Shown: positions 1 to 63,253 of the stretch, in pieces
How positions within the stretch are numbered: the stretch's first letter is position 1
Layout: the number at the start of each line of letters is the position of its first letter
Origin: Roseateles toxinivorans
GTDB taxonomy: Bacteria > Pseudomonadota > Gammaproteobacteria > Burkholderiales > Burkholderiaceae_C
Length of the DNA: 63,253 nucleotides
NCBI GenBank assembly: GCA_945898095.1
Contig: CAMDHE010000012.1
Span: 1-63,253, forward strand
Direction: 5' to 3'
The notes under the pieces: model-generated
What the model was told of the DNA's origin: nothing
The model's input: only the letters and a program-made list of their open reading frames with translations
Databases searched by the model: none
Position numbers and translations under genes: made by a program

Positions 1-1
1 C

Positions 2-553
2 CAGCGCGTGCGCGACATCCATCCGGCTTGCGAGGTCCGCGTCATCGAGGAATTCGTCGATGAGCAGAACTGGCCAGGCCTGCTCGAAGGACCGGGACAA
101 ATGCCGCTAGATGGCCTGGTCGACGCCTGCGATCAAGTGCGTGCCAAGGCCAGGCTTGCCGCCTGGTCGATCGAGCAGAGAGTTCCCTTCATCACGGTCG
201 GTGCTGCAGGCGGCAAGCGCGAACCGCATCTGTTGAGCGTGGCTGATCTGGCTGACGTGACCCATGATCCATTGCTCGCCTCGCTGCGCCAGCGTCTGCG
301 CAAGCAATATGGTGCCGCAGGGCGTGGCCGGATCGGCGTGGCCTGCGTGTTCTCGCGCGAACCAGTGCACCGGCCGATGCTCGCCGTACAGGATGGTGCA
401 GAAGCTGAAGCCTGCGCAGTCGATGGCAGCCTCAATTGCCATGGCTATGGTTCGAGCGTCGCAGTCACTGCCAGTTTTGGCATGAATGCTGCCGCACAGC
501 TGATTGCGGGTTTCCTGAAAAATCGGTCCATCGCCTTGCGCGAATTTCAATAA
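2..553 (+). CDS. tcdA: tRNA threonylcarbamoyladenosine dehydratase, 3' part
   Basis: C-terminal 183 residues of a TcdA/CsdL E1-like enzyme, which uses ATP to cyclise t6A37 of tRNA to ct6A. The reading frame is open to the window edge, so the ATP-binding N-terminus lies outside. Visible family blocks are DACDQVRAKA, ITVGAAGGKREP, a C-V-F-S motif (ACVFSREPV) that fits the catalytic cysteine region, and VTASFG near the end. The E. coli protein is about 268 residues, so roughly a third is missing. The 3' end contains the promoter of the downstream tRNA-Lys genes. Family assignment is secure; completeness upstream cannot be judged. Confidence 0.88.
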   Translation, partial: QRVRDIHPACEVRVIEEFVDEQNWPGLLEGPGQMPLDGLVDACDQVRAKARLAAWSIEQRVPFITVGAAGGKREPHLLSVADLADVTHDPLLASLRQRLRKQYGAAGRGRIGVACVFSREPVHRPMLAVQDGAEAEACAVDGSLNCHGYGSSVAVTASFGMNAAAQLIAGFLKNRSIALREFQ

Positions 554-565
554 TTTGTCTATAAT
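536..565 (+). promoter_or_regulatory. sigma70-type promoter of the tRNA-Lys pair
   Basis: TTGCGC at 536-541 and a perfect TATAAT at 560-565 are separated by 18 bp. The expected start near 572 is about 20 bp before the first tRNA. The -35 lies inside the tcdA coding region. Inferred from sequence only. Confidence 0.6.
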
Positions 566-591
566 CAAAAGCTTCGCCTGACAAGGCTGAA

Positions 592-667
592 GGGTTGTTA
601 GCTCAGTTGGTAGAGCATCGGACTTTTAATCCGTTGGTCGTGGGTTCGAGCCCCGCACAACCCACCA
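592..667 (+). tRNA. tRNA-Lys (anticodon UUU)
   Basis: A full cloverleaf can be drawn: acceptor GGGTTGT pairs with ACAACCC, D stem GCTC/GAGC, anticodon stem TCGGA/TCCGT (last pair A-T reading inward) with loop CTTTTAA, and T arm GTGGG-TTCGAGC-CCCGC. Discriminator A is at 664 and the CCA end is encoded at 665-667. The anticodon TTT specifies lysine. Confidence 0.97.
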
Positions 668-723
668 AGAATTCGGCGGTTCGCTGCTATGATTCAAGAC
701 TCGCAAGTTTTACGACTGCGCGA

Positions 724-799
724 GGGCTCTTAGCTCAGTTGGTAGAGCAGCGGACTCTTAATCCGTAGGTCGAGTGTTCGAGTCACTCAGGGCCCACCA
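724..799 (+). tRNA. tRNA-Lys (anticodon CUU)
   Basis: Acceptor GGGCTCT pairs with AGGGCCC (one G-U), D stem GCTC/GAGC, anticodon loop CTCTTAA (anticodon CTT), T arm GAGTG-TTCGAGT-CACTC, and CCA encoded at 797-799. It lies 56 bp after the UUU isoacceptor with no terminator between, so both are probably cut from one transcript. The two tRNAs share the D arm and much of the anticodon arm, consistent with duplication. Confidence 0.97.
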
Positions 800-817
800 A
801 AATTTAAGAAATCAAAC

Positions 818-852
818 AGCCACAGTGTTCGCATTGTGGCTTTTGTTTTTTG
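818..852 (+). terminator. intrinsic terminator of the tRNA-Lys operon
   Basis: A 10-bp stem, AGCCACAGTG (818-827) with CATTGTGGCT (832-841), contains one G-U pair. It is closed by a TTCG tetraloop and followed by TTTTGTTTTTT. Confidence 0.9.
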
Positions 853-946
853 GCGAGCGTATTTATCAATGCCGCCACGCTGCCCAGACCACTCGACGGT
901 GGCGCCACCATTGCCCATCAGTCCCCATCAGAGTGCTTGGTCCGAG

Positions 947-1069
947 TTACCCCAAAGCCTGTAGCCGCAAGCGTAGTATGGCCAGATAAACCTTGATGGC
1001 TTGTTCAACGGTCTGCATATCCGCCTTGGATTTGGTCCCTAACTGGCTTTTGAGTCGCGTCTTGTCCGC
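947..1069 (-). pseudogene. C-terminal remnant of a MazF/PemK-like toxin
   Basis: A 40-codon open frame follows an in-frame stop and contains KTRLKSQLGTKSKADM and TVEQAIKVYL. This resembles the C-terminal helix region of MazF/PemK-type endoribonucleases (pattern ...LG.LS..DM..VEQAI...L). The N-terminal beta barrel and a start codon are absent, and the tail LAILRLRLQALG looks unselected. No MazE-like antitoxin is adjacent. The flanks (853-946 and 1070-1086) hold nothing recognisable. Assignment is from a short motif only. Confidence 0.5.
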
Positions 1070-1086
1070 TTACAGTCACGATGGCT

Positions 1087-1866
1087 TCAACAGGGCTGAG
1101 CGCTGGATCGACCCAGATCCACCGACTCCCCATCCAGCGCCATGGTCACTTGCGCCGGCAATGCCGGCGCCGTGGCGATGACCCAGGCATCCAGCGCATG
1201 CCCGACATGCGTCAGCCAGGTGCGCTTGGGCGCGACGGCGGCGATGCTCGCCAAGGCTAGCGTCCAATCGTTGTGACCGCGTAACGGCTCCTGACTGGGT
1301 GGAAAGCTGCAGTCGAGTGCCAGACCATCGGCTTGCCATGACTTCAAAAACACTTCGGTGGCAGCAGGCAGACCCAGCGTGTCGGTGAGGTAGGCAAATC
1401 TTGTGCCGTCATCGGCTTCGATCGCATAGCCGAAGGTCGGCTTCGAATGAATCAGCGGCAGCGGCGTGAAGGTCAGCGCGCCGATGCGAACGGGCTCGAA
1501 CTTCGCCAGGCGTTGAAAGTCGAGCAGGCCTGGATGTTTGTACAAGTCGGCGCAACCGTCGGCATCCGGCGGCGCATGCACGGGAATCGCGGCGCCACGC
1601 CCCCAGCGCAGGTGGAACAGGCCCTGCACATGATCGGGATGGAAATGCGTCAGCACGATGGCATTCAGGCTGCCCGGCGCGAAGCGCTCGTGCAGATCCA
1701 TCAGACCAGCGTCGATCAGCACGCGCGTGTCGCCATGCTCGATCAGCGCGCTGCAGGGCCGGCGCTGGTAGCGGGCCTGGTCTTGCGCACGCGAGCAGGC
1801 TATGCAAGCGCAACCATACAGCGGCACGCCGCCGGCCGCGCCGGTGCCCAGAAAGCTTATGCGCAC
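1087..1866 (-). CDS. phnP: phosphoribosyl 1,2-cyclic phosphate phosphodiesterase PhnP
   Basis: A 259-residue metallo-beta-lactamase-fold enzyme that opens 5-phosphoribosyl 1,2-cyclic phosphate, the PhnJ product, to ribose 1,5-bisphosphate. The N-terminus has the family's glycine-rich start (LGTGAAGGVP) and a C-x-C-x2-C cluster (YGCACIACSRA) typical of PhnP's structural zinc site. The metal motif THFHPDH is intact, and TDTLG and the C-terminal LTHVGH supply further ligands. Its length matches E. coli PhnP (252). It is the last gene of the phn operon, overlaps the end of phnN by 10 bp, and has no obvious terminator behind it. Confidence 0.93.
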   Translation of the reverse strand: MRISFLGTGAAGGVPLYGCACIACSRAQDQARYQRRPCSALIEHGDTRVLIDAGLMDLHERFAPGSLNAIVLTHFHPDHVQGLFHLRWGRGAAIPVHAPPDADGCADLYKHPGLLDFQRLAKFEPVRIGALTFTPLPLIHSKPTFGYAIEADDGTRFAYLTDTLGLPAATEVFLKSWQADGLALDCSFPPSQEPLRGHNDWTLALASIAAVAPKRTWLTHVGHALDAWVIATAPALPAQVTMALDGESVDLGRSSAQPC

Positions 1867-2429
1867 AATGCCGGCCCGGCGTGGGAACGGACCAGTGCGA
1901 CCAGCGCCTCGCCGGCCAGTTCCAGCAGGCCGTCGTTGGCGATCACCGCCCCATCGGGTGCCGTGCCTGGCATGGCCCGGTGACGATCGAGTCTTGATTG
2001 GATGGCTGCATGGTCTTCTCGGCCTCGCGCCAGCAGACGCGCCAGCAACATTTCAGCAGGTGCTTCTATCGCCACTGCAAGCAAGTCCGGATAGCGCCGC
2101 TTCGCTTCGGCCAGGTATTCGCGTGAGCCATTGACCACGACCGTTGCGCCCCTCGACAGCCACTGATCGATCTCGATGCCGACGCCGTAGGCATGACCAT
2201 GGCTTTCCCAGGTCAGGGCGAACAAGCTGTTGCGAAGCCGCGTGCTGAATTCGGCGGGCGTCAACTCGACATGGTTTTCGCCGCCGGCAGCGGCCGCTCG
2301 CGTGATGTAGCGGTGCGCGAACACCACCGCCGCGTCGCCGGCCAGGCGTTCGCGGGCATAACGCAGCAAGCTGTCTTTGCCGCAGCCCGAAGGCCCCATC
2401 ACGTAGATCAAGCGCGGGGAGACCCCCAT
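1857..2429 (-). CDS. phnN: ribose 1,5-bisphosphate phosphokinase PhnN
   Basis: Phosphorylates ribose 1,5-bisphosphate with ATP to PRPP, returning phosphonate-derived ribose to central metabolism. The Walker A motif GPSGCGKDSLL starts about residue 11, and the family's RYITRAA block follows. The chosen ATG (Met before GVSPRLIYV) gives 190 residues, close to E. coli PhnN (185). An upstream in-frame ATG at 2504, just after the phnM stop, would add 25 low-complexity residues rich in Ser and Ala that are not typical of the family. It sits between phnM and phnP in the phn operon. Confidence 0.9.
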   Translation of the reverse strand: MGVSPRLIYVMGPSGCGKDSLLRYARERLAGDAAVVFAHRYITRAAAAGGENHVELTPAEFSTRLRNSLFALTWESHGHAYGVGIEIDQWLSRGATVVVNGSREYLAEAKRRYPDLLAVAIEAPAEMLLARLLARGREDHAAIQSRLDRHRAMPGTAPDGAVIANDGLLELAGEALVALVRSHAGPALCA

Positions 2430-2508
2430 CCCTGATTGGAGGGCGTCCGGGCATCCCGCAGCGGCCCTGGAGCGTAGCGACGAAGTCGAGGATGAAGTGC
2501 TCATGCTT

Positions 2509-3681
2509 TCAAGCATGGTCGAAATGCGCGCTGAAGGCCGGTGCGCCATGCACCCAGACACGCTCGACCTGGGGCAAGCCGCCCAGGCTCTTGACGGCAA
2601 TCAGGTCGGCGCGTTGACCCGCGGCGATCTGCCCCCGGTCCGTCAGCCCGGCGGCCCGCGCTGGGTTGCAGCTGACCAGCGCCACCGCCTCGTGCAAGCC
2701 GATGCCGGCGAGTTCAGGCAGTCTGAGCATCGACGGCAGCAAGGCGGCGGGCGAATAGTCGCCGCACAGGCAGTCGGCCACGCCTGCGATCACGGCGTCG
2801 AGCGCGCGCATCGCTCCGGACTGCGATTTGCCCCGCAGCACATTGGGTGCGCCGTAGAGCGTGACCATGCCGCGAGCCCGGGCCGCGCGCGCTGTTTCAA
2901 GGTTGATGGGGAATTCCGAGATCGCGGCGCCGAAGGCCGCCACGGCTTCAACCTTGGCGGGCGAGTCGTCGTCATGACTGGCGACGACGACCCCGCATTC
3001 GCGTGCTGCCGCAACCACCTGGGTGATGCGCGCGGTGGCGCCGGCCGCTGCGTCCTGCTTGTGAATGAGGATGGCGTCGAGCTCGGTTTCACTGGTCCTG
3101 TAACTGTTGGCCAGATAGCTGCGAAATGCCGTCACGTCCCTGAATTGACCCTGGCCGGGCGAGTGGTCCATGATGCTGAGCAGATGGGCATGGCCGTCGC
3201 GCAGCAGCCGGGTCAAGAACGGCGGCGCGGTTTCGTCGGTGACCTCGTAACGCGCATGCACCCGGTTGTCGACCAGGGCATGCTCCTGCCAGGCGCTGAC
3301 CGCGCGGGCGATTTCGGCTGCAAAAGCGTTGTTGCGCACCCCCATTTCATGGTTGGCGAAGGACAGCGCATGGAACACGGTGGTGATGCCTGCTGCGGCG
3401 TTGCGTTTGTCAGCCTGCGCGCAGGCGAAATCGAGCGGGAAATGCACGCCGGGTCGTGGCTCGACTTCTTTTTCCAGTGCGTCGCAATGCAGGTCGATCA
3501 TGCCGGGCATCAGCAAGCGCCCGGTCAGGTCGATTTCGCGTGCGCCGGCAGGTGCTGCCGCCGGGCAGACGGCCAAGATGCGGCCGTCTGCCACCAGCAC
3601 GGCAGCGTCCTCGAGGGTGGCGTCGGCAAGCACGACACGTGCGTGGGTCAGATAGAGCATGTCATTGCGCAAGGTTTTCAT
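2509..3681 (-). CDS. phnM: alpha-D-ribose 1-methylphosphonate 5-triphosphate diphosphatase PhnM
   Basis: An amidohydrolase-superfamily enzyme of 390 residues that removes pyrophosphate from ribose 1-alkylphosphonate 5-triphosphate, giving the PhnJ substrate. The metal-binding MIDLHCD motif, ITTVFHALSF, VVASHDDD and the C-terminal NPARAAGL are typical of PhnM. The start codon overlaps the phnL stop in an ATGA arrangement, implying coupled translation. A second Met eight codons in (MLYLTHARVV) aligns better with the usual N-terminus and is an alternative start. Confidence 0.94.
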   Translation of the reverse strand: MKTLRNDMLYLTHARVVLADATLEDAAVLVADGRILAVCPAAAPAGAREIDLTGRLLMPGMIDLHCDALEKEVEPRPGVHFPLDFACAQADKRNAAAGITTVFHALSFANHEMGVRNNAFAAEIARAVSAWQEHALVDNRVHARYEVTDETAPPFLTRLLRDGHAHLLSIMDHSPGQGQFRDVTAFRSYLANSYRTSETELDAILIHKQDAAAGATARITQVVAAARECGVVVASHDDDSPAKVEAVAAFGAAISEFPINLETARAARARGMVTLYGAPNVLRGKSQSGAMRALDAVIAGVADCLCGDYSPAALLPSMLRLPELAGIGLHEAVALVSCNPARAAGLTDRGQIAAGQRADLIAVKSLGGLPQVERVWVHGAPAFSAHFDHA

Positions 3682-4427
3682 GCAGCTTGCCTTTCTTGTG
3701 TGTTGGCACTGCCGGTCTGCGCAGCATCTGCGGGGGATGAATGGGCTTGCACGCGCACCGTGCCATCGGCCAGCGCCGAGACCAGCGCCGGGTCGTGCAG
3801 GATCGCCAGCATGGCGGTGCCTGCGGCCTTGCGCTCTCGCAGCAAAGCGATCGCGCAGTCGCGTGACAGCGGGTCCAGGCTGGCGGTCGGCTCGTCGAGC
3901 AGCAGCAAGCGCGCCGGCCGGATCAGCCCGCGCGCCAGGTTGACGCGCTGTTGCTCGCCGCCGGAGAAGGTGGCTGGCGCCACGTTCCAGAGATGAGCTG
4001 GCATGTTCAGCCGGGTCAACAGTTCGGCCGCCCGGTCCCGCGCCAGCCGGGCCGCAACGCCGTCATCGAGCAGCGGCTGCGCCACCACATCGAGCGCGCT
4101 CTTGCGCGGCAGGCAATGCAGGAACTGCGTGACGAAGCCGATCTCGGTGCGGCGCAGCGTCAGCATCTGCTGCTCGGTCGCCAACGCGAGGTCGAGCAGC
4201 TGTCCATCCGCCTGGCGCAGCCAGATCCGGCCGCCGCTGGGCAAGTAGCTGCGCCAGATGCATTTGAGCAAGGAGGATTTGCCGGCTCCCGAAGGCCCGG
4301 TGATGGCCAGCAACTGGCTGGGCCGCAATTCGAGATCGACCGCACAGGTCGATGGAATCAGGCGTTGTTGCGCATGCAGGTAGAACTGCTTGTCGAGCTT
4401 TTCGACCTTCAGCATCCAGTCGGTCAT
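3678..4427 (-). CDS. phnL: C-P lyase core ABC-type ATPase PhnL
   Basis: An ABC-family ATPase of the C-P lyase machinery; PhnL is needed with PhnG, H and I for attaching the phosphonate to ribose. Walker A is GPSGAGKSS, the signature FSGGEQQRVNLARG, and Walker B LLLLDEPTAS. The ATG at 4427 was chosen because AAGGA lies about 5 bp before it. The longer frame from a GTG at 4442 would bury this Shine-Dalgarno sequence inside the gene. It follows phnK by 11 bp and overlaps phnM. Confidence 0.93.
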   Translation of the reverse strand: MTDWMLKVEKLDKQFYLHAQQRLIPSTCAVDLELRPSQLLAITGPSGAGKSSLLKCIWRSYLPSGGRIWLRQADGQLLDLALATEQQMLTLRRTEIGFVTQFLHCLPRKSALDVVAQPLLDDGVAARLARDRAAELLTRLNMPAHLWNVAPATFSGGEQQRVNLARGLIRPARLLLLDEPTASLDPLSRDCAIALLRERKAAGTAMLAILHDPALVSALADGTVRVQAHSSPADAAQTGSANTQERQAA

Positions 4428-4438
4428 GTCATTCCTTT

Positions 4439-5308
4439 TCACAAGGCGGAAGCCACCAGCTGCTGCGTGTACGCATGCTGGGGGTCTTCGAGAATCTGAT
4501 CGGTCAGGCCTGATTCGACGACCCGGCCCATCTTCATCACCAGCGTGCGCGAGGCCAGCATGCGGATCACGCCGAGATCATGGGTCACGGCGATCATCGA
4601 AACGCCCGACTGATGCTGAAGTTCCATGATCAGGTCGAGGATGCGGGCCTGTACCGAGACATCGAGTCCGGTCGTCACTTCGTCGAGGAACAGCAGCGGC
4701 GGATCGGTGGCGAGCGCCCGGGCAATCTGCACCCGCTGCTGCATGCCGCCCGAGAAGCGCCCGGGCAACTCGTCCATGCGCGAGGCAGGCACCTCGCAGC
4801 GCGACAGCAATTCCATCGCTCGTTCGCGGATCCGCGCATAGCGCATCTCACCGCTCATCAGCAGACGCTCGGCGATATTGCCACCGGCGCTGACCTTGAA
4901 ATTCAGGCCCAGATGCGGGTTCTGGTAGACGATGCCGAAGCGCCGGTTGCGCAAGCGCCGCGCTTGCTGGGCGTTCAGGCCCAGCAGGTCGACCGGCCCG
5001 CCAGCTTCGCCTTCTTCACCGCGATCGCCGGGGTCGTGGAAAGTGATGCACCCTTGCGTCGGCGCGTCATCGCCGTAGAGCAAGCGCACCAGCGAAGATT
5101 TGCCGCTGCCGGACTCGCCGATCACGCCGAGCACCTCGCCGCGCATCAAGCTCAGATTGACCTCGGCGCAGGCCACTACGCTGCCGCAATGCCGGCAGAC
5201 ATTGGTGTCGGCCTCGGGGCCGGTGGATTCGATGCAAAGCGGGCAGCCCGGGCCATGCACCTTGCTCAGGCCGCTGACTTGCAAAATGGGGTCGGGCGAA
5301 GTCCTCAT
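4439..5308 (-). CDS. phnK: C-P lyase complex ATPase PhnK, with cysteine-rich insert
   Basis: The ABC-type ATPase that docks on the PhnGHIJ core. Walker A GESGSGKSS, signature FSGGMQQRVQIARAL, Walker B LLFLDEVTTG (Glu then Val where Pro is usual) and the C-terminal HAYTQQLV are present. At 289 residues it is about 35 longer than E. coli PhnK. The extra sequence is mainly an insert at residues 20-45 with two CxxC pairs (CPLC and CRHC), a likely zinc knuckle, before the conserved VNLSLMRGEVLGVIGE. It overlaps phnJ by 4 bp. Confidence 0.92.
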   Translation of the reverse strand: MRTSPDPILQVSGLSKVHGPGCPLCIESTGPEADTNVCRHCGSVVACAEVNLSLMRGEVLGVIGESGSGKSSLVRLLYGDDAPTQGCITFHDPGDRGEEGEAGGPVDLLGLNAQQARRLRNRRFGIVYQNPHLGLNFKVSAGGNIAERLLMSGEMRYARIRERAMELLSRCEVPASRMDELPGRFSGGMQQRVQIARALATDPPLLFLDEVTTGLDVSVQARILDLIMELQHQSGVSMIAVTHDLGVIRMLASRTLVMKMGRVVESGLTDQILEDPQHAYTQQLVASAL

Positions 5309-6216
5309 GGCATCCTCTTGGCATCAAGCGCTGCTGCATTGAGCGCTGCAGCATCAAGCCGCTGCACGCAGTAATCGGCGTCCGAGCATTGGTGACGCTT
5401 GGCACCGTCGTCCTCGATCAACTCATCGAGAAAGCTGTCGGTGGCACCGCAGCGCGAGCAGGCCAGCCGCGCGCCGCTGATCTTGTCGGTGAAACTCTCG
5501 ACGCGGAAGGCCACATCGTCAAAGCTGAGCGGCTGCGCCTCGGTGTGCGGCGGCACGGCATAGATCTTCTTCTCGCGCCCGGCGCCGAACAGATAGATGC
5601 AATCGGCCTGGTGCAATTTGGGCAAGTCCCAGCGCGGAATCGGGCTCGGGTCGATGACGTAATGCCCGGCGATGCGGGTTGGGTAGCGGTGCGAAATCGT
5701 GATTTCGTCGAAATGCACCATGTCCTCGTAGAGCTTGACCCAGAGCCGCGAGTAATCGGCCTCGCCGTGCATGGTCTTGCGGCGCTGCTCCGAGGGCTCG
5801 ACGACGATCAGCGGGTCGGGGTAAGGCACTTGCAGCACGACGATCTGGTCAGCGCGCAGCGGCGTCTCGGGGATGCGGTGCCGGGTCTGCAGCAAGGTCG
5901 CCTCGGCGCTGACCGTAGTCGTCTGCACACCCGGGCATGTCAGCGCGATGAACTGGCGCAGATTGACCGCATTGACCGACTCGTCGGCGCCCTGATCGAT
6001 CACCTTGAGCCGGTCCTGCGGCCCGATCAAGGCCAGCGTCAATTGCAGCCCGCCAGTGCCGAAACCCCGCGCAATCGGCATCTCGCGCGAGGCATAAGGC
6101 ACCTGGTAGCCGGGGATGCACAAGGCCTTGAGCATCGCGCGGCGCAACTCCTTCTTGGCGCGGAGGTCGAGAAAGCCGAAGGCATAGCCGGCACTCCGCC
6201 TGGCAGCGCGCGTCAT
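5305..6216 (-). CDS. phnJ: carbon-phosphorus lyase PhnJ (radical SAM)
   Basis: The catalytic subunit that cleaves the C-P bond of ribose 1-phosphonate 5-phosphate using a 4Fe-4S cluster and S-adenosylmethionine. The C-terminus has the four-cysteine pattern C-x2-C-x20-C-x5-C (CSRC ... CSDADYC) used by PhnJ in place of CxxxCxxC. RGFGTGGLQLTL near residue 50 fits the conserved glycine region. The ATG at 6216 overlaps the phnI stop and gives 303 residues (E. coli 281); the longer open frame starts inside phnI and is not credible. The last 15 residues are alanine-rich and unlike the family. Confidence 0.95.
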   Translation of the reverse strand: MTRAARRSAGYAFGFLDLRAKKELRRAMLKALCIPGYQVPYASREMPIARGFGTGGLQLTLALIGPQDRLKVIDQGADESVNAVNLRQFIALTCPGVQTTTVSAEATLLQTRHRIPETPLRADQIVVLQVPYPDPLIVVEPSEQRRKTMHGEADYSRLWVKLYEDMVHFDEITISHRYPTRIAGHYVIDPSPIPRWDLPKLHQADCIYLFGAGREKKIYAVPPHTEAQPLSFDDVAFRVESFTDKISGARLACSRCGATDSFLDELIEDDGAKRHQCSDADYCVQRLDAAALNAAALDAKRMP

Positions 6217-7364
6217 ATGCCGGCCTTCTTGGTGGCTTGCTGCTTGCTTTGCTGCTTGCCCTGGGTCGAGCGCAGGCGGTCCATGTCGGACTGGAAGGTG
6301 ACGTAATGCGGCATTTTGTAGTGGGTGCAAAAGCCCATCGAATCGACGCCGTCGATGTGCAGCAGCACGAACTCGGGGTCTTCGCTGGGGTTGTCGGGCG
6401 GGCTGCCGGGCGCAGCGCTCAGGCCTTTTTGCAACGCCCGGTCAAGGATGGCCATGGCGATCGCCTTGACCTCGTTGTGGCCGAAGCAGGCGCCATAGCC
6501 GAGCGTGAACACCGGCTTGGCGTCGGCTTCGCCAGTCTCGTTGCCTGGCGTGTACATGGCAATCACTTCGCACTCGGTGACCAGCACCTCGCCGGCCTCG
6601 ACCAGTTCGCCGGTCAGTGGATGCGGCAGCAGCAGCGGCACATAGCCGACCCTCAGCTCCGCCACCGTCGGGTGCACATCGCCATAGCCGCGCATATTGG
6701 AGTAGGCGATGGCCAGCATCGAGCCGGTTTCGGCGCGGCTCATCGTGGCGAGCGCCGCGCTGCGCGTGGTCGGGAAAGCCAGCGGCTCGCGGGTGATGTC
6801 GAAGGCCTCGCCTGAATCAGCGGGCGGGCATTCGAGCAGGCCCTCGGCGCGCAAGGCGTCGAGCACCTTGGGGAAGGTATCGGGCAGGTCGGCGTCGGGC
6901 TGATCATGCAGCCCGGACAGCCAGTCGCGCGACACCGCCCGGAAGGCTTCGCCGCTCTCGTCGAGATGTTCGAAGCGGAACAGGCGCTGCAGATAGTCGG
7001 AGGTCGGCCCGAGCATCTGCCCGCCCGGAATTTCCTTGAACGCCGAGGAGACACGCCGGATCAGCCGCATGCCTTCGCTGTCATGGGCCTCGGTGACGCT
7101 GAGCCGCGCCCGCGTCGAGCGATAGGCGCGCAGGAAGAAGGCCGCCTCCATGGTGTCGCCGGCCGCCTGCTTCAAAGCCAGCGCCGCCAGATCGGGGTCG
7201 TACAAACCGCCCTCGCTGATCACGCGCCCGGTCAGGAAATGCAATTGGTCGCGGATCGTCTCGACCGCCAACGGCGCGCCGCCGCCGCGCGTGCGCAAAT
7301 ATGCCATCACCCGCGCCGCCTCGCGGATCGCGATCTCGCCGCCCTTGATTGCCACATATCCCAT
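6213..7364 (-). CDS. phnI: C-P lyase nucleosidase subunit PhnI
   Basis: A 383-residue subunit of the PhnGHIJ core that, with G, H and L, exchanges the base of ATP for phosphonate to make ribose 1-phosphonate 5-triphosphate. The N-terminus MGYVAIKGGE and the internal LGYGACFGHNEVKAIAMA and HYKMPHYVTFQ blocks match the family. A good Shine-Dalgarno (GGGAGA) precedes the ATG. It starts 2 bp after phnH ends and overlaps phnJ. The C-terminus is Lys/Gln-rich (KQQSKQQATKK). Confidence 0.95.
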   Translation of the reverse strand: MGYVAIKGGEIAIREAARVMAYLRTRGGGAPLAVETIRDQLHFLTGRVISEGGLYDPDLAALALKQAAGDTMEAAFFLRAYRSTRARLSVTEAHDSEGMRLIRRVSSAFKEIPGGQMLGPTSDYLQRLFRFEHLDESGEAFRAVSRDWLSGLHDQPDADLPDTFPKVLDALRAEGLLECPPADSGEAFDITREPLAFPTTRSAALATMSRAETGSMLAIAYSNMRGYGDVHPTVAELRVGYVPLLLPHPLTGELVEAGEVLVTECEVIAMYTPGNETGEADAKPVFTLGYGACFGHNEVKAIAMAILDRALQKGLSAAPGSPPDNPSEDPEFVLLHIDGVDSMGFCTHYKMPHYVTFQSDMDRLRSTQGKQQSKQQATKKAGI

Positions 7365-7366
7365 CG

Positions 7367-7966
7367 TCAGTCTCCCTGGATTTCAATCCGCGTGGTTCGC
7401 GGCAGCGCCACCAGCGCCTGTTTGGTGACCAGCACCAGGTCCAGCCCCAGCGGAAAATCGGCCACCCAGGCCGCGCGCCGCGCCAGCCAACCGGCGTGCA
7501 GTCCGCCCACGAACAGTTCGCGCCGGCCCGGCACGCCGGGGCCCTGCAATTGCAGGCGGGTGGTACCTGCGCTGTCGGCCGCACCATCGGCCGCACCTTC
7601 AACCGGGCGCTCGGAAAAATAGTCAATGCACAGCACCAGCGTCGCGCCGAACTCGGGCGACTCCAGCGTGCCGAGCGCGGGCGCCAAGCCGGCGTCCGGC
7701 GCCTGCCTGCCATCGAGCAGCACGAAGCGGGCCTGCTCGACCGGGGCCGAGGGCGCCAGCAGCAAGCGGCGCTGATCGGCATCCAGCAAGCAGCCAGGGT
7801 CGGCCAGGCTGACCGATTCATCGAGCAGCGTCGACATAAACATCAGCAGCGGGTCAACATGGCTGTCCGCCGGCCGGACCCATGTGCCCGGGCGGGCGAA
7901 GCCGTCAAGCAGCGCGCGAAACGCAGTTTGTTGCGCCTGGGCTTGCCACCATTGATGCGCGCTCAT
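7367..7966 (-). CDS. phnH: C-P lyase subunit PhnH
   Basis: A 199-residue subunit of the C-P lyase core complex; PhnH dimers join PhnGIJ and have a degenerate PLP-transferase-like fold. The motif FRALLDGFARPGTW near the N-terminus and the central GPGVPGR are hallmarks of PhnH. The ATG overlaps the phnG stop (ATGA), and phnI starts 2 bp later. Confidence 0.93.
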   Translation of the reverse strand: MSAHQWWQAQAQQTAFRALLDGFARPGTWVRPADSHVDPLLMFMSTLLDESVSLADPGCLLDADQRRLLLAPSAPVEQARFVLLDGRQAPDAGLAPALGTLESPEFGATLVLCIDYFSERPVEGAADGAADSAGTTRLQLQGPGVPGRRELFVGGLHAGWLARRAAWVADFPLGLDLVLVTKQALVALPRTTRIEIQGD

Positions 7967-8451
7967 GCCACGTCCTCGCCATCATCATCGGCCTGCGTCA
8001 GCAGGGCAAAGTCGACCCGCGTGCGCCGCAGCATGGCCTGGCGCTCGGTGCGCAGACGCGCGCGGGCCAGCGCGCCGCTTTGCGCCAGCGCGTCCACCTG
8101 TTCAGCCCCGGGCCAGCGCCGCGCGCTGATCGCATCAAGCCTTGCCAGAGCCTCGGCCAACTCGGTGTCGTCGGCCATCAACACGGCAGCACCTTCGGCG
8201 CGCTCGCCCCGTGGGTTGATCAGCGCCAGGGCGGCGCGAGCCATCGGCACTTCGCCGAGGAAAAAGGGTTGATGCAGCACGGCATCGGTCCATTGCAGCA
8301 GTGCCAGGCCGGATTCCGCCGGCAACAGCGGCAACACCGTCATTCCCTGCGTCAGAAGGGCGGCGGTGCTCAGCACCTGCTCGCGGCCGGCTGCGGCCAG
8401 GCAGGCGCTCATCTCGCGACTGGCGACCGGCAGCTTGTTGGATTGCATCAT
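7963..8451 (-). CDS. phnG: C-P lyase subunit PhnG
   Basis: The small core subunit of C-P lyase, 162 residues (E. coli 150). Recognisable blocks are LLPAESGLALLQWTDAV, PFFLGEVPMARA and a C-terminal LRTERQAMLRRTRVDFALL. GAGGG lies about 5 bp before the ATGATG start. It begins 7 bp after the phnE stop, so transport and lyase genes form one transcription unit. Confidence 0.92.
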   Translation of the reverse strand: MMQSNKLPVASREMSACLAAAGREQVLSTAALLTQGMTVLPLLPAESGLALLQWTDAVLHQPFFLGEVPMARAALALINPRGERAEGAAVLMADDTELAEALARLDAISARRWPGAEQVDALAQSGALARARLRTERQAMLRRTRVDFALLTQADDDGEDVA

Positions 8452-8458
8452 GGCGCCC

Positions 8459-9484
8459 TCACATCAGCCGCGCGCGCAGGCGGGACGAAAATTGGTCGAG
8501 TAAAAAGACCACGATGAAGATCGCGATCAGGATCGTCGCCACATGGCCGTAATGGAACATGTCGAAGCGGCCTTTGAGCTCCTGCCCGATGCCTCCGGCG
8601 CCGACCAGGCCGATGACGGTGGCCATGCGTACATTGCGGTCCAGCACGTAGAGCGTGTAGGCGATGTATTGCGGCAGCACTTGCGGCAGCACGCCGTACC
8701 AGAGCGTCTTGAGCTTGCCGGCGCCGATGGCTTCGAGCGCCTCCTGGGGCTTCTTGTCGGCGTTCTCGATGTCCTCGGCGTAGAACTTGCCGAGAAATCC
8801 GGCTGCATGCAGGCCCAGTGCCAGCACCCCGGCGATCGGACCGAAGCCGTAGGCGAGCACCAAAAACAGCGCCGAAATCAGCTCCGGCACCGAGCGCAGC
8901 AGGCTGATGCCGCCGCGCGCCAGCGTGTAGGTGGCGCGATAGGGCGAGTAGTTACGCGCCGCGAAATAGGCCAGCGGCATCGACATCAGCACCGCCAAAA
9001 TCGTGCCCCAGAACGCGATTTCCAGCGTCTCGACCATCTTCACCCCGACCGTCCACAGATAGCCCAGCGGCTTGACGAGGAACTCGATGCGCTCGGTGTG
9101 CGACTCCATCTGCAGCGTTTGCAGGTTCAAGCGGCTTTCCCGGCGCTCCTGCACTTCAATGCGGGCGAAAGGCGGCAGATCGTTGCGGTCGAAGTCACCG
9201 ATGCGGGCCACTTCCTCCTGTTCGGTAACGGCTGGCGGCCACATCGAACTGCCGACGCGGGACAGGCCGCGCAGCACCTGCGAATCGTCGGTCAGGCCCA
9301 GGGTCTTGCCCACGGCCTGCGCGCTCATGCCGAGCATGCGGTCCATCTCGGTGCGGTGGCCGCTCCACAGCAGCAAGGCGAGCATTGCGATGATCATCAG
9401 CACATGGCGGGCGCTGTAAGGCGCGTCGAGCCGCCATTCGAGCTGCGTGCCCGGCGGCGGGACTGGAATCGGTCTTGTGTTCAT
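8459..9484 (-). CDS. phnE: phosphonate ABC transporter permease PhnE
   Basis: Inner-membrane permease of the phosphonate importer. The C-terminal two thirds carry the MetI-like permease domain with LRSVPELISALFLVLAYG and the EAA-type coupling loop (EALEAIGAGKLKTLWYGVLP). At 341 residues it is longer than E. coli PhnE (276). The extra N-terminal part has one membrane helix (about residues 29-43) and some 100 polar residues, probably periplasmic, before the second helix. The start ATG lies 2 bp after the phnC stop; the longer open frame overlapping phnC is a shadow. Confidence 0.93.
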   Translation of the reverse strand: MNTRPIPVPPPGTQLEWRLDAPYSARHVLMIIAMLALLLWSGHRTEMDRMLGMSAQAVGKTLGLTDDSQVLRGLSRVGSSMWPPAVTEQEEVARIGDFDRNDLPPFARIEVQERRESRLNLQTLQMESHTERIEFLVKPLGYLWTVGVKMVETLEIAFWGTILAVLMSMPLAYFAARNYSPYRATYTLARGGISLLRSVPELISALFLVLAYGFGPIAGVLALGLHAAGFLGKFYAEDIENADKKPQEALEAIGAGKLKTLWYGVLPQVLPQYIAYTLYVLDRNVRMATVIGLVGAGGIGQELKGRFDMFHYGHVATILIAIFIVVFLLDQFSSRLRARLM

Positions 9485-9486
9485 GT

Positions 9487-10278
9487 TCAGGCCGCCAGCG
9501 GCTGGCTCTCGCGTTCGGGCTGTGATGGGGGGTCCTGCTCGCCCCATTGCGCGCCGGCATAGAGCTGCGTCATGCGCGCATCGGTGAATTCGGCGGGTGT
9601 GCCGTCGAACACGATCCGACCTGCGCGCATGCCGACGATGCGATCGCCGAATTCGCGCGCCAGTTCGACCTGGTGCAGGCTGCACAGCACGGTGGTGTTG
9701 CGTTCGCGAGCTGCGCTGCAGATCAGGCCCAGGATGTCGCGGGCGATTTTCGGGTCCAGGCTGGCCACGGGCTCGTCGGCCAGCACCACCTCGGGTGCGA
9801 GCATAAAGGCGCGAGCGATGCCGACGCGCTGCTGCTGCCCGCCGGAGAGTTCGCCGGCCCGGCGCTGCAGGTGCCTGGGGTCGAGTCCGACGCGTTCGAG
9901 CAAGGCGCAAGCCTGGCTGCGCTGCTCCGGCGTGAACCAGCCGAGCAGTGCGCGGCCGGTGGACACCGCCGGCAACAAGCCTGCCAGCACGTTGGCGGCC
10001 ACGCTCATGCGCAGCGTCAGGTTGAAATGCTGATGAATCATTGCCACGCGTCTGCGCAACTCATGCTCGGTGTCGGCCGTCAGCTGCTGGCCATCGATCC
10101 ACACCTGGCCCGAGCTGGGCTGGGTCAGGCCGTTGACCGCTCGCAGCAGCGTCGATTTGCCGGCGCCCGAGGGGCCGAGCACGACGCAGAACTGGCCCCT
10201 TGGCACTTTCAGACTTACATCCGCCAGCGCCTGTGTACCGTCCGGCCAGGTCTTGCCGAGTTGATTGAATTCGAGCAT
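9487..10278 (-). CDS. phnC: phosphonate ABC transporter ATP-binding protein PhnC
   Basis: The ATPase of the phosphonate importer, about 263 residues. Walker A GPSGAGKST, signature [14 protein letters not shown], Walker B VVLADEPVASLD and the switch histidine (LCSLHQVELA) are intact, together with the family block AMIHQHFNL. The ATG at 10278 is preferred because GGAG lies 6 bp before it; an ATG at 10290 is also in frame. It lies between phnD and phnE. Confidence 0.94.
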   Translation of the reverse strand: MLEFNQLGKTWPDGTQALADVSLKVPRGQFCVVLGPSGAGKSTLLRAVNGLTQPSSGQVWIDGQQLTADTEHELRRRVAMIHQHFNLTLRMSVAANVLAGLLPAVSTGRALLGWFTPEQRSQACALLERVGLDPRHLQRRAGELSGGQQQRVGIARAFMLAPEVVLADEPVASLDPKIARDILGLICSAARERNTTVLCSLHQVELAREFGDRIVGMRAGRIVFDGTPAEFTDARMTQLYAGAQWGEQDPPSQPERESQPLAA

Positions 10279-10344
10279 TGCGTACTCCATGTTTTGAAAA
10301 GCCGCCCTGCACAGCAGAGCAGCGGGCGATTCACCGAGGTCAGG

Positions 10345-11280
10345 TCAGCGGGCGCTGGCCTTCTTCATGATCTCGACCTTCACCGAGTCGGTGACGAGCT
10401 CGAACATCTTGCCGGCCGCAGCCATATCGGCCTCGCTGACCTTGGAGGTGTAGCCATCGACCTTGCCGCCGCCATAGCCGCGGATCTGCTCCTTGCTGAT
10501 GCCTGGCAGTTTGTCGATGTTGTTGAAGGCATCGCGCAGCTTGGCCTTCAGCGCTTCGGCCACCTTCGGATGGATGGCCAGCGGCGGGTAGGGAATCGGC
10601 GTGCTCTTGACGATGACCTTGACTTTGGCCGGGTCGATGGCATTGGCGTTGACGGCCTTTTCGAACGAGTCGAAGGAGGCGCCGCCGGCATCGACCAGGC
10701 CCTCGGCCAGCGCCTTGAGCACGTTGGCATGACTGCCTGCCATATTGATCGCGCCGGCCTGACGAGCCGGATCGACCCCGGCAGCGATCATCATCGCCAC
10801 CGGCACATTGAAGCTCGATGTCGAGTTGACATCGCCCAGCGCAATGCGCTTGCCCTTCAGATCGGCGATGCCGCGGATGCCGGCGTCGGCCCGGGAAAAA
10901 ATGCCCGAGTAGTAAACCGATTCACCATTGCGCACGGCCAGCGCCAACAGCTCCGCGCAGCCTCGCGCCTTGGCCTGCAGATAGCTGGCCGGACCGTACC
11001 AGGCGATGTCCGCAGCGCCGCCGCACATGGCCTCGATCACGGCGGAATAGCTCTGCCCGACCTTGATGTCGAAGTTCAGGCCGGTGGCTTGGCTGATCGC
11101 GCCGAAGATCGGCTGGAAGTCCTTGCGGGTGCCATCCTCGGTGCCGCCGTCGGCGGGTATCAGGATCACGCGCAGCGGCCTGGCGGCGCTGCCGTCATGC
11201 TGGGACTGGGCGAGAGTCGTGAAGCTGGCGACGGCGATGGCCGCGCCGAGCAAGGACTTGAGAAAAGTTGGGCGTTTCAT
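10345..11280 (-). CDS. phnD: phosphonate-binding periplasmic protein PhnD
   Basis: Binding protein of the phosphonate importer, 311 residues with a signal peptide (MKRPTFLKSLLGAAIAVASF, cleavage likely after LAQS). PADGGTEDG, YSAVIEAMCGGAADIAWYGP and VNSTSSFNVPVAMM match the phosphate/phosphonate-binding family. AGGAG precedes the ATG. It is the first structural gene after the regulator phnF; a 66-bp gap separates it from phnC. Confidence 0.95.
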   Translation of the reverse strand: MKRPTFLKSLLGAAIAVASFTTLAQSQHDGSAARPLRVILIPADGGTEDGTRKDFQPIFGAISQATGLNFDIKVGQSYSAVIEAMCGGAADIAWYGPASYLQAKARGCAELLALAVRNGESVYYSGIFSRADAGIRGIADLKGKRIALGDVNSTSSFNVPVAMMIAAGVDPARQAGAINMAGSHANVLKALAEGLVDAGGASFDSFEKAVNANAIDPAKVKVIVKSTPIPYPPLAIHPKVAEALKAKLRDAFNNIDKLPGISKEQIRGYGGGKVDGYTSKVSEADMAAAGKMFELVTDSVKVEIMKKASAR

Positions 11281-11353
11281 CGGTGAAGCTCCTGCAGGGT
11301 GGGTGGATTGCGTTCGATTCGTGGACCGGGTTGCGAATTGACAGTCGCTCCGT

Positions 11354-12070
11354 TCAGGGTGTGATGCGCAGTTGCATGCGGTCGGCGCGAAAGCGGGTCA
11401 AGGCGTATTCGACCGGCGCGCCGTCGCGGCAGCGGATATTGACGCTCTTGACACGCAGCACGGCGGCATTGGCCGGCATGGCCAGCAGACTGGCGTCATC
11501 GCCCTGCGGCAGCCCGGCGCTGACCAGGCTTTCGCTGCGCCGCAAGGGCCAGCCATGCTGGGTTTCGATGAGTTCATGCAGTGATCCGCCGGTGTAGTCG
11601 GTCAGCAAGCCCGGCAGCAGCAGCATCGGCAGGTAGTGCGAGATCACGCAAAACGGGGCGCCATCGACGCTGCGCAAGGTCTCGATCCAGATCACCGGTT
11701 CGCCCGCATCGAGCTGCAGGCGCTGCGCCACCCCGCCCTGCGCAGGGATGCGCAACTTGCGCAGCACCTTGCTGTGGGTTGTCCGACCCTGAGCTTCCAG
11801 CGTTTCGGTAAAACGTGTGCGCTGCCCGATGCTGTAGTCCAGCGGTTTGTGAAGGACGAAACTGCCGAGCCCATGCCGGCGTTCGACCCAGCCCTCGGAG
11901 ATCAGCCCTTCGATCGCCCGGCGCAAGGTATGGCGGTTGACGCCGAAGCGCCCGGCCAGCACAGCCTCTGGCGCCAGCGCATCGCCAGGGCTGTGCAAAG
12001 TGCGGATCTCCGCCTCAAGCTGCCGCTGGACTTGTTTGTAAACCGTCTCGCCATTGCCACGCTGAATCAA
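11354..12070 (-). CDS. phnF: GntR/HutC-family phosphonate regulator PhnF
   Basis: A 238-residue repressor-type regulator. The N-terminal winged helix (LAGRFGVNRHTLRRAIEGL) is followed by a UbiC-like ligand-binding domain ending in ALTRFRADRMQL. Translation appears to begin at TTG, with GGAG five bases upstream and no suitable ATG nearby. The gene lies first in the phn operon, 73 bp before phnD. A perfect-arm dyad (12078-12097) overlaps its ribosome binding site, suggesting autorepression, and Pho-box-like repeats lie further upstream. Confidence 0.9.
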   Translation of the reverse strand: MIQRGNGETVYKQVQRQLEAEIRTLHSPGDALAPEAVLAGRFGVNRHTLRRAIEGLISEGWVERRHGLGSFVLHKPLDYSIGQRTRFTETLEAQGRTTHSKVLRKLRIPAQGGVAQRLQLDAGEPVIWIETLRSVDGAPFCVISHYLPMLLLPGLLTDYTGGSLHELIETQHGWPLRRSESLVSAGLPQGDDASLLAMPANAAVLRVKSVNIRCRDGAPVEYALTRFRADRMQLRITP

Positions 12071-12077
12071 GGTATCT

Positions 12078-12097
12078 CCAGATGTCTAGATCTCTGG
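12078..12097 (-). promoter_or_regulatory. probable PhnF operator
   Basis: A 20-bp dyad, CCAGA-N2-TCTAGA-N2-TCTGG, with fully complementary outer arms and a palindromic core. It starts 7 bp before the TTG of phnF and covers its Shine-Dalgarno. HutC-type regulators commonly bind such dyads near their own gene. That PhnF binds here is inference. Confidence 0.55.
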
Positions 12098-12117
12098 GGT
12101 CAGTGTCGTAAGCGCTC

Positions 12118-12146
12118 ATGACAATGCTGTGTCGGTGTTGTGACAT
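12118..12146 (-). promoter_or_regulatory. Pho-box-like repeats upstream of phnF
   Basis: On the minus strand there are three 7-mers spaced by 4 bp: ATGTCAC, CCGACAC, TTGTCAT. This is the 11-bp phasing of PhoB direct repeats (consensus CTGTCAT); the outer two match well and the middle one weakly. The array ends 47 bp before the phnF start. It fits phosphate-starvation control of the C-P lyase operon. Confidence 0.55.
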
Positions 12147-12171
12147 TTGCGTGAAACGAAGAGCGAGAGCG

Positions 12172-12430
12172 GCGCGGGATGCCGAATTTCAGAAAGCCTT
12201 GCCAATCGGCGTTGATCAGGCGGTTCTCAGGTCCGCTGTATTGATCGAGGTTCGCGAGCAGGACGAATTCGAGGCCTGCCATCTGCCCAGTGGCATCCAT
12301 GCCTCGCGCAACATGCTGGGATTCAAGCTCGGTAGCAGCCCGGCGCTTCCTGACCCCGTCAAGGCGGCAGTTCAAACAGGAGCCCTGCCGCATGGCGAAA
12401 GCGTCTGCGGTCTCCGACTCAGCGCGGCAG
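12172..12430 (+). pseudogene. remnant of a rhodanese-domain protein
   Basis: The frame encodes LIEVREQDEFEACHLPSG, then IHASRNMLGFKLGSSPALPD. This closely resembles the first half of single-domain rhodaneses (LIDVREPDEF..GHLPGA..IPRG.LEF). The second half, which should carry the catalytic C-x5-R loop, is unrecognisable, and the frame runs into the TetR promoter. No proper start or Shine-Dalgarno is seen. The fragment fills most of the phnF-tetR gap. Confidence 0.55.
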
Positions 12431-12441
12431 AAGAACCGTCT

Positions 12442-12452
12442 GATCGTTCGTT
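12442..12452. repeat. 11-bp direct repeat, upstream copy
   Basis: GATCGTTCGTT occurs here and again at 12571-12581, inside the palindrome before the TetR gene. The second copy could be an auxiliary half-operator, or chance inside decayed DNA. Confidence 0.4.
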
Positions 12453-12561
12453 CAATTTTGAGCCGCATATTGAAATGCGCAAGATTCCGAGCGGCGGTGC
12501 GACTTTTGCCGATCAGGATGCGGCCAGATCAACCAACCCACGAACGCTGAAAATTTTTTTA

Positions 12562-12583
12562 AAAAAGCACGATCGTTCGTTTT
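12562..12583 (+). promoter_or_regulatory. probable operator of the TetR beta-oxidation regulator
   Basis: An imperfect 22-bp palindrome centred on ACGATCGT (12569-12576), with AAAA/TTTT outer arms and a G/C pair. It lies just upstream of the tetR gene in an AT-rich stretch that is probably the promoter. Its size and symmetry suit TetR-family dimers; autoregulation is inferred. Confidence 0.5.
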
Positions 12584-12619
12584 ATTATGCGGCATTCCAA
12601 ATCAGCCGAACATGCCTTG

Positions 12620-13372
12620 ATGTCAGTTCAAGCCAGCCATAGCAAGCAAACCGAGTCGGCATTGAAGCCTGCCCGCGGCTTGCGCTCGCTGCAAAAAGGC
12701 CAGCAGACTCGCGCGGTCATTCTGGATGCGGCCTTGGGCCTGGCTGCGCAGATGGGGCTGGAGGGGCTGTCGATCGGCGCATTGGCTGAAGTTACGAAGA
12801 TGAGCAAGTCGGGCGTGTTCGCCCATTTCGGTTCGCGTGAAGAGTTGCAGATCGCGGTTCTGACTGAATACCACGTCCGCTTCGAAGAGGAAGTGTTCTT
12901 TGGCGCGGTACGCGCGACGCGCGGTCTGCCGCGCTTGCGGGCGCTGTACGAACGCTGGTTGCGGCGCGTTTCGGTCGAGATCGATTCGGGCTGCATCTAC
13001 ATCAGCGGTGCGGTCGAGTTCGACGACCGGCCCGGCCCGGTCCGCGATGCGCTGGTGGCGATGGTCAAGGCCTGGCAACTGGCCTTGCACAAGGCAGTTG
13101 ATCTGGCGCAGCAGGTCGGACATCTGCGCGTCGATGCCGATGTCGAGCAGATCCTGTTCGAACTGCATGGGCTGATCCTGTCCTTGCACCACGACGCGCG
13201 CTTTCTACGCAATCCGGTCGCGCTCAAGCATGCGCAAGCCGGTTTCGATCGTTGTTTGCAGAATTACGCCACGCCGGCCGGCCTTGCCGCCGACGCCTTG
13301 GCCAGAAAACCAGTTACCGTGACCGCCAGAAGGCGGTCAACATCAACACGCATTGACAGGAGCAAGACATGA
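12620..13372 (+). CDS. TetR-family regulator of the beta-oxidation operon
   Basis: About 250 residues. The N-terminal TetR helix-turn-helix reads LSIGALAEVTKMSKSGVFAHF, and the C-terminal domain has the family's predicted all-helical ligand-binding region. The stop overlaps the start of the acyl-CoA dehydrogenase gene (ATGA), so the two are co-translated. An acyl-CoA ligand would fit but is inferred from context. The start is uncertain: an in-frame ATG at 12587 lies immediately after the palindrome, the one at 12620 further in, and neither has a clear Shine-Dalgarno. The C-terminal tail is Arg/Thr-rich. Confidence 0.85.
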   Translation: MSVQASHSKQTESALKPARGLRSLQKGQQTRAVILDAALGLAAQMGLEGLSIGALAEVTKMSKSGVFAHFGSREELQIAVLTEYHVRFEEEVFFGAVRATRGLPRLRALYERWLRRVSVEIDSGCIYISGAVEFDDRPGPVRDALVAMVKAWQLALHKAVDLAQQVGHLRVDADVEQILFELHGLILSLHHDARFLRNPVALKHAQAGFDRCLQNYATPAGLAADALARKPVTVTARRRSTSTRIDRSKT

Positions 13373-15159
13373 CCCAATACCAGCCGCCATTGCGCGACAT
13401 GCAGTTCGTGATGCACGAAGTGCTCAACGTTGTCGATGAATTGAAGCAATGCCCGAAACATGCCGAGGTTGACGCGGACATGATCAATGCAGTGCTCGAG
13501 GAGGGCGGCAAGTTCGCTGCCGAAGTGCTGCTGCCTTTGAATTTGAGCGGCGATGCCGAAGGCTGTGTGCTCGACAAGACCACCCATGAGGTGACGCCGC
13601 CGCAGGGTTTCAAGGCGGCTTATGCCAAATACGTCGAAGGCGGTTGGCCGGCGATGGGTTGCGACCCCGAGTACGGCGGCCAGGGCCTGCCGGTGGTGCT
13701 GAACCAGTCGCTCTACGAGATGATGAACTCGGCCAACCAGGCCTGGACGATGTATCCGGGCCTGAGCCATGGTGCTTATGAGGCCTTGCATGCGCATGGC
13801 ACGGCTGAGCAAAAAGCGACCTATCTGCCGCGCCTGACCAGCGGCGAATGGACTGGCACGATGTGCCTGACCGAAGCCCATTGCGGCACCGACCTGGGCT
13901 TGCTGCGCAGCAAGGCCGAGCCCCAGGCGGATGGCAACTACAAGATCACCGGCAACAAGATTTTCATCTCGGCCGGTGAACATGACATGGTCGACAACAT
14001 CGTCCATCTGGTGCTGGCGCGGATCAGCGGTGCCCCCGAAGGCTCCAAAGGCATCTCGCTGTTCATCGTGCCCAAGTTTCTGGTCAATGCCGATGGCACG
14101 CTCGGCGCACGCAACGGGATTTTCTGCAGCGGCCTCGAGCACAAGATGGGCATCCATGCCAATTCGACCTGCCAGATGGTGCTGGACGGGGCTGTCGGCT
14201 CGCTGGTCGGCGCGCCCAACAAAGGCCTGGCAGCGATGTTCGTGATGATGAACGCAGCACGCCTGGGCGTGGGCAATCAGTCGCTCGGGCTGACTGAAGT
14301 GGCTTACCAGAATGCCGCCGCCTATGCCAAGGATCGCATCCAGATGCGTTCGCTATCGGGCCCGAAAGCGCCTGACAAGCCGGCCGATCCGATCATCGTT
14401 CACCCCGATGTGCGCAAGATGTTGCTGACCGCTCGCGCTTATGCCGAAGGCGGCCGGGCGCTGTCGATCCATGTGGCGGTGACGCTGGACAAGTTCCTCA
14501 GTTCCGACGATGAAGACGCGCGGAAGGAAGCTTTTGACGAGGTCGCGCTGTTGACGCCGATCATCAAGGCCTTCATCACCGACAACGCCTGGATCGCCAC
14601 CTCGCATTGCATGCAGGTCTTCGGCGGCCATGGCTTCATCCATGACTGGGGCATGGAACAGTTTGTCCGCGATTCCCGCATCAACATGATCTACGAGGGC
14701 ACCAACACGATCCAGTCGCTGGACCTGCTGGGCCGCAAGGTGCTCGGCGACAACGGTGCCAAGCTGCGCAAGTTTGGCCAGAGGATCGCGGCTTTTGTCG
14801 AGGAAGAGGGCACTGACGAGGCGATGCAGGAATTCATCAACCCGCTGGCCGAGTTGGGCGACAAGGTCACCAAGCTGACCACCGAGATCGGCATGAAGGC
14901 TTTCAGGAATCCGGATGAAGTCGGCGCGGCTGCAGTGGACTATCTGCGCGTCGTCGGCCATTTGACCTTCGCTTATTTCTGGGCCCGCATGGCCAAGGTG
15001 GCGCTGGCCAAGCAGGGCAGCGGCGACCCGTTCTACAAGGCCAAGCTGGCGACAGCGCGCTTTTACTTTGCCAAGTTGCTGCCGGAAACCGCGGCGCTGA
15101 TCCGCACTGCCCGCGCCGGCCTGCCATCGCTGATGGAAATGGACGAAGCCCTGTTCTGA
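13369..15159 (+). CDS. acyl-CoA dehydrogenase, long (DmdC-like) type
   Basis: A 596-residue FAD enzyme that oxidises acyl-CoA to 2-enoyl-CoA. The N-terminal block PPLRDMQFVMHEVLN, TGTMCLTEAHCGTDLG (substrate/FAD loop), KIFISAGEHD and the base-carrying MIYEGTNTIQ (Glu about residue 443) are present, followed by an extra C-terminal helical domain ending in ARAGLPSLMEMDEALF. This is the layout of the roughly 600-residue family that includes 3-methylmercaptopropionyl-CoA dehydrogenase DmdC and FadE-like enzymes. In an operon with thiolase and hydratase genes, medium- or long-chain fatty acyl-CoA is the likelier substrate. Confidence 0.92.
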   Translation: MTQYQPPLRDMQFVMHEVLNVVDELKQCPKHAEVDADMINAVLEEGGKFAAEVLLPLNLSGDAEGCVLDKTTHEVTPPQGFKAAYAKYVEGGWPAMGCDPEYGGQGLPVVLNQSLYEMMNSANQAWTMYPGLSHGAYEALHAHGTAEQKATYLPRLTSGEWTGTMCLTEAHCGTDLGLLRSKAEPQADGNYKITGNKIFISAGEHDMVDNIVHLVLARISGAPEGSKGISLFIVPKFLVNADGTLGARNGIFCSGLEHKMGIHANSTCQMVLDGAVGSLVGAPNKGLAAMFVMMNAARLGVGNQSLGLTEVAYQNAAAYAKDRIQMRSLSGPKAPDKPADPIIVHPDVRKMLLTARAYAEGGRALSIHVAVTLDKFLSSDDEDARKEAFDEVALLTPIIKAFITDNAWIATSHCMQVFGGHGFIHDWGMEQFVRDSRINMIYEGTNTIQSLDLLGRKVLGDNGAKLRKFGQRIAAFVEEEGTDEAMQEFINPLAELGDKVTKLTTEIGMKAFRNPDEVGAAAVDYLRVVGHLTFAYFWARMAKVALAKQGSGDPFYKAKLATARFYFAKLLPETAALIRTARAGLPSLMEMDEALF

Positions 15160-15225
15160 GGCCCGGTCGGGGCCGCGCATTTACCGCTGGATGGCCAGCG
15201 ACAAGATCATTCGAGGAGAGAAATC

Positions 15226-15666
15226 ATGAAAAAATTTGTTGGCGCCGCAGCGCTTTGCTTGTTGACCAATTTCGCACTGGCCCAAACCAGCCCTCTGGGC
15301 CTGTGGAAGACCATCGATGATGACGGTCGCACCGAAAAATCGCTGGTCCGTATCACCGCCGCAGGGGGCGTGCTGACCGGCCATATCGAGAAGATCTTCG
15401 AATCTGCCAAGCAGCAAGCCTTGTGCGATAAATGCAGCGACGAGCGTCATGGCAAGCCGGTGCTCGGGATGGCGATCATCCGCAATGTCAAGCAGGACAC
15501 CGACGACAAGGCCCTGTGGGGCGGCGGTGAGATCCTCGACCCGAACAATGGCAAGACCTACAGTGCCAGATTGAAGCCAGTTGAGGGCGGCAAGAAGCTG
15601 GAGATGCGCGGCTATATCGGCACGCCGATGTTCGGCCGCACCCAGACCTGGATCCGCGTTGAGTGA
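15226..15666 (+). CDS. secreted DUF2147 protein
   Basis: A 146-residue protein with a signal peptide (MKKFVGAAALCLLTNFALAQ) and a DUF2147 domain: GLWKTIDDDG near the start, GHIEKIF, a central CDKC pair, GEILDPNNGKTYSARL and a C-terminal GRTQTWIR. DUF2147 proteins are predicted beta-barrel periplasmic proteins of unknown role that often lie beside fatty-acid degradation genes in this group. GAGGAGAG precedes the ATG. It sits between the dehydrogenase and the bifunctional enzyme in the same direction. Confidence 0.85.
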   Translation: MKKFVGAAALCLLTNFALAQTSPLGLWKTIDDDGRTEKSLVRITAAGGVLTGHIEKIFESAKQQALCDKCSDERHGKPVLGMAIIRNVKQDTDDKALWGGGEILDPNNGKTYSARLKPVEGGKKLEMRGYIGTPMFGRTQTWIRVE

Positions 15667-15715
15667 AATTTCAGGCCAAGCGCAAGCTTGCTTTCATGAC
15701 TTTTAGGAGAACCCC

Positions 15716-18112
15716 GTGAGTCGATTCCTTGTTCGTAAAGTCGCTGTGCTCGGCGCTGGCGTGATGGGCGCGCAGATTGCCGCGCATCTGGTCAATCTGA
15801 AATTGCCGGTGGTCCTGTTCGATCTGCCGGCCAAAGAGGGACCGAAGAACGGCATCGTCAGCCGCGCGATCGACGGCCTGAAAAAGCTCAAGCCGGCGCC
15901 GCTGGGTGTGGCTGAGGACGCCGCGCTGATCCAGCAGGCCAATTACGAAGAGCATTTGGATCTGTTGCTGGGCTGCGACCTGATCATCGAGGCGATTGCC
16001 GAGCGGATGGACTGGAAGCTCGATCTGTACAAGAAAATCGCCCCCTTTGTCGCCCCCCATGCGATCGTAGCCAGCAACACCTCGGGCTTGTCGATCACCA
16101 AGCTGGCCGAAGTGCTGCCCGAAGCCATCAAGCCGCGGTTTTGCGGCATCCATTTCTTCAACCCGCCGCGCTATATGTCGCTGGTCGAGTTGATCAACAC
16201 GCCGACCACCTTGCCCGAGGTGATCGACCAGCTCGAATCATTCGTCACCACTGCGCTCGGCAAGGGTGTGGTGCGCGCCAATGACACGCCGAATTTCGTC
16301 GCCAACCGGGTCGGCATCGCCGGCATGATGGCGACGATGATCGAAGCCGAGAAGTTCGGGCTCAGCGTCGACGTGGTCGATGACCTGACCGGCAAGAAGC
16401 TCGGCCGCGCTTCCAGTGGCACCTTCCGCACCGCCGATGTGGTGGGCCTCGATACGATGGCCCATGTGGTCAAGACGATGCAGGACAGCCTGCCCGACGA
16501 TCCGTTCTATTCAATCTATGCGACGCCCAAAGTGCTGGCCGGTCTGATCGAAAAGGGTTCATTGGGCCAGAAAACCGGCGGCGGTTTCTACAAGAAGGTC
16601 GGCCGCGACATCCAGCGCCTTGATTTCGCCAGCGGCGACTATGTGGCTGGCGGCAAGAAGGCCGACGAGATCGTCGCACGCATCCTGAAGAAGGCAGCCC
16701 CCGACCGGCTCAAGCTGTTGCGCGAATCGACCAATCCGCAAGCGCAGTTCCTCTGGGCCATCCTGCGCGACAGCTTCCACTATGTCGCAGTGCATCTGGG
16801 CGAGGTTGCCGACACGGCGCGCGAGATCGACTTTGCGATGCGCTGGGGCTTCGGCGCCCAGCAAGGCCCGTTCGAGCTCTGGCAGGCGGCGGGCTGGAAG
16901 CAGGTGGCCGAATGGATCAGCGAAGACATCGCTGCCGGCAAGACGCTCAGCAATGCCGCTCTGCCGGCCTGGGTCTTCGAAGGTCCGGTCGCCGACAACG
17001 CCGGCGTGCACAGCCCTGCGGGTTCCTGGAGTGCGGCCGAAGGTCGTTTCAAGCCGCGTGCCAAGCTGCCGCATCAACAGCGCCAGGCTTTCCCCGAGAG
17101 CCTGTTCGGCGAAGGCGCGGTGGCGCCCTTGCAAGCCGGCACCGAGCTGTTCAAGAACGAGGACCTGCGCGTCTGGACGCAAGACGGCGAAGTGCTGATT
17201 GCTTCGATCACCGCCAAGCTGCATCTGATCAGCCCGGCGGTGGCTGAAGGTCTGCTGCAGGCCATCGATCTGGCAGAGAAGAGCTACAAGGGCCTGGTGA
17301 TCTGGTCGCCCGACGATGTGTTCTCGGCTGGCGCCAACCTGGAGTCGCTGATGCCGGTCTTCATGAAGCTCGGCGCCAAGGGCATCCTGCCGGAAGAAAA
17401 GAAGCTGCAGGACGCGATGCTGCGCCTGCGCTATGCGGCCGTGCCGGTGGTCGCCGCAATGCGCGGCATGGCCCTGGGCGGTGGCTGCGAACTGGCGGTG
17501 CATTGCGCGCGCCGGGTTGCCCATCTGGAAAGCTATGTCGGTCTGGTCGAAGTCGGCGTCGGGTTGATCCCGGGCGGCGGCGGCCTGACTTATATCGCGC
17601 GTCGGGCTGCCGAGATGGCCAACGCCGGCAATGCCGGTGCCGACATCTTTGCCTTCCTGAAAGACGGCTTCACCACCGCAGCCACAGCCAAGGTCTCGAC
17701 CTCGGCGCTGGAAGCGCGCAAGAACGGTTTCCTGCTCGACAGCGACCTGATCGTGCCGAACAAGGACGAGTTGCTGTTCGTCGCTTCGGCGCAAGTCAAG
17801 GCGATGGCCGATTCGGGCTACCGCGCGCCCTTGAAAGCGCTGTTCCCGGTGGCGGGGCGCTCGGGTATCGCGACGATCAAGGGCCAGTTGGTCAATATGC
17901 GCGACGGTGGTTTCATCAGCGCGCATGACTATCACATCGCCAGCTTGATCGCCGATGTGGTCTGCGGCGGTGAGGTCGAAGCCGGATCGCTGGTCAGCGA
18001 GGAATATCTGATGTCGCTGGAGCGCAAGCATTTCTGCGGCCTGCTCGATCATCCGAAGACGCAGGAACGGATCATGGGCATGCTCCAAACGGGCAAACCA
18101 GTGAGGAATTGA
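15716..18112 (+). CDS. bifunctional 3-hydroxyacyl-CoA dehydrogenase / enoyl-CoA hydratase
   Basis: 798 residues in FadN/YusL order: an NAD-binding 3-hydroxyacyl-CoA dehydrogenase first (LGAGVMGAQIA at residues 12-22; catalytic-region GIHFFNPPRYM; VANRVGIAGM), then an enoyl-CoA hydratase/isomerase domain from about residue 480 (SAGANLESLM, AAMRGMALGGGCELAVHCA, GLIPGGGG). It carries out the two middle steps of beta-oxidation. The start is GTG, with AGGAG 6 bp upstream. Its last codons form one arm of a large palindromic repeat that continues downstream. Confidence 0.93.
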   Translation: MSRFLVRKVAVLGAGVMGAQIAAHLVNLKLPVVLFDLPAKEGPKNGIVSRAIDGLKKLKPAPLGVAEDAALIQQANYEEHLDLLLGCDLIIEAIAERMDWKLDLYKKIAPFVAPHAIVASNTSGLSITKLAEVLPEAIKPRFCGIHFFNPPRYMSLVELINTPTTLPEVIDQLESFVTTALGKGVVRANDTPNFVANRVGIAGMMATMIEAEKFGLSVDVVDDLTGKKLGRASSGTFRTADVVGLDTMAHVVKTMQDSLPDDPFYSIYATPKVLAGLIEKGSLGQKTGGGFYKKVGRDIQRLDFASGDYVAGGKKADEIVARILKKAAPDRLKLLRESTNPQAQFLWAILRDSFHYVAVHLGEVADTAREIDFAMRWGFGAQQGPFELWQAAGWKQVAEWISEDIAAGKTLSNAALPAWVFEGPVADNAGVHSPAGSWSAAEGRFKPRAKLPHQQRQAFPESLFGEGAVAPLQAGTELFKNEDLRVWTQDGEVLIASITAKLHLISPAVAEGLLQAIDLAEKSYKGLVIWSPDDVFSAGANLESLMPVFMKLGAKGILPEEKKLQDAMLRLRYAAVPVVAAMRGMALGGGCELAVHCARRVAHLESYVGLVEVGVGLIPGGGGLTYIARRAAEMANAGNAGADIFAFLKDGFTTAATAKVSTSALEARKNGFLLDSDLIVPNKDELLFVASAQVKAMADSGYRAPLKALFPVAGRSGIATIKGQLVNMRDGGFISAHDYHIASLIADVVCGGEVEAGSLVSEEYLMSLERKHFCGLLDHPKTQERIMGMLQTGKPVRN

Positions 18113-18240
18113 TGGAGCTACTGCGCGAATGTCTGGCGTTGTTGGGCGGTGCTCGGAATCCTCACGTACCGGAAGTACGTTCCGGTTCTTGCGCTCCGTC
18201 CGCCTAGCCAGCCATCCGCTCGCGACGCCCCATCAATCCC
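18105..18240. repeat. 136-bp imperfect palindromic repeat after the hydroxyacyl-CoA dehydrogenase gene
   Basis: The ends are near-perfect inverted copies: 18105-18118 pairs with 18227-18240 at 12 of 14 positions. Further pairing occurs inside (CTGGC with GCCAG; GGCGG with CCGCC). The tip is a perfect 7-bp stem, ACCGGAA (18168-18174) with TTCCGGT (18180-18186). The left arm includes the stop codon of the upstream gene. The centre reads GGAATCCTCACGTACCGG, a pattern that looks REP-like. No transposase is present. Confidence 0.7.
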
Positions 18241-18304
18241 TGACGCAGACCGCGCCTCAGCGCAAGAACAAATTCATTTGCCGATCAACTAAAGGATCAG
18301 GATC

Positions 18305-19519
18305 ATGAGCAAGCAAGTCCAGGAAGCCTATATCTGTGCCGCCACCCGTCTGCCCATCGGCAAATCGGGTCGTGGTTATTACAAGAACACCCGCCCTGAC
18401 GAGATGCTGGTGCGTGCCATCCAGGCGGCATTGGCCCAGGTGCCGACGCTGGACCCGAAGGCGATCGAGGATGCCATCGTCGGCTGCTCCTTCCCCGAAG
18501 GTGAGCAGGGCATGAATATCGCGCGCATCGCCGCCGTCCTGTCTGGCCTGCCGACCTCGGTCGGCGGGGTGACGGTCAACCGTTTCTGCGCCTCGGGTCT
18601 GACCGCGATCCAGATGGCTGCAGACCGGATCCGTGTCGGCGAGGCCGAGGTGCTGATCGCGGCCGGCGTCGAGTCGATGAGCATGGTGCCGATGAGCGGC
18701 AACAAGCCTTCGCTGGCACCGTCGATCTTCGAGCGCGACGAGAACGTCGGCGTCGCCTACGGCATGGGACTGACGGCGGAAAAGGTCGCACAGCAATGGA
18801 AGATCAGCCGTGAAGCGCAGGATGAATTCGCGCTGCAATCGCATTTGCGCGCCTTGCGTGCGATCCAGGCGGGCGAGCATCGCGACGAGACCACGCCCTA
18901 CGAGTTGCTTGAGCGCAGACCGAACCTGGCGGACGGTTCGATCGACATCGAGCGCCGCATCGTCGACTGTGACGAAGGCCCGCGCAGCGACACCTCGATC
19001 GAAGGTCTGGCCAGGCTGCGCACCGTCTTCGCTGCCAAGGGCAGTGTCACCGCAGGCAACAGCTCGCAGACATCAGATGGCGCCGGCGCGCTGATCATCG
19101 CTTCGGAAGCGGCGGTCAAGCGCTTCGGGCTGACACCGCTGGCGCGCTTTGTCTCGTTCGCCGTGCGCGGTGTGGCGCCCGAGTTGATGGGCATAGGCCC
19201 GATCGAGGCGATCCCGGCGGCCTTGAAGCTGGCCGGCATCCGCGCGCAGGATCTTGACTGGGTCGAGTTGAACGAAGCCTTCGCGGCGCAGTCGCTGGCG
19301 GTGCTGAATGATCTCGACGGCAAGGGCATCACGCTCGACCGGGCGCGCGTCAATCCGAATGGCGGCGCGATTGCGCTCGGCCATCCGCTCGGCGCCACCG
19401 GCGCAATCCGGGCCGCCACCGTCATCCATGGCCTGCGTCGCAACAATCTGAAATACGGCATGGTGACCATGTGCGTAGGCACAGGCCAGGGCGCAGCCGG
19501 AATTTTCGAGCGCGTTTGA
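18305..19519 (+). CDS. acetyl-CoA C-acyltransferase (thiolase)
   Basis: 404 residues; cleaves 3-ketoacyl-CoA to acetyl-CoA and a shortened acyl-CoA. The nucleophile is in NRFCASGLTA (Cys95), the catalytic His in GGAIALGHPLGATGA (His360), and the second Cys in MCVGTGQGAAG (Cys390). All are intact. GGATC precedes the ATG. It is the fourth beta-oxidation gene in the row, separated from the bifunctional enzyme by the palindromic repeat. Confidence 0.94.
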   Translation: MSKQVQEAYICAATRLPIGKSGRGYYKNTRPDEMLVRAIQAALAQVPTLDPKAIEDAIVGCSFPEGEQGMNIARIAAVLSGLPTSVGGVTVNRFCASGLTAIQMAADRIRVGEAEVLIAAGVESMSMVPMSGNKPSLAPSIFERDENVGVAYGMGLTAEKVAQQWKISREAQDEFALQSHLRALRAIQAGEHRDETTPYELLERRPNLADGSIDIERRIVDCDEGPRSDTSIEGLARLRTVFAAKGSVTAGNSSQTSDGAGALIIASEAAVKRFGLTPLARFVSFAVRGVAPELMGIGPIEAIPAALKLAGIRAQDLDWVELNEAFAAQSLAVLNDLDGKGITLDRARVNPNGGAIALGHPLGATGAIRAATVIHGLRRNNLKYGMVTMCVGTGQGAAGIFERV

Positions 19520-19550
19520 GCCCCATCGCAGCAACCCGGAGAACCCTTTC

Positions 19551-20315
19551 ATGAGCATCAAGACCGCCATCTTCAACGGTATCAGCACGATCGAGATCGC
19601 CCGTCCCGAGAAGAAGAATGCATTGACTCGGGCGATGTACCAGGAGATGGCCGACGCCCTTTTGGCAGCCAACGCCGACAAAACGGTGCGCGCTTTGTTG
19701 ATCCAGGGTCAGCCGACGATCTTCACCTCAGGCAACGACATCGATGATTTCATGGCCAGTCCGCCGCGTGATGAAGAAGCGCCGGTGTTCCAGTTCATGC
19801 GCGCGCTGGTCGGCTGTGAAAAGCCGGTGATCGCAGCGGTCAACGGTGCGGCCATCGGCATCGGCACCACCTTGCTGCTGCATTGCGACTTTGTCTATGT
19901 GGCCGATGATTCGCGTCTGGCCATGCCTTTTGTCGGTCTCGGGCTGGTGCCTGAATTTGCCTCCAGCCTGATCGTGCCGCGCTTGATGGGACATGCTCGG
20001 GCCGCGGAAAAATTGCTGCTGGGCGACCCGTTCACTGGTGCTGATGCGGTCGATTGCGGTATCGCCAATGCGGTGCTGCCTGCGGCTGAAGTGGTGGCGC
20101 AGGCGCGGCGTGTGGCCGAGCGCTTCAACAAGCTGGCGCCGAGTGCGGTGCGCGAAAGCAAGCGCCTGATGCGCCGGCATAGCAGCGAGGAAGTGATGGC
20201 AACGATCAAGGTCGAGGCCGAAATTTTCGGTAAAAGACTGCGCTCACCTGAAGCGATGGAAGCCTTTCAGGCCTTCTTCCAGAAACGTCAGCCGGACTTT
20301 TCGAAGTTCGACTGA
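19551..20315 (+). CDS. enoyl-CoA hydratase/isomerase family protein
   Basis: A 254-residue crotonase-fold protein. The oxyanion-hole segments are FTSGNDIDDFM and AVNGAAIGIGTTLLLHCD, and the active-site region VGLGLVPEFASSLIVPRLMG has Glu in VPE, as in isomerase-type members. SPEAMEAFQAFFQKRQPDF is typical of the C-terminus. It may be a 2-enoyl-CoA hydratase or a delta3-delta2-enoyl-CoA isomerase; residues alone do not decide. It ends the fatty-acid operon. Confidence 0.9.
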   Translation: MSIKTAIFNGISTIEIARPEKKNALTRAMYQEMADALLAANADKTVRALLIQGQPTIFTSGNDIDDFMASPPRDEEAPVFQFMRALVGCEKPVIAAVNGAAIGIGTTLLLHCDFVYVADDSRLAMPFVGLGLVPEFASSLIVPRLMGHARAAEKLLLGDPFTGADAVDCGIANAVLPAAEVVAQARRVAERFNKLAPSAVRESKRLMRRHSSEEVMATIKVEAEIFGKRLRSPEAMEAFQAFFQKRQPDFSKFD

Positions 20316-20587
20316 AGCCGCGCTGCAGCAATCGGGTCAGGCGCAGCCAGTCCGGCATCGGCCCGCAACCGCGCCAGACCCTTGGGCTCGCCCGGGAACC
20401 AGAACCATTGGGCATCGGTGCCGCCCCGGCGCAGAATGAAATGTCCGAAGGCCAGGTAAAGCAGGGCAACGCAAGTTATCACCGCGACGCCACCCGCCAG
20501 CCCGAGGGCGGCATGGATGGCGACCTGACCGGCCGGTATGGCCGGAAACAGCTGCAAGCCGATGAAGAATGCAAGGCCGCTGATCAA
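20288..20587 (-). CDS. small membrane protein of unknown function
   Basis: A 99-residue frame with two hydrophobic segments (SGLAFFIGLQLF and GLAGGVAVITCVALLYLAFG), then a soluble tail with WFWFPGEPKGLARLRAD. I do not recognise a family. The only start in the track of this frame is TTG; the frame is open further upstream without an ATG (it reads HSAQAARIALAITLIS), so the true N-terminus is uncertain. It overlaps the end of the hydratase gene by 28 bp on the opposite strand. Confidence 0.5.
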   Translation of the reverse strand: MISGLAFFIGLQLFPAIPAGQVAIHAALGLAGGVAVITCVALLYLAFGHFILRRGGTDAQWFWFPGEPKGLARLRADAGLAAPDPIAAARLQSNFEKSG

Positions 20588-20655
20588 GGTGATTGCCAGG
20601 GCAATTCGGGCGGCCTGAGCGGAGTGGTTTGGTTTGATTGACTGACCCTGCCTGC

Positions 20656-21003
20656 TCAGGCCGCTTGCAGCAAAAATTCAACCTTGACCGCCTCATAGGG
20701 AAACTCGACCTGTCCTGCGGCGGTACGACTCGAGACGCCCGCCGAGACAAGCGCGGTCAAATCCATGTGCACAGCCTTGACATCCCGGCCAACCCGGCCC
20801 GCCGCATCGCGGACAGTGACCGGACCTGCGCCGCAAAGTGCTTTCAACAATTCCCAGCGCTTGGCTGTCAGCACCTTCCAGAGAAGTTCCGGCGTGGCGA
20901 AAGAAATCCGGTCAGATCTGGCGCCTTGACCGGTTTTCCAGACCTGAGCAAATTCAGCCTACGCTTCGGATGGGGCCCGAACATCAAGAGTCACGGTCTT
21001 CAC
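20656..21003 (-). pseudogene. TumA/HVO_A0114-like HTH antitoxin with an in-frame amber stop
   Basis: From a GTG with Shine-Dalgarno (AAAGGAT) the frame reads VKTVTLDVRAPSEA, a TAG stop at 20959-20961, then AEFAQVWKTG and ISFATPELLWKVLTAKRWEL through a winged-helix segment (AAGRVGRDVKAVHMDL) to VEFLLQAA. This matches the full length of HVO_A0114-type DNA-binding proteins paired with TumE-like toxins. Only the stop breaks it; the position suggests a former SEAMAE. A shorter product from a GTG at 20874 (72 residues, with the HTH) is possible. Confidence 0.72.
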
Positions 21004-21184
21004 GGTTGATCCTTTCTATATCGTCTTGAAAAGCGGCAAGAAGCGGGTCTACACCTGTGAAAGAGTAAGGCGAATCCTGACGGTGATCGCCTTTGCCTGC
21101 CTCATTGTCGTAGCGGATGACGCAGATTCCCTTGACAACATAGGCCAGCTGAATCCGACAAAGGTCGCTGCGGAGCCGACGCAA
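20984..21184 (-). pseudogene. TumE-like (DUF6516) toxin remnant, N-terminus decayed
   Basis: The frame holds LAYVVKGICVIRYDNEAGKG, DHRQDSPYSFTGVDPLLAAF and QDDIERI. This is the conserved C-terminal half of TumE-family toxins (pattern YRL.Y...G..RYDNE.GKGDH). The usual N-terminal half is missing or out of frame (an overlapping frame has WLASAPQRPL where the family has W-x-L-P). It overlaps the 5' end of the HTH gene on the same strand, the usual toxin-antitoxin order. No ATG is present. The next 108 bp upstream (21185-21292) show nothing. Confidence 0.6.
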
Positions 21185-21292
21185 GCCAAGGCGACAGCAG
21201 GGATCTGATGGGTCGGGCTAATCGGGTCATTCCTTGTGTCTTGATCGTTTTACGCTGGCGTGAACCCTTGGGCGGAATCCCGATTCGATGCC

Positions 21293-21616
21293 TCAGCTTG
21301 AGCCGCGTCTTTTGGCGCTTGGGCTGGCGGATTGCTTTGTGGCTGGCTCTGCGGGTTCGGCGAGGCGGCCCGAGACGTACTTGTGAAGAACGCTTGCAAT
21401 CAAGGTCTGGTAAGGAATGCCTTCTTCGAGGGCAATGACCTGGATGTCGCTCAGATCACCGGAAGACAGGCGGATGTTGACGCGTCGATCCTTGATCGCA
21501 GTCGCTCGCGCAGCGGCCTTGAACTTTGCCAGTTCTGCCTTGGTCGCCACCGATTTCAGCCCGCCCTTTTCGTAGCTGTTGAGAATTTCAAGGTCATAGT
21601 CGTCAATGTCCGGCAT
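21293..21616 (-). CDS. CopG-like (ribbon-helix-helix) antitoxin
   Basis: 107 residues. The core KDRRVNIRLSSGDLSDIQVI, then EEGIPYQTLIASVLHKYVSG, is the family pattern of antitoxins paired with BrnT-like toxins: a DNA-contacting beta strand (VNIRLSS) followed by two helices. The N-terminal part (YDLEILNSYEKGGLKSVA) should wrap the toxin. The C-terminus is low-complexity (Ala/Pro/Ser). It overlaps the toxin gene by 14 bp and follows it, the toxin-first order of brnTA. Confidence 0.82.
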   Translation of the reverse strand: MPDIDDYDLEILNSYEKGGLKSVATKAELAKFKAAARATAIKDRRVNIRLSSGDLSDIQVIALEEGIPYQTLIASVLHKYVSGRLAEPAEPATKQSASPSAKRRGSS

Positions 21617-21896
21617 CGTCTTCTCCTGATTTCAAGTAATCGCGCGTTGCCTTGCGGCTCGGGACGATTGTTTTGAGAAAAAAGTAGTCCTCCTCTTCGA
21701 TAAACGGCACCAGGTAGGCATAACTTCCATAGGCTACGACGAGAACTCGTTGCCTCGGGTACTTCGCCTGATTCGGATGCGCCAGGATGTCCAGCAAGCC
21801 ATCCGACTCAATCGCTACGACGATGCTTTCGAAGGAAACTCCGCGGGCAGTCCTCAGTAGTTCATTTTTCTGCGGGTTCCACCTGAATGGTTTCAT
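21603..21896 (-). CDS. BrnT-like toxin
   Basis: 97 residues starting MKPFRWNPQKNELL and containing ARGVSFESIVVAIESDGLL, YPRQRVLVVAYGSYAYLVPF and a C-terminal KTIVPSRKATRDYL. The F-W-x-P-x-K-N start, RGVSFE and the final I-x-PSRKAT are the BrnT-like RNase-toxin pattern (RelE/BrnT fold). The frame is intact and paired with the CopG-like gene, so this module is probably active, unlike its TumE/TumA neighbour. Confidence 0.78.
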   Translation of the reverse strand: MKPFRWNPQKNELLRTARGVSFESIVVAIESDGLLDILAHPNQAKYPRQRVLVVAYGSYAYLVPFIEEEDYFFLKTIVPSRKATRDYLKSGEDDAGH

Positions 21897-21935
21897 GCGG
21901 TTACTTTACCGCAATGTGTGCCTTTTGTCATCAAA

Positions 21936-22373
21936 TCAAGTCGATGGCTCTGCGCCTTCGATGAGCGGGCGGGCGAATTCCCGCGGCTTGCCTTCCTTGT
22001 CGATTGCGACATAGGTCAGGTTGGCCTCGGTGACCTTGACGAAATGTGGATCGGCCGGGTTGCGTTCGGCCGATACCTCGACATGCACGGAGATCGAGGT
22101 GCGGCCGATGCGCGTTACCTGGGCGTAGAAGGACAGCAGATCGCCGATCGAGACCGGTTGCTTGAAGATGAACTGGTTGACTGCCACGGTGGTGACCCGG
22201 CCGCGGGAGACCCGGCAAGGCAGTACCGAGCCCGCCATATCGACCTGGGCCATGATCCAGCCGCCGAAGATGTCGCCATTGGCATTCGCGTCGGAAGGCA
22301 TCGGCATGATGCGCAGCACCAGTTCGCGTTGCCCGATGGCGGAGATGGCAGGATTGACGGAACTGTTGGTCAT
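21936..22373 (-). CDS. yciA: acyl-CoA thioesterase, YciA type
   Basis: A hotdog-fold thioesterase of about 145 residues that hydrolyses acyl-CoA to acid and CoA. The signature SDANANGDIFGGWIMAQVD contains the catalytic Asp (GDIFGGW), followed by GRVTTVAVNQFIFKQPVSIG and YVAIDKEGKPR. All match E. coli YciA. The internal Met of MTNSSVNPA was taken as start; an ATG five codons upstream (22388) is also possible. It is divergent from the ABC exporter gene with about 60 bp between. Confidence 0.88.
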   Translation of the reverse strand: MTNSSVNPAISAIGQRELVLRIMPMPSDANANGDIFGGWIMAQVDMAGSVLPCRVSRGRVTTVAVNQFIFKQPVSIGDLLSFYAQVTRIGRTSISVHVEVSAERNPADPHFVKVTEANLTYVAIDKEGKPREFARPLIEGAEPST

Positions 22374-22436
22374 AGTTTTGCAGAGCATCCTAAGCTGAGA
22401 GAATCAGCGACCATTCTCGCTTCAACTGAAAGTTCC

Positions 22437-24275
22437 ATGCACCCCAGCCACGCGCATTCCGCATCCGCCGAGACCAGGTCGGCAAAATCGCGCACCGATT
22501 GGGCGACCATAGCCAAACTGCTGCCCTACCTGTGGCGTTACCGCTGGCGGGTCTCTTTCGCGCTGGGATTCATGCTCTGCGCCAAGCTGAGCAATGTCGG
22601 CATACCGCTGCTGTTGAAGTCGCTGGTCGACGATCTGGCGATCAAGCCGGGGTCGGCGGCGAGCCTGCTGGTGGTGCCGCTCGGGCTGCTGGTGGCCTAT
22701 GGCGCGCTGCGTTTTTCGACCTCGCTGTTCACCGAATTGCGCGAGCTGACTTTCGCCAAGGCGACCGAGGGCACATCCCGTTCGATCTCGCTGCAGGTGT
22801 TTCGGCACCTGCATGATCTGAGCCTGCGTTTCCACCTCGAGCGCCAGACCGGCGGCATGACCCGCGACATCGAGCGCGGCACCCGCGCCGTGCAATCGCT
22901 GATCTCGTACTCGCTCTACAGCATCGTGCCGACGCTGATCGAGGTGACCTTGGTACTGAGCTTGCTGGCCTACAAGTTCGACGCCTGGTTTGCCTGGATC
23001 ACCCTGGCCGCCTTGGCGCTCTACATCACCTTCACCTTCACCGTGACCGAGTGGCGCACCAAGTTCCGCAAGCAACTCAACGAGCTCGATTCGGTCGCGC
23101 ACAGCAAGGCGATCGACTCGCTGCTGAATTACGAGACGGTCAAATATTTCAACAACGAGGATTTCGAGGCCCGCCGTTACGACGAAAGCCTCGAAAAACT
23201 GCGCCGCGTGCAGCTCAAATCACAGTCGACGCTTTCGCTGCTCAATACCGGCCAGCAGCTGATCATCGCCAGCGCCTTGGTGCTGATGCTGTGGCGGGCC
23301 ACCGCCGGCGTGGTCGCGGGCACGATGACCCTGGGTGACCTGGTGATGGTCAACGCCTTCATGATCCAGCTCTATATCCCGCTGAATTTTCTCGGCGTCA
23401 TCTACCGCGAAATCAAGCAAAGCCTGACCGACCTCGACAAGATGTTCAGCCTGCTCGAGCGCGAGCGCGAAGTCGCCGATCTGCCGGGTTCCACCGAACT
23501 GCTGGTGCAGGGCGCAACAGTCCGCTTCGAGAATGTCAGCTTTGCCTACGACAAGGCCAGGCCGATCCTGCATCAGCTCAGTTTCGAGATTCCCGCGGGC
23601 AAGAAAGTGGCGGTCGTCGGCCCCAGCGGGGCGGGCAAGAGCACCTTGGCGCGGCTGCTGTTCCGCTTCTACGACATCGATGGCGGTCGTATCACCATCG
23701 ACGGCCAGGACATCCGCCAGGTGACCCAGACCAGCTTGCGGCGTTCGATCGGCATCGTGCCGCAGGATACGGTGCTGTTCAACGACACGGTCGCCTACAA
23801 CATTGCTTATGGCCGACCCGGTGCGTCCCAGGACGAGATCGAAGCCGCGGCGCGCTCGGCGCATATCCATGCTTTCATTTCGGCAACGCCCAAGGGCTAT
23901 GCCACGATGGTCGGCGAGCGCGGCCTGAAGCTCAGCGGCGGCGAGAAGCAACGTGTGGCGATTGCGCGCACGCTGCTGAAGAATCCGCCGCTGCTGATCT
24001 TCGATGAAGCCACTTCGGCGCTCGACTCGAGCAACGAGCGCGCGATCCAGGCCGAGCTTGAGTCCGCCGCGCACAACAAGACCGTGCTGGTCGTCGCGCA
24101 CCGCCTGTCAACCGTCGTTGATGCCCATGAAATCCTGGTGCTAGAGGCCGGTCGCATCGTCGAGCGCGGCAACCATGAGCAATTGCTCGCAATGCAAGGC
24201 GAATATGCGCGCATGTGGCGTTTGCAGCAGAGCGGATCCGACGAGCAGCCCGCCGGCGCGTTGCAAGTCGCCTGA
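22437..24275 (+). CDS. Atm1/HMT-type ABC exporter (fused permease-ATPase)
   Basis: 612 residues: six predicted membrane helices over about residues 30-330, then an ATPase domain with Walker A GPSGAGKST (about residue 395), signature LSGGEKQRVAIART, Walker B LLIFDEATSALD and AHRLSTV. The motif LNYETVKYFNNEDFEARRY between the domains is characteristic of Atm1/ABCB7-type half transporters, which export glutathione conjugates or sulfur/metal-linked compounds. The ATG at 22437 was chosen because upstream codons run antisense through yciA. The cargo is not evident from context. Confidence 0.92.
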   Translation: MHPSHAHSASAETRSAKSRTDWATIAKLLPYLWRYRWRVSFALGFMLCAKLSNVGIPLLLKSLVDDLAIKPGSAASLLVVPLGLLVAYGALRFSTSLFTELRELTFAKATEGTSRSISLQVFRHLHDLSLRFHLERQTGGMTRDIERGTRAVQSLISYSLYSIVPTLIEVTLVLSLLAYKFDAWFAWITLAALALYITFTFTVTEWRTKFRKQLNELDSVAHSKAIDSLLNYETVKYFNNEDFEARRYDESLEKLRRVQLKSQSTLSLLNTGQQLIIASALVLMLWRATAGVVAGTMTLGDLVMVNAFMIQLYIPLNFLGVIYREIKQSLTDLDKMFSLLEREREVADLPGSTELLVQGATVRFENVSFAYDKARPILHQLSFEIPAGKKVAVVGPSGAGKSTLARLLFRFYDIDGGRITIDGQDIRQVTQTSLRRSIGIVPQDTVLFNDTVAYNIAYGRPGASQDEIEAAARSAHIHAFISATPKGYATMVGERGLKLSGGEKQRVAIARTLLKNPPLLIFDEATSALDSSNERAIQAELESAAHNKTVLVVAHRLSTVVDAHEILVLEAGRIVERGNHEQLLAMQGEYARMWRLQQSGSDEQPAGALQVA

Positions 24276-24301
24276 GGGACTGCTGCCGCGCTTTTAACAG
24301 A

Positions 24302-24934
24302 TCAGCGGCCGCGGGCCTGCCAATCGGCCAGGTCGATGCGCGGCTGTTCGAACAACTCGTTCAGGCGCGCGTACCAGCCGCCGCCATGCATGCGTCCGAC
24401 GAGGTCAAGTTTTTTGACGTCGACATGGCAGCGCTCGGCGTCGAGCACCGCCTCGTCGTCGATATGGATCGCCACCACATTGGCCAATACGATCGAGCGC
24501 ATTTCGCCGAGCTCGATGATTTGCAGCGTCCTGCATTCAAAGGCGACCGGGCTGCCGGAGATGCGCGGCGGCGCCACCTTGGTTGAAGGTAGCGTCGCAA
24601 GCCCGGCCATTTCGAGTTCATTGACCTCGGCTTCGAACTCGATGCTGGTGATGTTCATCGCTTCGACCAGCGCGAAAGGCACCAGATTGATCACGAATTC
24701 GCCGGATTCGCGGATATTGCGCGCCGAGTCCTTAAAGGCCTGGCCATGGGCGCCAATCCCCAGGGCAACTACCGGCGGATTGCCCGACATCGCGTTGAAG
24801 AAGGAGAAGGGCGCTGCATTCAGCCGCCCCTGGCCGTTCTGCGAGACCACCCAGGCGATCGGGCGCGGCAGCACGGTTGAGGTGATCAACTTGTAGACGT
24901 TCTTGCCGTCGAGTTGGTCGGGATCGAAATACAT
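24302..24934 (-). CDS. flavin reductase-like FMN-binding protein
   Basis: 210 residues with the flavin reductase-like split-barrel fold: KLITSTVLPRPIAWVVSQ, NAAPFSFFNAMSGNPPVV, FVINLVPFALVEAMN and the tail WYARLNELFEQPR. Proteins of this type bind FMN and often act as uncharacterised oxidoreductases; the partner or substrate is unknown. It is convergent with the ABC exporter (26 bp apart) and lies upstream, on the same strand, of nothing obvious; the HTH-citrate-synthase-like gene ends 31 bp before its start side. Confidence 0.85.
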   Translation of the reverse strand: MYFDPDQLDGKNVYKLITSTVLPRPIAWVVSQNGQGRLNAAPFSFFNAMSGNPPVVALGIGAHGQAFKDSARNIRESGEFVINLVPFALVEAMNITSIEFEAEVNELEMAGLATLPSTKVAPPRISGSPVAFECRTLQIIELGEMRSIVLANVVAIHIDDEAVLDAERCHVDVKKLDLVGRMHGGGWYARLNELFEQPRIDLADWQARGR

Positions 24935-24965
24935 GGGCTTGATTCTCTGGCCGGGGCTTCGGGAC

Positions 24966-26255
24966 TCAGCCGCGGTAGCGGATGCGTGGCCTCAGCATCA
25001 GGCCGGCCGTGCGTTGTTCAATCACATGGCCGATCCAGCCGGCAGAGCGTGAGATCGTCAGCAGCGCGGCCGCCGAGCGTTCGGGCATTTCCAGGGCATG
25101 ACAGAGCATCACCAGGCCGATTTCCACGCCAGGGCGCATTCCGGTTCTGGACTGCAGTTGGGTGATATGGTCGGCGAAGCGATTCGAGCAATTGCCGCGC
25201 TGCAGATAGCGTTGCGCGGTGGCGAGCAACAGCTGCGCACGCGGGTCGCCATTGGGATAGAGCGGATGGTCAAGGCCAGCCGAGTTGCCGGCAGATCCGC
25301 GCTGTCTTTCGAGCATCCTGCAGAACTGCTCGCCATCACTTGAGTTCAAGAGCAGATCCTCGACCCTGTCACAGGATCGTCTGGACCGCGAACTGCTCTG
25401 GACGCTGAGGGCCGAATTCAGGCAATGGTAGAGGCTCGCTCCGCTTGACGCGGTCAGGCGTACCGCCACGGTCTGCGGTGTCAGCTGATGATCGGCCAGC
25501 AGCACCAGCGCGAGATCGATTGCTTCGGTCGCGGCCGGATCGATTCCAAGCGTTTGCGCAATCTGCGCAGCGATCGACGAAACCGGATCGGCCTCGATGA
25601 ATTTGTTTGATGGCCGCAGATGGTCCAGGCAGTTGACCAGCAAGCGCAGTACCGCACGAGCGCAGGGAATCGTCGTGCCTGCGCGGATGTCGTCGCTGCC
25701 CGTCGCTGAAGCCGCCAACGAAGCGACCAGCAGCGAGAACTGACGAATCGGGTCGACCTTGGACTGTTTGGTCTCCTGCCGCAGCGCGCTCAGCACCGCA
25801 ACTTGCAGCTTGCCTGGCTGCGCCACTTCCCATAACAGCGGATCTTCGCTGAGCACGCCGGTCCAGATCAGTTCGGCAACGTTTTCGAACTTTTCGCCGT
25901 TGTTTGCCAGATCAATCGCGGCAGTGCCGCGATAGCATGGACCTTCGGGCTTGATTTCGGTGATCGATGTGCGCACCACCGGCTGCGACCAGAAGGGTGC
26001 GCCGGACTTCGCATCGCTGCCCTCGACCTTCGATCGTCCGCGCTTGGCGAGTTGTTCGACATCCTCGCGCAGGTACAGAAAACCGCGATGCTGATCGCTG
26101 CGGATGCGCCGCACCAGTCCTCGGCTGACATAGACATAGAGGGTCTGCAACTTGATCCGCAGCAGGCTTGCGACTTCCTGCGCCTTCAGGTAGTGATCGC
26201 CTGTTGTAGCCGGCATGTCGGTTACATTGCGGCCTTTGGTCATTTTTGTCGCCAT
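24966..26255 (-). CDS. HTH-citrate-synthase-like fusion lacking the GPxHG motif
   Basis: 429 residues. Residues 20-75 form a MerR/excisionase-like helix-turn-helix (YLKAQEVASLLRIKLQTLYV, RRIRSDQHRGFLYLREDVE). The rest is a citrate-synthase-like domain (YRGTAAIDLANN, IGDP-type helices, HPLYPNGDPRA, SAGWIGHVIEQR). HPLYPNGDP keeps one active-site His. The usual ADHELN reads ADHQLT, and the catalytic GPxHG loop is replaced by SSSRSRRS directly before CDRVEDLLL. The enzyme is therefore probably not a working citrate synthase; a CoA-ester sensor fused to a DNA-binding domain is one reading. It is divergent from the amidohydrolase operon. Confidence 0.82.
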   Translation of the reverse strand: MATKMTKGRNVTDMPATTGDHYLKAQEVASLLRIKLQTLYVYVSRGLVRRIRSDQHRGFLYLREDVEQLAKRGRSKVEGSDAKSGAPFWSQPVVRTSITEIKPEGPCYRGTAAIDLANNGEKFENVAELIWTGVLSEDPLLWEVAQPGKLQVAVLSALRQETKQSKVDPIRQFSLLVASLAASATGSDDIRAGTTIPCARAVLRLLVNCLDHLRPSNKFIEADPVSSIAAQIAQTLGIDPAATEAIDLALVLLADHQLTPQTVAVRLTASSGASLYHCLNSALSVQSSSRSRRSCDRVEDLLLNSSDGEQFCRMLERQRGSAGNSAGLDHPLYPNGDPRAQLLLATAQRYLQRGNCSNRFADHITQLQSRTGMRPGVEIGLVMLCHALEMPERSAAALLTISRSAGWIGHVIEQRTAGLMLRPRIRYRG

Positions 26256-26279
26256 AGTCGCCTTTATCGCTATTTGACG

Positions 26280-26302
26280 TTGATTATAAAATCAATGTTG
26301 AT
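26280..26302. promoter_or_regulatory. dyad and extra half-site between HTH-citrate-synthase gene and amidohydrolase
   Basis: TTGATT-ATAA-AATCAA (26280-26295) is a perfect 6-4-6 dyad. A third TTGAT follows at 26298-26302, all in an AT-rich 100-bp divergent gap. Its position suits an operator for the adjacent HTH protein; the spacing between TTGAT half-sites is 6 bp, not the 4 bp of FNR boxes. Confidence 0.5.
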
Positions 26303-26355
26303 ATGAGTGTGAGGGAAATTCGGAATCAATCACTGTTGGAACGAAAGGTCGGCCC

Positions 26356-27531
26356 ATGCAGATCATCGACGCCGATGCCCATGTCATCGAGTCTTCGCAG
26401 ACCTGGGCCTACCTCGATCCGGTCTATCACGCCAGGCGACCCCTGCCGATCTCGGTACCGGTTGATACCGATTTCAAGGACTGGAACAGCTTCTGGCTGA
26501 TCGACCGCAAGGTCCGCCATTTCGGCGCCACGCCGATCGAAGGCAATCTGATGGCCTCACGCAAGGCTTATTCGGTAGGCTGTCAGCAATTGACCAGCGT
26601 GGCCGAACGCATCGCGGCGATGGACCGGATGAAGGTGGCGCGTCAACTGGTCCATCCTTCTTTTGCCTTGTCCATCCTCAGCGAGGATGCCGATCTGGAA
26701 GCCGCGCTGTTCCAGAGCTACAACAGCTTCATGGCGAATGCCTGCGCACAGGCGCCCGGGCGGCTTTATTTCAACGCGATCGTGCCGTTCAGGCAGCCTG
26801 ATGTCGCGGTGGCCGAATTGCGCCGGCTGAGCCAACTCGGTGGCATGGCCAGCGTGCTGGTGCGCGGCCTGGAATGGGACAAACCGATGGATCACCCGGC
26901 CCATTACCCGATCTTCGCCGAAGCCGAACGCCTGGGGCTGCCGATGGTCGTGCATCTTGGTCTGGGTTCACCGACGATGTTTCATATGTTCGACGGTCTG
27001 GTGCATCCTGCTGCCGAGAAAAAGACCTTCTACCCGCCTTACTCGCGCCGACTGTTGAGCACCTTGACGGTGCAATACGGCTTTTTCAATCTGATGGAAG
27101 GTTCGTTGCTTGACGACTTTCCCAAGCTGCGTTGGGCTTTTCTCGAGGGTGGCGGCTGTACCTGGATGGCGGCAGCGTTGCGCACGGTCGAGCGCGGCGG
27201 CCGCAAGGTAGCCCACGCTTTTGCCGACCAGCGCATCCATGTCGGCTGCGAACCTGACGACGACATCAGCTATGCCGTCAGCGTGATCGGTGAGGACGCC
27301 TTGCTGGTGTCGAGCGACATGCCGCATTTCGATGAAGCCGCGCATGAGTCGATCGCCGAGGAATATGAGCAGCGCGGCGATCTGTCCGAGCCGCTGCTGA
27401 AGAAGATGTTCAGCGGCAATGCCGAGCGCTTGTTCGGTTTCAATGCAGCAACCGGAGGTGGGAGCATGGGCAGCATAGAGATCCTTGAACGCGGCGGCGC
27501 GCGCTTTGCGTCGCCAATGCGGGCTCGCTGA
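26356..27531 (+). CDS. amidohydrolase-family (ACMSD-like) enzyme
   Basis: 391 residues of the amidohydrolase-2 group, which includes ACMSD and aromatic acid decarboxylases. The metal-binding start is MQIIDADAHVIES (D-x-H). PMVVHLGLGSP supplies a later His, and LLVSSDMPHFDE provides the C-terminal Asp; FSGNAERLFGF is the usual end of the fold. Likely substrates are aromatic or ring-cleavage acids, for decarboxylation or hydrolysis, but none can be named. It leads a run with a NitT/TauT-type importer, suggesting an uptake-plus-degradation unit. Confidence 0.86.
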   Translation: MQIIDADAHVIESSQTWAYLDPVYHARRPLPISVPVDTDFKDWNSFWLIDRKVRHFGATPIEGNLMASRKAYSVGCQQLTSVAERIAAMDRMKVARQLVHPSFALSILSEDADLEAALFQSYNSFMANACAQAPGRLYFNAIVPFRQPDVAVAELRRLSQLGGMASVLVRGLEWDKPMDHPAHYPIFAEAERLGLPMVVHLGLGSPTMFHMFDGLVHPAAEKKTFYPPYSRRLLSTLTVQYGFFNLMEGSLLDDFPKLRWAFLEGGGCTWMAAALRTVERGGRKVAHAFADQRIHVGCEPDDDISYAVSVIGEDALLVSSDMPHFDEAAHESIAEEYEQRGDLSEPLLKKMFSGNAERLFGFNAATGGGSMGSIEILERGGARFASPMRAR

Positions 27532-27621
27532 TGCTTGCCGACAAGCATCCGGCCGACCGAGCCGCAGCTGACCTATGGGCCAAGGCATGGCCCTGCTGCC
27601 GAGCTGACTGAAGTAGCGAAT

Positions 27622-28695
27622 ATGCGAACCGTCATCAAGCAGTTATCGGCGCTGAAAAAATGGTTTTGCCTGCCACTGCTGATGGCCTGTCTGTGCAGTT
27701 TGTCGATCGCCCAGTTGCCCAAGCAGCCATTGACCGAGGTCAGGGTCGGTATATTGAATAGTCTGGCGGAAGCGCCTACTTTTCTGGCTGACGAACGCGG
27801 CTATTTCCGCGAAGAAGGCATCAAGATCGGCTTTGTGCGCTTCGACAACACGGCGGACATGAGTACGCCGATGATCACCGGCGACCTCGATGTGGCTTCT
27901 GGCGCACCGACGCTGGGTTTGCTGAACGGCTCATTGCGTGGCCTGCAGTTCAAGTTGGTCGCCGATAAAGGGCGCAATTCAAAGGGCCATGGCTTCAATG
28001 CGATCGTCGTGCGCAAGGAATTGATCGATTCGGGCAGGGTCAAGACGATTGCCGATCTCAAGGGGCTCAAGGTCGCTTCACCCTCGCGCAATTCGCCGAT
28101 GGAATTCCAGCTCGACATTGCCTTGCGTGCCAGCGGATCGAAACTGGAGGATGTCAGCATCGAGCAGATGGGATTTCCTTCGATGTTGCAGGCGCTGTCG
28201 AACAAGGCGGTCGATGCGGCCTTGCTGATCGAGCCTTTCGTTGCCAATGCGATCAAGCGGCAGATCGCCACCCGGTTGATCGGTTTCGACGAGACCTCTC
28301 CGAACTTCCAGATCGCGGGCATCATTTATGCCCCTGATTTCGGCAAGCGCAGGCCCGAAATCGCGAACAAGTGGATGGTTGCTTATCTGCGCGGTGTACG
28401 CGACTACCTCGACGCGATCGAGGGCCGAAGTTCCAGGCAGGAGATGTACGCAGCGCTGGGCAAGCAGATTCCCACCTTCAAGGATCCGGTCGCAATGGCC
28501 AATGTGGTGTTCCCGGGTTTTGATCCCGATGGCTATCTGTACCTGCCGACGATCTCGGACAGCATCGATTGGCATGAGAGCCGCGGCTTTCTGAAGCAAA
28601 AACCCAAGCTCGCCGACCTGATTGACTACCAGTACATCGAGTATGCCCATAAGCGGCTTGGCCGCAAGGGCCCGGCCCAGCCAGCGCCAAAGTGA
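27622..28695 (+). CDS. NitT/TauT-type ABC transporter substrate-binding protein
   Basis: 357 residues. The signal peptide is hydrophobic (LPLLMACLCSLSIAQ) and followed by an SsuA/THI5-like domain: VRVGILNSLAEAPTFLADER, GYFREEGI, GDLDVASGAPTLGLLNG, ALSNKAVDAALLIEPFV. Such proteins deliver sulfonates, nitrate, thiamine precursors or aromatic acids. The frame is open 29 codons further up, but the ATG at 27622 begins a normal signal peptide. It follows the amidohydrolase gene by 90 bp. Confidence 0.88.
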   Translation: MRTVIKQLSALKKWFCLPLLMACLCSLSIAQLPKQPLTEVRVGILNSLAEAPTFLADERGYFREEGIKIGFVRFDNTADMSTPMITGDLDVASGAPTLGLLNGSLRGLQFKLVADKGRNSKGHGFNAIVVRKELIDSGRVKTIADLKGLKVASPSRNSPMEFQLDIALRASGSKLEDVSIEQMGFPSMLQALSNKAVDAALLIEPFVANAIKRQIATRLIGFDETSPNFQIAGIIYAPDFGKRRPEIANKWMVAYLRGVRDYLDAIEGRSSRQEMYAALGKQIPTFKDPVAMANVVFPGFDPDGYLYLPTISDSIDWHESRGFLKQKPKLADLIDYQYIEYAHKRLGRKGPAQPAPK

Positions 28696-28721
28696 GCGTT
28701 GCCAGCTTGGCCGTCCGACAG

Positions 28722-28872
28722 GACTGTTGGTGCTGATGCCCAGGAATTCAGTTGCGAACTGCTGATCTTTCCCGAGTTCTGCGGGGTGGAGATTGTAGGA
28801 AAGCGCCAATTCCTCGAGCGCGATGGAGACTTTGCGGCCTTTGGGAGTAGACCCGGTGCAAAGATCAATCAC
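28722..28872 (-). pseudogene. 5' fragment of a glutathione S-transferase gene
   Basis: From a GTG, the frame encodes MIDLCTGSTPKGRKVSIALE, then ELALSYNLHPAELGKDQQF and FLGIS. This is the thioredoxin-like N-terminus of a YghU/YfcG-type GST (MIDL...TPNGRKVSI.LEELGLPY..H...LGK). Homology stops where the NKIPA..VD loop should come (TNSPVGRP), and the frame then runs antisense to the binding-protein gene. The 28696-29124 gap is mostly made of such debris. Confidence 0.68.
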
Positions 28873-29045
28873 CTTGTGGACTGGGCAGAGAAGTTACAGG
28901 CAAGACAGCAGCGGGCGCCTGGCCTGTCATCGGGCCGGGCATGCACGCCTGTCATTGTCAGTATGAATGCGTGCGACTAGGCAGTGATCGGGATCGAACT
29001 TATTCTTGGGTTTCTTTTGCGCTCCGCTGTAGAAAGAAGAAATCT

Positions 29046-29093
29046 ATGACCCTCAACCGCCGTCAGTTGATCGTGTCGAGCCAGCCTCGATGA
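29046..29093 (+). pseudogene. 15-residue stub with a twin-arginine-like start
   Basis: ATG with a purine-rich upstream region (GAAAGAAGAAATCT) encodes MTLNRRQLIVSSQPR and then stops. NRRQLIVSS looks like the beginning of a Tat signal peptide of a binding protein or oxidoreductase, cut off by a deletion. It could be chance. Confidence 0.3.
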
Positions 29094-29124
29094 TGGTTCA
29101 GCTGTCGGGTCTGGTCGGTCCGCT

Positions 29125-29982
29125 ATGCCTGATCGAGATCAACGCCATTGGCGTCCTATGAGCTCGTTGCCCTTGGGGTTTGAAACCGATGCGCCGGCAG
29201 ATGCAATCCGGGCGCCGATCATCGTGCTGGAAAAGGTCGGTAAGCGCTTCCTGACCGAGGCTGGCGAATATGAAGCCCTCGCCGATTTCGACCTGAAGAT
29301 ACGCGAGGGCGAGTTCGTCTGCCTGCTCGGCCCTTCAGGCTGCGGCAAGACCAGTTTGCTGCGCATACTCGCCGGCCTGGACTCGCACAATTCGGGCGTA
29401 TTGCGCATCCAGGAGCCCAAGGGAGATCGACCCTTCATGTCGGTCGTGTTTCAGGAAAATTCGATCTTCCCCTGGCTTAACGTGCGCGACAACGTCGCTT
29501 ATGGCCTTCGCTCGCGTCAGGCAACCGCGGCCTTGGTCGACTTGCGTGTCGATCAGTTGCTGGAGACGGTCGGCCTGACGAGCTTCCAGCGCCTCTACCC
29601 GCACCAGTTATCGGGTGGCATGAAGCAGCGGGTGTCGATCGCACGGGCCTTTGCCAATGATCCGCAACTGCTTTTGATGGACGAGCCGTTCTCGGCACTC
29701 GACGAACAAAACCGCAGCCTGCTGCAGGAAGAGTTGCTGCGCATCTGGAGCCTGAGCGGCAAGACTGTCCTCTTCATCACCCATTCGATCGACGAAGCCT
29801 TGTTCCTCGGCGACCGGGTGGTGGTGATGGGCGGTCGGCCCGGTCATGTGATGGCCGACATCACCGTGCCATTCCCGCGGCCCCGCCAGCAATACGCCCT
29901 CAAAGCCAGCCCTGCCTATGGGGCAATGGTGGCTGAAGTGGCCGAATTGATCCGCCTGGCGATGCAGGTCAGCCCTGCATGA
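29125..29982 (+). CDS. NitT/TauT-type ABC transporter ATP-binding protein
   Basis: 285 residues. Walker A GPSGCGKTS, Q-loop VVFQENSIFPWLNV, signature LSGGMKQRVSIARA, Walker B LLLMDEPFSALD and the switch His in FITHSIDEALFLGD are intact. These are typical of SsuB/TauB-like ATPases. An internal ATG at 29158 (MSSLPLGFE) is an equally possible start; neither has a clear Shine-Dalgarno. It partners the permease 40 bp downstream and the binding protein upstream. Confidence 0.9.
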   Translation: MPDRDQRHWRPMSSLPLGFETDAPADAIRAPIIVLEKVGKRFLTEAGEYEALADFDLKIREGEFVCLLGPSGCGKTSLLRILAGLDSHNSGVLRIQEPKGDRPFMSVVFQENSIFPWLNVRDNVAYGLRSRQATAALVDLRVDQLLETVGLTSFQRLYPHQLSGGMKQRVSIARAFANDPQLLLMDEPFSALDEQNRSLLQEELLRIWSLSGKTVLFITHSIDEALFLGDRVVVMGGRPGHVMADITVPFPRPRQQYALKASPAYGAMVAEVAELIRLAMQVSPA

Positions 29983-30022
29983 ACAGCTGTTTCAAATTCA
30001 TGCCTTCCGGCAGGAGAAGGTC

Positions 30023-30847
30023 ATGCAAAAAGAAACTCTGACCGAGATTCCGGCGCTCGCCGACATCGGACAGGCTGAGCTGCGGCGCAGGCGGCTGCAG
30101 CGAGTGCTGACAGTCGCCAGCCCCTTTCTGGTCCTGCTGGCCTGGGAGTTGGTGGTGCGCACCGGCATGCTCGACAGCAGGATCTTCCCGGCGCCGTCGA
30201 TGATTGGCGAAACCTTCCAGCGGCTGCTGCTTTCGGGCGAGTTGATGGCGCATCTGAGCGTCTCGCTGCTGCGTATTGGTGCAGGGTTCCTGATTGGCGC
30301 CATTCCCGGGGTGCTGCTGGGCACCGCGATGGGTTTGTCGCCGCTATTGCGCGCCATCGTCGCGCCTATCGTCGCCTCGCTCTACCCGATCCCGAAGATC
30401 GCCATCTTTCCGATGGTGATGGCCTTGTGCGGGATCGGTGAACTGAGCAAATACATGTTGGTCGGGATTGCGGTTTTCTTCTTCATGGTCATCAACACCT
30501 ATACCGGCGTGGCCAGCCTGGACCGGATTTTCTGGGACGTGGGGCGCAGTTTTCGCGTCTCCAGGATGCGGCGTCTGCTGACCATTGCTTTGCCAGGCGC
30601 GTTGCCGATGATCGCCGCCGGCGTCAGGCTCAGCCTGGGCGTTTCGCTGCTGGTGCTGGTCAGCGCCGAGTTCGTCGGCGCCAAGAGCGGCATTGGCTAC
30701 CTGGTCTGGAATTCCTGGCAGATCTTCGACGTCGAGGCGATGTATGTCGGCATCGTCGTGATTGGCGCGCTCGGCTGGATCTTCTTCGCCGCCATCGACG
30801 AGTTGGAACGGCGCTTTCTGCCCTGGGCCGCAGCCAACCGGCATTGA
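30023..30847 (+). CDS. NitT/TauT-type ABC transporter permease
   Basis: 274 residues with six predicted helices in a MetI-like domain. FPAPSMIGETF after the first helix, LYPIPKIAIFPMVMALCGIG and the coupling loop VGRSFRVSRMRRLLTIALPGALPMIAAGVRLSLG are typical of SsuC/TauC permeases. GGAGAAGG precedes the ATG. It completes the importer encoded with the amidohydrolase. Confidence 0.92.
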   Translation: MQKETLTEIPALADIGQAELRRRRLQRVLTVASPFLVLLAWELVVRTGMLDSRIFPAPSMIGETFQRLLLSGELMAHLSVSLLRIGAGFLIGAIPGVLLGTAMGLSPLLRAIVAPIVASLYPIPKIAIFPMVMALCGIGELSKYMLVGIAVFFFMVINTYTGVASLDRIFWDVGRSFRVSRMRRLLTIALPGALPMIAAGVRLSLGVSLLVLVSAEFVGAKSGIGYLVWNSWQIFDVEAMYVGIVVIGALGWIFFAAIDELERRFLPWAAANRH

Positions 30848-30895
30848 GGCGGCACTGGGCGGCCTGCAAGCCAAGCCATTGCTACACTCGATCGG

Positions 30896-31816
30896 ATGGA
30901 AACCAAATGGTTTGAAGACTTTGTCAGCCTGGCTCAAACGCGCAGTTTTTCACGTTCGGCCCAGCTCAGGCATGTGACTCAACCGGCGTTTTCGCGCCGC
31001 ATCCAGGCGCTTGAGGCCTGGGCCGGCGTCGACCTCTTCGATCGCAGCTCTTACCCGACCAGCCTGACCAATGCCGGCAAAACCCTGCTTGCCCAGGCGA
31101 ATGAAATCATCGGCAACCTGCAGGCGACGCGCAATATGCTGCGCAGCCACCAGTCGGCTGGCGAGGATGTGATCGAGTTCGCTGTGCCGCATTCGCTGGC
31201 GTTCAGCTTTTTTCCGCATTGGCTGATGGATCTGCGCCAGCGCTTTGGTGAGTTGAAATGCCGGCTGATCGCCTTGAACGTGCATGACGCGATGCAGCAG
31301 TTGAGCGATGGCAATTGCGACCTTTTGATCGTTTACCACCATGCCAGCCAGCCGCTGCAACTCGATCCCGAACGCTACCAGATGGCGTCGCTCGGCTTCG
31401 AGACCTTGGCCGCCTATGCCAAGGCCGAGGCTGATGGCCAGCCAAGGTTCTGTCTGCCCGGCCAAGCCGGCCGCAAGTTGCCCTTCCTCAGCTACGGTTC
31501 AGGCGCCTATCTGGGGCGCTTGGTCGAGCTGATCGTGAAAGCCTCCGCCAAACCTTTGAGCCTTGACTCGATCTATCAGACCGATATGGCCGAGGGCCTC
31601 AAAGCGATGGCGCTGGAAGGTCATGGCCTGGCCTTTCTGCCATCGAGCTCGGTCAAGGGTGAACTCAAGGCGCGCCGGCTGGCGCGCGCAGCACCGGTCG
31701 GGCAGTTCGAGATCGACATGGAGTTGCGCATTTACCGCGAACGCCCCGAGTTGTCGAGGCGCAACAAACCGGTCGCCGCCGGGTTATGGGAGTTTCTCAC
31801 CGCTCCATGCGTTTAA
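30896..31816 (+). CDS. LysR-family regulator, HypT/YjiE-like
   Basis: 306 residues. The N-terminal winged helix METKWFEDFVSLAQTRSFSR, AQLRHVTQPAFSRRIQALE and a LysR substrate domain (YGSGAYLGRLVELI, GHGLAFLPSSSV) resemble E. coli HypT/YjiE, including the METKW start and QPAFSRRI. It lies just upstream of gltI and may control that transporter, or the upstream one; the target is inferred. The 153 bp behind it hold no ORF and probably contain the gltI promoter. Confidence 0.88.
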   Translation: METKWFEDFVSLAQTRSFSRSAQLRHVTQPAFSRRIQALEAWAGVDLFDRSSYPTSLTNAGKTLLAQANEIIGNLQATRNMLRSHQSAGEDVIEFAVPHSLAFSFFPHWLMDLRQRFGELKCRLIALNVHDAMQQLSDGNCDLLIVYHHASQPLQLDPERYQMASLGFETLAAYAKAEADGQPRFCLPGQAGRKLPFLSYGSGAYLGRLVELIVKASAKPLSLDSIYQTDMAEGLKAMALEGHGLAFLPSSSVKGELKARRLARAAPVGQFEIDMELRIYRERPELSRRNKPVAAGLWEFLTAPCV

Positions 31817-31969
31817 CGCATATCGTGATCAACTCATCGAAAACCCTTAGGATTGATGTTGCTGACTCGTGGTCTGCTCTGCATCTGTGCGGCAAAATGT
31901 CGACCCGGGTCGGCATGTTTATTGCGTGACTGCCTTTATCAAAACTTCCATCCTGAATCTGGAGCAATT

Positions 31970-32863
31970 ATGAAGAAATCACTGCTGGCCCTGTCCTTGG
32001 CTGTGGCCTTGGGTGCTGTGCATGCCGAAGAGACCTTGAAGAAGATCAAGGACAGTGGCAGCGTCACCATGGGCGTACGCGAATCATCGGGCGCCTTGTC
32101 CTTCACGCTGGGCGACGGCAAGTACACCGGCTTCCATATTGAAGTCTGCAACAAGGTCCTGGCCGATGTGCAAAAACAGCTCGGGCTGGCCAAGCTCGAC
32201 GTGAAGTACCAGCCGGTGACTTCGCAAAACCGCATTCCGCTGCTGCAGAACGGGACCATCGACATTGAATGTGGGTCGACCACCAACAATGCGACAAGGC
32301 AGAAGGATGTGAGCTTTGCGGTCACGACTTTTGTCGAGGAAGTCCGCATCGCGGTGAAGGCCAATTCGGGCATCGCGGCGATCGCCCAGCTGAATGGCAA
32401 GACCGTCGCCACGACCACCGGCACGACATCGGTGCAGTTGCTGCGTAAACATGAGCGCGCGACCGGCGTTGACTTCAAGGAGTTGTTTGGCAAGGACCAT
32501 GCTGACAGCTTCCTGCTGCTGGAATCGGGCCGGGCCGAAGCCTTCGTGATGGACGGCCAGATCCTGGCGGGCAATATCGCCAAGGCCAAGAATCCTGCCG
32601 ATTTCAAGATCGTCGGCGAAGTGTTGTCGGTCGAGCCGATCGCCATCATGATCCGCAAGGATGACCCGGCGTTCAAGAAGGCAGTCGACAGCACCATCAT
32701 CGGCATGATGAAGTCCGGCGAGCTTGCCAAGCTTTACGACAAATGGTTCATGCAGCCGATTCCGCCGGCCAATACCAAGGTCGGTCTGGTCGCCAGCGAA
32801 GCGACCAAATTTGCCTGGGCGAATCCGAACGACAATCCGGTCGAGTCCTACCTGAAGAAGTGA
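31970..32863 (+). CDS. gltI: glutamate/aspartate ABC transporter binding protein
   Basis: 297 residues with a signal peptide (MKKSLLALSLAVALGAVHAE) and a family-3 solute-binding domain: SGSVTMGVRESSGALSF, IPLLQNGTIDIECGSTTNN, VEPIAIMIRKDDP. ECGSTTNN and VRESSGALSF are typical of GltI-type proteins for acidic amino acids. GGAG precedes the ATG by 5 bp. It is the first gene of gltIJKL and is followed by a hairpin that probably lowers expression of the permease genes. Confidence 0.92.
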   Translation: MKKSLLALSLAVALGAVHAEETLKKIKDSGSVTMGVRESSGALSFTLGDGKYTGFHIEVCNKVLADVQKQLGLAKLDVKYQPVTSQNRIPLLQNGTIDIECGSTTNNATRQKDVSFAVTTFVEEVRIAVKANSGIAAIAQLNGKTVATTTGTTSVQLLRKHERATGVDFKELFGKDHADSFLLLESGRAEAFVMDGQILAGNIAKAKNPADFKIVGEVLSVEPIAIMIRKDDPAFKKAVDSTIIGMMKSGELAKLYDKWFMQPIPPANTKVGLVASEATKFAWANPNDNPVESYLKK

Positions 32864-32879
32864 CGTTGATCGCTTGATA

Positions 32880-32920
32880 TCGAGGCCGCCCGGCGATGCC
32901 GCGGCGGCCTCGAATTTTTT
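32880..32920 (+). terminator. attenuator-like hairpin between gltI and gltJ
   Basis: A perfect 11-bp stem, TCGAGGCCGCC (32880-32890) with GGCGGCCTCGA (32903-32913), with a 12-nt loop, is followed by ATTTTTT. It has the form of an intrinsic terminator inside the operon, allowing more binding protein than permease. Confidence 0.8.
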
Positions 32921-32931
32921 GAAGGGGTGCT

Positions 32932-33675
32932 GTGGTGTCGACTTGGGAATGGCAGGTTTTCTGCAAGAACACGATCGACGGGGAAGTGATGCTGCGCTGC
33001 TTTGGCAATGGCGGCGAGATCACCTACCTCGATTGGTTGTTCTCTGCCTGGGGCTGGACGCTCAGCGTGGCCTTGCTGGCGATGGTCGTCGCGATCGTGG
33101 CGGGTTCGCTGATGGGCATCTTGCGCACATTGCCGCACAAGGGCCTGGTCTTCATCGGCGATGCCTGGACCGAGTTGTTCCGAAATATTCCGCTGCTGGT
33201 CCAGGTCTTTCTCTGGTACCACGTGCTGCCTTCGCTATTTCTTTCGCTGCGCGCGATTCCCAGCTTCATCCTGGTGGTCGTCGCGCTGGGGTTCTTCACT
33301 TCGGCAAGAATTTCTGAGCAAGTGCGAGCGGGCATCCAGAGCCTGCCGACCGGGCAGCGCCATGCCGGCTTGGCGGTCGGCTTTACGCTGGCGCAGACCT
33401 ACCGCTATGTGTTGCTGCCGATGGCGTTTCGCATCATCATTCCGCCGCTGACCAGCGAAAGCATGAACATCATCAAGAACAGCTCGGTCGCGTTTGCGGT
33501 CAGCATCGCCGAGCTGACGATGTTCGCGATGCAGGCGCAGGAAGAAACCTCGCGCGGCATCGAGGTTTATCTGGCGGTGACTGGCCTGTATTTCCTCTCG
33601 GCCTTTGCGATCAACCGGATCGCCATGGTCGTCGAGCACCGCGTTCAGGTGCCTGGATTGCTGGGGGCCAAGTGA
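32932..33675 (+). CDS. gltJ: glutamate/aspartate ABC transporter permease
   Basis: 247 residues with an amino-acid ABC permease domain: MGILRTLPHKGLVF, ELFRNIPLLVQVFLWYHVLP, and the coupling loop EQVRAGIQSLPTGQRHAGLA. The start is GTG; two adjacent GTG codons (32932 and 32935) are equally possible, with AAGGGG upstream. It is the first permease of the gltJK pair, and gltK starts 1 bp after its stop. Confidence 0.91.
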   Translation: MVSTWEWQVFCKNTIDGEVMLRCFGNGGEITYLDWLFSAWGWTLSVALLAMVVAIVAGSLMGILRTLPHKGLVFIGDAWTELFRNIPLLVQVFLWYHVLPSLFLSLRAIPSFILVVVALGFFTSARISEQVRAGIQSLPTGQRHAGLAVGFTLAQTYRYVLLPMAFRIIIPPLTSESMNIIKNSSVAFAVSIAELTMFAMQAQEETSRGIEVYLAVTGLYFLSAFAINRIAMVVEHRVQVPGLLGAK

Positions 33676-33676
33676 T

Positions 33677-34342
33677 ATGAGCCTCGACTTCAGCTTCCTC
33701 GACTGGCATCTCATCTCGAGCTTCATCCTCAAGGGCCTGGGTTTTTCGTTCCAGCTGACCTTGATCGCGATGCTCGGCGGCATCGCGCTGGGCACGCTGC
33801 TGGCGCTCTTGCGCCTGTCAGGCAAACCCTGGCTGGTGATACCGGCTGCCGCCTATGTCAACACCTTGCGCTCGATCCCGCTGGTGATGGTGATCCTCTG
33901 GTTCTTCCTCTTGATCCCCTTGCTGATCGGCCGGCCGATGGGCGCCGAGCTGTCGGCGATCATCACATTTACCGTTTTTGAAGCGGCTTATTACTCTGAA
34001 ATCATGCGTGCTGGCATCCAGTCGGTGCCCAAGGGTCAGGTCCACGCCGGCTATGCGGTCGGCATGACTTATGGCCAGACGATGCAGTTGATCGTGCTGC
34101 CGCAGGCGTTCAGAAACATGCTGCCGGTGCTGATGACGCAGACGATCATCCTGTTCCAGGACACTTCGCTGGTCTACGCGATCGGCGCCTATGACCTGCT
34201 GAAGGGCTTTGAAGTCGCCGGCAAGAACTTCAACCGTCCGGTCGAGACCTATCTGCTGGCGAGCATTGTCTACTTCGTGATCTGTTTCAGCCTGTCGATG
34301 CTGGTGCGTCGCTTGCAGAAAAAGATCGCCATCATCCGCTGA
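33677..34342 (+). CDS. gltK: glutamate/aspartate ABC transporter permease
   Basis: 221 residues, HisM-like permease: [19 protein letters not shown]-type N-terminal region (read here as [19 protein letters not shown]), [20 protein letters not shown] and [18 protein letters not shown]. The ATG follows gltJ directly; the longer open frame overlapping gltJ is a shadow. It pairs with GltJ to form the membrane channel. Confidence 0.92.
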
Positions 34343-34352
34343 GAGCTGTCAC

Positions 34353-35087
34353 ATGATTGAAGTCAAGAACGTTTCCAAGTGGTACGGCAAGTTCCAGGTG
34401 CTGACCGATTGCTCGACCCGCATCAAAAAGGGCGAAGTGGTGGTGGTTTGCGGCCCCTCGGGTTCAGGCAAGTCGACCCTGATCAAGACGGTCAATGCGC
34501 TGGAGCCTTTCCAGCGTGGCGACATCATCGTCGACGGCATTTCACTGGCCGATCCGAAGACCAATCTGCCCAGGCTGCGCTCGCGCGTCGGCATGGTGTT
34601 CCAGCATTTCGAACTCTTCCCCCATCTGTCGGTGACCGAAAACCTGACGATCGCGCAGATCAAGGTGCTGGGCCGCAGTGCTGACGATGCCCTGGCGCGC
34701 GGCCTGAAGATGCTCGACCGCGTCGGCCTGAGCGCCCACAAGGACAAATTCCCCGGCCAGCTTTCGGGCGGCCAGCAGCAGCGCGTGGCGATTGCGCGGG
34801 CCTTGTCGATGGATCCGATGGTGATGCTGTTCGATGAGCCGACCTCGGCGCTCGACCCCGAAATGGTCGGCGAGGTGCTCGACGTGATGATCAAGCTGGC
34901 GCATGACGGCATGACGATGATGTGCGTCACCCATGAAATGGGATTTGCCAAGATGGTCAGCAGCCGCGTCATCTTCATGGATGAAGGCCGCATCGTCGAG
35001 GACTGCCCGCGCGAGGATTTCTTCGGCAAGCCCGATGAACGCACGCCGCGCGCCAAGGAATTCCTTTCGAAGATCCTGCAGCATTGA
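34353..35087 (+). CDS. gltL: glutamate/aspartate ABC transporter ATP-binding protein
   Basis: 244 residues. Walker [27 protein letters not shown], signature [15 protein letters not shown], Walker [16 protein letters not shown] and switch [11 protein letters not shown] are intact; these are the hallmarks of polar amino acid ATPases such as GltL. It closes the gltIJKL operon, and pyrC starts 43 bp later on the same strand. Confidence 0.93.
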
Positions 35088-35130
35088 GCGCTCGGGTGCC
35101 GGAACCGGCCCGGTGCGACAATTTGGGCTT

Positions 35131-36168
35131 ATGAGCCATCCTTCCTCGCTGACGATCACCCGCCCTGACGATTGGCATCTGCATCTGCGTGACGGCGCGG
35201 CGCTCGCCAGCGTGCTGCCCTGCACGGCCAGGCAATTCGGCCGCGCCATCGTGATGCCCAATCTGCGCCCGCCAATCACCACCGCCGCGCAGGCGCTGGC
35301 ATACCGTGAACGCATCCTGGCGGCATTGCCCGAGGGCGCAGATTTCCAGCCCTTGATGACGCTTTATCTGACCGACCTGACGCCGGCCGACGAGATCAAG
35401 CGTGCCCGCGATGCCGGGGTGGTGGCCTTGAAGCTCTACCCGGCCGGGGCGACGACGAACAGCGATGCCGGTGTCACCGACATCCGCAAAACCTACAAGA
35501 CACTCGAGGCGATGCAGCGCGAAGGTCTGCTGTTGCTGGTGCATGGCGAGGTCACCGACCCCGACATCGACATCTTCGACCGCGAGGCGGTCTTCATCGA
35601 CCGGGTGATGCAGCCGCTGCGCCGCGACATGCCCGAATTGAAGGTGGTGTTCGAACACATCACGACCCGCGAGGCGGCGCAATATGTCGCGTCTGCCGGT
35701 GCATTCACCGCCGCGACCGTGACGCCGCAACACCTGCTCTACAACCGCAATGCGATTTTTACCGGTGGCCTGCGCCCTCATTACTATTGCCTGCCGGTGC
35801 TCAAGCGCGAGGTTCATCGCCTGGCCTTGAATGCTGCAGTGGCCTCGGGCAGCAACAGGTTTTTTCTCGGCACCGACAGCGCACCCCATGCTTCGCAGAT
35901 CAAGGAGACTTCGGTCTGCGGCGCTGGTTGTTTCACCGCGCTGTCGGCGCTGGAGCTCTATGCCGAGGCTTTTGAAGCGATCCAGGCACTCGACAAGTTC
36001 GAAGCCTTTGCCAGTTTCAACGGCCCCGATTTCTACGGCCTGCCGCGCAATACCGGCAAAGTCACGTTGCAGCGTCAGCCATGGACTTTGCCTGAAGTCC
36101 TGCCGTTTGGCGAAGCGCAGATCAAGCCGCTGCGCGGTGGTGAAACCTTGTCCTGGAGGATGTCCTGA
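35131..36168 (+). CDS. pyrC: dihydroorotase
   Basis: 345 residues, class II dihydroorotase of pyrimidine biosynthesis (carbamoyl aspartate to dihydroorotate). The zinc ligands [10 protein letters not shown] (His16, His18), the carboxylated Lys in [10 protein letters not shown] (Lys101), LLVHGE, VFEHITT and LGTDSAPH are all present. Length and motifs match E. coli PyrC (348). It overlaps the NYN-domain gene by an ATG-A junction. Confidence 0.96.
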
Positions 36169-36959
36169 TGAGCCGTCACCAAGTCATGCTGCTGGTCGAC
36201 TTTGACAATGTCTCGCCCGATGTGATCGAGCAGGCGCTCAAGCAGACGCTGGCCGACTATGGCGCAGTGCATGTGCGCCGGGCCTATTGCACCGCCGAAC
36301 ATGCGGTCCAGCATGGGGCTTTCCTGAAGCGCTTGGCGCTGCGCCCGATGGTCAATCTCGCCGTCGGCAAGAACTCGACCGACATTGCGTTGGCAGTTGA
36401 CGCGATCGATCTGGCGATCGACTTGCGTCCCGATGTGGCGGTGATCGTTTCATCCGATTCTGACTTCACGCCGTTGGTCGGGCGCTTGCGCGAAAAGGGC
36501 TGCTGGGTGCGTGGCTTCGGCCAGAAAGGCAAGACCGGCGAGGGCGTGCTGTCGGCCTATGACCAGTTCGATGAACTGGTGCATCAGGAGCACAAGGCGG
36601 CTGCCAAGCGCGCGCTCAGGCCCAAGGTGCAGCCGGCAGCGCCAGCCAAGGTGGATGCCCCCGCGCTGGAGCTCAAGTCAGCCGCCAGGCCGCCGGCGGT
36701 CAAGCGTTCGCGCAAGCCTGCAGCAGCGCCAGCGACCGGCCTGTCGGCCGAGGTCGAAGCCATCCTGCAGGCGGTGCCCGGCTTGCGCGGCGGCGACAAG
36801 GTCGAGCTCGGCGAGGCGGCGCTGCAATTGCGCCAGAGCGGCCTGCTGGCCAAGACCGCAGCTTCGACCAGGCTGTTCAAGAAACATCCCGATCACTTTG
36901 TGCTCTCGCCCGATCGGCAGCCGAACAAGGTCCAGTTTACCGACGTGGTGCGGCGCTGA
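36168..36959 (+). CDS. NYN-domain (PIN-like) RNase with C-terminal winged-helix-like region
   Basis: 263 residues. The N-terminal NYN domain (about 1-140) keeps the acidic active-site motifs LLVDFDNVS, NSTDIALAVDAIDLA and VSSDSDFTPLV, predicting a metal-dependent RNase. A Lys/Ala/Pro-rich linker (about 140-190) is followed by LSAEVEAILQAVPGLRGGDK and RLFKKHPDHFVL, an OST-HTH/LOTUS-like module that may bind RNA. The start overlaps the pyrC stop. The RNA target is unknown. Confidence 0.87.
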   Translation: MSRHQVMLLVDFDNVSPDVIEQALKQTLADYGAVHVRRAYCTAEHAVQHGAFLKRLALRPMVNLAVGKNSTDIALAVDAIDLAIDLRPDVAVIVSSDSDFTPLVGRLREKGCWVRGFGQKGKTGEGVLSAYDQFDELVHQEHKAAAKRALRPKVQPAAPAKVDAPALELKSAARPPAVKRSRKPAAAPATGLSAEVEAILQAVPGLRGGDKVELGEAALQLRQSGLLAKTAASTRLFKKHPDHFVLSPDRQPNKVQFTDVVRR

Positions 36960-37009
36960 AAGCCGACACCTTCATCGCTGCGAGGTCTTTCTCGCGCTGG
37001 CTGGCAGTA

Positions 37010-38281
37010 TTGCTGCTGGTCTGGCTTTCCTTGCCGGCATGGGCTGCGCCGACCGCGCCGGTTTCGGTCAGCGCGCGCCGTGTCTACGAAGGTGCGCGCG
37101 GGCAATTGCTGCAGATCCGTACCCTGCTCAAGCATCAAGACAGCCAGGCTTCGGTGGGTTCGGGCTTTCTGGTCAGTGCTGAAGGCCATGTGCTGAGCAA
37201 TTACCATGTGATCAGCCAATTCGCGCTTGAGCCCGACAGTTACCGGCTGCGCTATGCGACCACCGATGGACAGGAAGGGCAGCTTGAATTGCTGGATTTC
37301 GACCTGCGGCGTGATCTGGCGCTGCTGCGGCTGTTACCGGCGGGATTGAAGCAGCGCGGCGCCCTGGCTTTTCGGTCGCAGTCGCGGCCGCTCGCCAAGG
37401 GCGACCGGATCTACTCGATGGGCAACCCGCATGACGTCGCTTTTGCCGTTGTCGAGGGCAATTACAACGGCCTGGTCGAGCGCAGCCTGGATCCCTTGAT
37501 CTATTACTCGGGCAGCATCAACGCCGGCATGAGTGGCGGGCCGGTGCTCGACGAAGAAGGCCGGGTCGTCGGCGTCAACGTGTCGGCGATGTTCATGGCC
37601 CAGCAGATGAGTTTTCTGGTGCCGGGCGGCTATGCCCAGGCGCTGTTCGAGCGCAGCCGCGATGCCAAGCCGATGAACAGCCCCGCCTGGCCGCGTTTGC
37701 GCCAGCAGTTGCTCGACTATCAGGACGAGTTGACCTTGCGCTTTATCGCCCAACCCTGGCGTGCTGCCGGGCATCCGCGCTATTTGCTGCCGCTAGCGCA
37801 GGAGCAGTTCATGCGTTGCTGGGGGCGTGGCACGGCGGCTGATGCCAAAGGCCTGGATTTCCAGCGTTCGCAATGCCGGATGGAACATGGCTTGTTCGTC
37901 AGCCCTGCGGTGCAGACTGGCTTTCTCGAAATGTCGCATGAGGTCTATGACGGATCGCGTCTGGGTGCAGTCCGTTTTGCCAAGCAATACTCGAGCAGTT
38001 TGCGCAACGAGTCGCTCGGCCAGGCGGACAAGGACCGCACAGCGCCTTTTTGCAAGGAAGATTTCGTCAACCGCGCCGGTCTGCCGCTGCGCGCCGTGGT
38101 CTGCCTGCGCGCCTATCGCAAGTTGGCCGGCTTGCATGATCTGACCGTGCTGGTGACGACGGTCGACGCGCCGACCGAGGGTGCGCTGGGCCGTTTTGAT
38201 GCCCATGGGGTCAGTTTCGAGAATGCGCTGAAGCTGGCCAATCATTACCTGGAGGGCTTCGCATGGAAGCAGCCTCGGTAA
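37010..38281 (+). CDS. secreted trypsin-like serine protease
   Basis: A DegP/trypsin-like protease with the full triad: His66 (LSNYHVIS), Asp102 (RRDLALL) and Ser175 (NAGMSGGPVL), counted from the TTG at 37010. A C-terminal region of about 200 residues (GFLEMSHEVYDGSRLGAVRF) is of unknown type and there is no PDZ domain. The start is unclear: TTG gives a short signal (LLLVWLSLPAWA), while the open frame continues back to include RSFSRWLAVLLLV, a better signal peptide, but with no ATG or GTG. It overlaps the FHA gene by 19 bp. Confidence 0.82.
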   Translation: MLLVWLSLPAWAAPTAPVSVSARRVYEGARGQLLQIRTLLKHQDSQASVGSGFLVSAEGHVLSNYHVISQFALEPDSYRLRYATTDGQEGQLELLDFDLRRDLALLRLLPAGLKQRGALAFRSQSRPLAKGDRIYSMGNPHDVAFAVVEGNYNGLVERSLDPLIYYSGSINAGMSGGPVLDEEGRVVGVNVSAMFMAQQMSFLVPGGYAQALFERSRDAKPMNSPAWPRLRQQLLDYQDELTLRFIAQPWRAAGHPRYLLPLAQEQFMRCWGRGTAADAKGLDFQRSQCRMEHGLFVSPAVQTGFLEMSHEVYDGSRLGAVRFAKQYSSSLRNESLGQADKDRTAPFCKEDFVNRAGLPLRAVVCLRAYRKLAGLHDLTVLVTTVDAPTEGALGRFDAHGVSFENALKLANHYLEGFAWKQPR

Positions 38282-39234
38282 TCGAGTGGCTTGGCCGCGA
38301 CGGACAGGTGCGGATGGTGCACAAGGTCAGCCATTGGCCGGTGACCATCGGCCGCTCGGCGGCTTGCGATCTGGTGCTTGACGACAGCCATCTGGCGGCT
38401 GTCCATGCCGAGCTGCTGCAGGGCGCAGATGGCGTCGAGCTGCATTTGCTGCCGAGCTTGAATGGCGGCTGGCTGGGGCAGCGCCGCCTGCTGGCGGGCG
38501 AAACCGTCGCGCTGCAGGGGCCGGTGCGGTTCCGCTTGGGTGCCACGCAGCTGCGTTGGCGCAGCGCTGCCGACCTGCTGGCGCCGGAACAACTGCTGCA
38601 CGGCCAAGGCAAGGCGAGGTTTGGCAATGCTGGACTGGCGCTGCTGCTGGCGTTATGGATTGCCTTGCTCTGGGCCGACCAATGGGCCGGCCTCAATCCT
38701 GGCGCCCCCTGGGTCGATTACAGCAATGCGATGCTGAGCCCGCTGGCCTTGCTGTTGGGTTGGGCGGGTCTGTGGTCCTTGGTGACGCAGTTGTTCCAGC
38801 ACCGTTTTCCATTCGCCTTGCACCTGCGCCGCGCGCTGGTCGGTTTGACTTCTTTGCACCTGATCGGACTGAGCTTGCCCTTGCTGGCCTATGCGCTGTC
38901 GCAGCCGCGCCTGATGGTGCTCGATGCGCTGTTGTTTCCGATCGGTATGGCGGGCTTGTTGTGGTGGCACGCCGGCCTGGTCTGGCCGCGGGCCAAGCGC
39001 TGGCTGGCCGGTTTGCTGGCGAGTCTGCTGCTGCTGGGCTTGGTGCTGAACATCGCGCGGCGCCAGGAGCAGCAGCATTGGCTCGGCCCGGCCTATCTCA
39101 GTGCCTTGCCGCCACCGCTGTTCAGGCTGGCCGAGCCGCTCGCGCCTGCCGTTCTGGTCAATCAACTGCGCTCGCTGCAGGCGGAACTGGCGCGTCAGGC
39201 GGCCAAGGATAACGACAGCGCGGCTGTCGAATAG
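38263..39234 (+). CDS. membrane protein with N-terminal FHA domain
   Basis: 323 residues. Residues 1-105 form a forkhead-associated domain: WPVTIGRSAACDLVLDD, VHAELL and LNGGWLGQRRL give the usual GR, H and NG positions. The Ser of the canonical SxxH is Ala here (LAAVHAEL), so phosphothreonine binding may be weak. About five membrane helices follow (residues 115-265), then a soluble tail. It overlaps the protease gene, suggesting a functional pair at the envelope. The role is unknown. Confidence 0.78.
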   Translation: MEAASVIEWLGRDGQVRMVHKVSHWPVTIGRSAACDLVLDDSHLAAVHAELLQGADGVELHLLPSLNGGWLGQRRLLAGETVALQGPVRFRLGATQLRWRSAADLLAPEQLLHGQGKARFGNAGLALLLALWIALLWADQWAGLNPGAPWVDYSNAMLSPLALLLGWAGLWSLVTQLFQHRFPFALHLRRALVGLTSLHLIGLSLPLLAYALSQPRLMVLDALLFPIGMAGLLWWHAGLVWPRAKRWLAGLLASLLLLGLVLNIARRQEQQHWLGPAYLSALPPPLFRLAEPLAPAVLVNQLRSLQAELARQAAKDNDSAAVE

Positions 39235-39273
39235 CCCGGTAGCAAGGCCGCCGGCCGGATTGCGCGAGTTCGA

Positions 39274-40191
39274 TCAGGCGGGCAAGAAGCCCTCGATCGA
39301 CAGATAGCGCTCGCCGGTGTCGTAGTTGAACCCCAGCACTCGCGCGCCGGCGCCGAGTTCGGGCAGTTTCTGCGCGATCGCTGCCAAGGTTGCGCCGCTC
39401 GAAATACCGACCAGCAGGCCTTCCTCGCGGGCACTGCGGCGGGCATATTCACGCGCGTCCTCGGCCTCGACCAGGATCACGCCGTCGAGCAGGGCGGTAT
39501 GCAGATTGGCCGGGATGAAGCCCGCACCGATGCCCTGGATCGGATGCGGGCTCGGCGCGCCGCCGCTGATCACTGGCGAGGCGCTCGGTTCGACCGCAAA
39601 AACCTTCAAGCCGGGCCAAGCGGCTTTCAGCACTTCAGCGCAACCGGTCAGATGGCCGCCGGTGCCCACGCCGGTGATCAGCGCGTCGAGGCCGTCAGGA
39701 AAGGCCCGCAATATTTCTTGCGCCGTGGTGCGTTTGTGGACGGCGATATTGGCCGGATTCTCGAACTGCTGTGGCATCCAGGCGCCGGGGTTTTGCGCCA
39801 CCAGTTCCTGCGCTCTGGCAATCGCTCCCTTCATACCTTTTTCACGCGGCGTCAGGTCGAAACTCGCGCCATAGGCCAGCATCAGGCGGCGCCGTTCGAT
39901 CGACATGCTGTCGGGCATTACCAGGATCAGGCGATAGCCCTTGACCGCGGCGACCATCGCCAGGCCGACGCCGGTATTGCCTGAAGTCGGCTCGATGATG
40001 ATGCCGCCAGGCCGCAGCAGGCCACGTGCTTCGGCATCTTCGACCATGGCCAGGGCGATCCGGTCCTTGATCGAGCCGCCCGGATTGCCGCGCTCTGACT
40101 TGATCCAGACCTGGGCATTGCTGCCGAACAGGCGCTGCATGCGGATATGCGGCGTGTTGCCGATGGTGGCGAGGACGTTGTCGGCTTGCAT
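39274..40191 (-). CDS. cysK: cysteine synthase (O-acetylserine sulfhydrylase)
   Basis: 305 residues, PLP fold type II; makes cysteine from O-acetylserine and sulfide. [12 protein letters not shown], the PLP lysine in [11 protein letters not shown], the substrate loop [14 protein letters not shown]-phosphate loop [24 protein letters not shown] and [10 protein letters not shown] are present. The [10 protein letters not shown] block is CysK-like. The ATG at 40191 begins the family N-terminus; the longer open frame overlaps the DUF47 gene and is rejected. It is convergent with the FHA gene. Confidence 0.93.
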
Positions 40192-40231
40192 GTGGGGTCT
40201 CCTGAGTTTGGCAATAAGTTGGATGTCCGGC

Positions 40232-40879
40232 TCAGGTGTTTTCGAGCAGGATTTCCTCGATCGTCTTGGCGGCGCGTTTGCTCGAGTCAAGCACGGTTTC
40301 GAGCAGCGAATACAGCTCCAGCATCTTGATCGCATGCCAGACTGCCGGGTCTTCGCCTTCGTCTTCAAACAGTTTCTTGATTGCCTTCTGGCGCAGCTCT
40401 TCGACTGCCGATTCGAGCAGATCGATTTCCTTGCACAGATCGATGATTTCCTGGCCCCGATCCTTGTCGGCCAGGGCCACCACCGCATGGTGCAAGCGCA
40501 TGCAGGCATCGGCGCTCAGTGACGCCATCGCCCGTGCTTCGATGGTGGCCGTATCGATGTGATAAGCCCCAATCGCATTGGCCACATGCTGCAAGTCGTC
40601 GAGTACCCGGTCGAGATCGAGCGTCAAGGTATGCAACTGGTCGCGGTTGATCGGCGTGGTGAAAGACTGGTAGAGCTGCCGGATCAGGTCGGCCTTGATC
40701 TTGTCGGCGCTGGTTTCGTTCTGGTGCACTTCCTCGATCAAGTCGAGCGTGGTCTCTGCGTCTTGGCCCAGGCCGGTGATCAGGCGCAGGGTGGCGTTGG
40801 CACCCGCCACCAGACGGCTGGTGTGGGCGGCCAGCAGGTCGAAGAATACGCTTCGTTTGGAAATCACATTGCTGAGCAT
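40232..40879 (-). CDS. DUF47 (PhoU-like) Pit accessory protein, copy 2
   Basis: 215 residues, all-helical PhoU-like domain: [38 protein letters not shown] and [20 protein letters not shown]. Such proteins regulate or assist the Pit phosphate permease. The ATG at 40879 has AGGAAG 7 bp upstream, better than the longer frame. It lies 26 bp after pit and resembles the copy before pit (shared KTIEEIL-ENT end, FTTPx[13 protein letters not shown]), so it probably arose by duplication. Confidence 0.9.
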
Positions 40880-40905
40880 CAGGGTCTTCCTAGCTGCGGC
40901 TGTCG

Positions 40906-41925
40906 TCAAAGAAAGCCATGTCCGATGTACCAGAAGCAGGCGGCAATCAGGCCTGAAGCCGGGATCGTCAGCACCCAGGCGATGACCAGATTGAAAGTCA
41001 CGGCCCAGCGCACTGCTTTCACATCCTGGGCGGTGCCGACACCGACGATGGCGCCGGTGATCGTGTGCGTCGTCGAGACCGGAATGCCGCCCCAGGTGGC
41101 CAGGGCCAGGCTGATCGCGCCTCCCATCGAGGCGCAGGAGCCGCTGACTGAATTGAGCTTGGTGATCTTGCTGCCCATGGTCTTGACGATGCGCCAGCCG
41201 CCCATATAAGTGCCCCAGGCGATCGCGCTGTAGCAGACGACGACGACCCAGTTCGGCAGAGTCGCCACATCGGTCGTGGCCACTCCAGCCGAGATCAGCA
41301 GCAGCCAGATGATGCCGATGGTTTTCTGCGCGTCATTGCCTCCATGCCCGATGCTGTAGGCGGCCGCAGCCAGCAGTTGGGCATTCTTGAACCATTTGCT
41401 GGCTTGCTGCGGCGAGCGATTGCGGAAGGCCCAGGCCGCCAGCACCATCAGCAGGCCGCCCAGCATGAAGCCGACAAAGGGTGAGATCACGATGAAAATG
41501 AGGATCTTGCCGAAGCCGCCCCACAGCAGCGGAGCGGCAGACCCGGCCTTGATCATCGTCGCGCCGACCAAGCCGCCCACCAGCGCATGCGAAGACGAAC
41601 TCGGGATGCCGTAGATCCAGGTGATGATGTTCCAGATCAGGGCGCCCGACAAGGCGCCAAAGATCACGTAATGGTCGACGAACGCCGGGTCGACGGTGCC
41701 CTTGCCGATGGTGGCGGCCACTTTCAACTGGAACACCCACAAGGCGGCGAAGTTGAAGAAAGCGGCGAACAGCACGGCCTGCTTCGGGGTTAGCGCGCCG
41801 GTGGCGACGATGGTCGAAATCGAGTTGGCGCCGTCGTGAAATCCGTTCATGAAGTCGAATGCGATGGCGACCGCGACGAGCAAAGCGAGCACCCAGAAAC
41901 TGATGGTCAAACCTTCCATGGCCAT
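40906..41925 (-). CDS. pit: inorganic phosphate transporter, Pit family
   Basis: 339 residues with about ten membrane helices. The two PHO4 signature halves are FDFMNGFHDGANSISTIVAT and IGHGGNDAQKTIGIIW, together with IYGIPSSSSHALVGGLVGA and GIPVSTTHTITGAIVGVG. It takes up phosphate, probably as a metal-phosphate complex driven by protons. It lies between two DUF47 genes on the same strand, in one operon. Confidence 0.94.
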   Translation of the reverse strand: MAMEGLTISFWVLALLVAVAIAFDFMNGFHDGANSISTIVATGALTPKQAVLFAAFFNFAALWVFQLKVAATIGKGTVDPAFVDHYVIFGALSGALIWNIITWIYGIPSSSSHALVGGLVGATMIKAGSAAPLLWGGFGKILIFIVISPFVGFMLGGLLMVLAAWAFRNRSPQQASKWFKNAQLLAAAAYSIGHGGNDAQKTIGIIWLLLISAGVATTDVATLPNWVVVVCYSAIAWGTYMGGWRIVKTMGSKITKLNSVSGSCASMGGAISLALATWGGIPVSTTHTITGAIVGVGTAQDVKAVRWAVTFNLVIAWVLTIPASGLIAACFWYIGHGFL

Positions 41926-41930
41926 GACCC

Positions 41931-42569
41931 TCAGGTGTTCTCGATCAGGATTTCTTCGATCGTCTTCGCGGCGTCTTCACAGCGGTCGAGCACGCTGTCG
42001 AGCAGGGAATAGAACTCGCGCATCTTCATCGCGGTCCAGGGGCTGCCGCCATCCTCGAAAAGCTTGGTCACTGCCTGCCTTTCGATCCGGTCGGCCTGCG
42101 ATTCGATTGATTCGATTTCCTTGCACAGGTCGATGATTTCCTGGGTTCTATGCTTGTCAGACAGGGCACTGACCGCGCGGTTCAGGCGCATGCAGGCATC
42201 GGCAATCAAGGAGGCCATCTTGCGGCCTTCGCTGGTCGACTCCTTGATGCTGTACATGCCGACGGCATGGGCCACATGGCGCAATGCGTTGATGACGTTG
42301 TCGAGTTCGATCGTCAGCGCGTGGATCTGATCGCGGTTGAACGGTGTGGTGAAGGACTTGTGCAGCAGCATGATCAATTCGGCCTTGATCTTGTCGGCAC
42401 TCTGTTCGTTCATGTCGACCTCGGCCGCCAGCGCGGCGCCGTCATGACCGGGCTCGCCGAGCGTATTGACCAGTCGCAGCACCGCGTTGGCGCCGGCGAC
42501 GACGCGGTCGGAATGTGCTGCAAGCAGCTCATAAAACTGCTTGCGTTGTGGCATCAGGCTGCTGAACAT
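41931..42569 (-). CDS. DUF47 (PhoU-like) Pit accessory protein, copy 1
   Basis: 212 residues, PhoU-like helical bundle: NEQSADKIKAELIMLLHKSF, FTTPFNRDQIHALTIELDNV and [20 protein letters not shown]. It is the first gene of the DUF47-pit-DUF47 operon, 5 bp from pit, and starts 18 bp after the end of the SulP gene. Likely a regulator or partner of Pit. Confidence 0.92.
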   Translation of the reverse strand: MFSSLMPQRKQFYELLAAHSDRVVAGANAVLRLVNTLGEPGHDGAALAAEVDMNEQSADKIKAELIMLLHKSFTTPFNRDQIHALTIELDNVINALRHVAHAVGMYSIKESTSEGRKMASLIADACMRLNRAVSALSDKHRTQEIIDLCKEIESIESQADRIERQAVTKLFEDGGSPWTAMKMREFYSLLDSVLDRCEDAAKTIEEILIENT

Positions 42570-42587
42570 CGGGTCCCCTCGGTTTTC

Positions 42588-44369
42588 TCAAAGTACGCCA
42601 TTCTCGCCTTCATCCCAGTCCTTCCAGTCGAGCTTGTAGTCGTCCCGATAGCGATGGACGGCCTGCCCCACCGTCGGGAAGAAAATGTCATGTCCGATCA
42701 GGTCGAGTGTGCCGTAATGATTCAGGCGATCCTTTACCGGGCCTTTCAACCCGGCGAAGCGAAGCGTGATGCCCCGTTGCTGCAGCTCATGATGCAGGGC
42801 AGTCAGGGTATCGGCTGCGGTGATGTCGACATCGGAGATCGCATCCGCTGCCACCACCACCCATATTGTCGGGGCAGTTGCCGGCTGTGCCGGGCGCGCC
42901 AGGGCACGCAGCAACTGCTGCCGAAAAATCTCCGCATTGGCAAAGAACAAGGGCGCGTCCCAGCGGAACAGCAGCATGCCCGGCACCTGTTTGCCTTCAG
43001 GGTGACGCAGCAGATCGTGATAACCCTTGGCGCCGTCGACGCGCGCGAGCACGGCGAAATGAGGGTGCCAGGTATTCCAGACCAGCACCAGCAAGGCCAG
43101 CGTGATCGCGATGACGATGCCTTCGATCACCCCGACCATCGCCACCCCCAGAAAACTGGTCAGGGCGAGCGCGAACTCGATCCGGCGCAGCCGGTACAGC
43201 GTCCACATGCCGCGCAGGTCAACAAACGACCAGCATGCGGCAATCACCACCGCGCCGAGCGCGGCGCTTGGCAGGCTGCTCAGCAAGCCCGGTGCGAACA
43301 GCAACAGCGAGGCGACGCCGATGGCACCGATCAAGGCCGCCAACTGGGACCTGGCGCCAGCCGCAGCGACGACCGGCGTGCGTGAGGCGCTGCTGCTGAT
43401 CGAGAAGCCCTGGAACAGCCCGCTGGCCAGATTGGCTGCGCCGAGCGCGATCATTTCCTGGTTTTGGTTGACCCGATAGCCGCCGCGCTGGGCCAGCGAA
43501 CGCGACAGCACTGCCGTGTCGGCAAAGGACAACAAGGCGATGATCAGCGCACCGGGCAGCAGCTGCAGGATGTCATGCAGCGCGACCTGGGGAATCCGCA
43601 ATCCCGGCAGGCCTTGCGGCAAATTGCCGAGTACCGCCAGGCCCGCGGTGCCGCTTAAATCGAAGGCTGCCGAGACCCCGCTGCTCAAACCCACGGCAAG
43701 CAGGATGCCGGGCCAATGGGGTCGATAACGCTGCAGCAGCAGGATCAGCGCCAAGCTGGTGGCGCCCAAGGCCAGTGCCACCGGATTGCTGCGGCCATCG
43801 GCGATGCCCTGAAGCAGTTGCCGAGCCCTGTCCAGCCAGTCATCACCGCTGACCGGCAGGCCGATCAGCTTGGGCAGTTGGCCGATCGAGATCGTCAACG
43901 CAATCGCATTGAGGAAACCGATGCGTATCGGTTTGGACAGCAGATCAGCGATCAGGCCCAGCCTGGCCAGCCCGATCAGCAAGGAGCAGGCGCCCGATAG
44001 CAGGGCCAGCATGCAGGCCAGCGCGATGGCGCGGTCGATATTGCCGGCGGCCATCGGCAGGATCAAGGCCGCGATCAGCGCGGCCAGGGTCGAATCCGGG
44101 CCCAGCACCATGATGCGGCTGGGGCCGAAGATCGCGTAGACGATCAAGGGGATGATGGTCGCGTAGAGGCCATGAATCCCGGGCAGGCCCGAGGCCTGCG
44201 CATAACCAATGCCGACCGGCACCAGCAAAGCGCTCAGTACCAGTCCGGCCATGATGTCCTTGACCAGCCAGGCCGGCTGGTACTGCAGCAGCATTGCCAG
44301 CCCGGGCGCCCAGCGCTGCAGTCGGCCGGGTTGGCCATCAGTCTGGGTCGATGCATCAGCCTTGTTCAT
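42588..44369 (-). CDS. SulP-family anion transporter with STAS domain
   Basis: 593 residues. The N-terminal transporter domain has about eleven helices with GLVLSALLVPVGIGYAQASG, GLYATIIPLIVYAIFGPSR and the SulP signature-like GANLASGLFQGFSISSSASR. A cytoplasmic STAS domain (about residues 460-575) follows (VVVAADAISDVDITAADTL, where the phosphorylatable Ser/Thr site reads DITAAD). It transports sulfate or other anions such as bicarbonate; specificity is undecided. It precedes the DUF47-pit operon on the same strand. Confidence 0.9.
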   Translation of the reverse strand: MNKADASTQTDGQPGRLQRWAPGLAMLLQYQPAWLVKDIMAGLVLSALLVPVGIGYAQASGLPGIHGLYATIIPLIVYAIFGPSRIMVLGPDSTLAALIAALILPMAAGNIDRAIALACMLALLSGACSLLIGLARLGLIADLLSKPIRIGFLNAIALTISIGQLPKLIGLPVSGDDWLDRARQLLQGIADGRSNPVALALGATSLALILLLQRYRPHWPGILLAVGLSSGVSAAFDLSGTAGLAVLGNLPQGLPGLRIPQVALHDILQLLPGALIIALLSFADTAVLSRSLAQRGGYRVNQNQEMIALGAANLASGLFQGFSISSSASRTPVVAAAGARSQLAALIGAIGVASLLLFAPGLLSSLPSAALGAVVIAACWSFVDLRGMWTLYRLRRIEFALALTSFLGVAMVGVIEGIVIAITLALLVLVWNTWHPHFAVLARVDGAKGYHDLLRHPEGKQVPGMLLFRWDAPLFFANAEIFRQQLLRALARPAQPATAPTIWVVVAADAISDVDITAADTLTALHHELQQRGITLRFAGLKGPVKDRLNHYGTLDLIGHDIFFPTVGQAVHRYRDDYKLDWKDWDEGENGVL

Positions 44370-44541
44370 GCAGTTGAGAATTCGCGAGATGAAGTTGCCG
44401 CAGGCCCGGAGCCTGAAAGTATAGGAGCCCGGTCCTGCCGGATCGGTCGCTGCGGCACCAGGAAAATGGTTGCGGGTTGATCTGACTCATCCGGGTCAGG
44501 CGGGCTTGGCGTGAACCTCCGCAAACCAAGGAGTTCAAGCC

Positions 44542-45948
44542 ATGACTTCGATCCGTTCTGCTGCTGTTGCCGGCAGTTTTTATCCCTCCGACCCGACGGC
44601 TTTGCGTGCGATATTGACGCATGGGCTGAGCGCTGCGGTCCTGCCCAAGGCAGGACCGGTTGGCGCCGCCGGCCATCCGCCCAAACTGCTGGTGGTGCCG
44701 CATGCCGGCTATGTCTATTCGGGTGCCGTGGCGGCAATGGCCTATGCGCAACTGGCCCCATGGCGAGGTCGCATCAGTCTGGTGCTGCTGCTGGGCCCCG
44801 GTCATCGCGTGGCCATACGCGGGCTTGCGGCCCCGACGGTCGATGCCTTCGAAACGCCGCTGGGCCGGATTCCGCTCGACCTTGAAGCCTTGGCCAAGCT
44901 GGCCAAGCTGCCACAAATGGTCTGGGCCGACAGGCCCCATGCCCAGGAACATTCGCTCGAGGTGCAACTGCCCTTTCTGCAGATGGTTCTCGGCGATGGT
45001 TTCAAGCTGGTGCCCCTGGTGGTTGGCCAGGCCAGCGCTGCCGAGGTGGCGGCCGTGCTCGATTGCCTCTGGGGCGGGGATGAGACCTTGATCGTCATCA
45101 GCACCGACCTGTCGCATTACCTGCCCTATGCCCAGGCGCAGGCCAGCGATGCTTCGACCGCGCAACGCATCCTGAACTTCGCCACCGATCTGCGCGGTGA
45201 AGAAGCCTGCGGTGCCGCGCCCTTGAATGGTGCTTTGCTGGCGGCGCGCCGCCATCAATTGCGGTCAAGGTTGCTGGGCCTGATCAATTCGGGCGACAGC
45301 CCTGCAGGCGACCGCAGTCGCGTCGTCGGCTATGGCGCGTTGGCCTTCGACCCGGCGCCCGATGCCTTGGCAGGTGAGCTCGAACCGCTGGGGAATTCGC
45401 TGTTGGCTGCAGCGCGCCAGGCGATCGAGGTAGCGCTTGGTCTGAGGCCCGAGGCGTTGCCTGCAGCGGCAGAGTCAGCCGAACTGCAGCAAGCGGGGGC
45501 TAGCTTCGTCTCTTTGCATGACAGGCAAGGCAGATTGCGTGGCTGTGTCGGCAGGCTCGAAGCGAGCCGTCCGCTGCTCGACGATGTGCGCGCCAATGCC
45601 CTGGCTGCGGCCTTCCATGACAGCCGCTTTGCGCCCTTGCGAGCCGAGGAATGGCCGGGGATGCAGCTCGAGGTCTCCTTGCTCGATGCAGCCATGCCGC
45701 TGCAGGCTGGCAGCGAGTCCGAGGCGCTGGCTGCCTTGCGACCGGGCATTGACGGCGTGATCCTTGAATGGCGGGGTCGCCATGCCACTTTTCTGCCGCA
45801 GGTCTGGCAGCAGTTGCCCAAAGCCGCTGACTTCATGGCGGCGTTGAAGGTCAAGGCCGGTCTGCCTGCTGATTTCTGGGCCCCTGATCTGCAGTTGTCG
45901 CGCTACCCGGTGCGCAGCTTCAGCGAGGCCGTTCATGGAGGCCAATGA
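44542..45948 (+). CDS. AmmeMemoRadiSam proteins B (MEMO1) and A (AMMECR1), fused
   Basis: 468 residues. Residues 1-270 are a MEMO1-like domain (AGSFYPSDPTALRAI, VPHAGYVYSGAVAAMAYA, LGPGHRVAI, STDLSHYLPY), with the His residues of the extradiol-dioxygenase-like fold. Residues 285-465 are an AMMECR1 domain (ASFVSLHDRQGRLRGCVGRL, RFAPLRAEEW). Proteins A and B are usually separate; here they form one chain. Translation is coupled (ATGA) to the radical SAM partner downstream. AAGGAG precedes the ATG. The reaction of this conserved three-part system is not known to me. Confidence 0.92.
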   Translation: MTSIRSAAVAGSFYPSDPTALRAILTHGLSAAVLPKAGPVGAAGHPPKLLVVPHAGYVYSGAVAAMAYAQLAPWRGRISLVLLLGPGHRVAIRGLAAPTVDAFETPLGRIPLDLEALAKLAKLPQMVWADRPHAQEHSLEVQLPFLQMVLGDGFKLVPLVVGQASAAEVAAVLDCLWGGDETLIVISTDLSHYLPYAQAQASDASTAQRILNFATDLRGEEACGAAPLNGALLAARRHQLRSRLLGLINSGDSPAGDRSRVVGYGALAFDPAPDALAGELEPLGNSLLAAARQAIEVALGLRPEALPAAAESAELQQAGASFVSLHDRQGRLRGCVGRLEASRPLLDDVRANALAAAFHDSRFAPLRAEEWPGMQLEVSLLDAAMPLQAGSESEALAALRPGIDGVILEWRGRHATFLPQVWQQLPKAADFMAALKVKAGLPADFWAPDLQLSRYPVRSFSEAVHGGQ

Positions 45949-47060
45949 TGGACAACAAAGCCTACCTCGCCCGCTGGTGGCATCCGCTTGCCGATGGCCG
46001 CATCCAATGCGATCTGTGCCCGCGTGACTGCAGGCTGCATGAGGGTCAGCGCGGCCTATGTTTCGTGCGCCAGCGCATCGACAACGCGATGGTGCTGACG
46101 ACTTATGGCCGCAGTTCCGGGTTTTGCATCGACCCGATCGAGAAGAAACCACTGAACCATTTCCTGCCCGGCTCCAGCGTGTTCTCCTTCGGTACGGCCG
46201 GTTGCAATCTGGCCTGCAAGTTCTGCCAGAACTGGGACATTTCGAAGAGTCGCGAGATGGACCGCCTGATGGACGCGGCGTCGCCGCAGCAGATTGCCGA
46301 GGCCGCGCGCGTCAGGGGCGCTGCCAGCGTGGCCTTCACCTACAACGACCCGGTCATCTTTGCCGAATATGCGCTCGACACGGCTGACGCCTGCCATGCG
46401 CTGGGGCTCAAGACGGTGGCGGTGTCGGCCGGCTATATCCACCCGGAGCCCGGGCGCGAGTTCTTCGCCAAAATGGATGCCGCCAATGTCGATCTGAAAG
46501 CCTTTACCGACGAGTTCTACCAGCAGCAGACCGGCTCGCATCTGGCACCCGTGCTGGCTACCTTGCAGCAGATCAAGCATGAAACCGATTGCTGGCTCGA
46601 GATCACCACGCTGCTGATTCCGGGTTTGAACGACAGCCCGGCCGAGTTGGAGGCTTTGACGCGCTGGGTCGCCGCCGAACTGGGTCCCGATGTGCCGCTG
46701 CATTTCAGCGCCTTCCATCCCGACTACAAGCTGCTTGATGTGCCGGCCACGCCGGCCGCCACCTTGCAGCGCGCGCGCCGGATTGCGCTGGCCAATGGCC
46801 TGCATCATGTCTATACCGGCAATGTCCACGATGTCGAAGGCGGCACGACTTTCTGCCCTGGCTGCAAAGCCGCGCTGATCGAACGCGACTGGTATGACTT
46901 GCTGCATTACGAGCTCAACGAGCAGGGCGCCTGCCCGCATTGCGGCACATGCATCGCCGGCCGCTTTGCGGCGCATTTCGAGCCTGGGTTTGGCCGCAGG
47001 CGCATCCCGGTGCGCTTGTCGGGGGCGGACAGCTTCGCCTTACCGACCTCGCTCACCTGA
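45945..47060 (+). CDS. amrS: AmmeMemoRadiSam radical SAM enzyme
   Basis: 371 residues. The cluster motif is CNLACKFC (Cys87, Cys91, Cys94), preceded by an N-terminal cysteine set C22-C25-C29-C39 (CDLCPRDCR), as in PflA-like activators of this family. A further C-terminal pair of CxxC motifs (FCPGCKAAL and CPHCGTC) may bind metal. It probably acts on or with the fused MEMO1-AMMECR1 protein encoded just upstream, whose stop codon it overlaps. Convergent with dnaE2, the ends overlapping by 8 bp. Confidence 0.93.
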   Translation: MMDNKAYLARWWHPLADGRIQCDLCPRDCRLHEGQRGLCFVRQRIDNAMVLTTYGRSSGFCIDPIEKKPLNHFLPGSSVFSFGTAGCNLACKFCQNWDISKSREMDRLMDAASPQQIAEAARVRGAASVAFTYNDPVIFAEYALDTADACHALGLKTVAVSAGYIHPEPGREFFAKMDAANVDLKAFTDEFYQQQTGSHLAPVLATLQQIKHETDCWLEITTLLIPGLNDSPAELEALTRWVAAELGPDVPLHFSAFHPDYKLLDVPATPAATLQRARRIALANGLHHVYTGNVHDVEGGTTFCPGCKAALIERDWYDLLHYELNEQGACPHCGTCIAGRFAAHFEPGFGRRRIPVRLSGADSFALPTSLT

Positions 47061-50000
47061 AATTCCGGCTTTCCATCTGCAGCCTGCCGAGCAGCGGCGT
47101 CAGGTCTTCGAAGCTGCGCGCCAGCAGGTTGCGCACACCTTGCTGATGCTGCCAGACGCCTTGCACGGCCAGCAGCCTGGCGGCCAGGATCAAGGGCCGA
47201 TGCGCTGCATAGACGTCGGGCCAGACGATCACCTGCACGCTGCCGCTTTCGTCTTCAAGCGAGAGGAAGAGCACGCCTTTGGCGGTCGAAGGGCGTTGGC
47301 GCACGGTGATGATGCCGCAGGCTTTGGCGATCCGGCCGTCGGGCCAATCCAGCAGTTGTTCGGCGTTCATCAGGCCGCGCTTGGCGAGTTGCGGCCGCAG
47401 CAGTTTCAGCGGGTGGCTGCGCAGCGTCAGGCCGGTGGCGGCATAGTCCCAGACGACTTCTTCACCCTCGGTGGCTGGCGCCAGGTCTTGCGCTGCTTCA
47501 GCACCGGCCGCACCGCGCAGCAGCGCCGGCATCGCGCGCAAGCCCGAAGCCTGCCAGACCTGCTGGCGGCGATGGCCGGCAAGCGAGCGCAGCGCATCGG
47601 CCGCCGCCAGTTGCTGCATATCCTGTTGATCGAGTCCGGCGCGCAAGGCCAGGTCCTGCGCATCGCTGAAACGGCCGCTGGATCGCGCGCTGACGATGCG
47701 CTGCGCGGCGGCCATGCCCAGACCATCGATCAGCTGCAGGCCGAGCCTGACTGCCGCTTGCCTGTGCCCTGGGCGCTGCGCCAACTGGCTCATCACGCCG
47801 CTGGCGTTGACCTCGACCGGACGCACCTCGACCTGATGCCGCTGCGCATCCTGCACCAACTGGCTCGGTGCGTAAAAGCCCAGCGGCTGCGAGTTCAGCA
47901 GCGCGCACAAAAAAGCCGCCGGTTCATGGCATTTGATCCAGCATGACACATAGGTCAGCAGGGCAAAGCTGGCGGCATGAGATTCGGGGAAACCGTAGGA
48001 AGCAAAGCCCTTGATCTGTCTGAAAATCGCTTCGGCGAATTCGTCCTTGTAGCCGCGCTCGCGCATGCCCTGCATGATTTTTTCCTGGAACTGGGCCAGT
48101 TCGCCGGGCCGCTTCCAGGCCGCCATCGCGCGTCGCAACTGGTCGGCTTCGCCAGCTGAAAACCCGGCCGCGATCATCGCCACCTGCATCACCTGTTCCT
48201 GGAAAATCGGGATGCCGCAGGTGCGTTCGAGCGCGGCTTTCAAGGCGTCGCTGGGGTATTCGATGTCAGCGGCTTTTTTGGCCCGGTTCTTCAGGTAAGG
48301 GTGGATCATGCCGCCTTCGATCGGGCCGGGCCGCACGATCGCGACTTCGATCACCAGGTCGTAAAAGCAGCGCGGCTGCAAGCGCGGCAGCATCGACATC
48401 TGCGCGCGCGATTCGATCTGGAACACGCCGACGGTATCGGCCTTGCAGATCATGTCGTAGGTGGCGACATCGCCTTCGGGCACATCCTTGATGCCGAATT
48501 CACTGCCGCGCATCAGGCTGATCAGATCGAAAGCCCGGTGCAAGGCGCTGAGCATGCCCAGCGCCAGCACATCGACTTTCAGCAGCCCCAGCGCGTCGAG
48601 ATCGTCCTTGTCCCATTCGATCACCGTGCGCTCGGCCATGGCGGCGTTCTCGATCGGCACCAGGCGCGACAGCGGTCCCGCAGTCAGGACGAAGCCGCCC
48701 GGATGCTGGCTCAGATGACGCGGCATGCCCAGCAACTGGCGGGTCAGGACAATCATTTGGCGCAGCTGCAATTCGCTCAAACCCAGTTCAGCCGGCAACT
48801 GCTGCAGGCGCGACTCCGGCAGACCTTCGTCGCCCCAGCTCTGATGGTCGCGCGCCAGCCGCTCGATCACCGCGTCGGCCAGGCCGAGCGCGCGGCCGAT
48901 GTCGCGCACCGCACTGCGCGGCCGGTAGCTGATGACGACGCCGGTCAGCGCCGCGCGTTCGCGGCCGTATTTCCGGTACAGATACTGGATCACCTCCTCG
49001 CGCCGCTGGTGTTCGAAATCGACATCGATGTCGGGCGGCTCGTTGCGTTCACGGCTGATGAAGCGCTCGAACAGCATCGCGCTGCGCGCCGGGTCGACCT
49101 CGGTGATATGCAGGCAGAAGCAGACCACCGAGTTGGCGGCAGAACCGCGTCCCTGGCAGAGGATGCCCTGGCCACGGGCAAAAGACACGATGTCGGCCAC
49201 GGTCAGGAAGTAATGCTGATAGCCGAGCTCATTGATCAAGGCCAGTTCATGCTCGATCTGCGCGCGCCAGCGCGGATCGACGCCAGCGGGCCAGCGCCTG
49301 TCCATGCCGGCCAGCGTCAGAGCCCGCAGATGGGCGGCGGGCGTGATCCCGGCCGGAACCACCTCGCTCGGGTATTGGTAGCGGATTTCATCGAGCGAGA
49401 AGTCGCACAACGAGGCCACGACCAGGGTCTGTGCCAGCAGGTCGGGCGGATATTGCTGCGCCAGCCGCAGCCGGCTGCGCAGATGGGCTTCGGCATTCGG
49501 CCGCAGGTCCAGCCCGCATCCGGTCAACGGTTTGTTCAGTCGGGTGGCCGTCATCACATCCTGCAGCGCCTGGCGTGAACGCAGGTGCATATGCACATCG
49601 CCGCTGGCGACCAGGGGCAGGGCGGTGGCGATCGACAGCGCGCGCAGCCGCTGCAGCCACAGCGCATCGCCGAGCTGGCGCAGCAACTCGACGCCAATCC
49701 AGCAGCGGCCACCGAACTGCCGGTTCAGCCAATCGCCGGCAGCGAGCAGTTCTGCATCAGCAGCCGCGCGCGGCAGCAGCAGGATGGCCAGGCAATCCTG
49801 CAGCGCAGCCGCGTCGATCCGGGCCCGGTTCAGCTTGTATTTGCCTTTGCCAGAGAGACGCCGCAGATCGGTGATGAATTGGCATAGGTTGCCGTAGCCA
49901 TTCAAATTGCGCGCCAGCAGCAGCAGCTTGAACAAGGGCTGATCCTGCTCGTCAAGCACGCAGAATTCGCTGCCGATCAGCAGCTTCAGACCGCAGGCCT

Positions 50001-50169
50001 TGGCGGCGACATGGGCGCGCACGATGCCGGCCAGCGAGCATTCATCGGTCAAGGCCAGCGCGGCATAACCCTGTTGATGAGCGCGCAAAACCAGCTCGGA
50101 CGGATTCGAAGCGCCGCGCAAAAAACTGTAATTGCTCAAGCAATGCAGCTCGGCGTAGTCGGGGACCAT
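47053..50169 (-). CDS. dnaE2: error-prone DNA polymerase DnaE2 (ImuC)
   Basis: 1038 residues of a C-family polymerase. The N-terminal PHP domain begins ELHCLSNYSFLRGASNP with LALTDECSLAG. The catalytic-centre region reads GRGSAANSVVCFCL and PPDIDVDFEHQRREEVIQYL, followed by KADTVGVFQIESRAQMSMLP and CWIKCHEPAAFLCALLNSQP. It is shorter than DnaE1 (about 1160), as usual for DnaE2. Last gene of the imuA-imuB-dnaE2 cassette; used for SOS mutagenesis. Confidence 0.95.
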   Translation of the reverse strand: MVPDYAELHCLSNYSFLRGASNPSELVLRAHQQGYAALALTDECSLAGIVRAHVAAKACGLKLLIGSEFCVLDEQDQPLFKLLLLARNLNGYGNLCQFITDLRRLSGKGKYKLNRARIDAAALQDCLAILLLPRAAADAELLAAGDWLNRQFGGRCWIGVELLRQLGDALWLQRLRALSIATALPLVASGDVHMHLRSRQALQDVMTATRLNKPLTGCGLDLRPNAEAHLRSRLRLAQQYPPDLLAQTLVVASLCDFSLDEIRYQYPSEVVPAGITPAAHLRALTLAGMDRRWPAGVDPRWRAQIEHELALINELGYQHYFLTVADIVSFARGQGILCQGRGSAANSVVCFCLHITEVDPARSAMLFERFISRERNEPPDIDVDFEHQRREEVIQYLYRKYGRERAALTGVVISYRPRSAVRDIGRALGLADAVIERLARDHQSWGDEGLPESRLQQLPAELGLSELQLRQMIVLTRQLLGMPRHLSQHPGGFVLTAGPLSRLVPIENAAMAERTVIEWDKDDLDALGLLKVDVLALGMLSALHRAFDLISLMRGSEFGIKDVPEGDVATYDMICKADTVGVFQIESRAQMSMLPRLQPRCFYDLVIEVAIVRPGPIEGGMIHPYLKNRAKKAADIEYPSDALKAALERTCGIPIFQEQVMQVAMIAAGFSAGEADQLRRAMAAWKRPGELAQFQEKIMQGMRERGYKDEFAEAIFRQIKGFASYGFPESHAASFALLTYVSCWIKCHEPAAFLCALLNSQPLGFYAPSQLVQDAQRHQVEVRPVEVNASGVMSQLAQRPGHRQAAVRLGLQLIDGLGMAAAQRIVSARSSGRFSDAQDLALRAGLDQQDMQQLAAADALRSLAGHRRQQVWQASGLRAMPALLRGAAGAEAAQDLAPATEGEEVVWDYAATGLTLRSHPLKLLRPQLAKRGLMNAEQLLDWPDGRIAKACGIITVRQRPSTAKGVLFLSLEDESGSVQVIVWPDVYAAHRPLILAARLLAVQGVWQHQQGVRNLLARSFEDLTPLLGRLQMESRNFR

Positions 50170-50175
50170 GGAGCT

Positions 50176-51486
50176 TCAGGCGAAGATGCCGTGCAGGAAC
50201 CAACCCGGCTTGTCGCGGTCCAGCCGCTGCTGGTAAATCCACAGGAAACCGGCTTGTGCGCTCAAGGCGACGAAATAATCGCGCTGCAGATGCTGGGCGC
50301 TGCTTTCAGCCACATCCCACCAGCCGCCCTCGATCCGCTGCGGCCCGGCCAGCAATTGCAGCTTGCCCCGGTATTGCGGCTGGTCTTGCCGCACCTCCAG
50401 ACGCAGCGGCGGGTCGAGCAGCCAACTGGGTTGCGGGTAGTCGCTGCGGCGCGCCGGCGGCGCAGCCGTGGTGCCGGGCCAGGCCTGCCAGACCTGCATG
50501 CATTCGGGTCTATGGTCTTCCTGCAACCGGCCGACGCGCACCTTGTCGCTGCCGAGCCGCAATGCCAGGCGCTCGAGCAATTGCGGCAGCGCTTCATTGG
50601 CCTGGTCGGGTGACTGCGGCAGCAGGCTCAGCGGCAATTCCTCCAACGGCAGGATCTGGCCGGCTTTCAGGCTGATTTCGCCGACCGGTGCAGCCAGCGT
50701 CAGCTGCGCCAGATGTTCGGCCAGCAGACGCGAGAGATGGCTGAAGTCGCGCGTTTTGTTGGCGGTGTGCAGGGTCAGGTGAGCGCCGCTGCCGGCTTCG
50801 CGCGAGCGCATGCTGTCATGCAGCCAATGCAGCTCGAGCTGCTGGATGCCGGCATGGCGTGCGGCCAGCCAGGCACAGAGTTGCGCCAGCAGATGGCGCG
50901 CGTAATGCAGCAAGGCGATCGACTGCTCGACCCGGAACGGCAGCTCGAGCCTGGCCTCGAAGACATCCGGTGCCTGCAGCCATTGATGCACCTCGGGCGC
51001 CTGGCCATAAGCCTGGTCGAGCGCTTGCACCAGGCCCTTGCCGAAACGCCGGCCCAGGCCGGCGCGCGGCAGGCGGCGCAGATCGCCCAGGTTGCGGCAG
51101 CCGAGCCGCGCCAACATGGCGCGATGCGCCTGTGCGGCGCTCAATGCATGCAGGGGCAGAGCATCGAGCAATGGTGCGAGCGGTGTTGACATGCCGTCTT
51201 CAATGCCGCAGCGCGCCAGCGCCAGGGCGCCCAGGCTGCTTGGAGCCCAGGCGGTGGCGTGTAGATCCATGCCGGCGGCGTCGGCCTGCTGCAGCACGCG
51301 CTGATGCAGCGCCGCAGCACCGCCAAACAGCCGCAGGCAGCTCTGCACTTCGAACAGCACCGCGTCTTCCAGTCGGGCGACCCGGGGCGTGAACTGCAGT
51401 GCCCACCAGGACAGGGCCTGCAGCCGCAGCTTTGCCAGGGCCTGCCCGTCGTCAATGGGCGAAGGCAGGCAGGCGAGCCAATGCAT
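50176..51486 (-). CDS. imuB: ImuB, catalytically inactive Y-family polymerase homologue
   Basis: About 436 residues. ImuB is a scaffold that links ImuA, DnaE2 and the beta clamp. LFEVQSCLRLFGGAAALHQR replaces the SIDE-containing active site of DinB, so polymerase residues are missing, as is normal for ImuB. HLSRLLAEHLAQLTL lies in the later part. The start Met of MHWLACLPSP was chosen by family pattern; the open frame extends 8 codons further and the gene overlaps imuA by about 35 bp. Confidence 0.9.
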   Translation of the reverse strand: MHWLACLPSPIDDGQALAKLRLQALSWWALQFTPRVARLEDAVLFEVQSCLRLFGGAAALHQRVLQQADAAGMDLHATAWAPSSLGALALARCGIEDGMSTPLAPLLDALPLHALSAAQAHRAMLARLGCRNLGDLRRLPRAGLGRRFGKGLVQALDQAYGQAPEVHQWLQAPDVFEARLELPFRVEQSIALLHYARHLLAQLCAWLAARHAGIQQLELHWLHDSMRSREAGSGAHLTLHTANKTRDFSHLSRLLAEHLAQLTLAAPVGEISLKAGQILPLEELPLSLLPQSPDQANEALPQLLERLALRLGSDKVRVGRLQEDHRPECMQVWQAWPGTTAAPPARRSDYPQPSWLLDPPLRLEVRQDQPQYRGKLQLLAGPQRIEGGWWDVAESSAQHLQRDYFVALSAQAGFLWIYQQRLDRDKPGWFLHGIFA

Positions 51487-52264
51487 GACGCGGCTCCAAA
51501 GCGATGCCAATCGGCGGGTTTGCCGGGCCGGCTTCGCCCCTTGCCAGCATCGCGGGTGTCAAGACCCGGCCCAGTCCTGCCGGCATTGCCGGAAGGTTCA
51601 ATAGCAAGGCGCTGGCCGGACCGCGGCGCTTCAGGATCTGCAGTTGCAGATGATTGCCCGCCGGTTTCAACAGCAAGCGCAGCGGCGCACTCGATGCCTG
51701 CTGCTGGGCCGACCAGGGGCGGAACAGAAAGATCGGCGCATCAAAGCCCTGTGCACAGCATTGCAGCCGGCGGATCTGCTCGGGCCTGGCCTGCGGCAGC
51801 CAGGCCAGCAAGGCTGCGGCCGCATTCGATTTGATCGCCTGTTCGAGGGCCCAGAGTTGCTGCTGCGTTGTTGCCGGCGCAACCCAGACCAACTGCCTTG
51901 CCTGCAGCCCGCAGGCCTGCAGACCGGGCAGATGCGGATGGTGTGGCGGGTTGATCAGCAGCAGCGGTCGGCTGACGCTGGACTGGCGTTTGGGTGCAGC
52001 TTGGGGCAATGCATCGAACAGCGAGCCCAGCGCGGGAGCCAGCAGCCGCCATTCCAGCAAGTCGCTATCGTCGCCAATGATTTCGGTCAGGCAGCGGGTC
52101 GGCCAACCGCCACCGGGCAGCAAGGCATCAAGTGCGGAAAAACCGCTGGGCAGGCTGGCGCTGCTGCACGAACCCAGGCTGCTGGCGCGCCATAGACCGG
52201 CATGCAGATGTTCCAGCGCGGCTGTCTGCGGCGCTGGGTCGGGTGGTGCGGCGGGCGTTGTCAT
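51452..52264 (-). CDS. imuA: ImuA, SOS mutagenesis cassette protein
   Basis: 270 residues, RecA/SulA-like fold: LPSGFSALDALLPGGGWPTR, CLTEIIGDDSDLLEWRLLAP, and LLLINPPHHPHLPGL. ImuA is needed for ImuB/DnaE2-dependent translesion synthesis. AGGAGG sits in the leader before the ATG (TCATGGCAGGAGG on the plus strand shows the complement CCTCCTGCCATGA), so the ribosome site is not clear-cut. A LexA box lies 23 bp upstream, indicating SOS induction of the cassette. Confidence 0.9.
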   Translation of the reverse strand: MTTPAAPPDPAPQTAALEHLHAGLWRASSLGSCSSASLPSGFSALDALLPGGGWPTRCLTEIIGDDSDLLEWRLLAPALGSLFDALPQAAPKRQSSVSRPLLLINPPHHPHLPGLQACGLQARQLVWVAPATTQQQLWALEQAIKSNAAAALLAWLPQARPEQIRRLQCCAQGFDAPIFLFRPWSAQQQASSAPLRLLLKPAGNHLQLQILKRRGPASALLLNLPAMPAGLGRVLTPAMLARGEAGPANPPIGIALEPRHALARLPAFAH

Positions 52265-52286
52265 GGCAGGAGGAATCCGTCAAATA

Positions 52287-52304
52287 ACTGTATTTAATTA
52301 CAGT
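52287..52304 (-). promoter_or_regulatory. LexA (SOS) box of imuA-imuB-dnaE2
   Basis: ACTGTATTTAATTACAGT: CTG-N10-CAG with an AT-rich spacer and matching TA at both ends, almost the proteobacterial consensus CTGTATATATATACAG. It lies 23-40 bp before the imuA start. Confidence 0.88.
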
Positions 52305-52375
52305 ATATGACGATGGCTTGCGAATGCCAAATCACGACTCGCCGGCTGACCGCACAGCGGGTTCTTGGAGAAGTG

Positions 52376-53098
52376 TTATGCCAGCGTGAAGCGCTGCAAG
52401 CGTTTGAGATCGAGCACCCGCAGCCCGCCATATTCGATCCGGATCAGGCTCAACGCTGCCAAGTGATGGAGCGCCTGGTTGACGCGTTGGCGTGACAGGC
52501 CGACCAGATAGGCGAGCTCCTGCTGGGTGATGTTGAGCATGCTGCCGACGCCGGGGAAAAGCTGTGGATTGAAAAGCGCCGCCAGGTTGCGCGCGACGCG
52601 CAGGTCGGGATCCGAGATGCGGTCGATTTCGCGCGCGGCGATGAACTGACCCAGACGCTCGTTCAATTGCTTCAGGATGAAATGGTTGAAGCCAATGCTG
52701 GTTTCGATCAGGGTGTGAAACACCTCGATCGGCAGCCCGGCCACGACGCTGCGACGCAAGGCCTGGACGTTGTAACGGTAGGCCTCGCGCTTGAGCAGGG
52801 TGCCCTCGCCGAACCAGCCGCCAGGTGGCAAGCCGGTGAAGGTGATTGCCTGGCTGCCGGAGTCATCATTGCTCATCTTCAGCAGGCCGTCGATGACGCC
52901 GAACCACAGGTTGGCGGTCCGGCCAATCCGGCAGACGCGTTCACCAACTTCAGCTTCTGCGACCTGCAGGCGGACGACAACTTCTTGTCGCTGCGCAGGC
53001 TCCAGCAGGGCCAGCCAGGGAATCACCTCAAGCTCGGCGGCAGTCGCTGTACGTGCACGCTGGCGCAACGCGCCTGGCTGTTTTGTTGATGAATGCAT
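52376..53098 (-). CDS. Crp/Fnr-family regulator
   Basis: 240 residues. A cyclic-nucleotide-binding-like domain (GVIDGLLKMSNDD, GGWFGEGTLLKREAYRYNVQ) is followed by a C-terminal winged helix, ITQQELAYLVGLSRQRVNQAL. There is no N-terminal FNR cysteine cluster, so an oxygen-sensing Fe-S role is unlikely. The start at ATG 53098 was chosen because the longer frame enters the divergent gap and the next gene. It is divergent from the synthetase/Liv operon and likely controls it through the dyad at 53161-53176. Confidence 0.9.
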   Translation of the reverse strand: MHSSTKQPGALRQRARTATAAELEVIPWLALLEPAQRQEVVVRLQVAEAEVGERVCRIGRTANLWFGVIDGLLKMSNDDSGSQAITFTGLPPGGWFGEGTLLKREAYRYNVQALRRSVVAGLPIEVFHTLIETSIGFNHFILKQLNERLGQFIAAREIDRISDPDLRVARNLAALFNPQLFPGVGSMLNITQQELAYLVGLSRQRVNQALHHLAALSLIRIEYGGLRVLDLKRLQRFTLA

Positions 53099-53160
53099 CG
53101 CTGTCGGCCTCGATTTAACCCGTGACTCAGGGAAAGTCCGCCCCGGGTAGTCCCTAGGAA

Positions 53161-53176
53161 TGTCGTCGCAACGACA
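53161..53176. promoter_or_regulatory. CRP-geometry dyad before the synthetase operon
   Basis: TGTCGT-CGCA-ACGACA is a perfect 6-4-6 inverted repeat. Read as TGTCG-N6-CGACA it has the 5-6-5 geometry of Crp/Fnr sites (TGTGA-N6-TCACA). It lies between the divergent regulator and the GTG of the synthetase gene. Binding by the neighbouring regulator is inferred. Confidence 0.55.
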
Positions 53177-53267
53177 ACATGATGTCAAAGTGAGGTCTAG
53201 TATTGCACCGTATTGATGCGTTGAAGCCCGAATACCGGGCGTAATGCATCGAACAGGAGGTTCCAAG

Positions 53268-55214
53268 GTGGCGACGACTTTCCCCCGGCTCTTGCTTGAA
53301 CATGCAGCGCAGCGACCTGCAGCGACCGCATTGCGCGAGAAGGAATATGGCATCTGGCAGCCCTTGAGCTGGAGTCAACTGGCTGCGTTGGTGCGCGAGC
53401 TCGCGCATGGCCTGGCGCAGGCCGGCTTGCAGCGTGGTCAGCATGTCGTCGTCGTGGGCGAAAACCGGCCGCGTCTGTCCGCCGCCATGCTGGCCGCGCA
53501 GTCGCTCGGGGCCATTCCGGTGCCGCTTTATCAGGACGCGGTGGCGGCAGAATTTGTCTTTCCCATCAACAATGCCGAGATCGCTTTTGCCGTGGTCGAG
53601 GACCAGGAGCAGGTCGACAAGATGCTCGAACTGCGCGCCCAATGCCCGCAGTTGCAAAATATCTGGTTCGACGACCCGCGCGGCTTGCGCAGCTATGCGC
53701 AGACCGGCCTGGCATCGCTCGACCAACTCTGCGCCAGCGGCCGTGAGCATGCCAAGGCGCAGCCGGACTTCTTCGACAAGCAGGTCGCGATCGGCGCCCC
53801 GGACGATGTTGCAGCGATGTTCTTCACCTCGGGTACGACCGGCAATCCGAAGGGCGTCGTGCATACCCACAGCAGCCTGATTGACCGCGCGCAGGCCGGT
53901 GCGCGCTTCGACAATCTGAGCCATGCCGAGGAAGTGCTGGCCTATCTGCCGCCGGCCTGGATCGGCCAGAACATCTTCAGCTATGCGCAATGGATGGCCT
54001 GCGGTTATGTGGTGAATTGCCCGGAGTCGGCGAGCACGGTGGCGATCGATCTGAACGAGATCGGCCCGACCTATTACTTTGCGCCGCCGCGCGTGTTTGA
54101 AGGCTTGCTGACCAGCGTGATGATCCGCATGGAAGATGCGTCGAGCACCAAGCGCTGGTTGTTTTCGACCTGCATGACATTGGCGCGTCGCGTCGGTCCG
54201 GCCTTGATGTCGGGCAGCCCTGTGAGCCTGCTTGACCGCTGCAAATATGCCTTGGGCAATCTGGCGATCTACGGGCCGCTGCGCAATACCCTGGGCATGT
54301 CGCGCGTGCGTGTCGCTTACACGGCGGGCGAGGCGATCGGCCCGGACCTGTTCAGTTTTTACCGCTCGATCGGCATCAACCTGAAACAGCTTTACGGTTC
54401 GACCGAGACTGCGGTGTTTGTCTGCCTGCAGCCTGACCATCAAGCGCGCGCTGATACGGTCGGCGTGCCGATCGAAGGGGTTGAAATCAAGCTGGCAGAC
54501 AGCGGCGAAATCCTGGTCAAGTCGCCCGGCCTGCTGAAAGGTTATTACAAGAACGAAGCCGCTACCGCCGAGGTGTTGACGGCGGATGGCTGGTACCACA
54601 CCGGTGACGCCGGCTTCATCGATGCGTCCGGCCACCTGAAGATCATCGACCGGGCCAAGGATGTCGGACGCCTGGTCGGTGGCGCGTTTGACGGGGCGAT
54701 GTTTGCGCCCAAATATGTCGAGAACAAGCTGAAATTCTTCCCCTTCATCAAGGAGGCGGTGGCTTTTGGCGACCAGCGTGACCGGGCCTGCGCCTTCATC
54801 AATATTGACTTTGACGCGGCCGGCAACTGGGCCGAGCGGCGCAATCTGCCCTATGCCGGCTATGCCGATCTGGCGCAAAAGCCCGAGGTTTATCAGTTGA
54901 TCCGCGAATGCGTCGAACAGATCAATGCCGATCTGGCCCAGGATCAATTGCTGGCCGGCAGCCAGATCAGCCGTTTCCTGATCCTGCACAAGGAACTCGA
55001 TGCCGATGATGGTGAACTGACCCGGACGCGCAAGGTCAAGCGCGGGGCGATCGCCGAAAAATATGCGCTGTTGATCGAGGCGCTTTACTCCGGGGCGAGT
55101 TCCCAGTTCATCGAGACTGCGGTGAAGTTCGAGGATGGCCGCAGCGGGTCGATTTCGGCGGATCTGAAAATCGTCGATGCGCGGATTTTCCCTGCAACGC
55201 AAAAGGCTGCCTGA
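53268..55214 (+). CDS. AMP-dependent acyl-CoA synthetase (long-chain type)
   Basis: 648 residues, ANL superfamily; forms acyl-CoA from a carboxylic acid, ATP and CoA. The phosphate loop FFTSGTTGNPKGVVHTH, motif QLYGSTETAVF, DGWYHTGDAGF and the hinge IIDRAKDVGRL are intact, as is the long-chain-type block APKYVENKLKFFPFIKEAV. The GTG at 53268 was chosen because AGGAGG lies 7 bp before it. It starts an operon with a Liv-type importer, so its substrate is probably the imported acid (fatty, phenylalkanoic or aromatic); which one is open. Confidence 0.9.
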   Translation: MATTFPRLLLEHAAQRPAATALREKEYGIWQPLSWSQLAALVRELAHGLAQAGLQRGQHVVVVGENRPRLSAAMLAAQSLGAIPVPLYQDAVAAEFVFPINNAEIAFAVVEDQEQVDKMLELRAQCPQLQNIWFDDPRGLRSYAQTGLASLDQLCASGREHAKAQPDFFDKQVAIGAPDDVAAMFFTSGTTGNPKGVVHTHSSLIDRAQAGARFDNLSHAEEVLAYLPPAWIGQNIFSYAQWMACGYVVNCPESASTVAIDLNEIGPTYYFAPPRVFEGLLTSVMIRMEDASSTKRWLFSTCMTLARRVGPALMSGSPVSLLDRCKYALGNLAIYGPLRNTLGMSRVRVAYTAGEAIGPDLFSFYRSIGINLKQLYGSTETAVFVCLQPDHQARADTVGVPIEGVEIKLADSGEILVKSPGLLKGYYKNEAATAEVLTADGWYHTGDAGFIDASGHLKIIDRAKDVGRLVGGAFDGAMFAPKYVENKLKFFPFIKEAVAFGDQRDRACAFINIDFDAAGNWAERRNLPYAGYADLAQKPEVYQLIRECVEQINADLAQDQLLAGSQISRFLILHKELDADDGELTRTRKVKRGAIAEKYALLIEALYSGASSQFIETAVKFEDGRSGSISADLKIVDARIFPATQKAA

Positions 55215-56005
55215 TGAAAGAAATCGGCGAAATAATCCTCGATGTGAAGAACATTTCGCTCGCTTTCGGCGGGGTGAAAGCGCTGACCGACATCAGCTTC
55301 AATGTGCGTGAACATGAGGTCCGCGCGATCATTGGCCCGAATGGCGCGGGCAAGAGTTCGATGCTCAACTGCATCAACGGCGTCTATCAAGCGCAGCAGG
55401 GCTCGATCACCTTCCGCGGCCAGACTTTCACGCATATGAACTCGCGCCAGGTGGCCGAGATGGGCGTGGCGCGAACCTTCCAGAATTTGGCCTTGTTCAA
55501 GGGCATGAGCGTGCTCGACAACATCATGACCGGGCGCAACCTGCAGATGAAGACCAATCTGCTCTGGCAGGCTTTTCGCGACCCATTCGGTTGGGGCCCG
55601 GCCGAGCGTGAAGAAAACGAACAGCGCGCCAAGGTCGAGCAGGTGATCGATTTCCTGGAAATCCAGGCTTATCGCAAGACGCCGGTGGGGCGTTTGCCTT
55701 ATGGGCTGCAAAAGCGGGTCGATCTGGGTCGGGCGCTGGCGATGGAGCCGCAGGTGCTGTTGCTCGACGAACCGATGGCGGGGATGAATGTCGAGGAAAA
55801 GCAGGACATGTGCCGCTTTATCCTCGAGGTCAACGCCGAGTTCGGCACCACCATCGTGCTGATCGAACATGACATGGGCGTGGTGATGGACATCTCGGAC
55901 CGCGTTGTCGTACTCGACTATGGCAAGAAGATCGGCGACGGCACGCCGGACGAAGTACGCAGCAATGAAGACGTGATCAGCGCCTATCTCGGCGTTGCCC
56001 ATTGA
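55214..56005 (+). CDS. livG: branched-chain-type ABC transporter ATPase LivG
   Basis: 263 residues. Walker A GPNGAGKSS, VARTFQNLALFKGMSVLDN, signature LPYGLQKRVDLGRAL (Liv-type LxYG), Walker B VLLLDEPMAGMN and switch LIEHDMGVVMDISD are intact. The start overlaps the synthetase stop by 1 bp (TGATG), so the two are co-translated. The family transports amino acids, urea, and aromatic or aliphatic acids. Confidence 0.92.
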   Translation: MKEIGEIILDVKNISLAFGGVKALTDISFNVREHEVRAIIGPNGAGKSSMLNCINGVYQAQQGSITFRGQTFTHMNSRQVAEMGVARTFQNLALFKGMSVLDNIMTGRNLQMKTNLLWQAFRDPFGWGPAEREENEQRAKVEQVIDFLEIQAYRKTPVGRLPYGLQKRVDLGRALAMEPQVLLLDEPMAGMNVEEKQDMCRFILEVNAEFGTTIVLIEHDMGVVMDISDRVVVLDYGKKIGDGTPDEVRSNEDVISAYLGVAH

Positions 56006-56021
56006 AACCTGAAACTGGAGC

Positions 56022-56957
56022 ATGAATATGGGACCGTTTCTGGAAACATTGATCGGCGGCTTGATGACAGGCATGCTTTATTCGCTGATCGCACTGGGTT
56101 TTGTGCTGATCTACAAGGCCAGCGGCGTGTTCAACTTTGCCCAGGGCGCGATGGTCTTGTTCGCGGCGCTGGCGATGGCGCGTTTTGCCCAGTGGATTCC
56201 GCAATTGACCGGGTTGTCGGGGAAGTTGCTGATCAACCTGCTGGCCTTCGGTGGCGCGATGCTGATGATGATCGCGGTGGCCTGGGCGATCGAGCGACTT
56301 TGCTTGAGTAAATTGGTCAACCAGGAGGGCATCACGCTGCTGATGGCCACGCTGGGGATCACCTATTTCCTCGAAGGCCTGGGGCAGACGATTTTCGGCA
56401 ATGACATCTACAGCATCGACATCGGCCTGCCCAAGGATCCGATGTTCTTGTTCGAGCAACTGTTTGCTGGCGGTCTGCTGGTCAACCAGGAGGACCTGGC
56501 CGCAGCGCTGATCGCGGCGGCCCTGGTCGCTGCGCTGGCGGCTTTTTTCCAGTTCACCAGCACCGGACGTGCTTTACGGGCGGTGGCCGATGATCATCAG
56601 GCCGCGCAATCGATCGGCATTCCGCTCTCAAGGATCTGGGTCATCGTCTGGAGCGTCGCGGGTTTCGTCGCACTGGTCGCGGGCGTCATCTGGGGCAGCA
56701 AGCTCGGCGTGCAGTTTTCCCTGTCGCTGGTAGCGCTGAAGGCCCTGCCGGTGGTGATTCTCGGTGGACTGACCTCGGTGCCCGGCGCCATCATCGGCGG
56801 GCTGATCATCGGCGTCGGCGAAAAACTCTCCGAGGTTTTCATCGGACCATATTTCGGCGGCGGCATCGAGATCTGGTTCGCCTATGTGCTGGCGCTGCTC
56901 TTCCTGCTGGTCCGCCCCCAGGGCCTGTTTGGAGAAAAAATCATTGACCGCGTATGA
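56022..56957 (+). CDS. livH: branched-chain-type ABC transporter permease LivH
   Basis: 311 residues with about eight helices: LIALGFVLIYKASGVFNFAQ near the start, the coupling region AVADDHQAAQSIGIPLSRIW and VILGGLTSVPGAIIGGLIIG. A second ATG at 56028 has better Shine-Dalgarno spacing. The last codons (KIIDRV and stop) belong to a 43-bp sequence that recurs 89 bp downstream. Confidence 0.92.
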   Translation: MNMGPFLETLIGGLMTGMLYSLIALGFVLIYKASGVFNFAQGAMVLFAALAMARFAQWIPQLTGLSGKLLINLLAFGGAMLMMIAVAWAIERLCLSKLVNQEGITLLMATLGITYFLEGLGQTIFGNDIYSIDIGLPKDPMFLFEQLFAGGLLVNQEDLAAALIAAALVAALAAFFQFTSTGRALRAVADDHQAAQSIGIPLSRIWVIVWSVAGFVALVAGVIWGSKLGVQFSLSLVALKALPVVILGGLTSVPGAIIGGLIIGVGEKLSEVFIGPYFGGGIEIWFAYVLALLFLLVRPQGLFGEKIIDRV

Positions 56958-57095
56958 AAGTCATCAATGTTTTTTCGGCGCAGGCTAACTTGCGAAGCAA
57001 GTTAAGCGAAGCGTGCCGAAGCCAAAAAATCATTGACCGCGTATGAAAGTCATCAATGTTTTTTCGAAGCGTGCCGAAACAAAAAATCAACGCGT
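56935..57095 (+). repeat. direct repeats duplicating the 3' end of livH
   Basis: A 43-bp sequence at 56935-56977, including the last codons and stop of livH, is repeated exactly at 57024-57066. A third, shortened version lies near 57080-57095 (AAAAAATCAACGCGTATGA). The element GAAGCGTGCCGAA also occurs twice (57009-57021, 57065-57077). Between the long copies is a perfect 7-bp hairpin, TAACTTG (56986-56992) with CAAGTTA (56998-57004). The 225-bp gap to livM holds no ORF beyond this. Confidence 0.85.
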
Positions 57096-57182
57096 ATGAG
57101 TGATTTCAGATCATTGCCCCGCATTCCGGCCTGTGGCCTGCATGGCGGGCTACCTGCTTGAATCAGCTGAGAGAAATATCCA

Positions 57183-58259
57183 ATGTTCTACAGAGAAAAC
57201 GGCCAGTTCAAGACCAGCTACAGCGCTGACCAGCAGATATTCCCGATCCTGCAGGACCGGATCGCAATCGGCTTGCTGCTGGTGCTGGCTTTTGTCGTGG
57301 TGCCGCTGTTCGGCAGCGAGTATTACTTCCGGGCGGTGCTGATTCCGTTTTTGATCCTCGCGCTGGCGGCCTTGGGGCTGAATATCCTGGTCGGTTATTG
57401 CGGTCAGATCTCGCTGGGCACCGGCGCCTTCATGGCGGTCGGGGCTTATGCGGCCTACAACTTCCAGGTGCGCATTGAAGGCATGCCGCTGCTGGCTTCG
57501 CTGCTGATGGGGGGCGTCTGTGCGACCGGCGTCGGTGTGCTGTTCGGCATTCCATCGCTGCGCATCAAGGGGCTCTACCTTGCGGTGGCCACGCTGGCGG
57601 CACAGTTCTTTGTCGACTGGGCTTTTCTGCGCATCTCCTGGTTCACCAACAACAGTTCCTCAGGCTCGGTCAGCGTTGCCGGGCTCAATGTCTTCGGCCT
57701 GCCGATCGAGACGCCGGTATCCAAATATCTGTTCTGCCTGAGCTTTCTGGTGGTCTTCGCCCTGCTGGCCAAAAATCTGGTGCGCAGCCATATCGGCCGC
57801 GAGTGGATGGCGATCCGCGACATGGATGTGGCCGCAGCGGTGATCGGCATCCGTCCGGTTTATGCGAAATTGACGGCGTTCGCGGTCAGCAGCTTCATCG
57901 TCGGCGTCGCTGGTGCGCTCTGGGGTTTCGTCTATCTGGGCTCATGGGAGCCGGCTGCCTTCTCGATCGACCGGTCTTTCCAACTGCTGTTCATGGTCAT
58001 CATCGGCGGCCTGGGATCGATCATGGGCAGTATTTTTGGCGCCGCTTTCATCGTATTGCTGCCGATTCTGCTCGACCAGTTGCTGCCTGCCTTGGGTTCC
58101 ATGGTGGGACTCAGCTTCGACACAGCGATCGTTTCGCATGTGGTGTTCATGATTTTTGGCGCCTTGATTGTGTTTTTCCTGATCGTCGAGCCGCATGGCA
58201 TCGCCCGCTTGTGGTCGACGGCCAAGGAAAAGCTCAGGCTCTGGCCTTTCCCTCATTGA
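57183..58259 (+). CDS. livM: branched-chain-type ABC transporter permease LivM
   Basis: 358 residues with about nine helices: LNILVGYCGQISLGTGAFMA, FGIPSLRIKGLYLAVATLA, the coupling loop REWMAIRDMDVAAAVIGIRP and FMVIIGGLGSIMGSIFGAAF. The family layout is complete. The ATG follows an unrepeated 90-bp stretch after the livH repeats. It pairs with LivH. Confidence 0.92.
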   Translation: MFYRENGQFKTSYSADQQIFPILQDRIAIGLLLVLAFVVVPLFGSEYYFRAVLIPFLILALAALGLNILVGYCGQISLGTGAFMAVGAYAAYNFQVRIEGMPLLASLLMGGVCATGVGVLFGIPSLRIKGLYLAVATLAAQFFVDWAFLRISWFTNNSSSGSVSVAGLNVFGLPIETPVSKYLFCLSFLVVFALLAKNLVRSHIGREWMAIRDMDVAAAVIGIRPVYAKLTAFAVSSFIVGVAGALWGFVYLGSWEPAAFSIDRSFQLLFMVIIGGLGSIMGSIFGAAFIVLLPILLDQLLPALGSMVGLSFDTAIVSHVVFMIFGALIVFFLIVEPHGIARLWSTAKEKLRLWPFPH

Positions 58260-58346
58260 TTTTTAGTAGGTTGCGGGTCGACGGGCCCGCTTGAGCAAGT
58301 CGCACTGACGAGTGCAATGTTGATAGTCCAAACTTTGGAGGCAGAC

Positions 58347-59681
58347 ATGAAATTGAAGACTCTTGCGCTGACAGTCGCCGCTCTGGCCACTGCATTGAGC
58401 GCCCTTTTGACCGCCCCTTCAGCCTATGCGCAGGCCAAGGAGCAGTTCTTTCCGCTGCTGGTCTACCGCACCGGCGCCTATGCACCCAACGGCACGCCCT
58501 GGGCCAACGGCAAGCAGGATTACCTCAAGCTGATCAATGCCCGCGATGGCGGTGTCAATGGCGTCAAGCTTACTTACGAGGAATGCGAAACCGGCTACGC
58601 CACTGACAAGGGCGTTGAATGCTATGAGCGGCTGAAAGGCAAGACCAACACCCTGTTCGACCCGCAGTCGACCGGTATCACCTTCGCGCTGACCGACAAG
58701 GCGCCAGGCGACAAGATGCCGCTGATCACGGTTGGCTATGGCCTGTCGTCATCGCAGGACGGCGGCGTGTTCAAGTGGAATTTTCCCATCCTGGGCAGTT
58801 ACTGGACCGGCGCTGATGTACTGATCCAGCATATCGGCAAGAAGGAGGGCGGCCTCGACAAGCTCAAGGGCAAGAAGATTGCTCTCGTCTATCACGACAG
58901 CCCGTTCGGCAAGGAGCCGATCCCGCTGCTGCAGGAGCGCGCCAAGATGCATGGCTTCGAGTTGCAGTTGATCCCTGTCACGGCGCCTGGCGTCGAACAG
59001 AAATCGGCCTGGTTGCAGGTGCGCCAGAGCAAGCCCGACTATGTGCTGCTGTGGGGTTGGGGCGTGATGAACTCGACGGCGTTGAAGGAGGCACAAGCCA
59101 CTGGTTATCCGCGCGACAAGATGTATGGCGTCTGGTGGGCTGGTGCCGAGCCTGATGTCAAGGACGTCGGCATGGGCGCCAAGGGCTACAACGCGTTGGC
59201 GCTTCAGCATGGCGCTGATCGCAATGCCAAGGTGGTGCAGGACATCCTCAAACTCGTGCACGACAAGGGCCAGGGCACAGGGCCGAAGGATGAAGTCGGC
59301 CAGGTGCTTTATATGCGCGGTCTGATCATCCAGATGCTCGGCGTCGAAGCCGTGCGGCGGGCTCAGGAGCGCTTTGGCAAGGGCAAGGTCATGAACACCG
59401 AGCAGGTGCGCTGGGGCCTGGAAAACCTGAACCTTGACCAGAAGAAGCTCGATGCGCTCGGCTTTGCCGGCGTAATGCGTCCGGTCAGCACCTCCTGCCT
59501 CGACCATATGGGTTCGAGTTGGGCTCGTGTGCATACATGGGATGGTGCGAAATGGGGCTTTTCTTCGGACTGGTACGAGGCTGACGAGCAGATCCTCAAG
59601 CCGATGATCCGCGCCGCTGCCGACAAGTATGCCGGCGAGAAGAAGGTGACAAGGCGCGCACCGGCAGATTGCCAATCCTGA
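58347..59681 (+). CDS. Liv-type ABC transporter substrate-binding protein
   Basis: 444 residues with a signal peptide (KLKTLALTVAALATALSALL, cleavage near AYAQA) and a family-5 periplasmic-binding fold: FPLLVYRTGAYAPNGTPWAN, LTYEECETGYATDKGVECYE, IALVYHDSPFGKEPI. The TGAYAP start and YEECETGY occur in binding proteins next to acyl-CoA ligases in this group. GGAGG lies 5 bp before the ATG. Three strong hairpins follow the gene. Confidence 0.9.
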   Translation: MKLKTLALTVAALATALSALLTAPSAYAQAKEQFFPLLVYRTGAYAPNGTPWANGKQDYLKLINARDGGVNGVKLTYEECETGYATDKGVECYERLKGKTNTLFDPQSTGITFALTDKAPGDKMPLITVGYGLSSSQDGGVFKWNFPILGSYWTGADVLIQHIGKKEGGLDKLKGKKIALVYHDSPFGKEPIPLLQERAKMHGFELQLIPVTAPGVEQKSAWLQVRQSKPDYVLLWGWGVMNSTALKEAQATGYPRDKMYGVWWAGAEPDVKDVGMGAKGYNALALQHGADRNAKVVQDILKLVHDKGQGTGPKDEVGQVLYMRGLIIQMLGVEAVRRAQERFGKGKVMNTEQVRWGLENLNLDQKKLDALGFAGVMRPVSTSCLDHMGSSWARVHTWDGAKWGFSSDWYEADEQILKPMIRAAADKYAGEKKVTRRAPADCQS

Positions 59682-59689
59682 TCAATTTT

Positions 59690-59774
59690 CTCCCGGTGCC
59701 GATCTGAATGCGGCGCCGGGAGAGGGCTCCTTGCGGAGCCTTCAGCGAAACGCCGCGTGCGACGTTTCGCTGAA
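59690..59774 (+). promoter_or_regulatory. three tandem hairpins between the binding-protein gene and livF
   Basis: Stem 1 pairs CTCCCGGTGCCG (59690-59701) with CGGCGCCGGGAG (59711-59722), with one G-U. Stem 2 pairs GGCTCC (59725-59730) with GGAGCC (59735-59740). Stem 3 is a perfect 12-bp pair, TTCAGCGAAACG (59741-59752) with CGTTTCGCTGAA (59763-59774). None has a T-run. They may protect the binding-protein mRNA 3' end. Confidence 0.75.
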
Positions 59775-59786
59775 CCTGAGGCGAAC

Positions 59787-60593
59787 ATGAGCAATATTCT
59801 TCTGGACGTGAACGGCATCGAGGTCATTTACAACCATGTGATCCTGGTGCTGAAAGGTGTGTCATTGCAGGTGCGTGAAGGCGCCGTCGTGGCCCTGCTC
59901 GGCGGCAATGGCGCCGGCAAGACGACGACGCTGCGGGCGGTCAGCAACCTGCTGGCGGGCGAGCGTGGTGAGGTCACCAAGGGATCGATCGAGCTGCGCG
60001 GCGAGCGCATCGAAAAGCTGTCGACCTCGGAAATGGTCAACCGCGGCGTGATCCAGGTGATGGAAGGGAGGCATTGCTTCGCCCACCTGAGCATCGAGGA
60101 CAACCTGATGACCGGTGCCTATACGCGTCGCGACGGCAAGGCGGCGATAGCGCATACCTTGGAGAAGGTCTATAGCTATTTCCCGCGCCTGAAAATACGC
60201 GGCAAATCGCAGGCTGCCTACACCTCGGGCGGCGAACAGCAGATGTGCGCGATCGGGCGCGCCTTGATGGCCAACCCGAAGATGGTTCTGCTGGATGAGC
60301 CTTCGATGGGCCTGGCGCCGCAAATCGTCCAGGAAGTGTTCGAGATCGTCAAGGACCTCAACACCAAGGAAGGCGTGACCTTTCTACTGGCCGAGCAGAA
60401 CACCAATATGGCACTGCGCTATGCCGACTATGGCTACATCCTCGAGAACGGCCGCGTCGTCATGGACGGCGAAGCTCATGCCTTGCGCGAGAACGAGGAT
60501 GTCAAGGAGTTCTACCTGGGCATGGGTGGCGGCGACCGCAAGAGCTTCAAGGATGCGAAGAGCTACAAGCGCAGAAAGCGCTGGCTGGCCTGA
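59787..60593 (+). CDS. livF: branched-chain-type ABC transporter ATPase LivF
   Basis: 268 residues. Walker A GGNGAGKTT, signature TSGGEQQMCAIGRAL, Walker B VLLDEPSMGLAP and switch LLAEQNTNMALRYAD are intact and typical of LivF. The ATG at 59787 has GAGGCG upstream; the frame reaches back 10 codons into the third hairpin. A Lys/Arg-rich tail (KSFKDAKSYKRRKRW) extends beyond the usual end. Confidence 0.92.
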   Translation: MSNILLDVNGIEVIYNHVILVLKGVSLQVREGAVVALLGGNGAGKTTTLRAVSNLLAGERGEVTKGSIELRGERIEKLSTSEMVNRGVIQVMEGRHCFAHLSIEDNLMTGAYTRRDGKAAIAHTLEKVYSYFPRLKIRGKSQAAYTSGGEQQMCAIGRALMANPKMVLLDEPSMGLAPQIVQEVFEIVKDLNTKEGVTFLLAEQNTNMALRYADYGYILENGRVVMDGEAHALRENEDVKEFYLGMGGGDRKSFKDAKSYKRRKRWLA

Positions 60594-60615
60594 GCGGACC
60601 TTGCGTTAAGTGACG

Positions 60616-60912
60616 ATGAGCGATCAATTCTTTGCCATGCCGGCCTTCAAACCCGATGAGGCCTTGCTGCAACTCAAACGCAGCTTGCGCGACCTTGCTG
60701 GCCTGGCTGCTTCGCGCGATGGTTTCAGCTTGCGCGGCCGCAGCGTGATCGAGTTGAGCGTGGCTGAAGGGATGCTGCAGGCGCGCATCGTCAAACGGCC
60801 CGCCCATAGTCCGGAATGGGAAGTCCGCAATTGCAAGACCCATGCCGAAGTGCGGGCGGTTCAGGATGAAATCAAGCGCCGGCTGGCGCGCTGGATGGAC
60901 GAGACGACATGA
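60616..60912 (+). CDS. small protein of unknown function in the ligase/Liv operon
   Basis: 98 residues, soluble: SDQFFAMPAFKPDEALLQLK, FSLRGRSVIELSVAEGMLQA and HAEVRAVQDEIKRRLARWMD. No family known to me. The central region predicts beta strands and the end a helix. It overlaps the start of the PaaK-like gene (ATGA), so translation is coupled and a role with the ligase is likely. GTG at 60610 is an alternative start. Confidence 0.72.
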   Translation: MSDQFFAMPAFKPDEALLQLKRSLRDLAGLAASRDGFSLRGRSVIELSVAEGMLQARIVKRPAHSPEWEVRNCKTHAEVRAVQDEIKRRLARWMDETT

Positions 60913-62171
60913 ACGACTTTTACGATGGCCTCGAAGCACGCGACCCGGCCTTGCGTGAGCAGGCGTTGATGGCGGCTTTGCCCGGGCAGATCAAACATGC
61001 GAAAGCGAGCACCGCGGCCTTCGCCGAGCTGTTTGCAGGCATCGATGCGGCTTCGATCAGCAGCCGTCAGGCCTTGGCCGGACTGCCGGTGACGCGCAAG
61101 TATGAACTGCTGGCCAGGCAGCAGCAGCAGCGGGCCAGCGACAGCTTCGGCGGTTATTCGGCCATTGGTTGGTCGGGTTGCGTGCGTGCCAGCGGGGCGC
61201 GGCGGGTGTTCCAGTCGCCCGGGCCGATCTACGAACCCGAGGGACAGGCGGCAGATTACTGGCGGATGGCCCGGGCGATTTTCGCCGCTGGGGTACGCGC
61301 CGGCGAGTTGGTCCACAACAGTTTCAGCTACCACCTGACGCCAGCTGGATCGATGATGGAAAGCGGTGCTCATGCGCTGGGCTGCGCGGTCTTTCCAGGC
61401 GGTGTGGGCAACACCGAACTGCAGTTGCAAGCGATCACCGAGTTGCGACCGCAAGCTTATGTCGGCACACCGAGCTTCCTGAAAATCCTGCTCGACAAGG
61501 CGGCTGAAACAGGGATTGAAATCAGTTCTGTCAACAAGGCCTTGCTCAGCGGCGAGGCCTTCACGCCCAATTTGCGCGACTGGTTGGCGGCACGCGGCGT
61601 GGCCGGCTACCAATGCTATGCCACCGCTGACATCGGCCTGATCGCTTATGAAACCGTCGCGCGTGAGGGCCTCGTGCTGGATGAAGGCGTGATCGTCGAA
61701 ATCGTTCGTCCGGGCACCGGTGATCCGGTGCCGCAAGGGGAGGTTGGCGAGCTGGTCGTCACCACCTTGAATCCGGATTACCCCTTGATCCGATTCGGCA
61801 CTGGCGATCTGTCAGCCTTCATGCCGGGGCAATGTCCGAGCGGCCGCAGCAATGCGCGCATCAAGGGCTGGCTGGGCCGCGCTGATCAATCCGCCAAGGT
61901 GCGCGGCATGTTCGTCCATGCTGCCCAGGTGGCTGAAATCATGCGGCGCTTTCCGCAAGCCGGCCGGGCACGCCTGGTGGTCGAGGGCGAGATGGCGCAG
62001 GACCGGATGACGTTGAAGGTCGAGGTCGCCGAGCCGGCCGAAGGGCTGGCGGCCAGCTTGGCCGAAGCCGCCCGCGAGGTCACCAAGTTGCGCGCCGAGG
62101 TGCTGCTGCTGGCACCTGGCAGCCTGCCCAATGACGGGAAGGTGATCGAAGACGCGCGCAGTTATGCTTGA
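60909..62171 (+). CDS. PaaK-like AMP-forming ligase without the usual phosphate loop
   Basis: 420 residues, phenylacetate-CoA ligase family: KASTAAFAELF, LPVTRKYELLARQQQ, VHNSFSYHLTPAGSMMESGA, ALLSGEAFTPNLRDWLA, YATADIGLIAYE and FGTGDLSAF. The ATP phosphate loop SSGTTG expected before VHNSFSY is absent; the region reads CVRASGARRVFQSPGPIYEP. The hinge and C-terminal domain (KGWLGRADQSAKVRGMFVH) are complete. It may adenylate or bind aryl acids differently from PaaK. Last gene of the synthetase-Liv operon. Confidence 0.82.
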   Translation: MNDFYDGLEARDPALREQALMAALPGQIKHAKASTAAFAELFAGIDAASISSRQALAGLPVTRKYELLARQQQQRASDSFGGYSAIGWSGCVRASGARRVFQSPGPIYEPEGQAADYWRMARAIFAAGVRAGELVHNSFSYHLTPAGSMMESGAHALGCAVFPGGVGNTELQLQAITELRPQAYVGTPSFLKILLDKAAETGIEISSVNKALLSGEAFTPNLRDWLAARGVAGYQCYATADIGLIAYETVAREGLVLDEGVIVEIVRPGTGDPVPQGEVGELVVTTLNPDYPLIRFGTGDLSAFMPGQCPSGRSNARIKGWLGRADQSAKVRGMFVHAAQVAEIMRRFPQAGRARLVVEGEMAQDRMTLKVEVAEPAEGLAASLAEAAREVTKLRAEVLLLAPGSLPNDGKVIEDARSYA

Positions 62172-62257
62172 TAGGGGATTAAGTAGTTTCCTCGATTGCA
62201 GTGGCCCACTCAGGGCATAGCATTGAGGGTCATAATTTTAGATTTATGAGGAAAACA

Positions 62258-63226
62258 ATGAAAAAGCTGATGCTTGGATGTCTGGTGGGTCTCTCAGTTG
62301 GTGCTGCATTGGCCGATTACCCTGAAAAAGCGGTCAATGTAGTCGTGCCTTTTGCTGCCGGTGGACCTACCGACAAGGTGGCGCGTGACTTTGCCGAGTC
62401 GCTGCGCAAGCCGCTCGGAAATACCGTTGTGGTTGAAAATGTCGGCGGCGCCGGCGGCACGATTGGTGTCGCCAAGGTCGCCAGGGCTGCGCCTGATGGC
62501 TACACCTTGCTGCTACACCATATTGGCATGGCGACCTCGCCCGCGCTGTATCGCAATTTGTCCTACAAGACGCTCGATGATTTCGAATATCTCGGGATGA
62601 TCGTCGAGGTGCCGATGACCTTGATCGGCAAGCCGTCGCTGCCTGCCAGCAACTATGCCGAATTGACCAAATGGCTGGACGCCAACAAGGGCAAGATCAA
62701 TCTTGCCAATGCCGGTCTGGGTTCAGCCTCGCATTTGTGCGGGTTGTTGTTTCAAAGCACGATCAAGGTTGACATGACGACGGTGCCTTACAAAGGCACG
62801 GGGCCGGCGATGACTGACCTGCTTGGCGGTCAGGTCGACCTGATGTGCGATCAAACCACCAGCACGACTTCGCAGATCGCCGGTGGCAAGATCAAGGCCT
62901 TTGCGGTCACAACGCCGCAGCGCGTTGCGACGCCGGTGCTGAAAAATCTGCCGACCCTGGACGAGCTCGGTTTGAAGGGGTTCTCGGTCGCGATCTGGCA
63001 TGGCGTCTATGCACCGAAGGGCACGCCCAAGCCGATCCTCGACAAGATTCACAATGCGCTGATGGTGGCAATGAAGGATCCTGAGTTGATCAAGCGGATG
63101 GAAGACCTCGGTGCCGTCATGGTCACTGATGCCCGCTTGAACGGCCCGGCCCACAAGAAGTTCGTTGAAACCGAAATCAACAAATGGGGCCCCATCATCA
63201 AAGCCGCCGGCATGTATGCCGACTAG
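62258..63226 (+). CDS. Bug/TctC-family tripartite-transporter binding protein
   Basis: 322 residues with a signal peptide (KKLMLGCLVGLSVGAALAD) and the Bug fold: VNVVVPFAAGGPTDKVAR, NVGGAGGTIGVAKVARAAPD, VPYKGTGPAMTDLLGGQVDL. Such proteins bind carboxylates for TTT transporters; no TctA/TctB membrane genes are nearby, as is common for Bug proteins. GAGGAAAACA precedes the ATG. An 86-bp gap with AT-rich DNA separates it from the ligase gene, so it likely has its own promoter. Confidence 0.92.
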   Translation: MKKLMLGCLVGLSVGAALADYPEKAVNVVVPFAAGGPTDKVARDFAESLRKPLGNTVVVENVGGAGGTIGVAKVARAAPDGYTLLLHHIGMATSPALYRNLSYKTLDDFEYLGMIVEVPMTLIGKPSLPASNYAELTKWLDANKGKINLANAGLGSASHLCGLLFQSTIKVDMTTVPYKGTGPAMTDLLGGQVDLMCDQTTSTTSQIAGGKIKAFAVTTPQRVATPVLKNLPTLDELGLKGFSVAIWHGVYAPKGTPKPILDKIHNALMVAMKDPELIKRMEDLGAVMVTDARLNGPAHKKFVETEINKWGPIIKAAGMYAD

Positions 63227-63231
63227 GGACT

Positions 63232-63253
63232 AAAAACCCTTCCTGCGCAGGGT
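63232..63253 (-). terminator. possible terminator at the window end
   Basis: ACCCT (63236-63240) and AGGGT (63249-63253) form a short stem. On the minus strand it is followed by TTTTT. It may end a convergent gene beyond the window; the right side is cut. Confidence 0.35.

What the first reader, a model, noticed from the sequence alone, without database searches (positions are those of the whole stretch)
24966..26255. HTH-citrate-synthase-like protein that has lost the GPxHG catalytic loop
The protein joins a MerR/excisionase-type HTH to a citrate-synthase-like domain. The sequence keeps HPLYPNGDPRA, but the usual ADHELN reads ADHQLT, and the loop normally holding catalytic His (GPxHG, just before xxRVxxLL) reads SSSRSRRS before CDRVEDLLL. 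The fusion and the loss together suggest an acyl-CoA or 2-oxoacid sensor that acts as a transcription factor, not an enzyme.
Basis: partly seen in the sequence, partly recalled or inferred. Interest (0 to 1): 0.72.

Follow-up and report, generated by a model that had tools for sequence, protein, structure and literature searches.

The report
Citrate-synthase-like regulator without catalytic histidine
A gene that databases would call citrate synthase looks instead like a gene switch: it carries a DNA-binding head, has lost a catalytic histidine, and sits beside a conserved DNA motif in front of other metabolic genes.

Summary
The 429-aa ORF at 24966-26255(-) is an HTH plus citrate-synthase-fold fusion whose GPxHG loop reads SSSRSRRS. 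It is no sequencing error: two same-genus orthologues (81-82% identical) read SSSRARRA in frame.

It is not unique. Of 93 HTH-citrate-synthase proteins compared, 34 lack the loop histidine, in two clades; the window's clade (30 proteins, nearly all Burkholderiales) lacks it throughout.

Two results point to a transcription factor. A three-half-site motif lies in the promoter region of 71 of 92 such genes (shuffles at most 0.7%) and of 9 of 12 plasmid-borne genes not used to find it. Its exact ATCAA form occurs once in this genome, at 26280-26302, between the gene and a divergent amidohydrolase gene. Histidine-retaining loci often hold a plain citrate synthase (39 of 59); those of the window's clade do not (0 of 29) and hold catabolic genes instead.

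Best reading: a one-component regulator whose sensor is a probably dead citrate-synthase fold. DNA binding, effector and loss of activity are untested; acyl-CoA sensing is not supported. Ten literature searches found no description.

The parts
24966..26255 (-). HTH-citrate-synthase-like gene, 429 aa
   Evidence: orthologues L003, L004
26037..26192 (-). HTH_17/MerR-like DNA-binding domain, residues 22-73, with the family core TLYxYVSRG
   Evidence: AlphaFold model pLDDT about 90 there
24984..25991 (-). citrate-synthase-fold domain, residues 89-424
   Evidence: Foldseek top hits methylcitrate/citrate synthases, E about 1e-12
25374..25397 (-). altered loop SSSRSRRS, residues 287-294; Ser291 aligns with the His of GPxHG
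25488..25490 (-). retained His256 (ADHE-motif His)
25245..25247 (-). retained Asp337 (DPR-motif Asp, kept in all 93 HTH-CS rows)
26280..26302 (-). predicted operator ATCAACATTGATTTTATAATCAA, three half-sites; only exact match in the genome to ATCAANNTTGATN{5,8}ATCAA; 25 bp upstream of the start codon
26356..27531 (+). divergent Amidohydro_2 gene, predicted target; relative in the same place in L033
27535..28695 (+). NMT1/SsuA-type solute-binding protein, predicted same operon
29125..29982 (+). ABC transporter ATPase
30023..30847 (+). ABC transporter permease
24302..24934 (-). flavin-reductase-domain protein directly downstream of the HTH-CS gene (31 bp gap), also in L033

Best explanation
The protein is a one-component transcription regulator. 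Its N-terminal MerR/excisionase-type HTH binds RTCAA-nn-TTGAT-n(5-8)-ATCAA at 26280-26302 and controls its own gene and the divergent amidohydrolase/ABC-transporter genes. Its citrate-synthase fold, dimeric by analogy, no longer makes citrate and serves as the sensor domain. Shown by computation: domain make-up, loop loss shared by a whole clade, purifying selection, motif conservation and position, change of genomic partners. Inferred: DNA binding itself, repression or activation, loss of activity, dimerisation. The effector is a guess (I hold this part at about 0.4): a free di- or polycarboxylate of the regulated pathway, because the carboxylate-binding Asp and Arg positions are kept, the recalled CoA-touching loop is lost, and a tricarboxylate-type receptor (TctC) is the commonest neighbour family in the clade.
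For: Operator, at least 13 of 15 positions in the 220 bp upstream plus 40 bp: 23 of 29 regions in the window's clade, 44 of 59 His-retaining, 4 of 4 in the second loss clade; shuffles 0 to 0.7%. On 12 plasmid loci that took no part in finding the motif: 9 of 12, shuffles 0.5%. Count of gapped palindromes without a prior motif: best one in 39 of 82 regions, shuffled maximum 3. One exact ATCAA-form site in the 4.7 Mb genome. In 79 loci (1.197 Mb) 49 of 56 sites with at least 14 of 15 positions lie within -250..+60 of the HTH-CS start; where catabolic genes follow downstream on the same strand (second gene of L046, L047, L054, L065) sites lie at the start of the next gene. Loop His: 0 of 30 in the clade, 59 of 59 in the His-retaining rows. 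Eleven catabolic/transport families: at least one in 28 of 29 clade loci against 2 of 61 others; plain citrate synthase in 0 of 29 against 39 of 59. 23 of 30 HTH-CS genes in those 29 loci are divergent from the upstream gene.
Against: No experiment. The motif was found in the set on which most of it was counted (one search is the exception). As a predictor of HTH-CS genes it is weak: in 99 relatives 9 of 19 exact RTCAA-form sites lie at HTH-CS genes, and in a class-wide draw of 369 genomes only 3 of 14 do. With RTCAA and n6-7 the own genome has a second site, on contig C11 at 27936-27958, and the window has a 14-of-15 site at 45264; neither was followed up. Six of 29 clade regions fall below the threshold (L046 first gene, L054, L063, L065, L066, L074); L063 and L066 have no site near the gene, L074's contig ends there. 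No sigma-70-like promoter was found at 26150-26450. Neighbour enrichment is confounded by taxonomy: the clade is nearly all Burkholderiales, which are rich in TctC-type receptors (recalled). The window itself is the one locus of 29 with none of the eleven counted families.
Confidence: 0.78

Rival explanations
1. An active enzyme of altered specificity (for example another acyl-CoA condensation or a lyase) that also binds DNA and regulates its operon, a bifunctional 'trigger' protein.
For: His256, Asp337 and the Arg positions are kept; closest folds are methylcitrate and citrate synthases; in the His-retaining relatives the ADHE His, the loop His and the DPR Asp are all present in 59 of 59.
Against: In the window's clade the loop His is missing in 30 of 30, what replaces it varies (T, V, A, I, L, S, F, N), and 7 of 30 have also lost the ADHE-motif His (Asn).
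Confidence: 0.12
2. A non-catalytic subunit that forms a heteromer with a true citrate synthase and tunes it, the HTH being secondary.
For: His-retaining HTH-CS genes often have a plain citrate synthase in the locus (39 of 59), and in L080, L081, L089 the two lie in tandem.
Against: A plain citrate synthase gene was found in 0 of the 29 clade loci; operator and divergent genes speak for a DNA-binding role.
Confidence: 0.04
3. The altered loop is a sequencing or assembly error, or the gene is decaying.
For: Draft assembly of 209 contigs.
Against: Same kind of loop in two other genomes; dN/dS about 0.23; no GPxHG in the other coding-strand frames.
Confidence: 0.01
4. The motif belongs to another regulator, such as FNR/CRP (recalled FNR box TTGAT-N4-ATCAA), and HTH-CS is merely one of its targets.
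For: Half-site letters are the same as in the recalled FNR box; many motif matches in the class-wide draw are not at HTH-CS genes.
Against: Spacing is mostly N6-N7 (or inverted, N2), not N4; one exact ATCAA-form site in 4.7 Mb, too few for a global regulator; the motif accompanies HTH-CS genes in several phyla.
Confidence: 0.05

Closest known systems
PF00285 citrate synthase / 2-methylcitrate synthase (PrpC, GltA)
   Same: Fold and several active-site positions (His256, Asp337, Arg403, Arg422); Pfam, phmmer and Foldseek matches.
   Different: Adds an HTH; lacks the GPxHG His and the FLHLLHG-type His; scores far below the cut-off of each NCBIfam citrate-synthase model listed (92 bits against 421 for TIGR01800).
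HTH-citrate-synthase proteins named 'citrate synthase', 'citrate synthase family protein' or 'citrate/2-methylcitrate synthase' in RefSeq
   Same: Same architecture, TLYxYVSRG core, and the same kind of operator in most of those examined.
   Different: Outside the window's clade 59 of 63 compared keep the loop His, and 39 of 59 such loci hold a plain citrate synthase; in Pseudoxanthomonas L118 the neighbours are prpB and prpC. My searches found no paper that treats them as regulators.
MocR/GabR regulators (HTH fused to an aminotransferase fold) and similar enzyme-derived one-component regulators (recalled)
   Same: Principle: an enzyme fold reused as a sensor behind an HTH.
   Different: Different fold, HTH and operator; comparison recalled, not tested here.
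PrpR / 'PrpQ' regulators of propionate catabolism (recalled; the paper I looked for is not held)
   Same: A His-retaining HTH-CS lies beside prpB and prpC in Pseudoxanthomonas, where such a regulator would be expected.
   Different: Whether any published propionate regulator is an HTH-CS protein could not be checked.

Membership tests
Citrate synthase (enzyme) | Citrate synthase fold | tested here: met
Citrate synthase (enzyme) | Catalytic His in the GPxHG loop | tested here: not met
   Ser291; 0 of 30 in the clade
Citrate synthase (enzyme) | Catalytic His of ADHE and Asp of DPR | tested here: met
   His256, Asp337
Citrate synthase (enzyme) | Curated family score of a citrate synthase equivalog/subfamily model | tested here: not met
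   all NCBIfam citrate synthase models listed are below cut-off; the general Pfam PF00285 is above
Citrate synthase (enzyme) | Citrate-forming activity | not testable with these tools
   needs an assay
HTH-citrate-synthase fusion family | HTH with TLYxYVSRG core directly before the citrate synthase domain | tested here: met
   HTH_17 is 0.3 bits under its cut-off in the window protein
HTH-citrate-synthase fusion family | Operator RTCAA-nn-TTGAT-n(5-8)-ATCAA at its promoter | tested here: met
MerR family regulator | Pfam MerR or MerR_1 above gathering score | tested here: not met
   MerR_1 14.3 bits (cut-off 21.6), MerR 12.5 (28.2)
One-component transcription regulator | Binds DNA and changes transcription on binding an effector | not testable with these tools
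   only motif and context evidence

The most novel reading that the evidence does not exclude
HTH-citrate-synthase proteins are an unrecognised, multi-phylum family of one-component transcription factors with their own three-half-site operator code. They began beside citrate or methylcitrate synthase genes as regulators whose sensor is a copy of the regulated enzyme's fold; in Burkholderiales one branch lost the catalytic loop, left the enzyme partner, and was recruited to control aromatic and carboxylic-acid catabolic operons.
Probability: 0.6. Interest if true: 0.82.

Novelty: new variant of a known kind. Interest (0 to 1): 0.68.

Why it matters
Genes of this architecture are annotated as citrate synthases, some with a TCA-cycle term, so annotations and metabolic models would be wrong for them. 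If they are regulators, they give a clear case of an enzyme turned into a sensor, with loop-retaining and loop-less branches side by side, and a ready operator motif with which to look for what they control, including operons with ring-hydroxylating oxygenases on plasmids of soil bacteria.

Tried and rejected
A single-protein query of genome contigs found nothing; an alignment query did. Literature: ten searches gave nothing on HTH-citrate synthases as regulators, judged from listings and abstract starts; no paper was opened. The search for 'PrpQ' alone returned unrelated papers, with 'propionate' and 'regulon' none. The paper that I recalled on propionate regulators is not held under the identifiers I tried. 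Four short ORFs (in L054, L061, L067, L074) that my clustering had put with HTH-CS read as MarR-type proteins by eye and were not counted as citrate synthases. Sigma-70 scan: nothing. Class-wide motif scan: 11 of 14 sites are not near an HTH-CS gene, so the motif alone is not diagnostic.

Rows dropped before counts: L043 (same contig as L004); L074 left out of the tree (truncated); L077 out of the operator count (too little upstream sequence); L003's genome out of the neighbour count (contig of 3.9 kb). Genome contigs returned the best 80 of at least 570 relatives, so counts are biased towards the window's kin. Of 44 plasmid records 13 were fetched; 12 entered the test, and L124, whose gene looks interrupted, did not. 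Not all loops could be read (L142, L144, L148 not).

Full report
WHAT IS THERE. The ORF at 24966-26255(-) encodes 429 aa. Pfam finds a citrate synthase domain (residues 89-424, E 3.1e-43) and, just under its cut-off, HTH_17 (residues 22-73, 26.7 against 27 bits). The NCBIfam citrate synthase models listed all score far below their cut-offs. Aligned with solved and genomic citrate synthases, the stretch that should read GPxHGG reads SSSRSRRSC. His256 (ADHE motif), His330, Asp337 and Arg339 (DPR), Arg403, Glu413 and Arg422 are kept; the His of FLHLLHG is replaced. That these positions are catalytic or carboxylate-binding is recalled enzymology, not a result of these calls. An AlphaFold model made from an alignment of 70 sequences (the window and 69 relatives) has mean pLDDT 86 and pTM 0.78, with an HTH, a low-confidence linker (76-91) and a mostly helical second domain; its top Foldseek hits in the PDB are methylcitrate and citrate synthases, E about 1e-12.

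NOT AN ERROR. Two genomes of the same genus carry orthologues at 82% and 81% identity over the whole length with SSSRARRACDRIED in the same frame. Nei-Gojobori dN/dS of window against each is about 0.23 (0.106/0.456 and 0.112/0.483), and about 0.18 over residues 283-300, where sites are few. The other two coding-strand frames show no GPxHG.

A CLADE-WIDE LOSS. I compared 93 HTH-citrate-synthase proteins: the window, 13 from unnamed relatives and 79 of the 80 loci returned by the alignment query (one was a duplicate). The His of GPxHG is present in 59 and absent in 34: 30 in the window's group and four in L010-L013, which read FNGG. In a tree of 100 rows (92 of the 93, and eight plain citrate synthases) built without the loop columns, the 33 His-less rows present form two clades: 29 rows including the window (SH-aLRT 100) and the four FNGG rows (SH-aLRT 100) (quick method, no bootstrap). 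Holding them together as one clade costs 74.5 log-likelihood units, p-AU 0.0008. In the window's clade 7 of 30 have also lost the ADHE His (Asn), while the DPR Asp is kept in 30 of 30. One member is from a Hyphomicrobiales MAG; the others with a named source are labelled Burkholderiales, genera within it, or Betaproteobacteria.

AN OPERATOR. Counting all gapped palindromes of half-length 5 in the upstream regions, without a prior motif, gave ATCAA-N2-TTGAT in 39 of 82 regions (15 of 29 in the window's clade, 24 of 53 others), against a maximum of 3 in shuffles. With a third half-site, found 5 to 8 bases away and usually downstream, the element reads RTCAA-nn-TTGAT-n(5-8)-ATCAA. Scored against the ATCAA form, at least 13 of 15 positions match in 23 of 29 regions (-220..+40) of the window's clade, 44 of 59 of the His-retaining group and 4 of 4 of the FNGG group, 71 of 92 in all; shuffled regions reach this in 0 to 0.7%. 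On 12 plasmid loci fetched later and not used to find the motif, 9 of 12 reach it, shuffles 0.5%. By class it is found in Alpha-, Beta- and Gammaproteobacteria, Myxococcota, Chloroflexota, Actinomycetota, Deinococci and acidobacterial classes, which fits the conserved TLYxYVSRG core of the HTH. In the window it is ATCAACATTGATTTTATAATCAA at 26280-26302(-), identical in both orthologues although flanking intergenic bases differ; the pattern ATCAANNTTGATN{5,8}ATCAA occurs once in the 4.7 Mb genome, there. Over 79 loci and 1.197 Mb, 49 of 56 sites with at least 14 of 15 positions lie within -250..+60 of an HTH-CS start. Of the other seven, those in L046, L047 (two) and L065 lie at or just before the start of the gene that follows an HTH-CS gene, those in L101 and L122 lie upstream of the plain citrate synthase, and that in L060 is elsewhere. 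L054 has a weaker site (13 of 15) between the HTH-CS gene and the following TctC gene. In L042 two sites lie between an SDR gene and a divergent 2-hydroxyacid dehydrogenase gene, about 2.7 kb upstream of the HTH-CS gene, with which the SDR gene shares its strand; that they form one operon is a guess.

LIMITS OF THE MOTIF. In 99 relatives (own genome included) 19 exact sites of RTCAANNTTGATN{6,7}ATCAA were found; 9 are directly upstream of HTH-CS genes known, two (G038) are the L042 sites, eight are elsewhere, among them a second site in the own genome (contig C11, 27936-27958); the reversed control pattern gave none. In 369 genomes drawn from the class 14 sites of a stricter form were found; 3 lie at HTH-CS genes and 11 do not. 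The window has a 14-of-15 site at 45264. Six of 29 clade regions fall below the threshold, and L063 and L066 have no site near the gene. L127 (Burkholderia cepacia plasmid, loop His kept) has none upstream. No sigma-70-like promoter was seen at 26150-26450.

NEIGHBOURS. A plain citrate synthase gene lies in the fetched locus of 39 of 59 His-retaining HTH-CS loci, 0 of 29 loci of the window's clade and 0 of 2 of the FNGG group (Fisher p 2e-10 for the first two, which ignores relatedness). In one search most of these lie on the opposite strand upstream; in L080, L081 and L089 they are in tandem. In Pseudoxanthomonas L118 the two genes opposite HTH-CS are prpB (methylisocitrate lyase model, above cut-off) and prpC (2-methylcitrate synthase model, above cut-off). 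In the 29 loci of the window's clade 23 of 30 HTH-CS genes (one locus holds two) are divergent from their upstream neighbour, and 28 of 29 loci (all but the window's own) hold at least one of eleven families: TctC receptor (16 loci), F2 (13; called Pht5/NMT1-like from recall, no library hit at the limits used), aldehyde dehydrogenase (10), class II aldolase (9), TPP enzyme (7), Rieske oxygenases (6 and 4), MFS transporter nearest the aromatic-acid/H+ symport model but below its cut-off (6), VanB-type reductase (5; name by analogy), Gfo/Idh/MocA (5), cupin protein (3); 2 of 61 other loci do. Each family name rests on one representative. Genes were called mechanically, and the groups differ in taxonomy, so this is support, not proof. 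Annotated plasmid examples whose HTH-CS also lacks the loop His, though not placed in the tree, are Massilia sp. WG5 (Rieske protein, VanB reductase, NadC, aldehyde dehydrogenase), Caballeronia zhejiangensis (TPP enzyme, ring-hydroxylating dioxygenase subunits) and Paraburkholderia largidicola (cupin protein, aromatic-acid transporter, dioxygenase subunit). The window's own divergent genes are an Amidohydro_2 protein, an NMT1/SsuA-type receptor, and an ABC ATPase and permease, with a flavin-reductase gene downstream of HTH-CS.

HOW IT LIKELY WORKS. The HTH binds the three half-sites at 26280-26302 and the citrate synthase fold senses a metabolite of the regulated pathway. DNA binding, sign of control, oligomer and effector are inferred. 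I favour a free di- or polycarboxylate over a CoA ester, because the recalled CoA-contacting loop is lost and the carboxylate-binding positions are kept; this part I hold at about 0.4.

NOVELTY. HTH plus enzyme-fold regulators are a known kind (MocR, recalled). A citrate-synthase fold in that role, with a family-wide operator and a clade that lost the loop His, was not found in print, which cover open-licence PubMed Central papers only; I saw listings and abstract starts and opened no paper. A recalled paper on propionate regulators, not held, may describe a His-retaining relative.

Noticed in passing
L118:1558-3793 and L094, L095, L103, L106, L108, L110, L113, L114: In Pseudoxanthomonas/Luteimonas a His-retaining HTH-CS lies opposite a GPKHGG citrate-synthase gene (2-methylcitrate synthase by model in L118, the only one scanned), with a prpB-like gene between them in several; the operator is in front of HTH-CS.
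   Followed up: partly
L080, L081, L089: In Melainabacteria/Cyanobacteria/Obscuribacterales MAGs a plain citrate synthase and HTH-CS lie in tandem, nearly touching, and no site of 14 of 15 or better was found in the loci.
   Followed up: no
L010-L013: Second, separate loss of the loop His (FNGG) in the same genus and family as the window, with a perfect operator in all four; the Arg of RPR is lost as well.
   Followed up: partly
L033:2797-8973 against window 26356-28695: The related gene row in G017 holds three more genes (a 346-aa protein without Pfam hit, a gamma-glutamyltranspeptidase, a cupin protein) that the window lacks there.
   Followed up: partly
L124:12025-13247 (Acidovorax carolinensis plasmid): The HTH-CS gene is annotated as two overlapping CDS in different frames, so it looks interrupted there; described only.
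   Followed up: no
L045: A 7.8-kb contig of a MAG labelled Bordetella parapertussis carries an HTH-CS gene divergent from a Rieske oxygenase gene; the species label may not be right.
   Followed up: no
L042:13548-13710: Two operator sites between an SDR gene and a D-2-hydroxyacid dehydrogenase gene, about 2.7 kb from the HTH-CS gene, suggest a target promoter away from the regulator gene.
   Followed up: partly
L145, L147, L107, L105 and L035: Several His-retaining HTH-CS genes are divergent from a CoA-transferase (family III) gene, a partner type other than citrate synthase.
   Followed up: no
G000 contig C11:27936-27958 and window 45264: Further, weaker or degenerate matches to the operator in the own genome; neighbouring genes not examined.
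   Followed up: no
window 21918-24275: The ABC-transporter ORF (785 aa) carries a long N-terminal stretch that overlaps ORFs on the other strand; its true start is probably further in.
   Followed up: no
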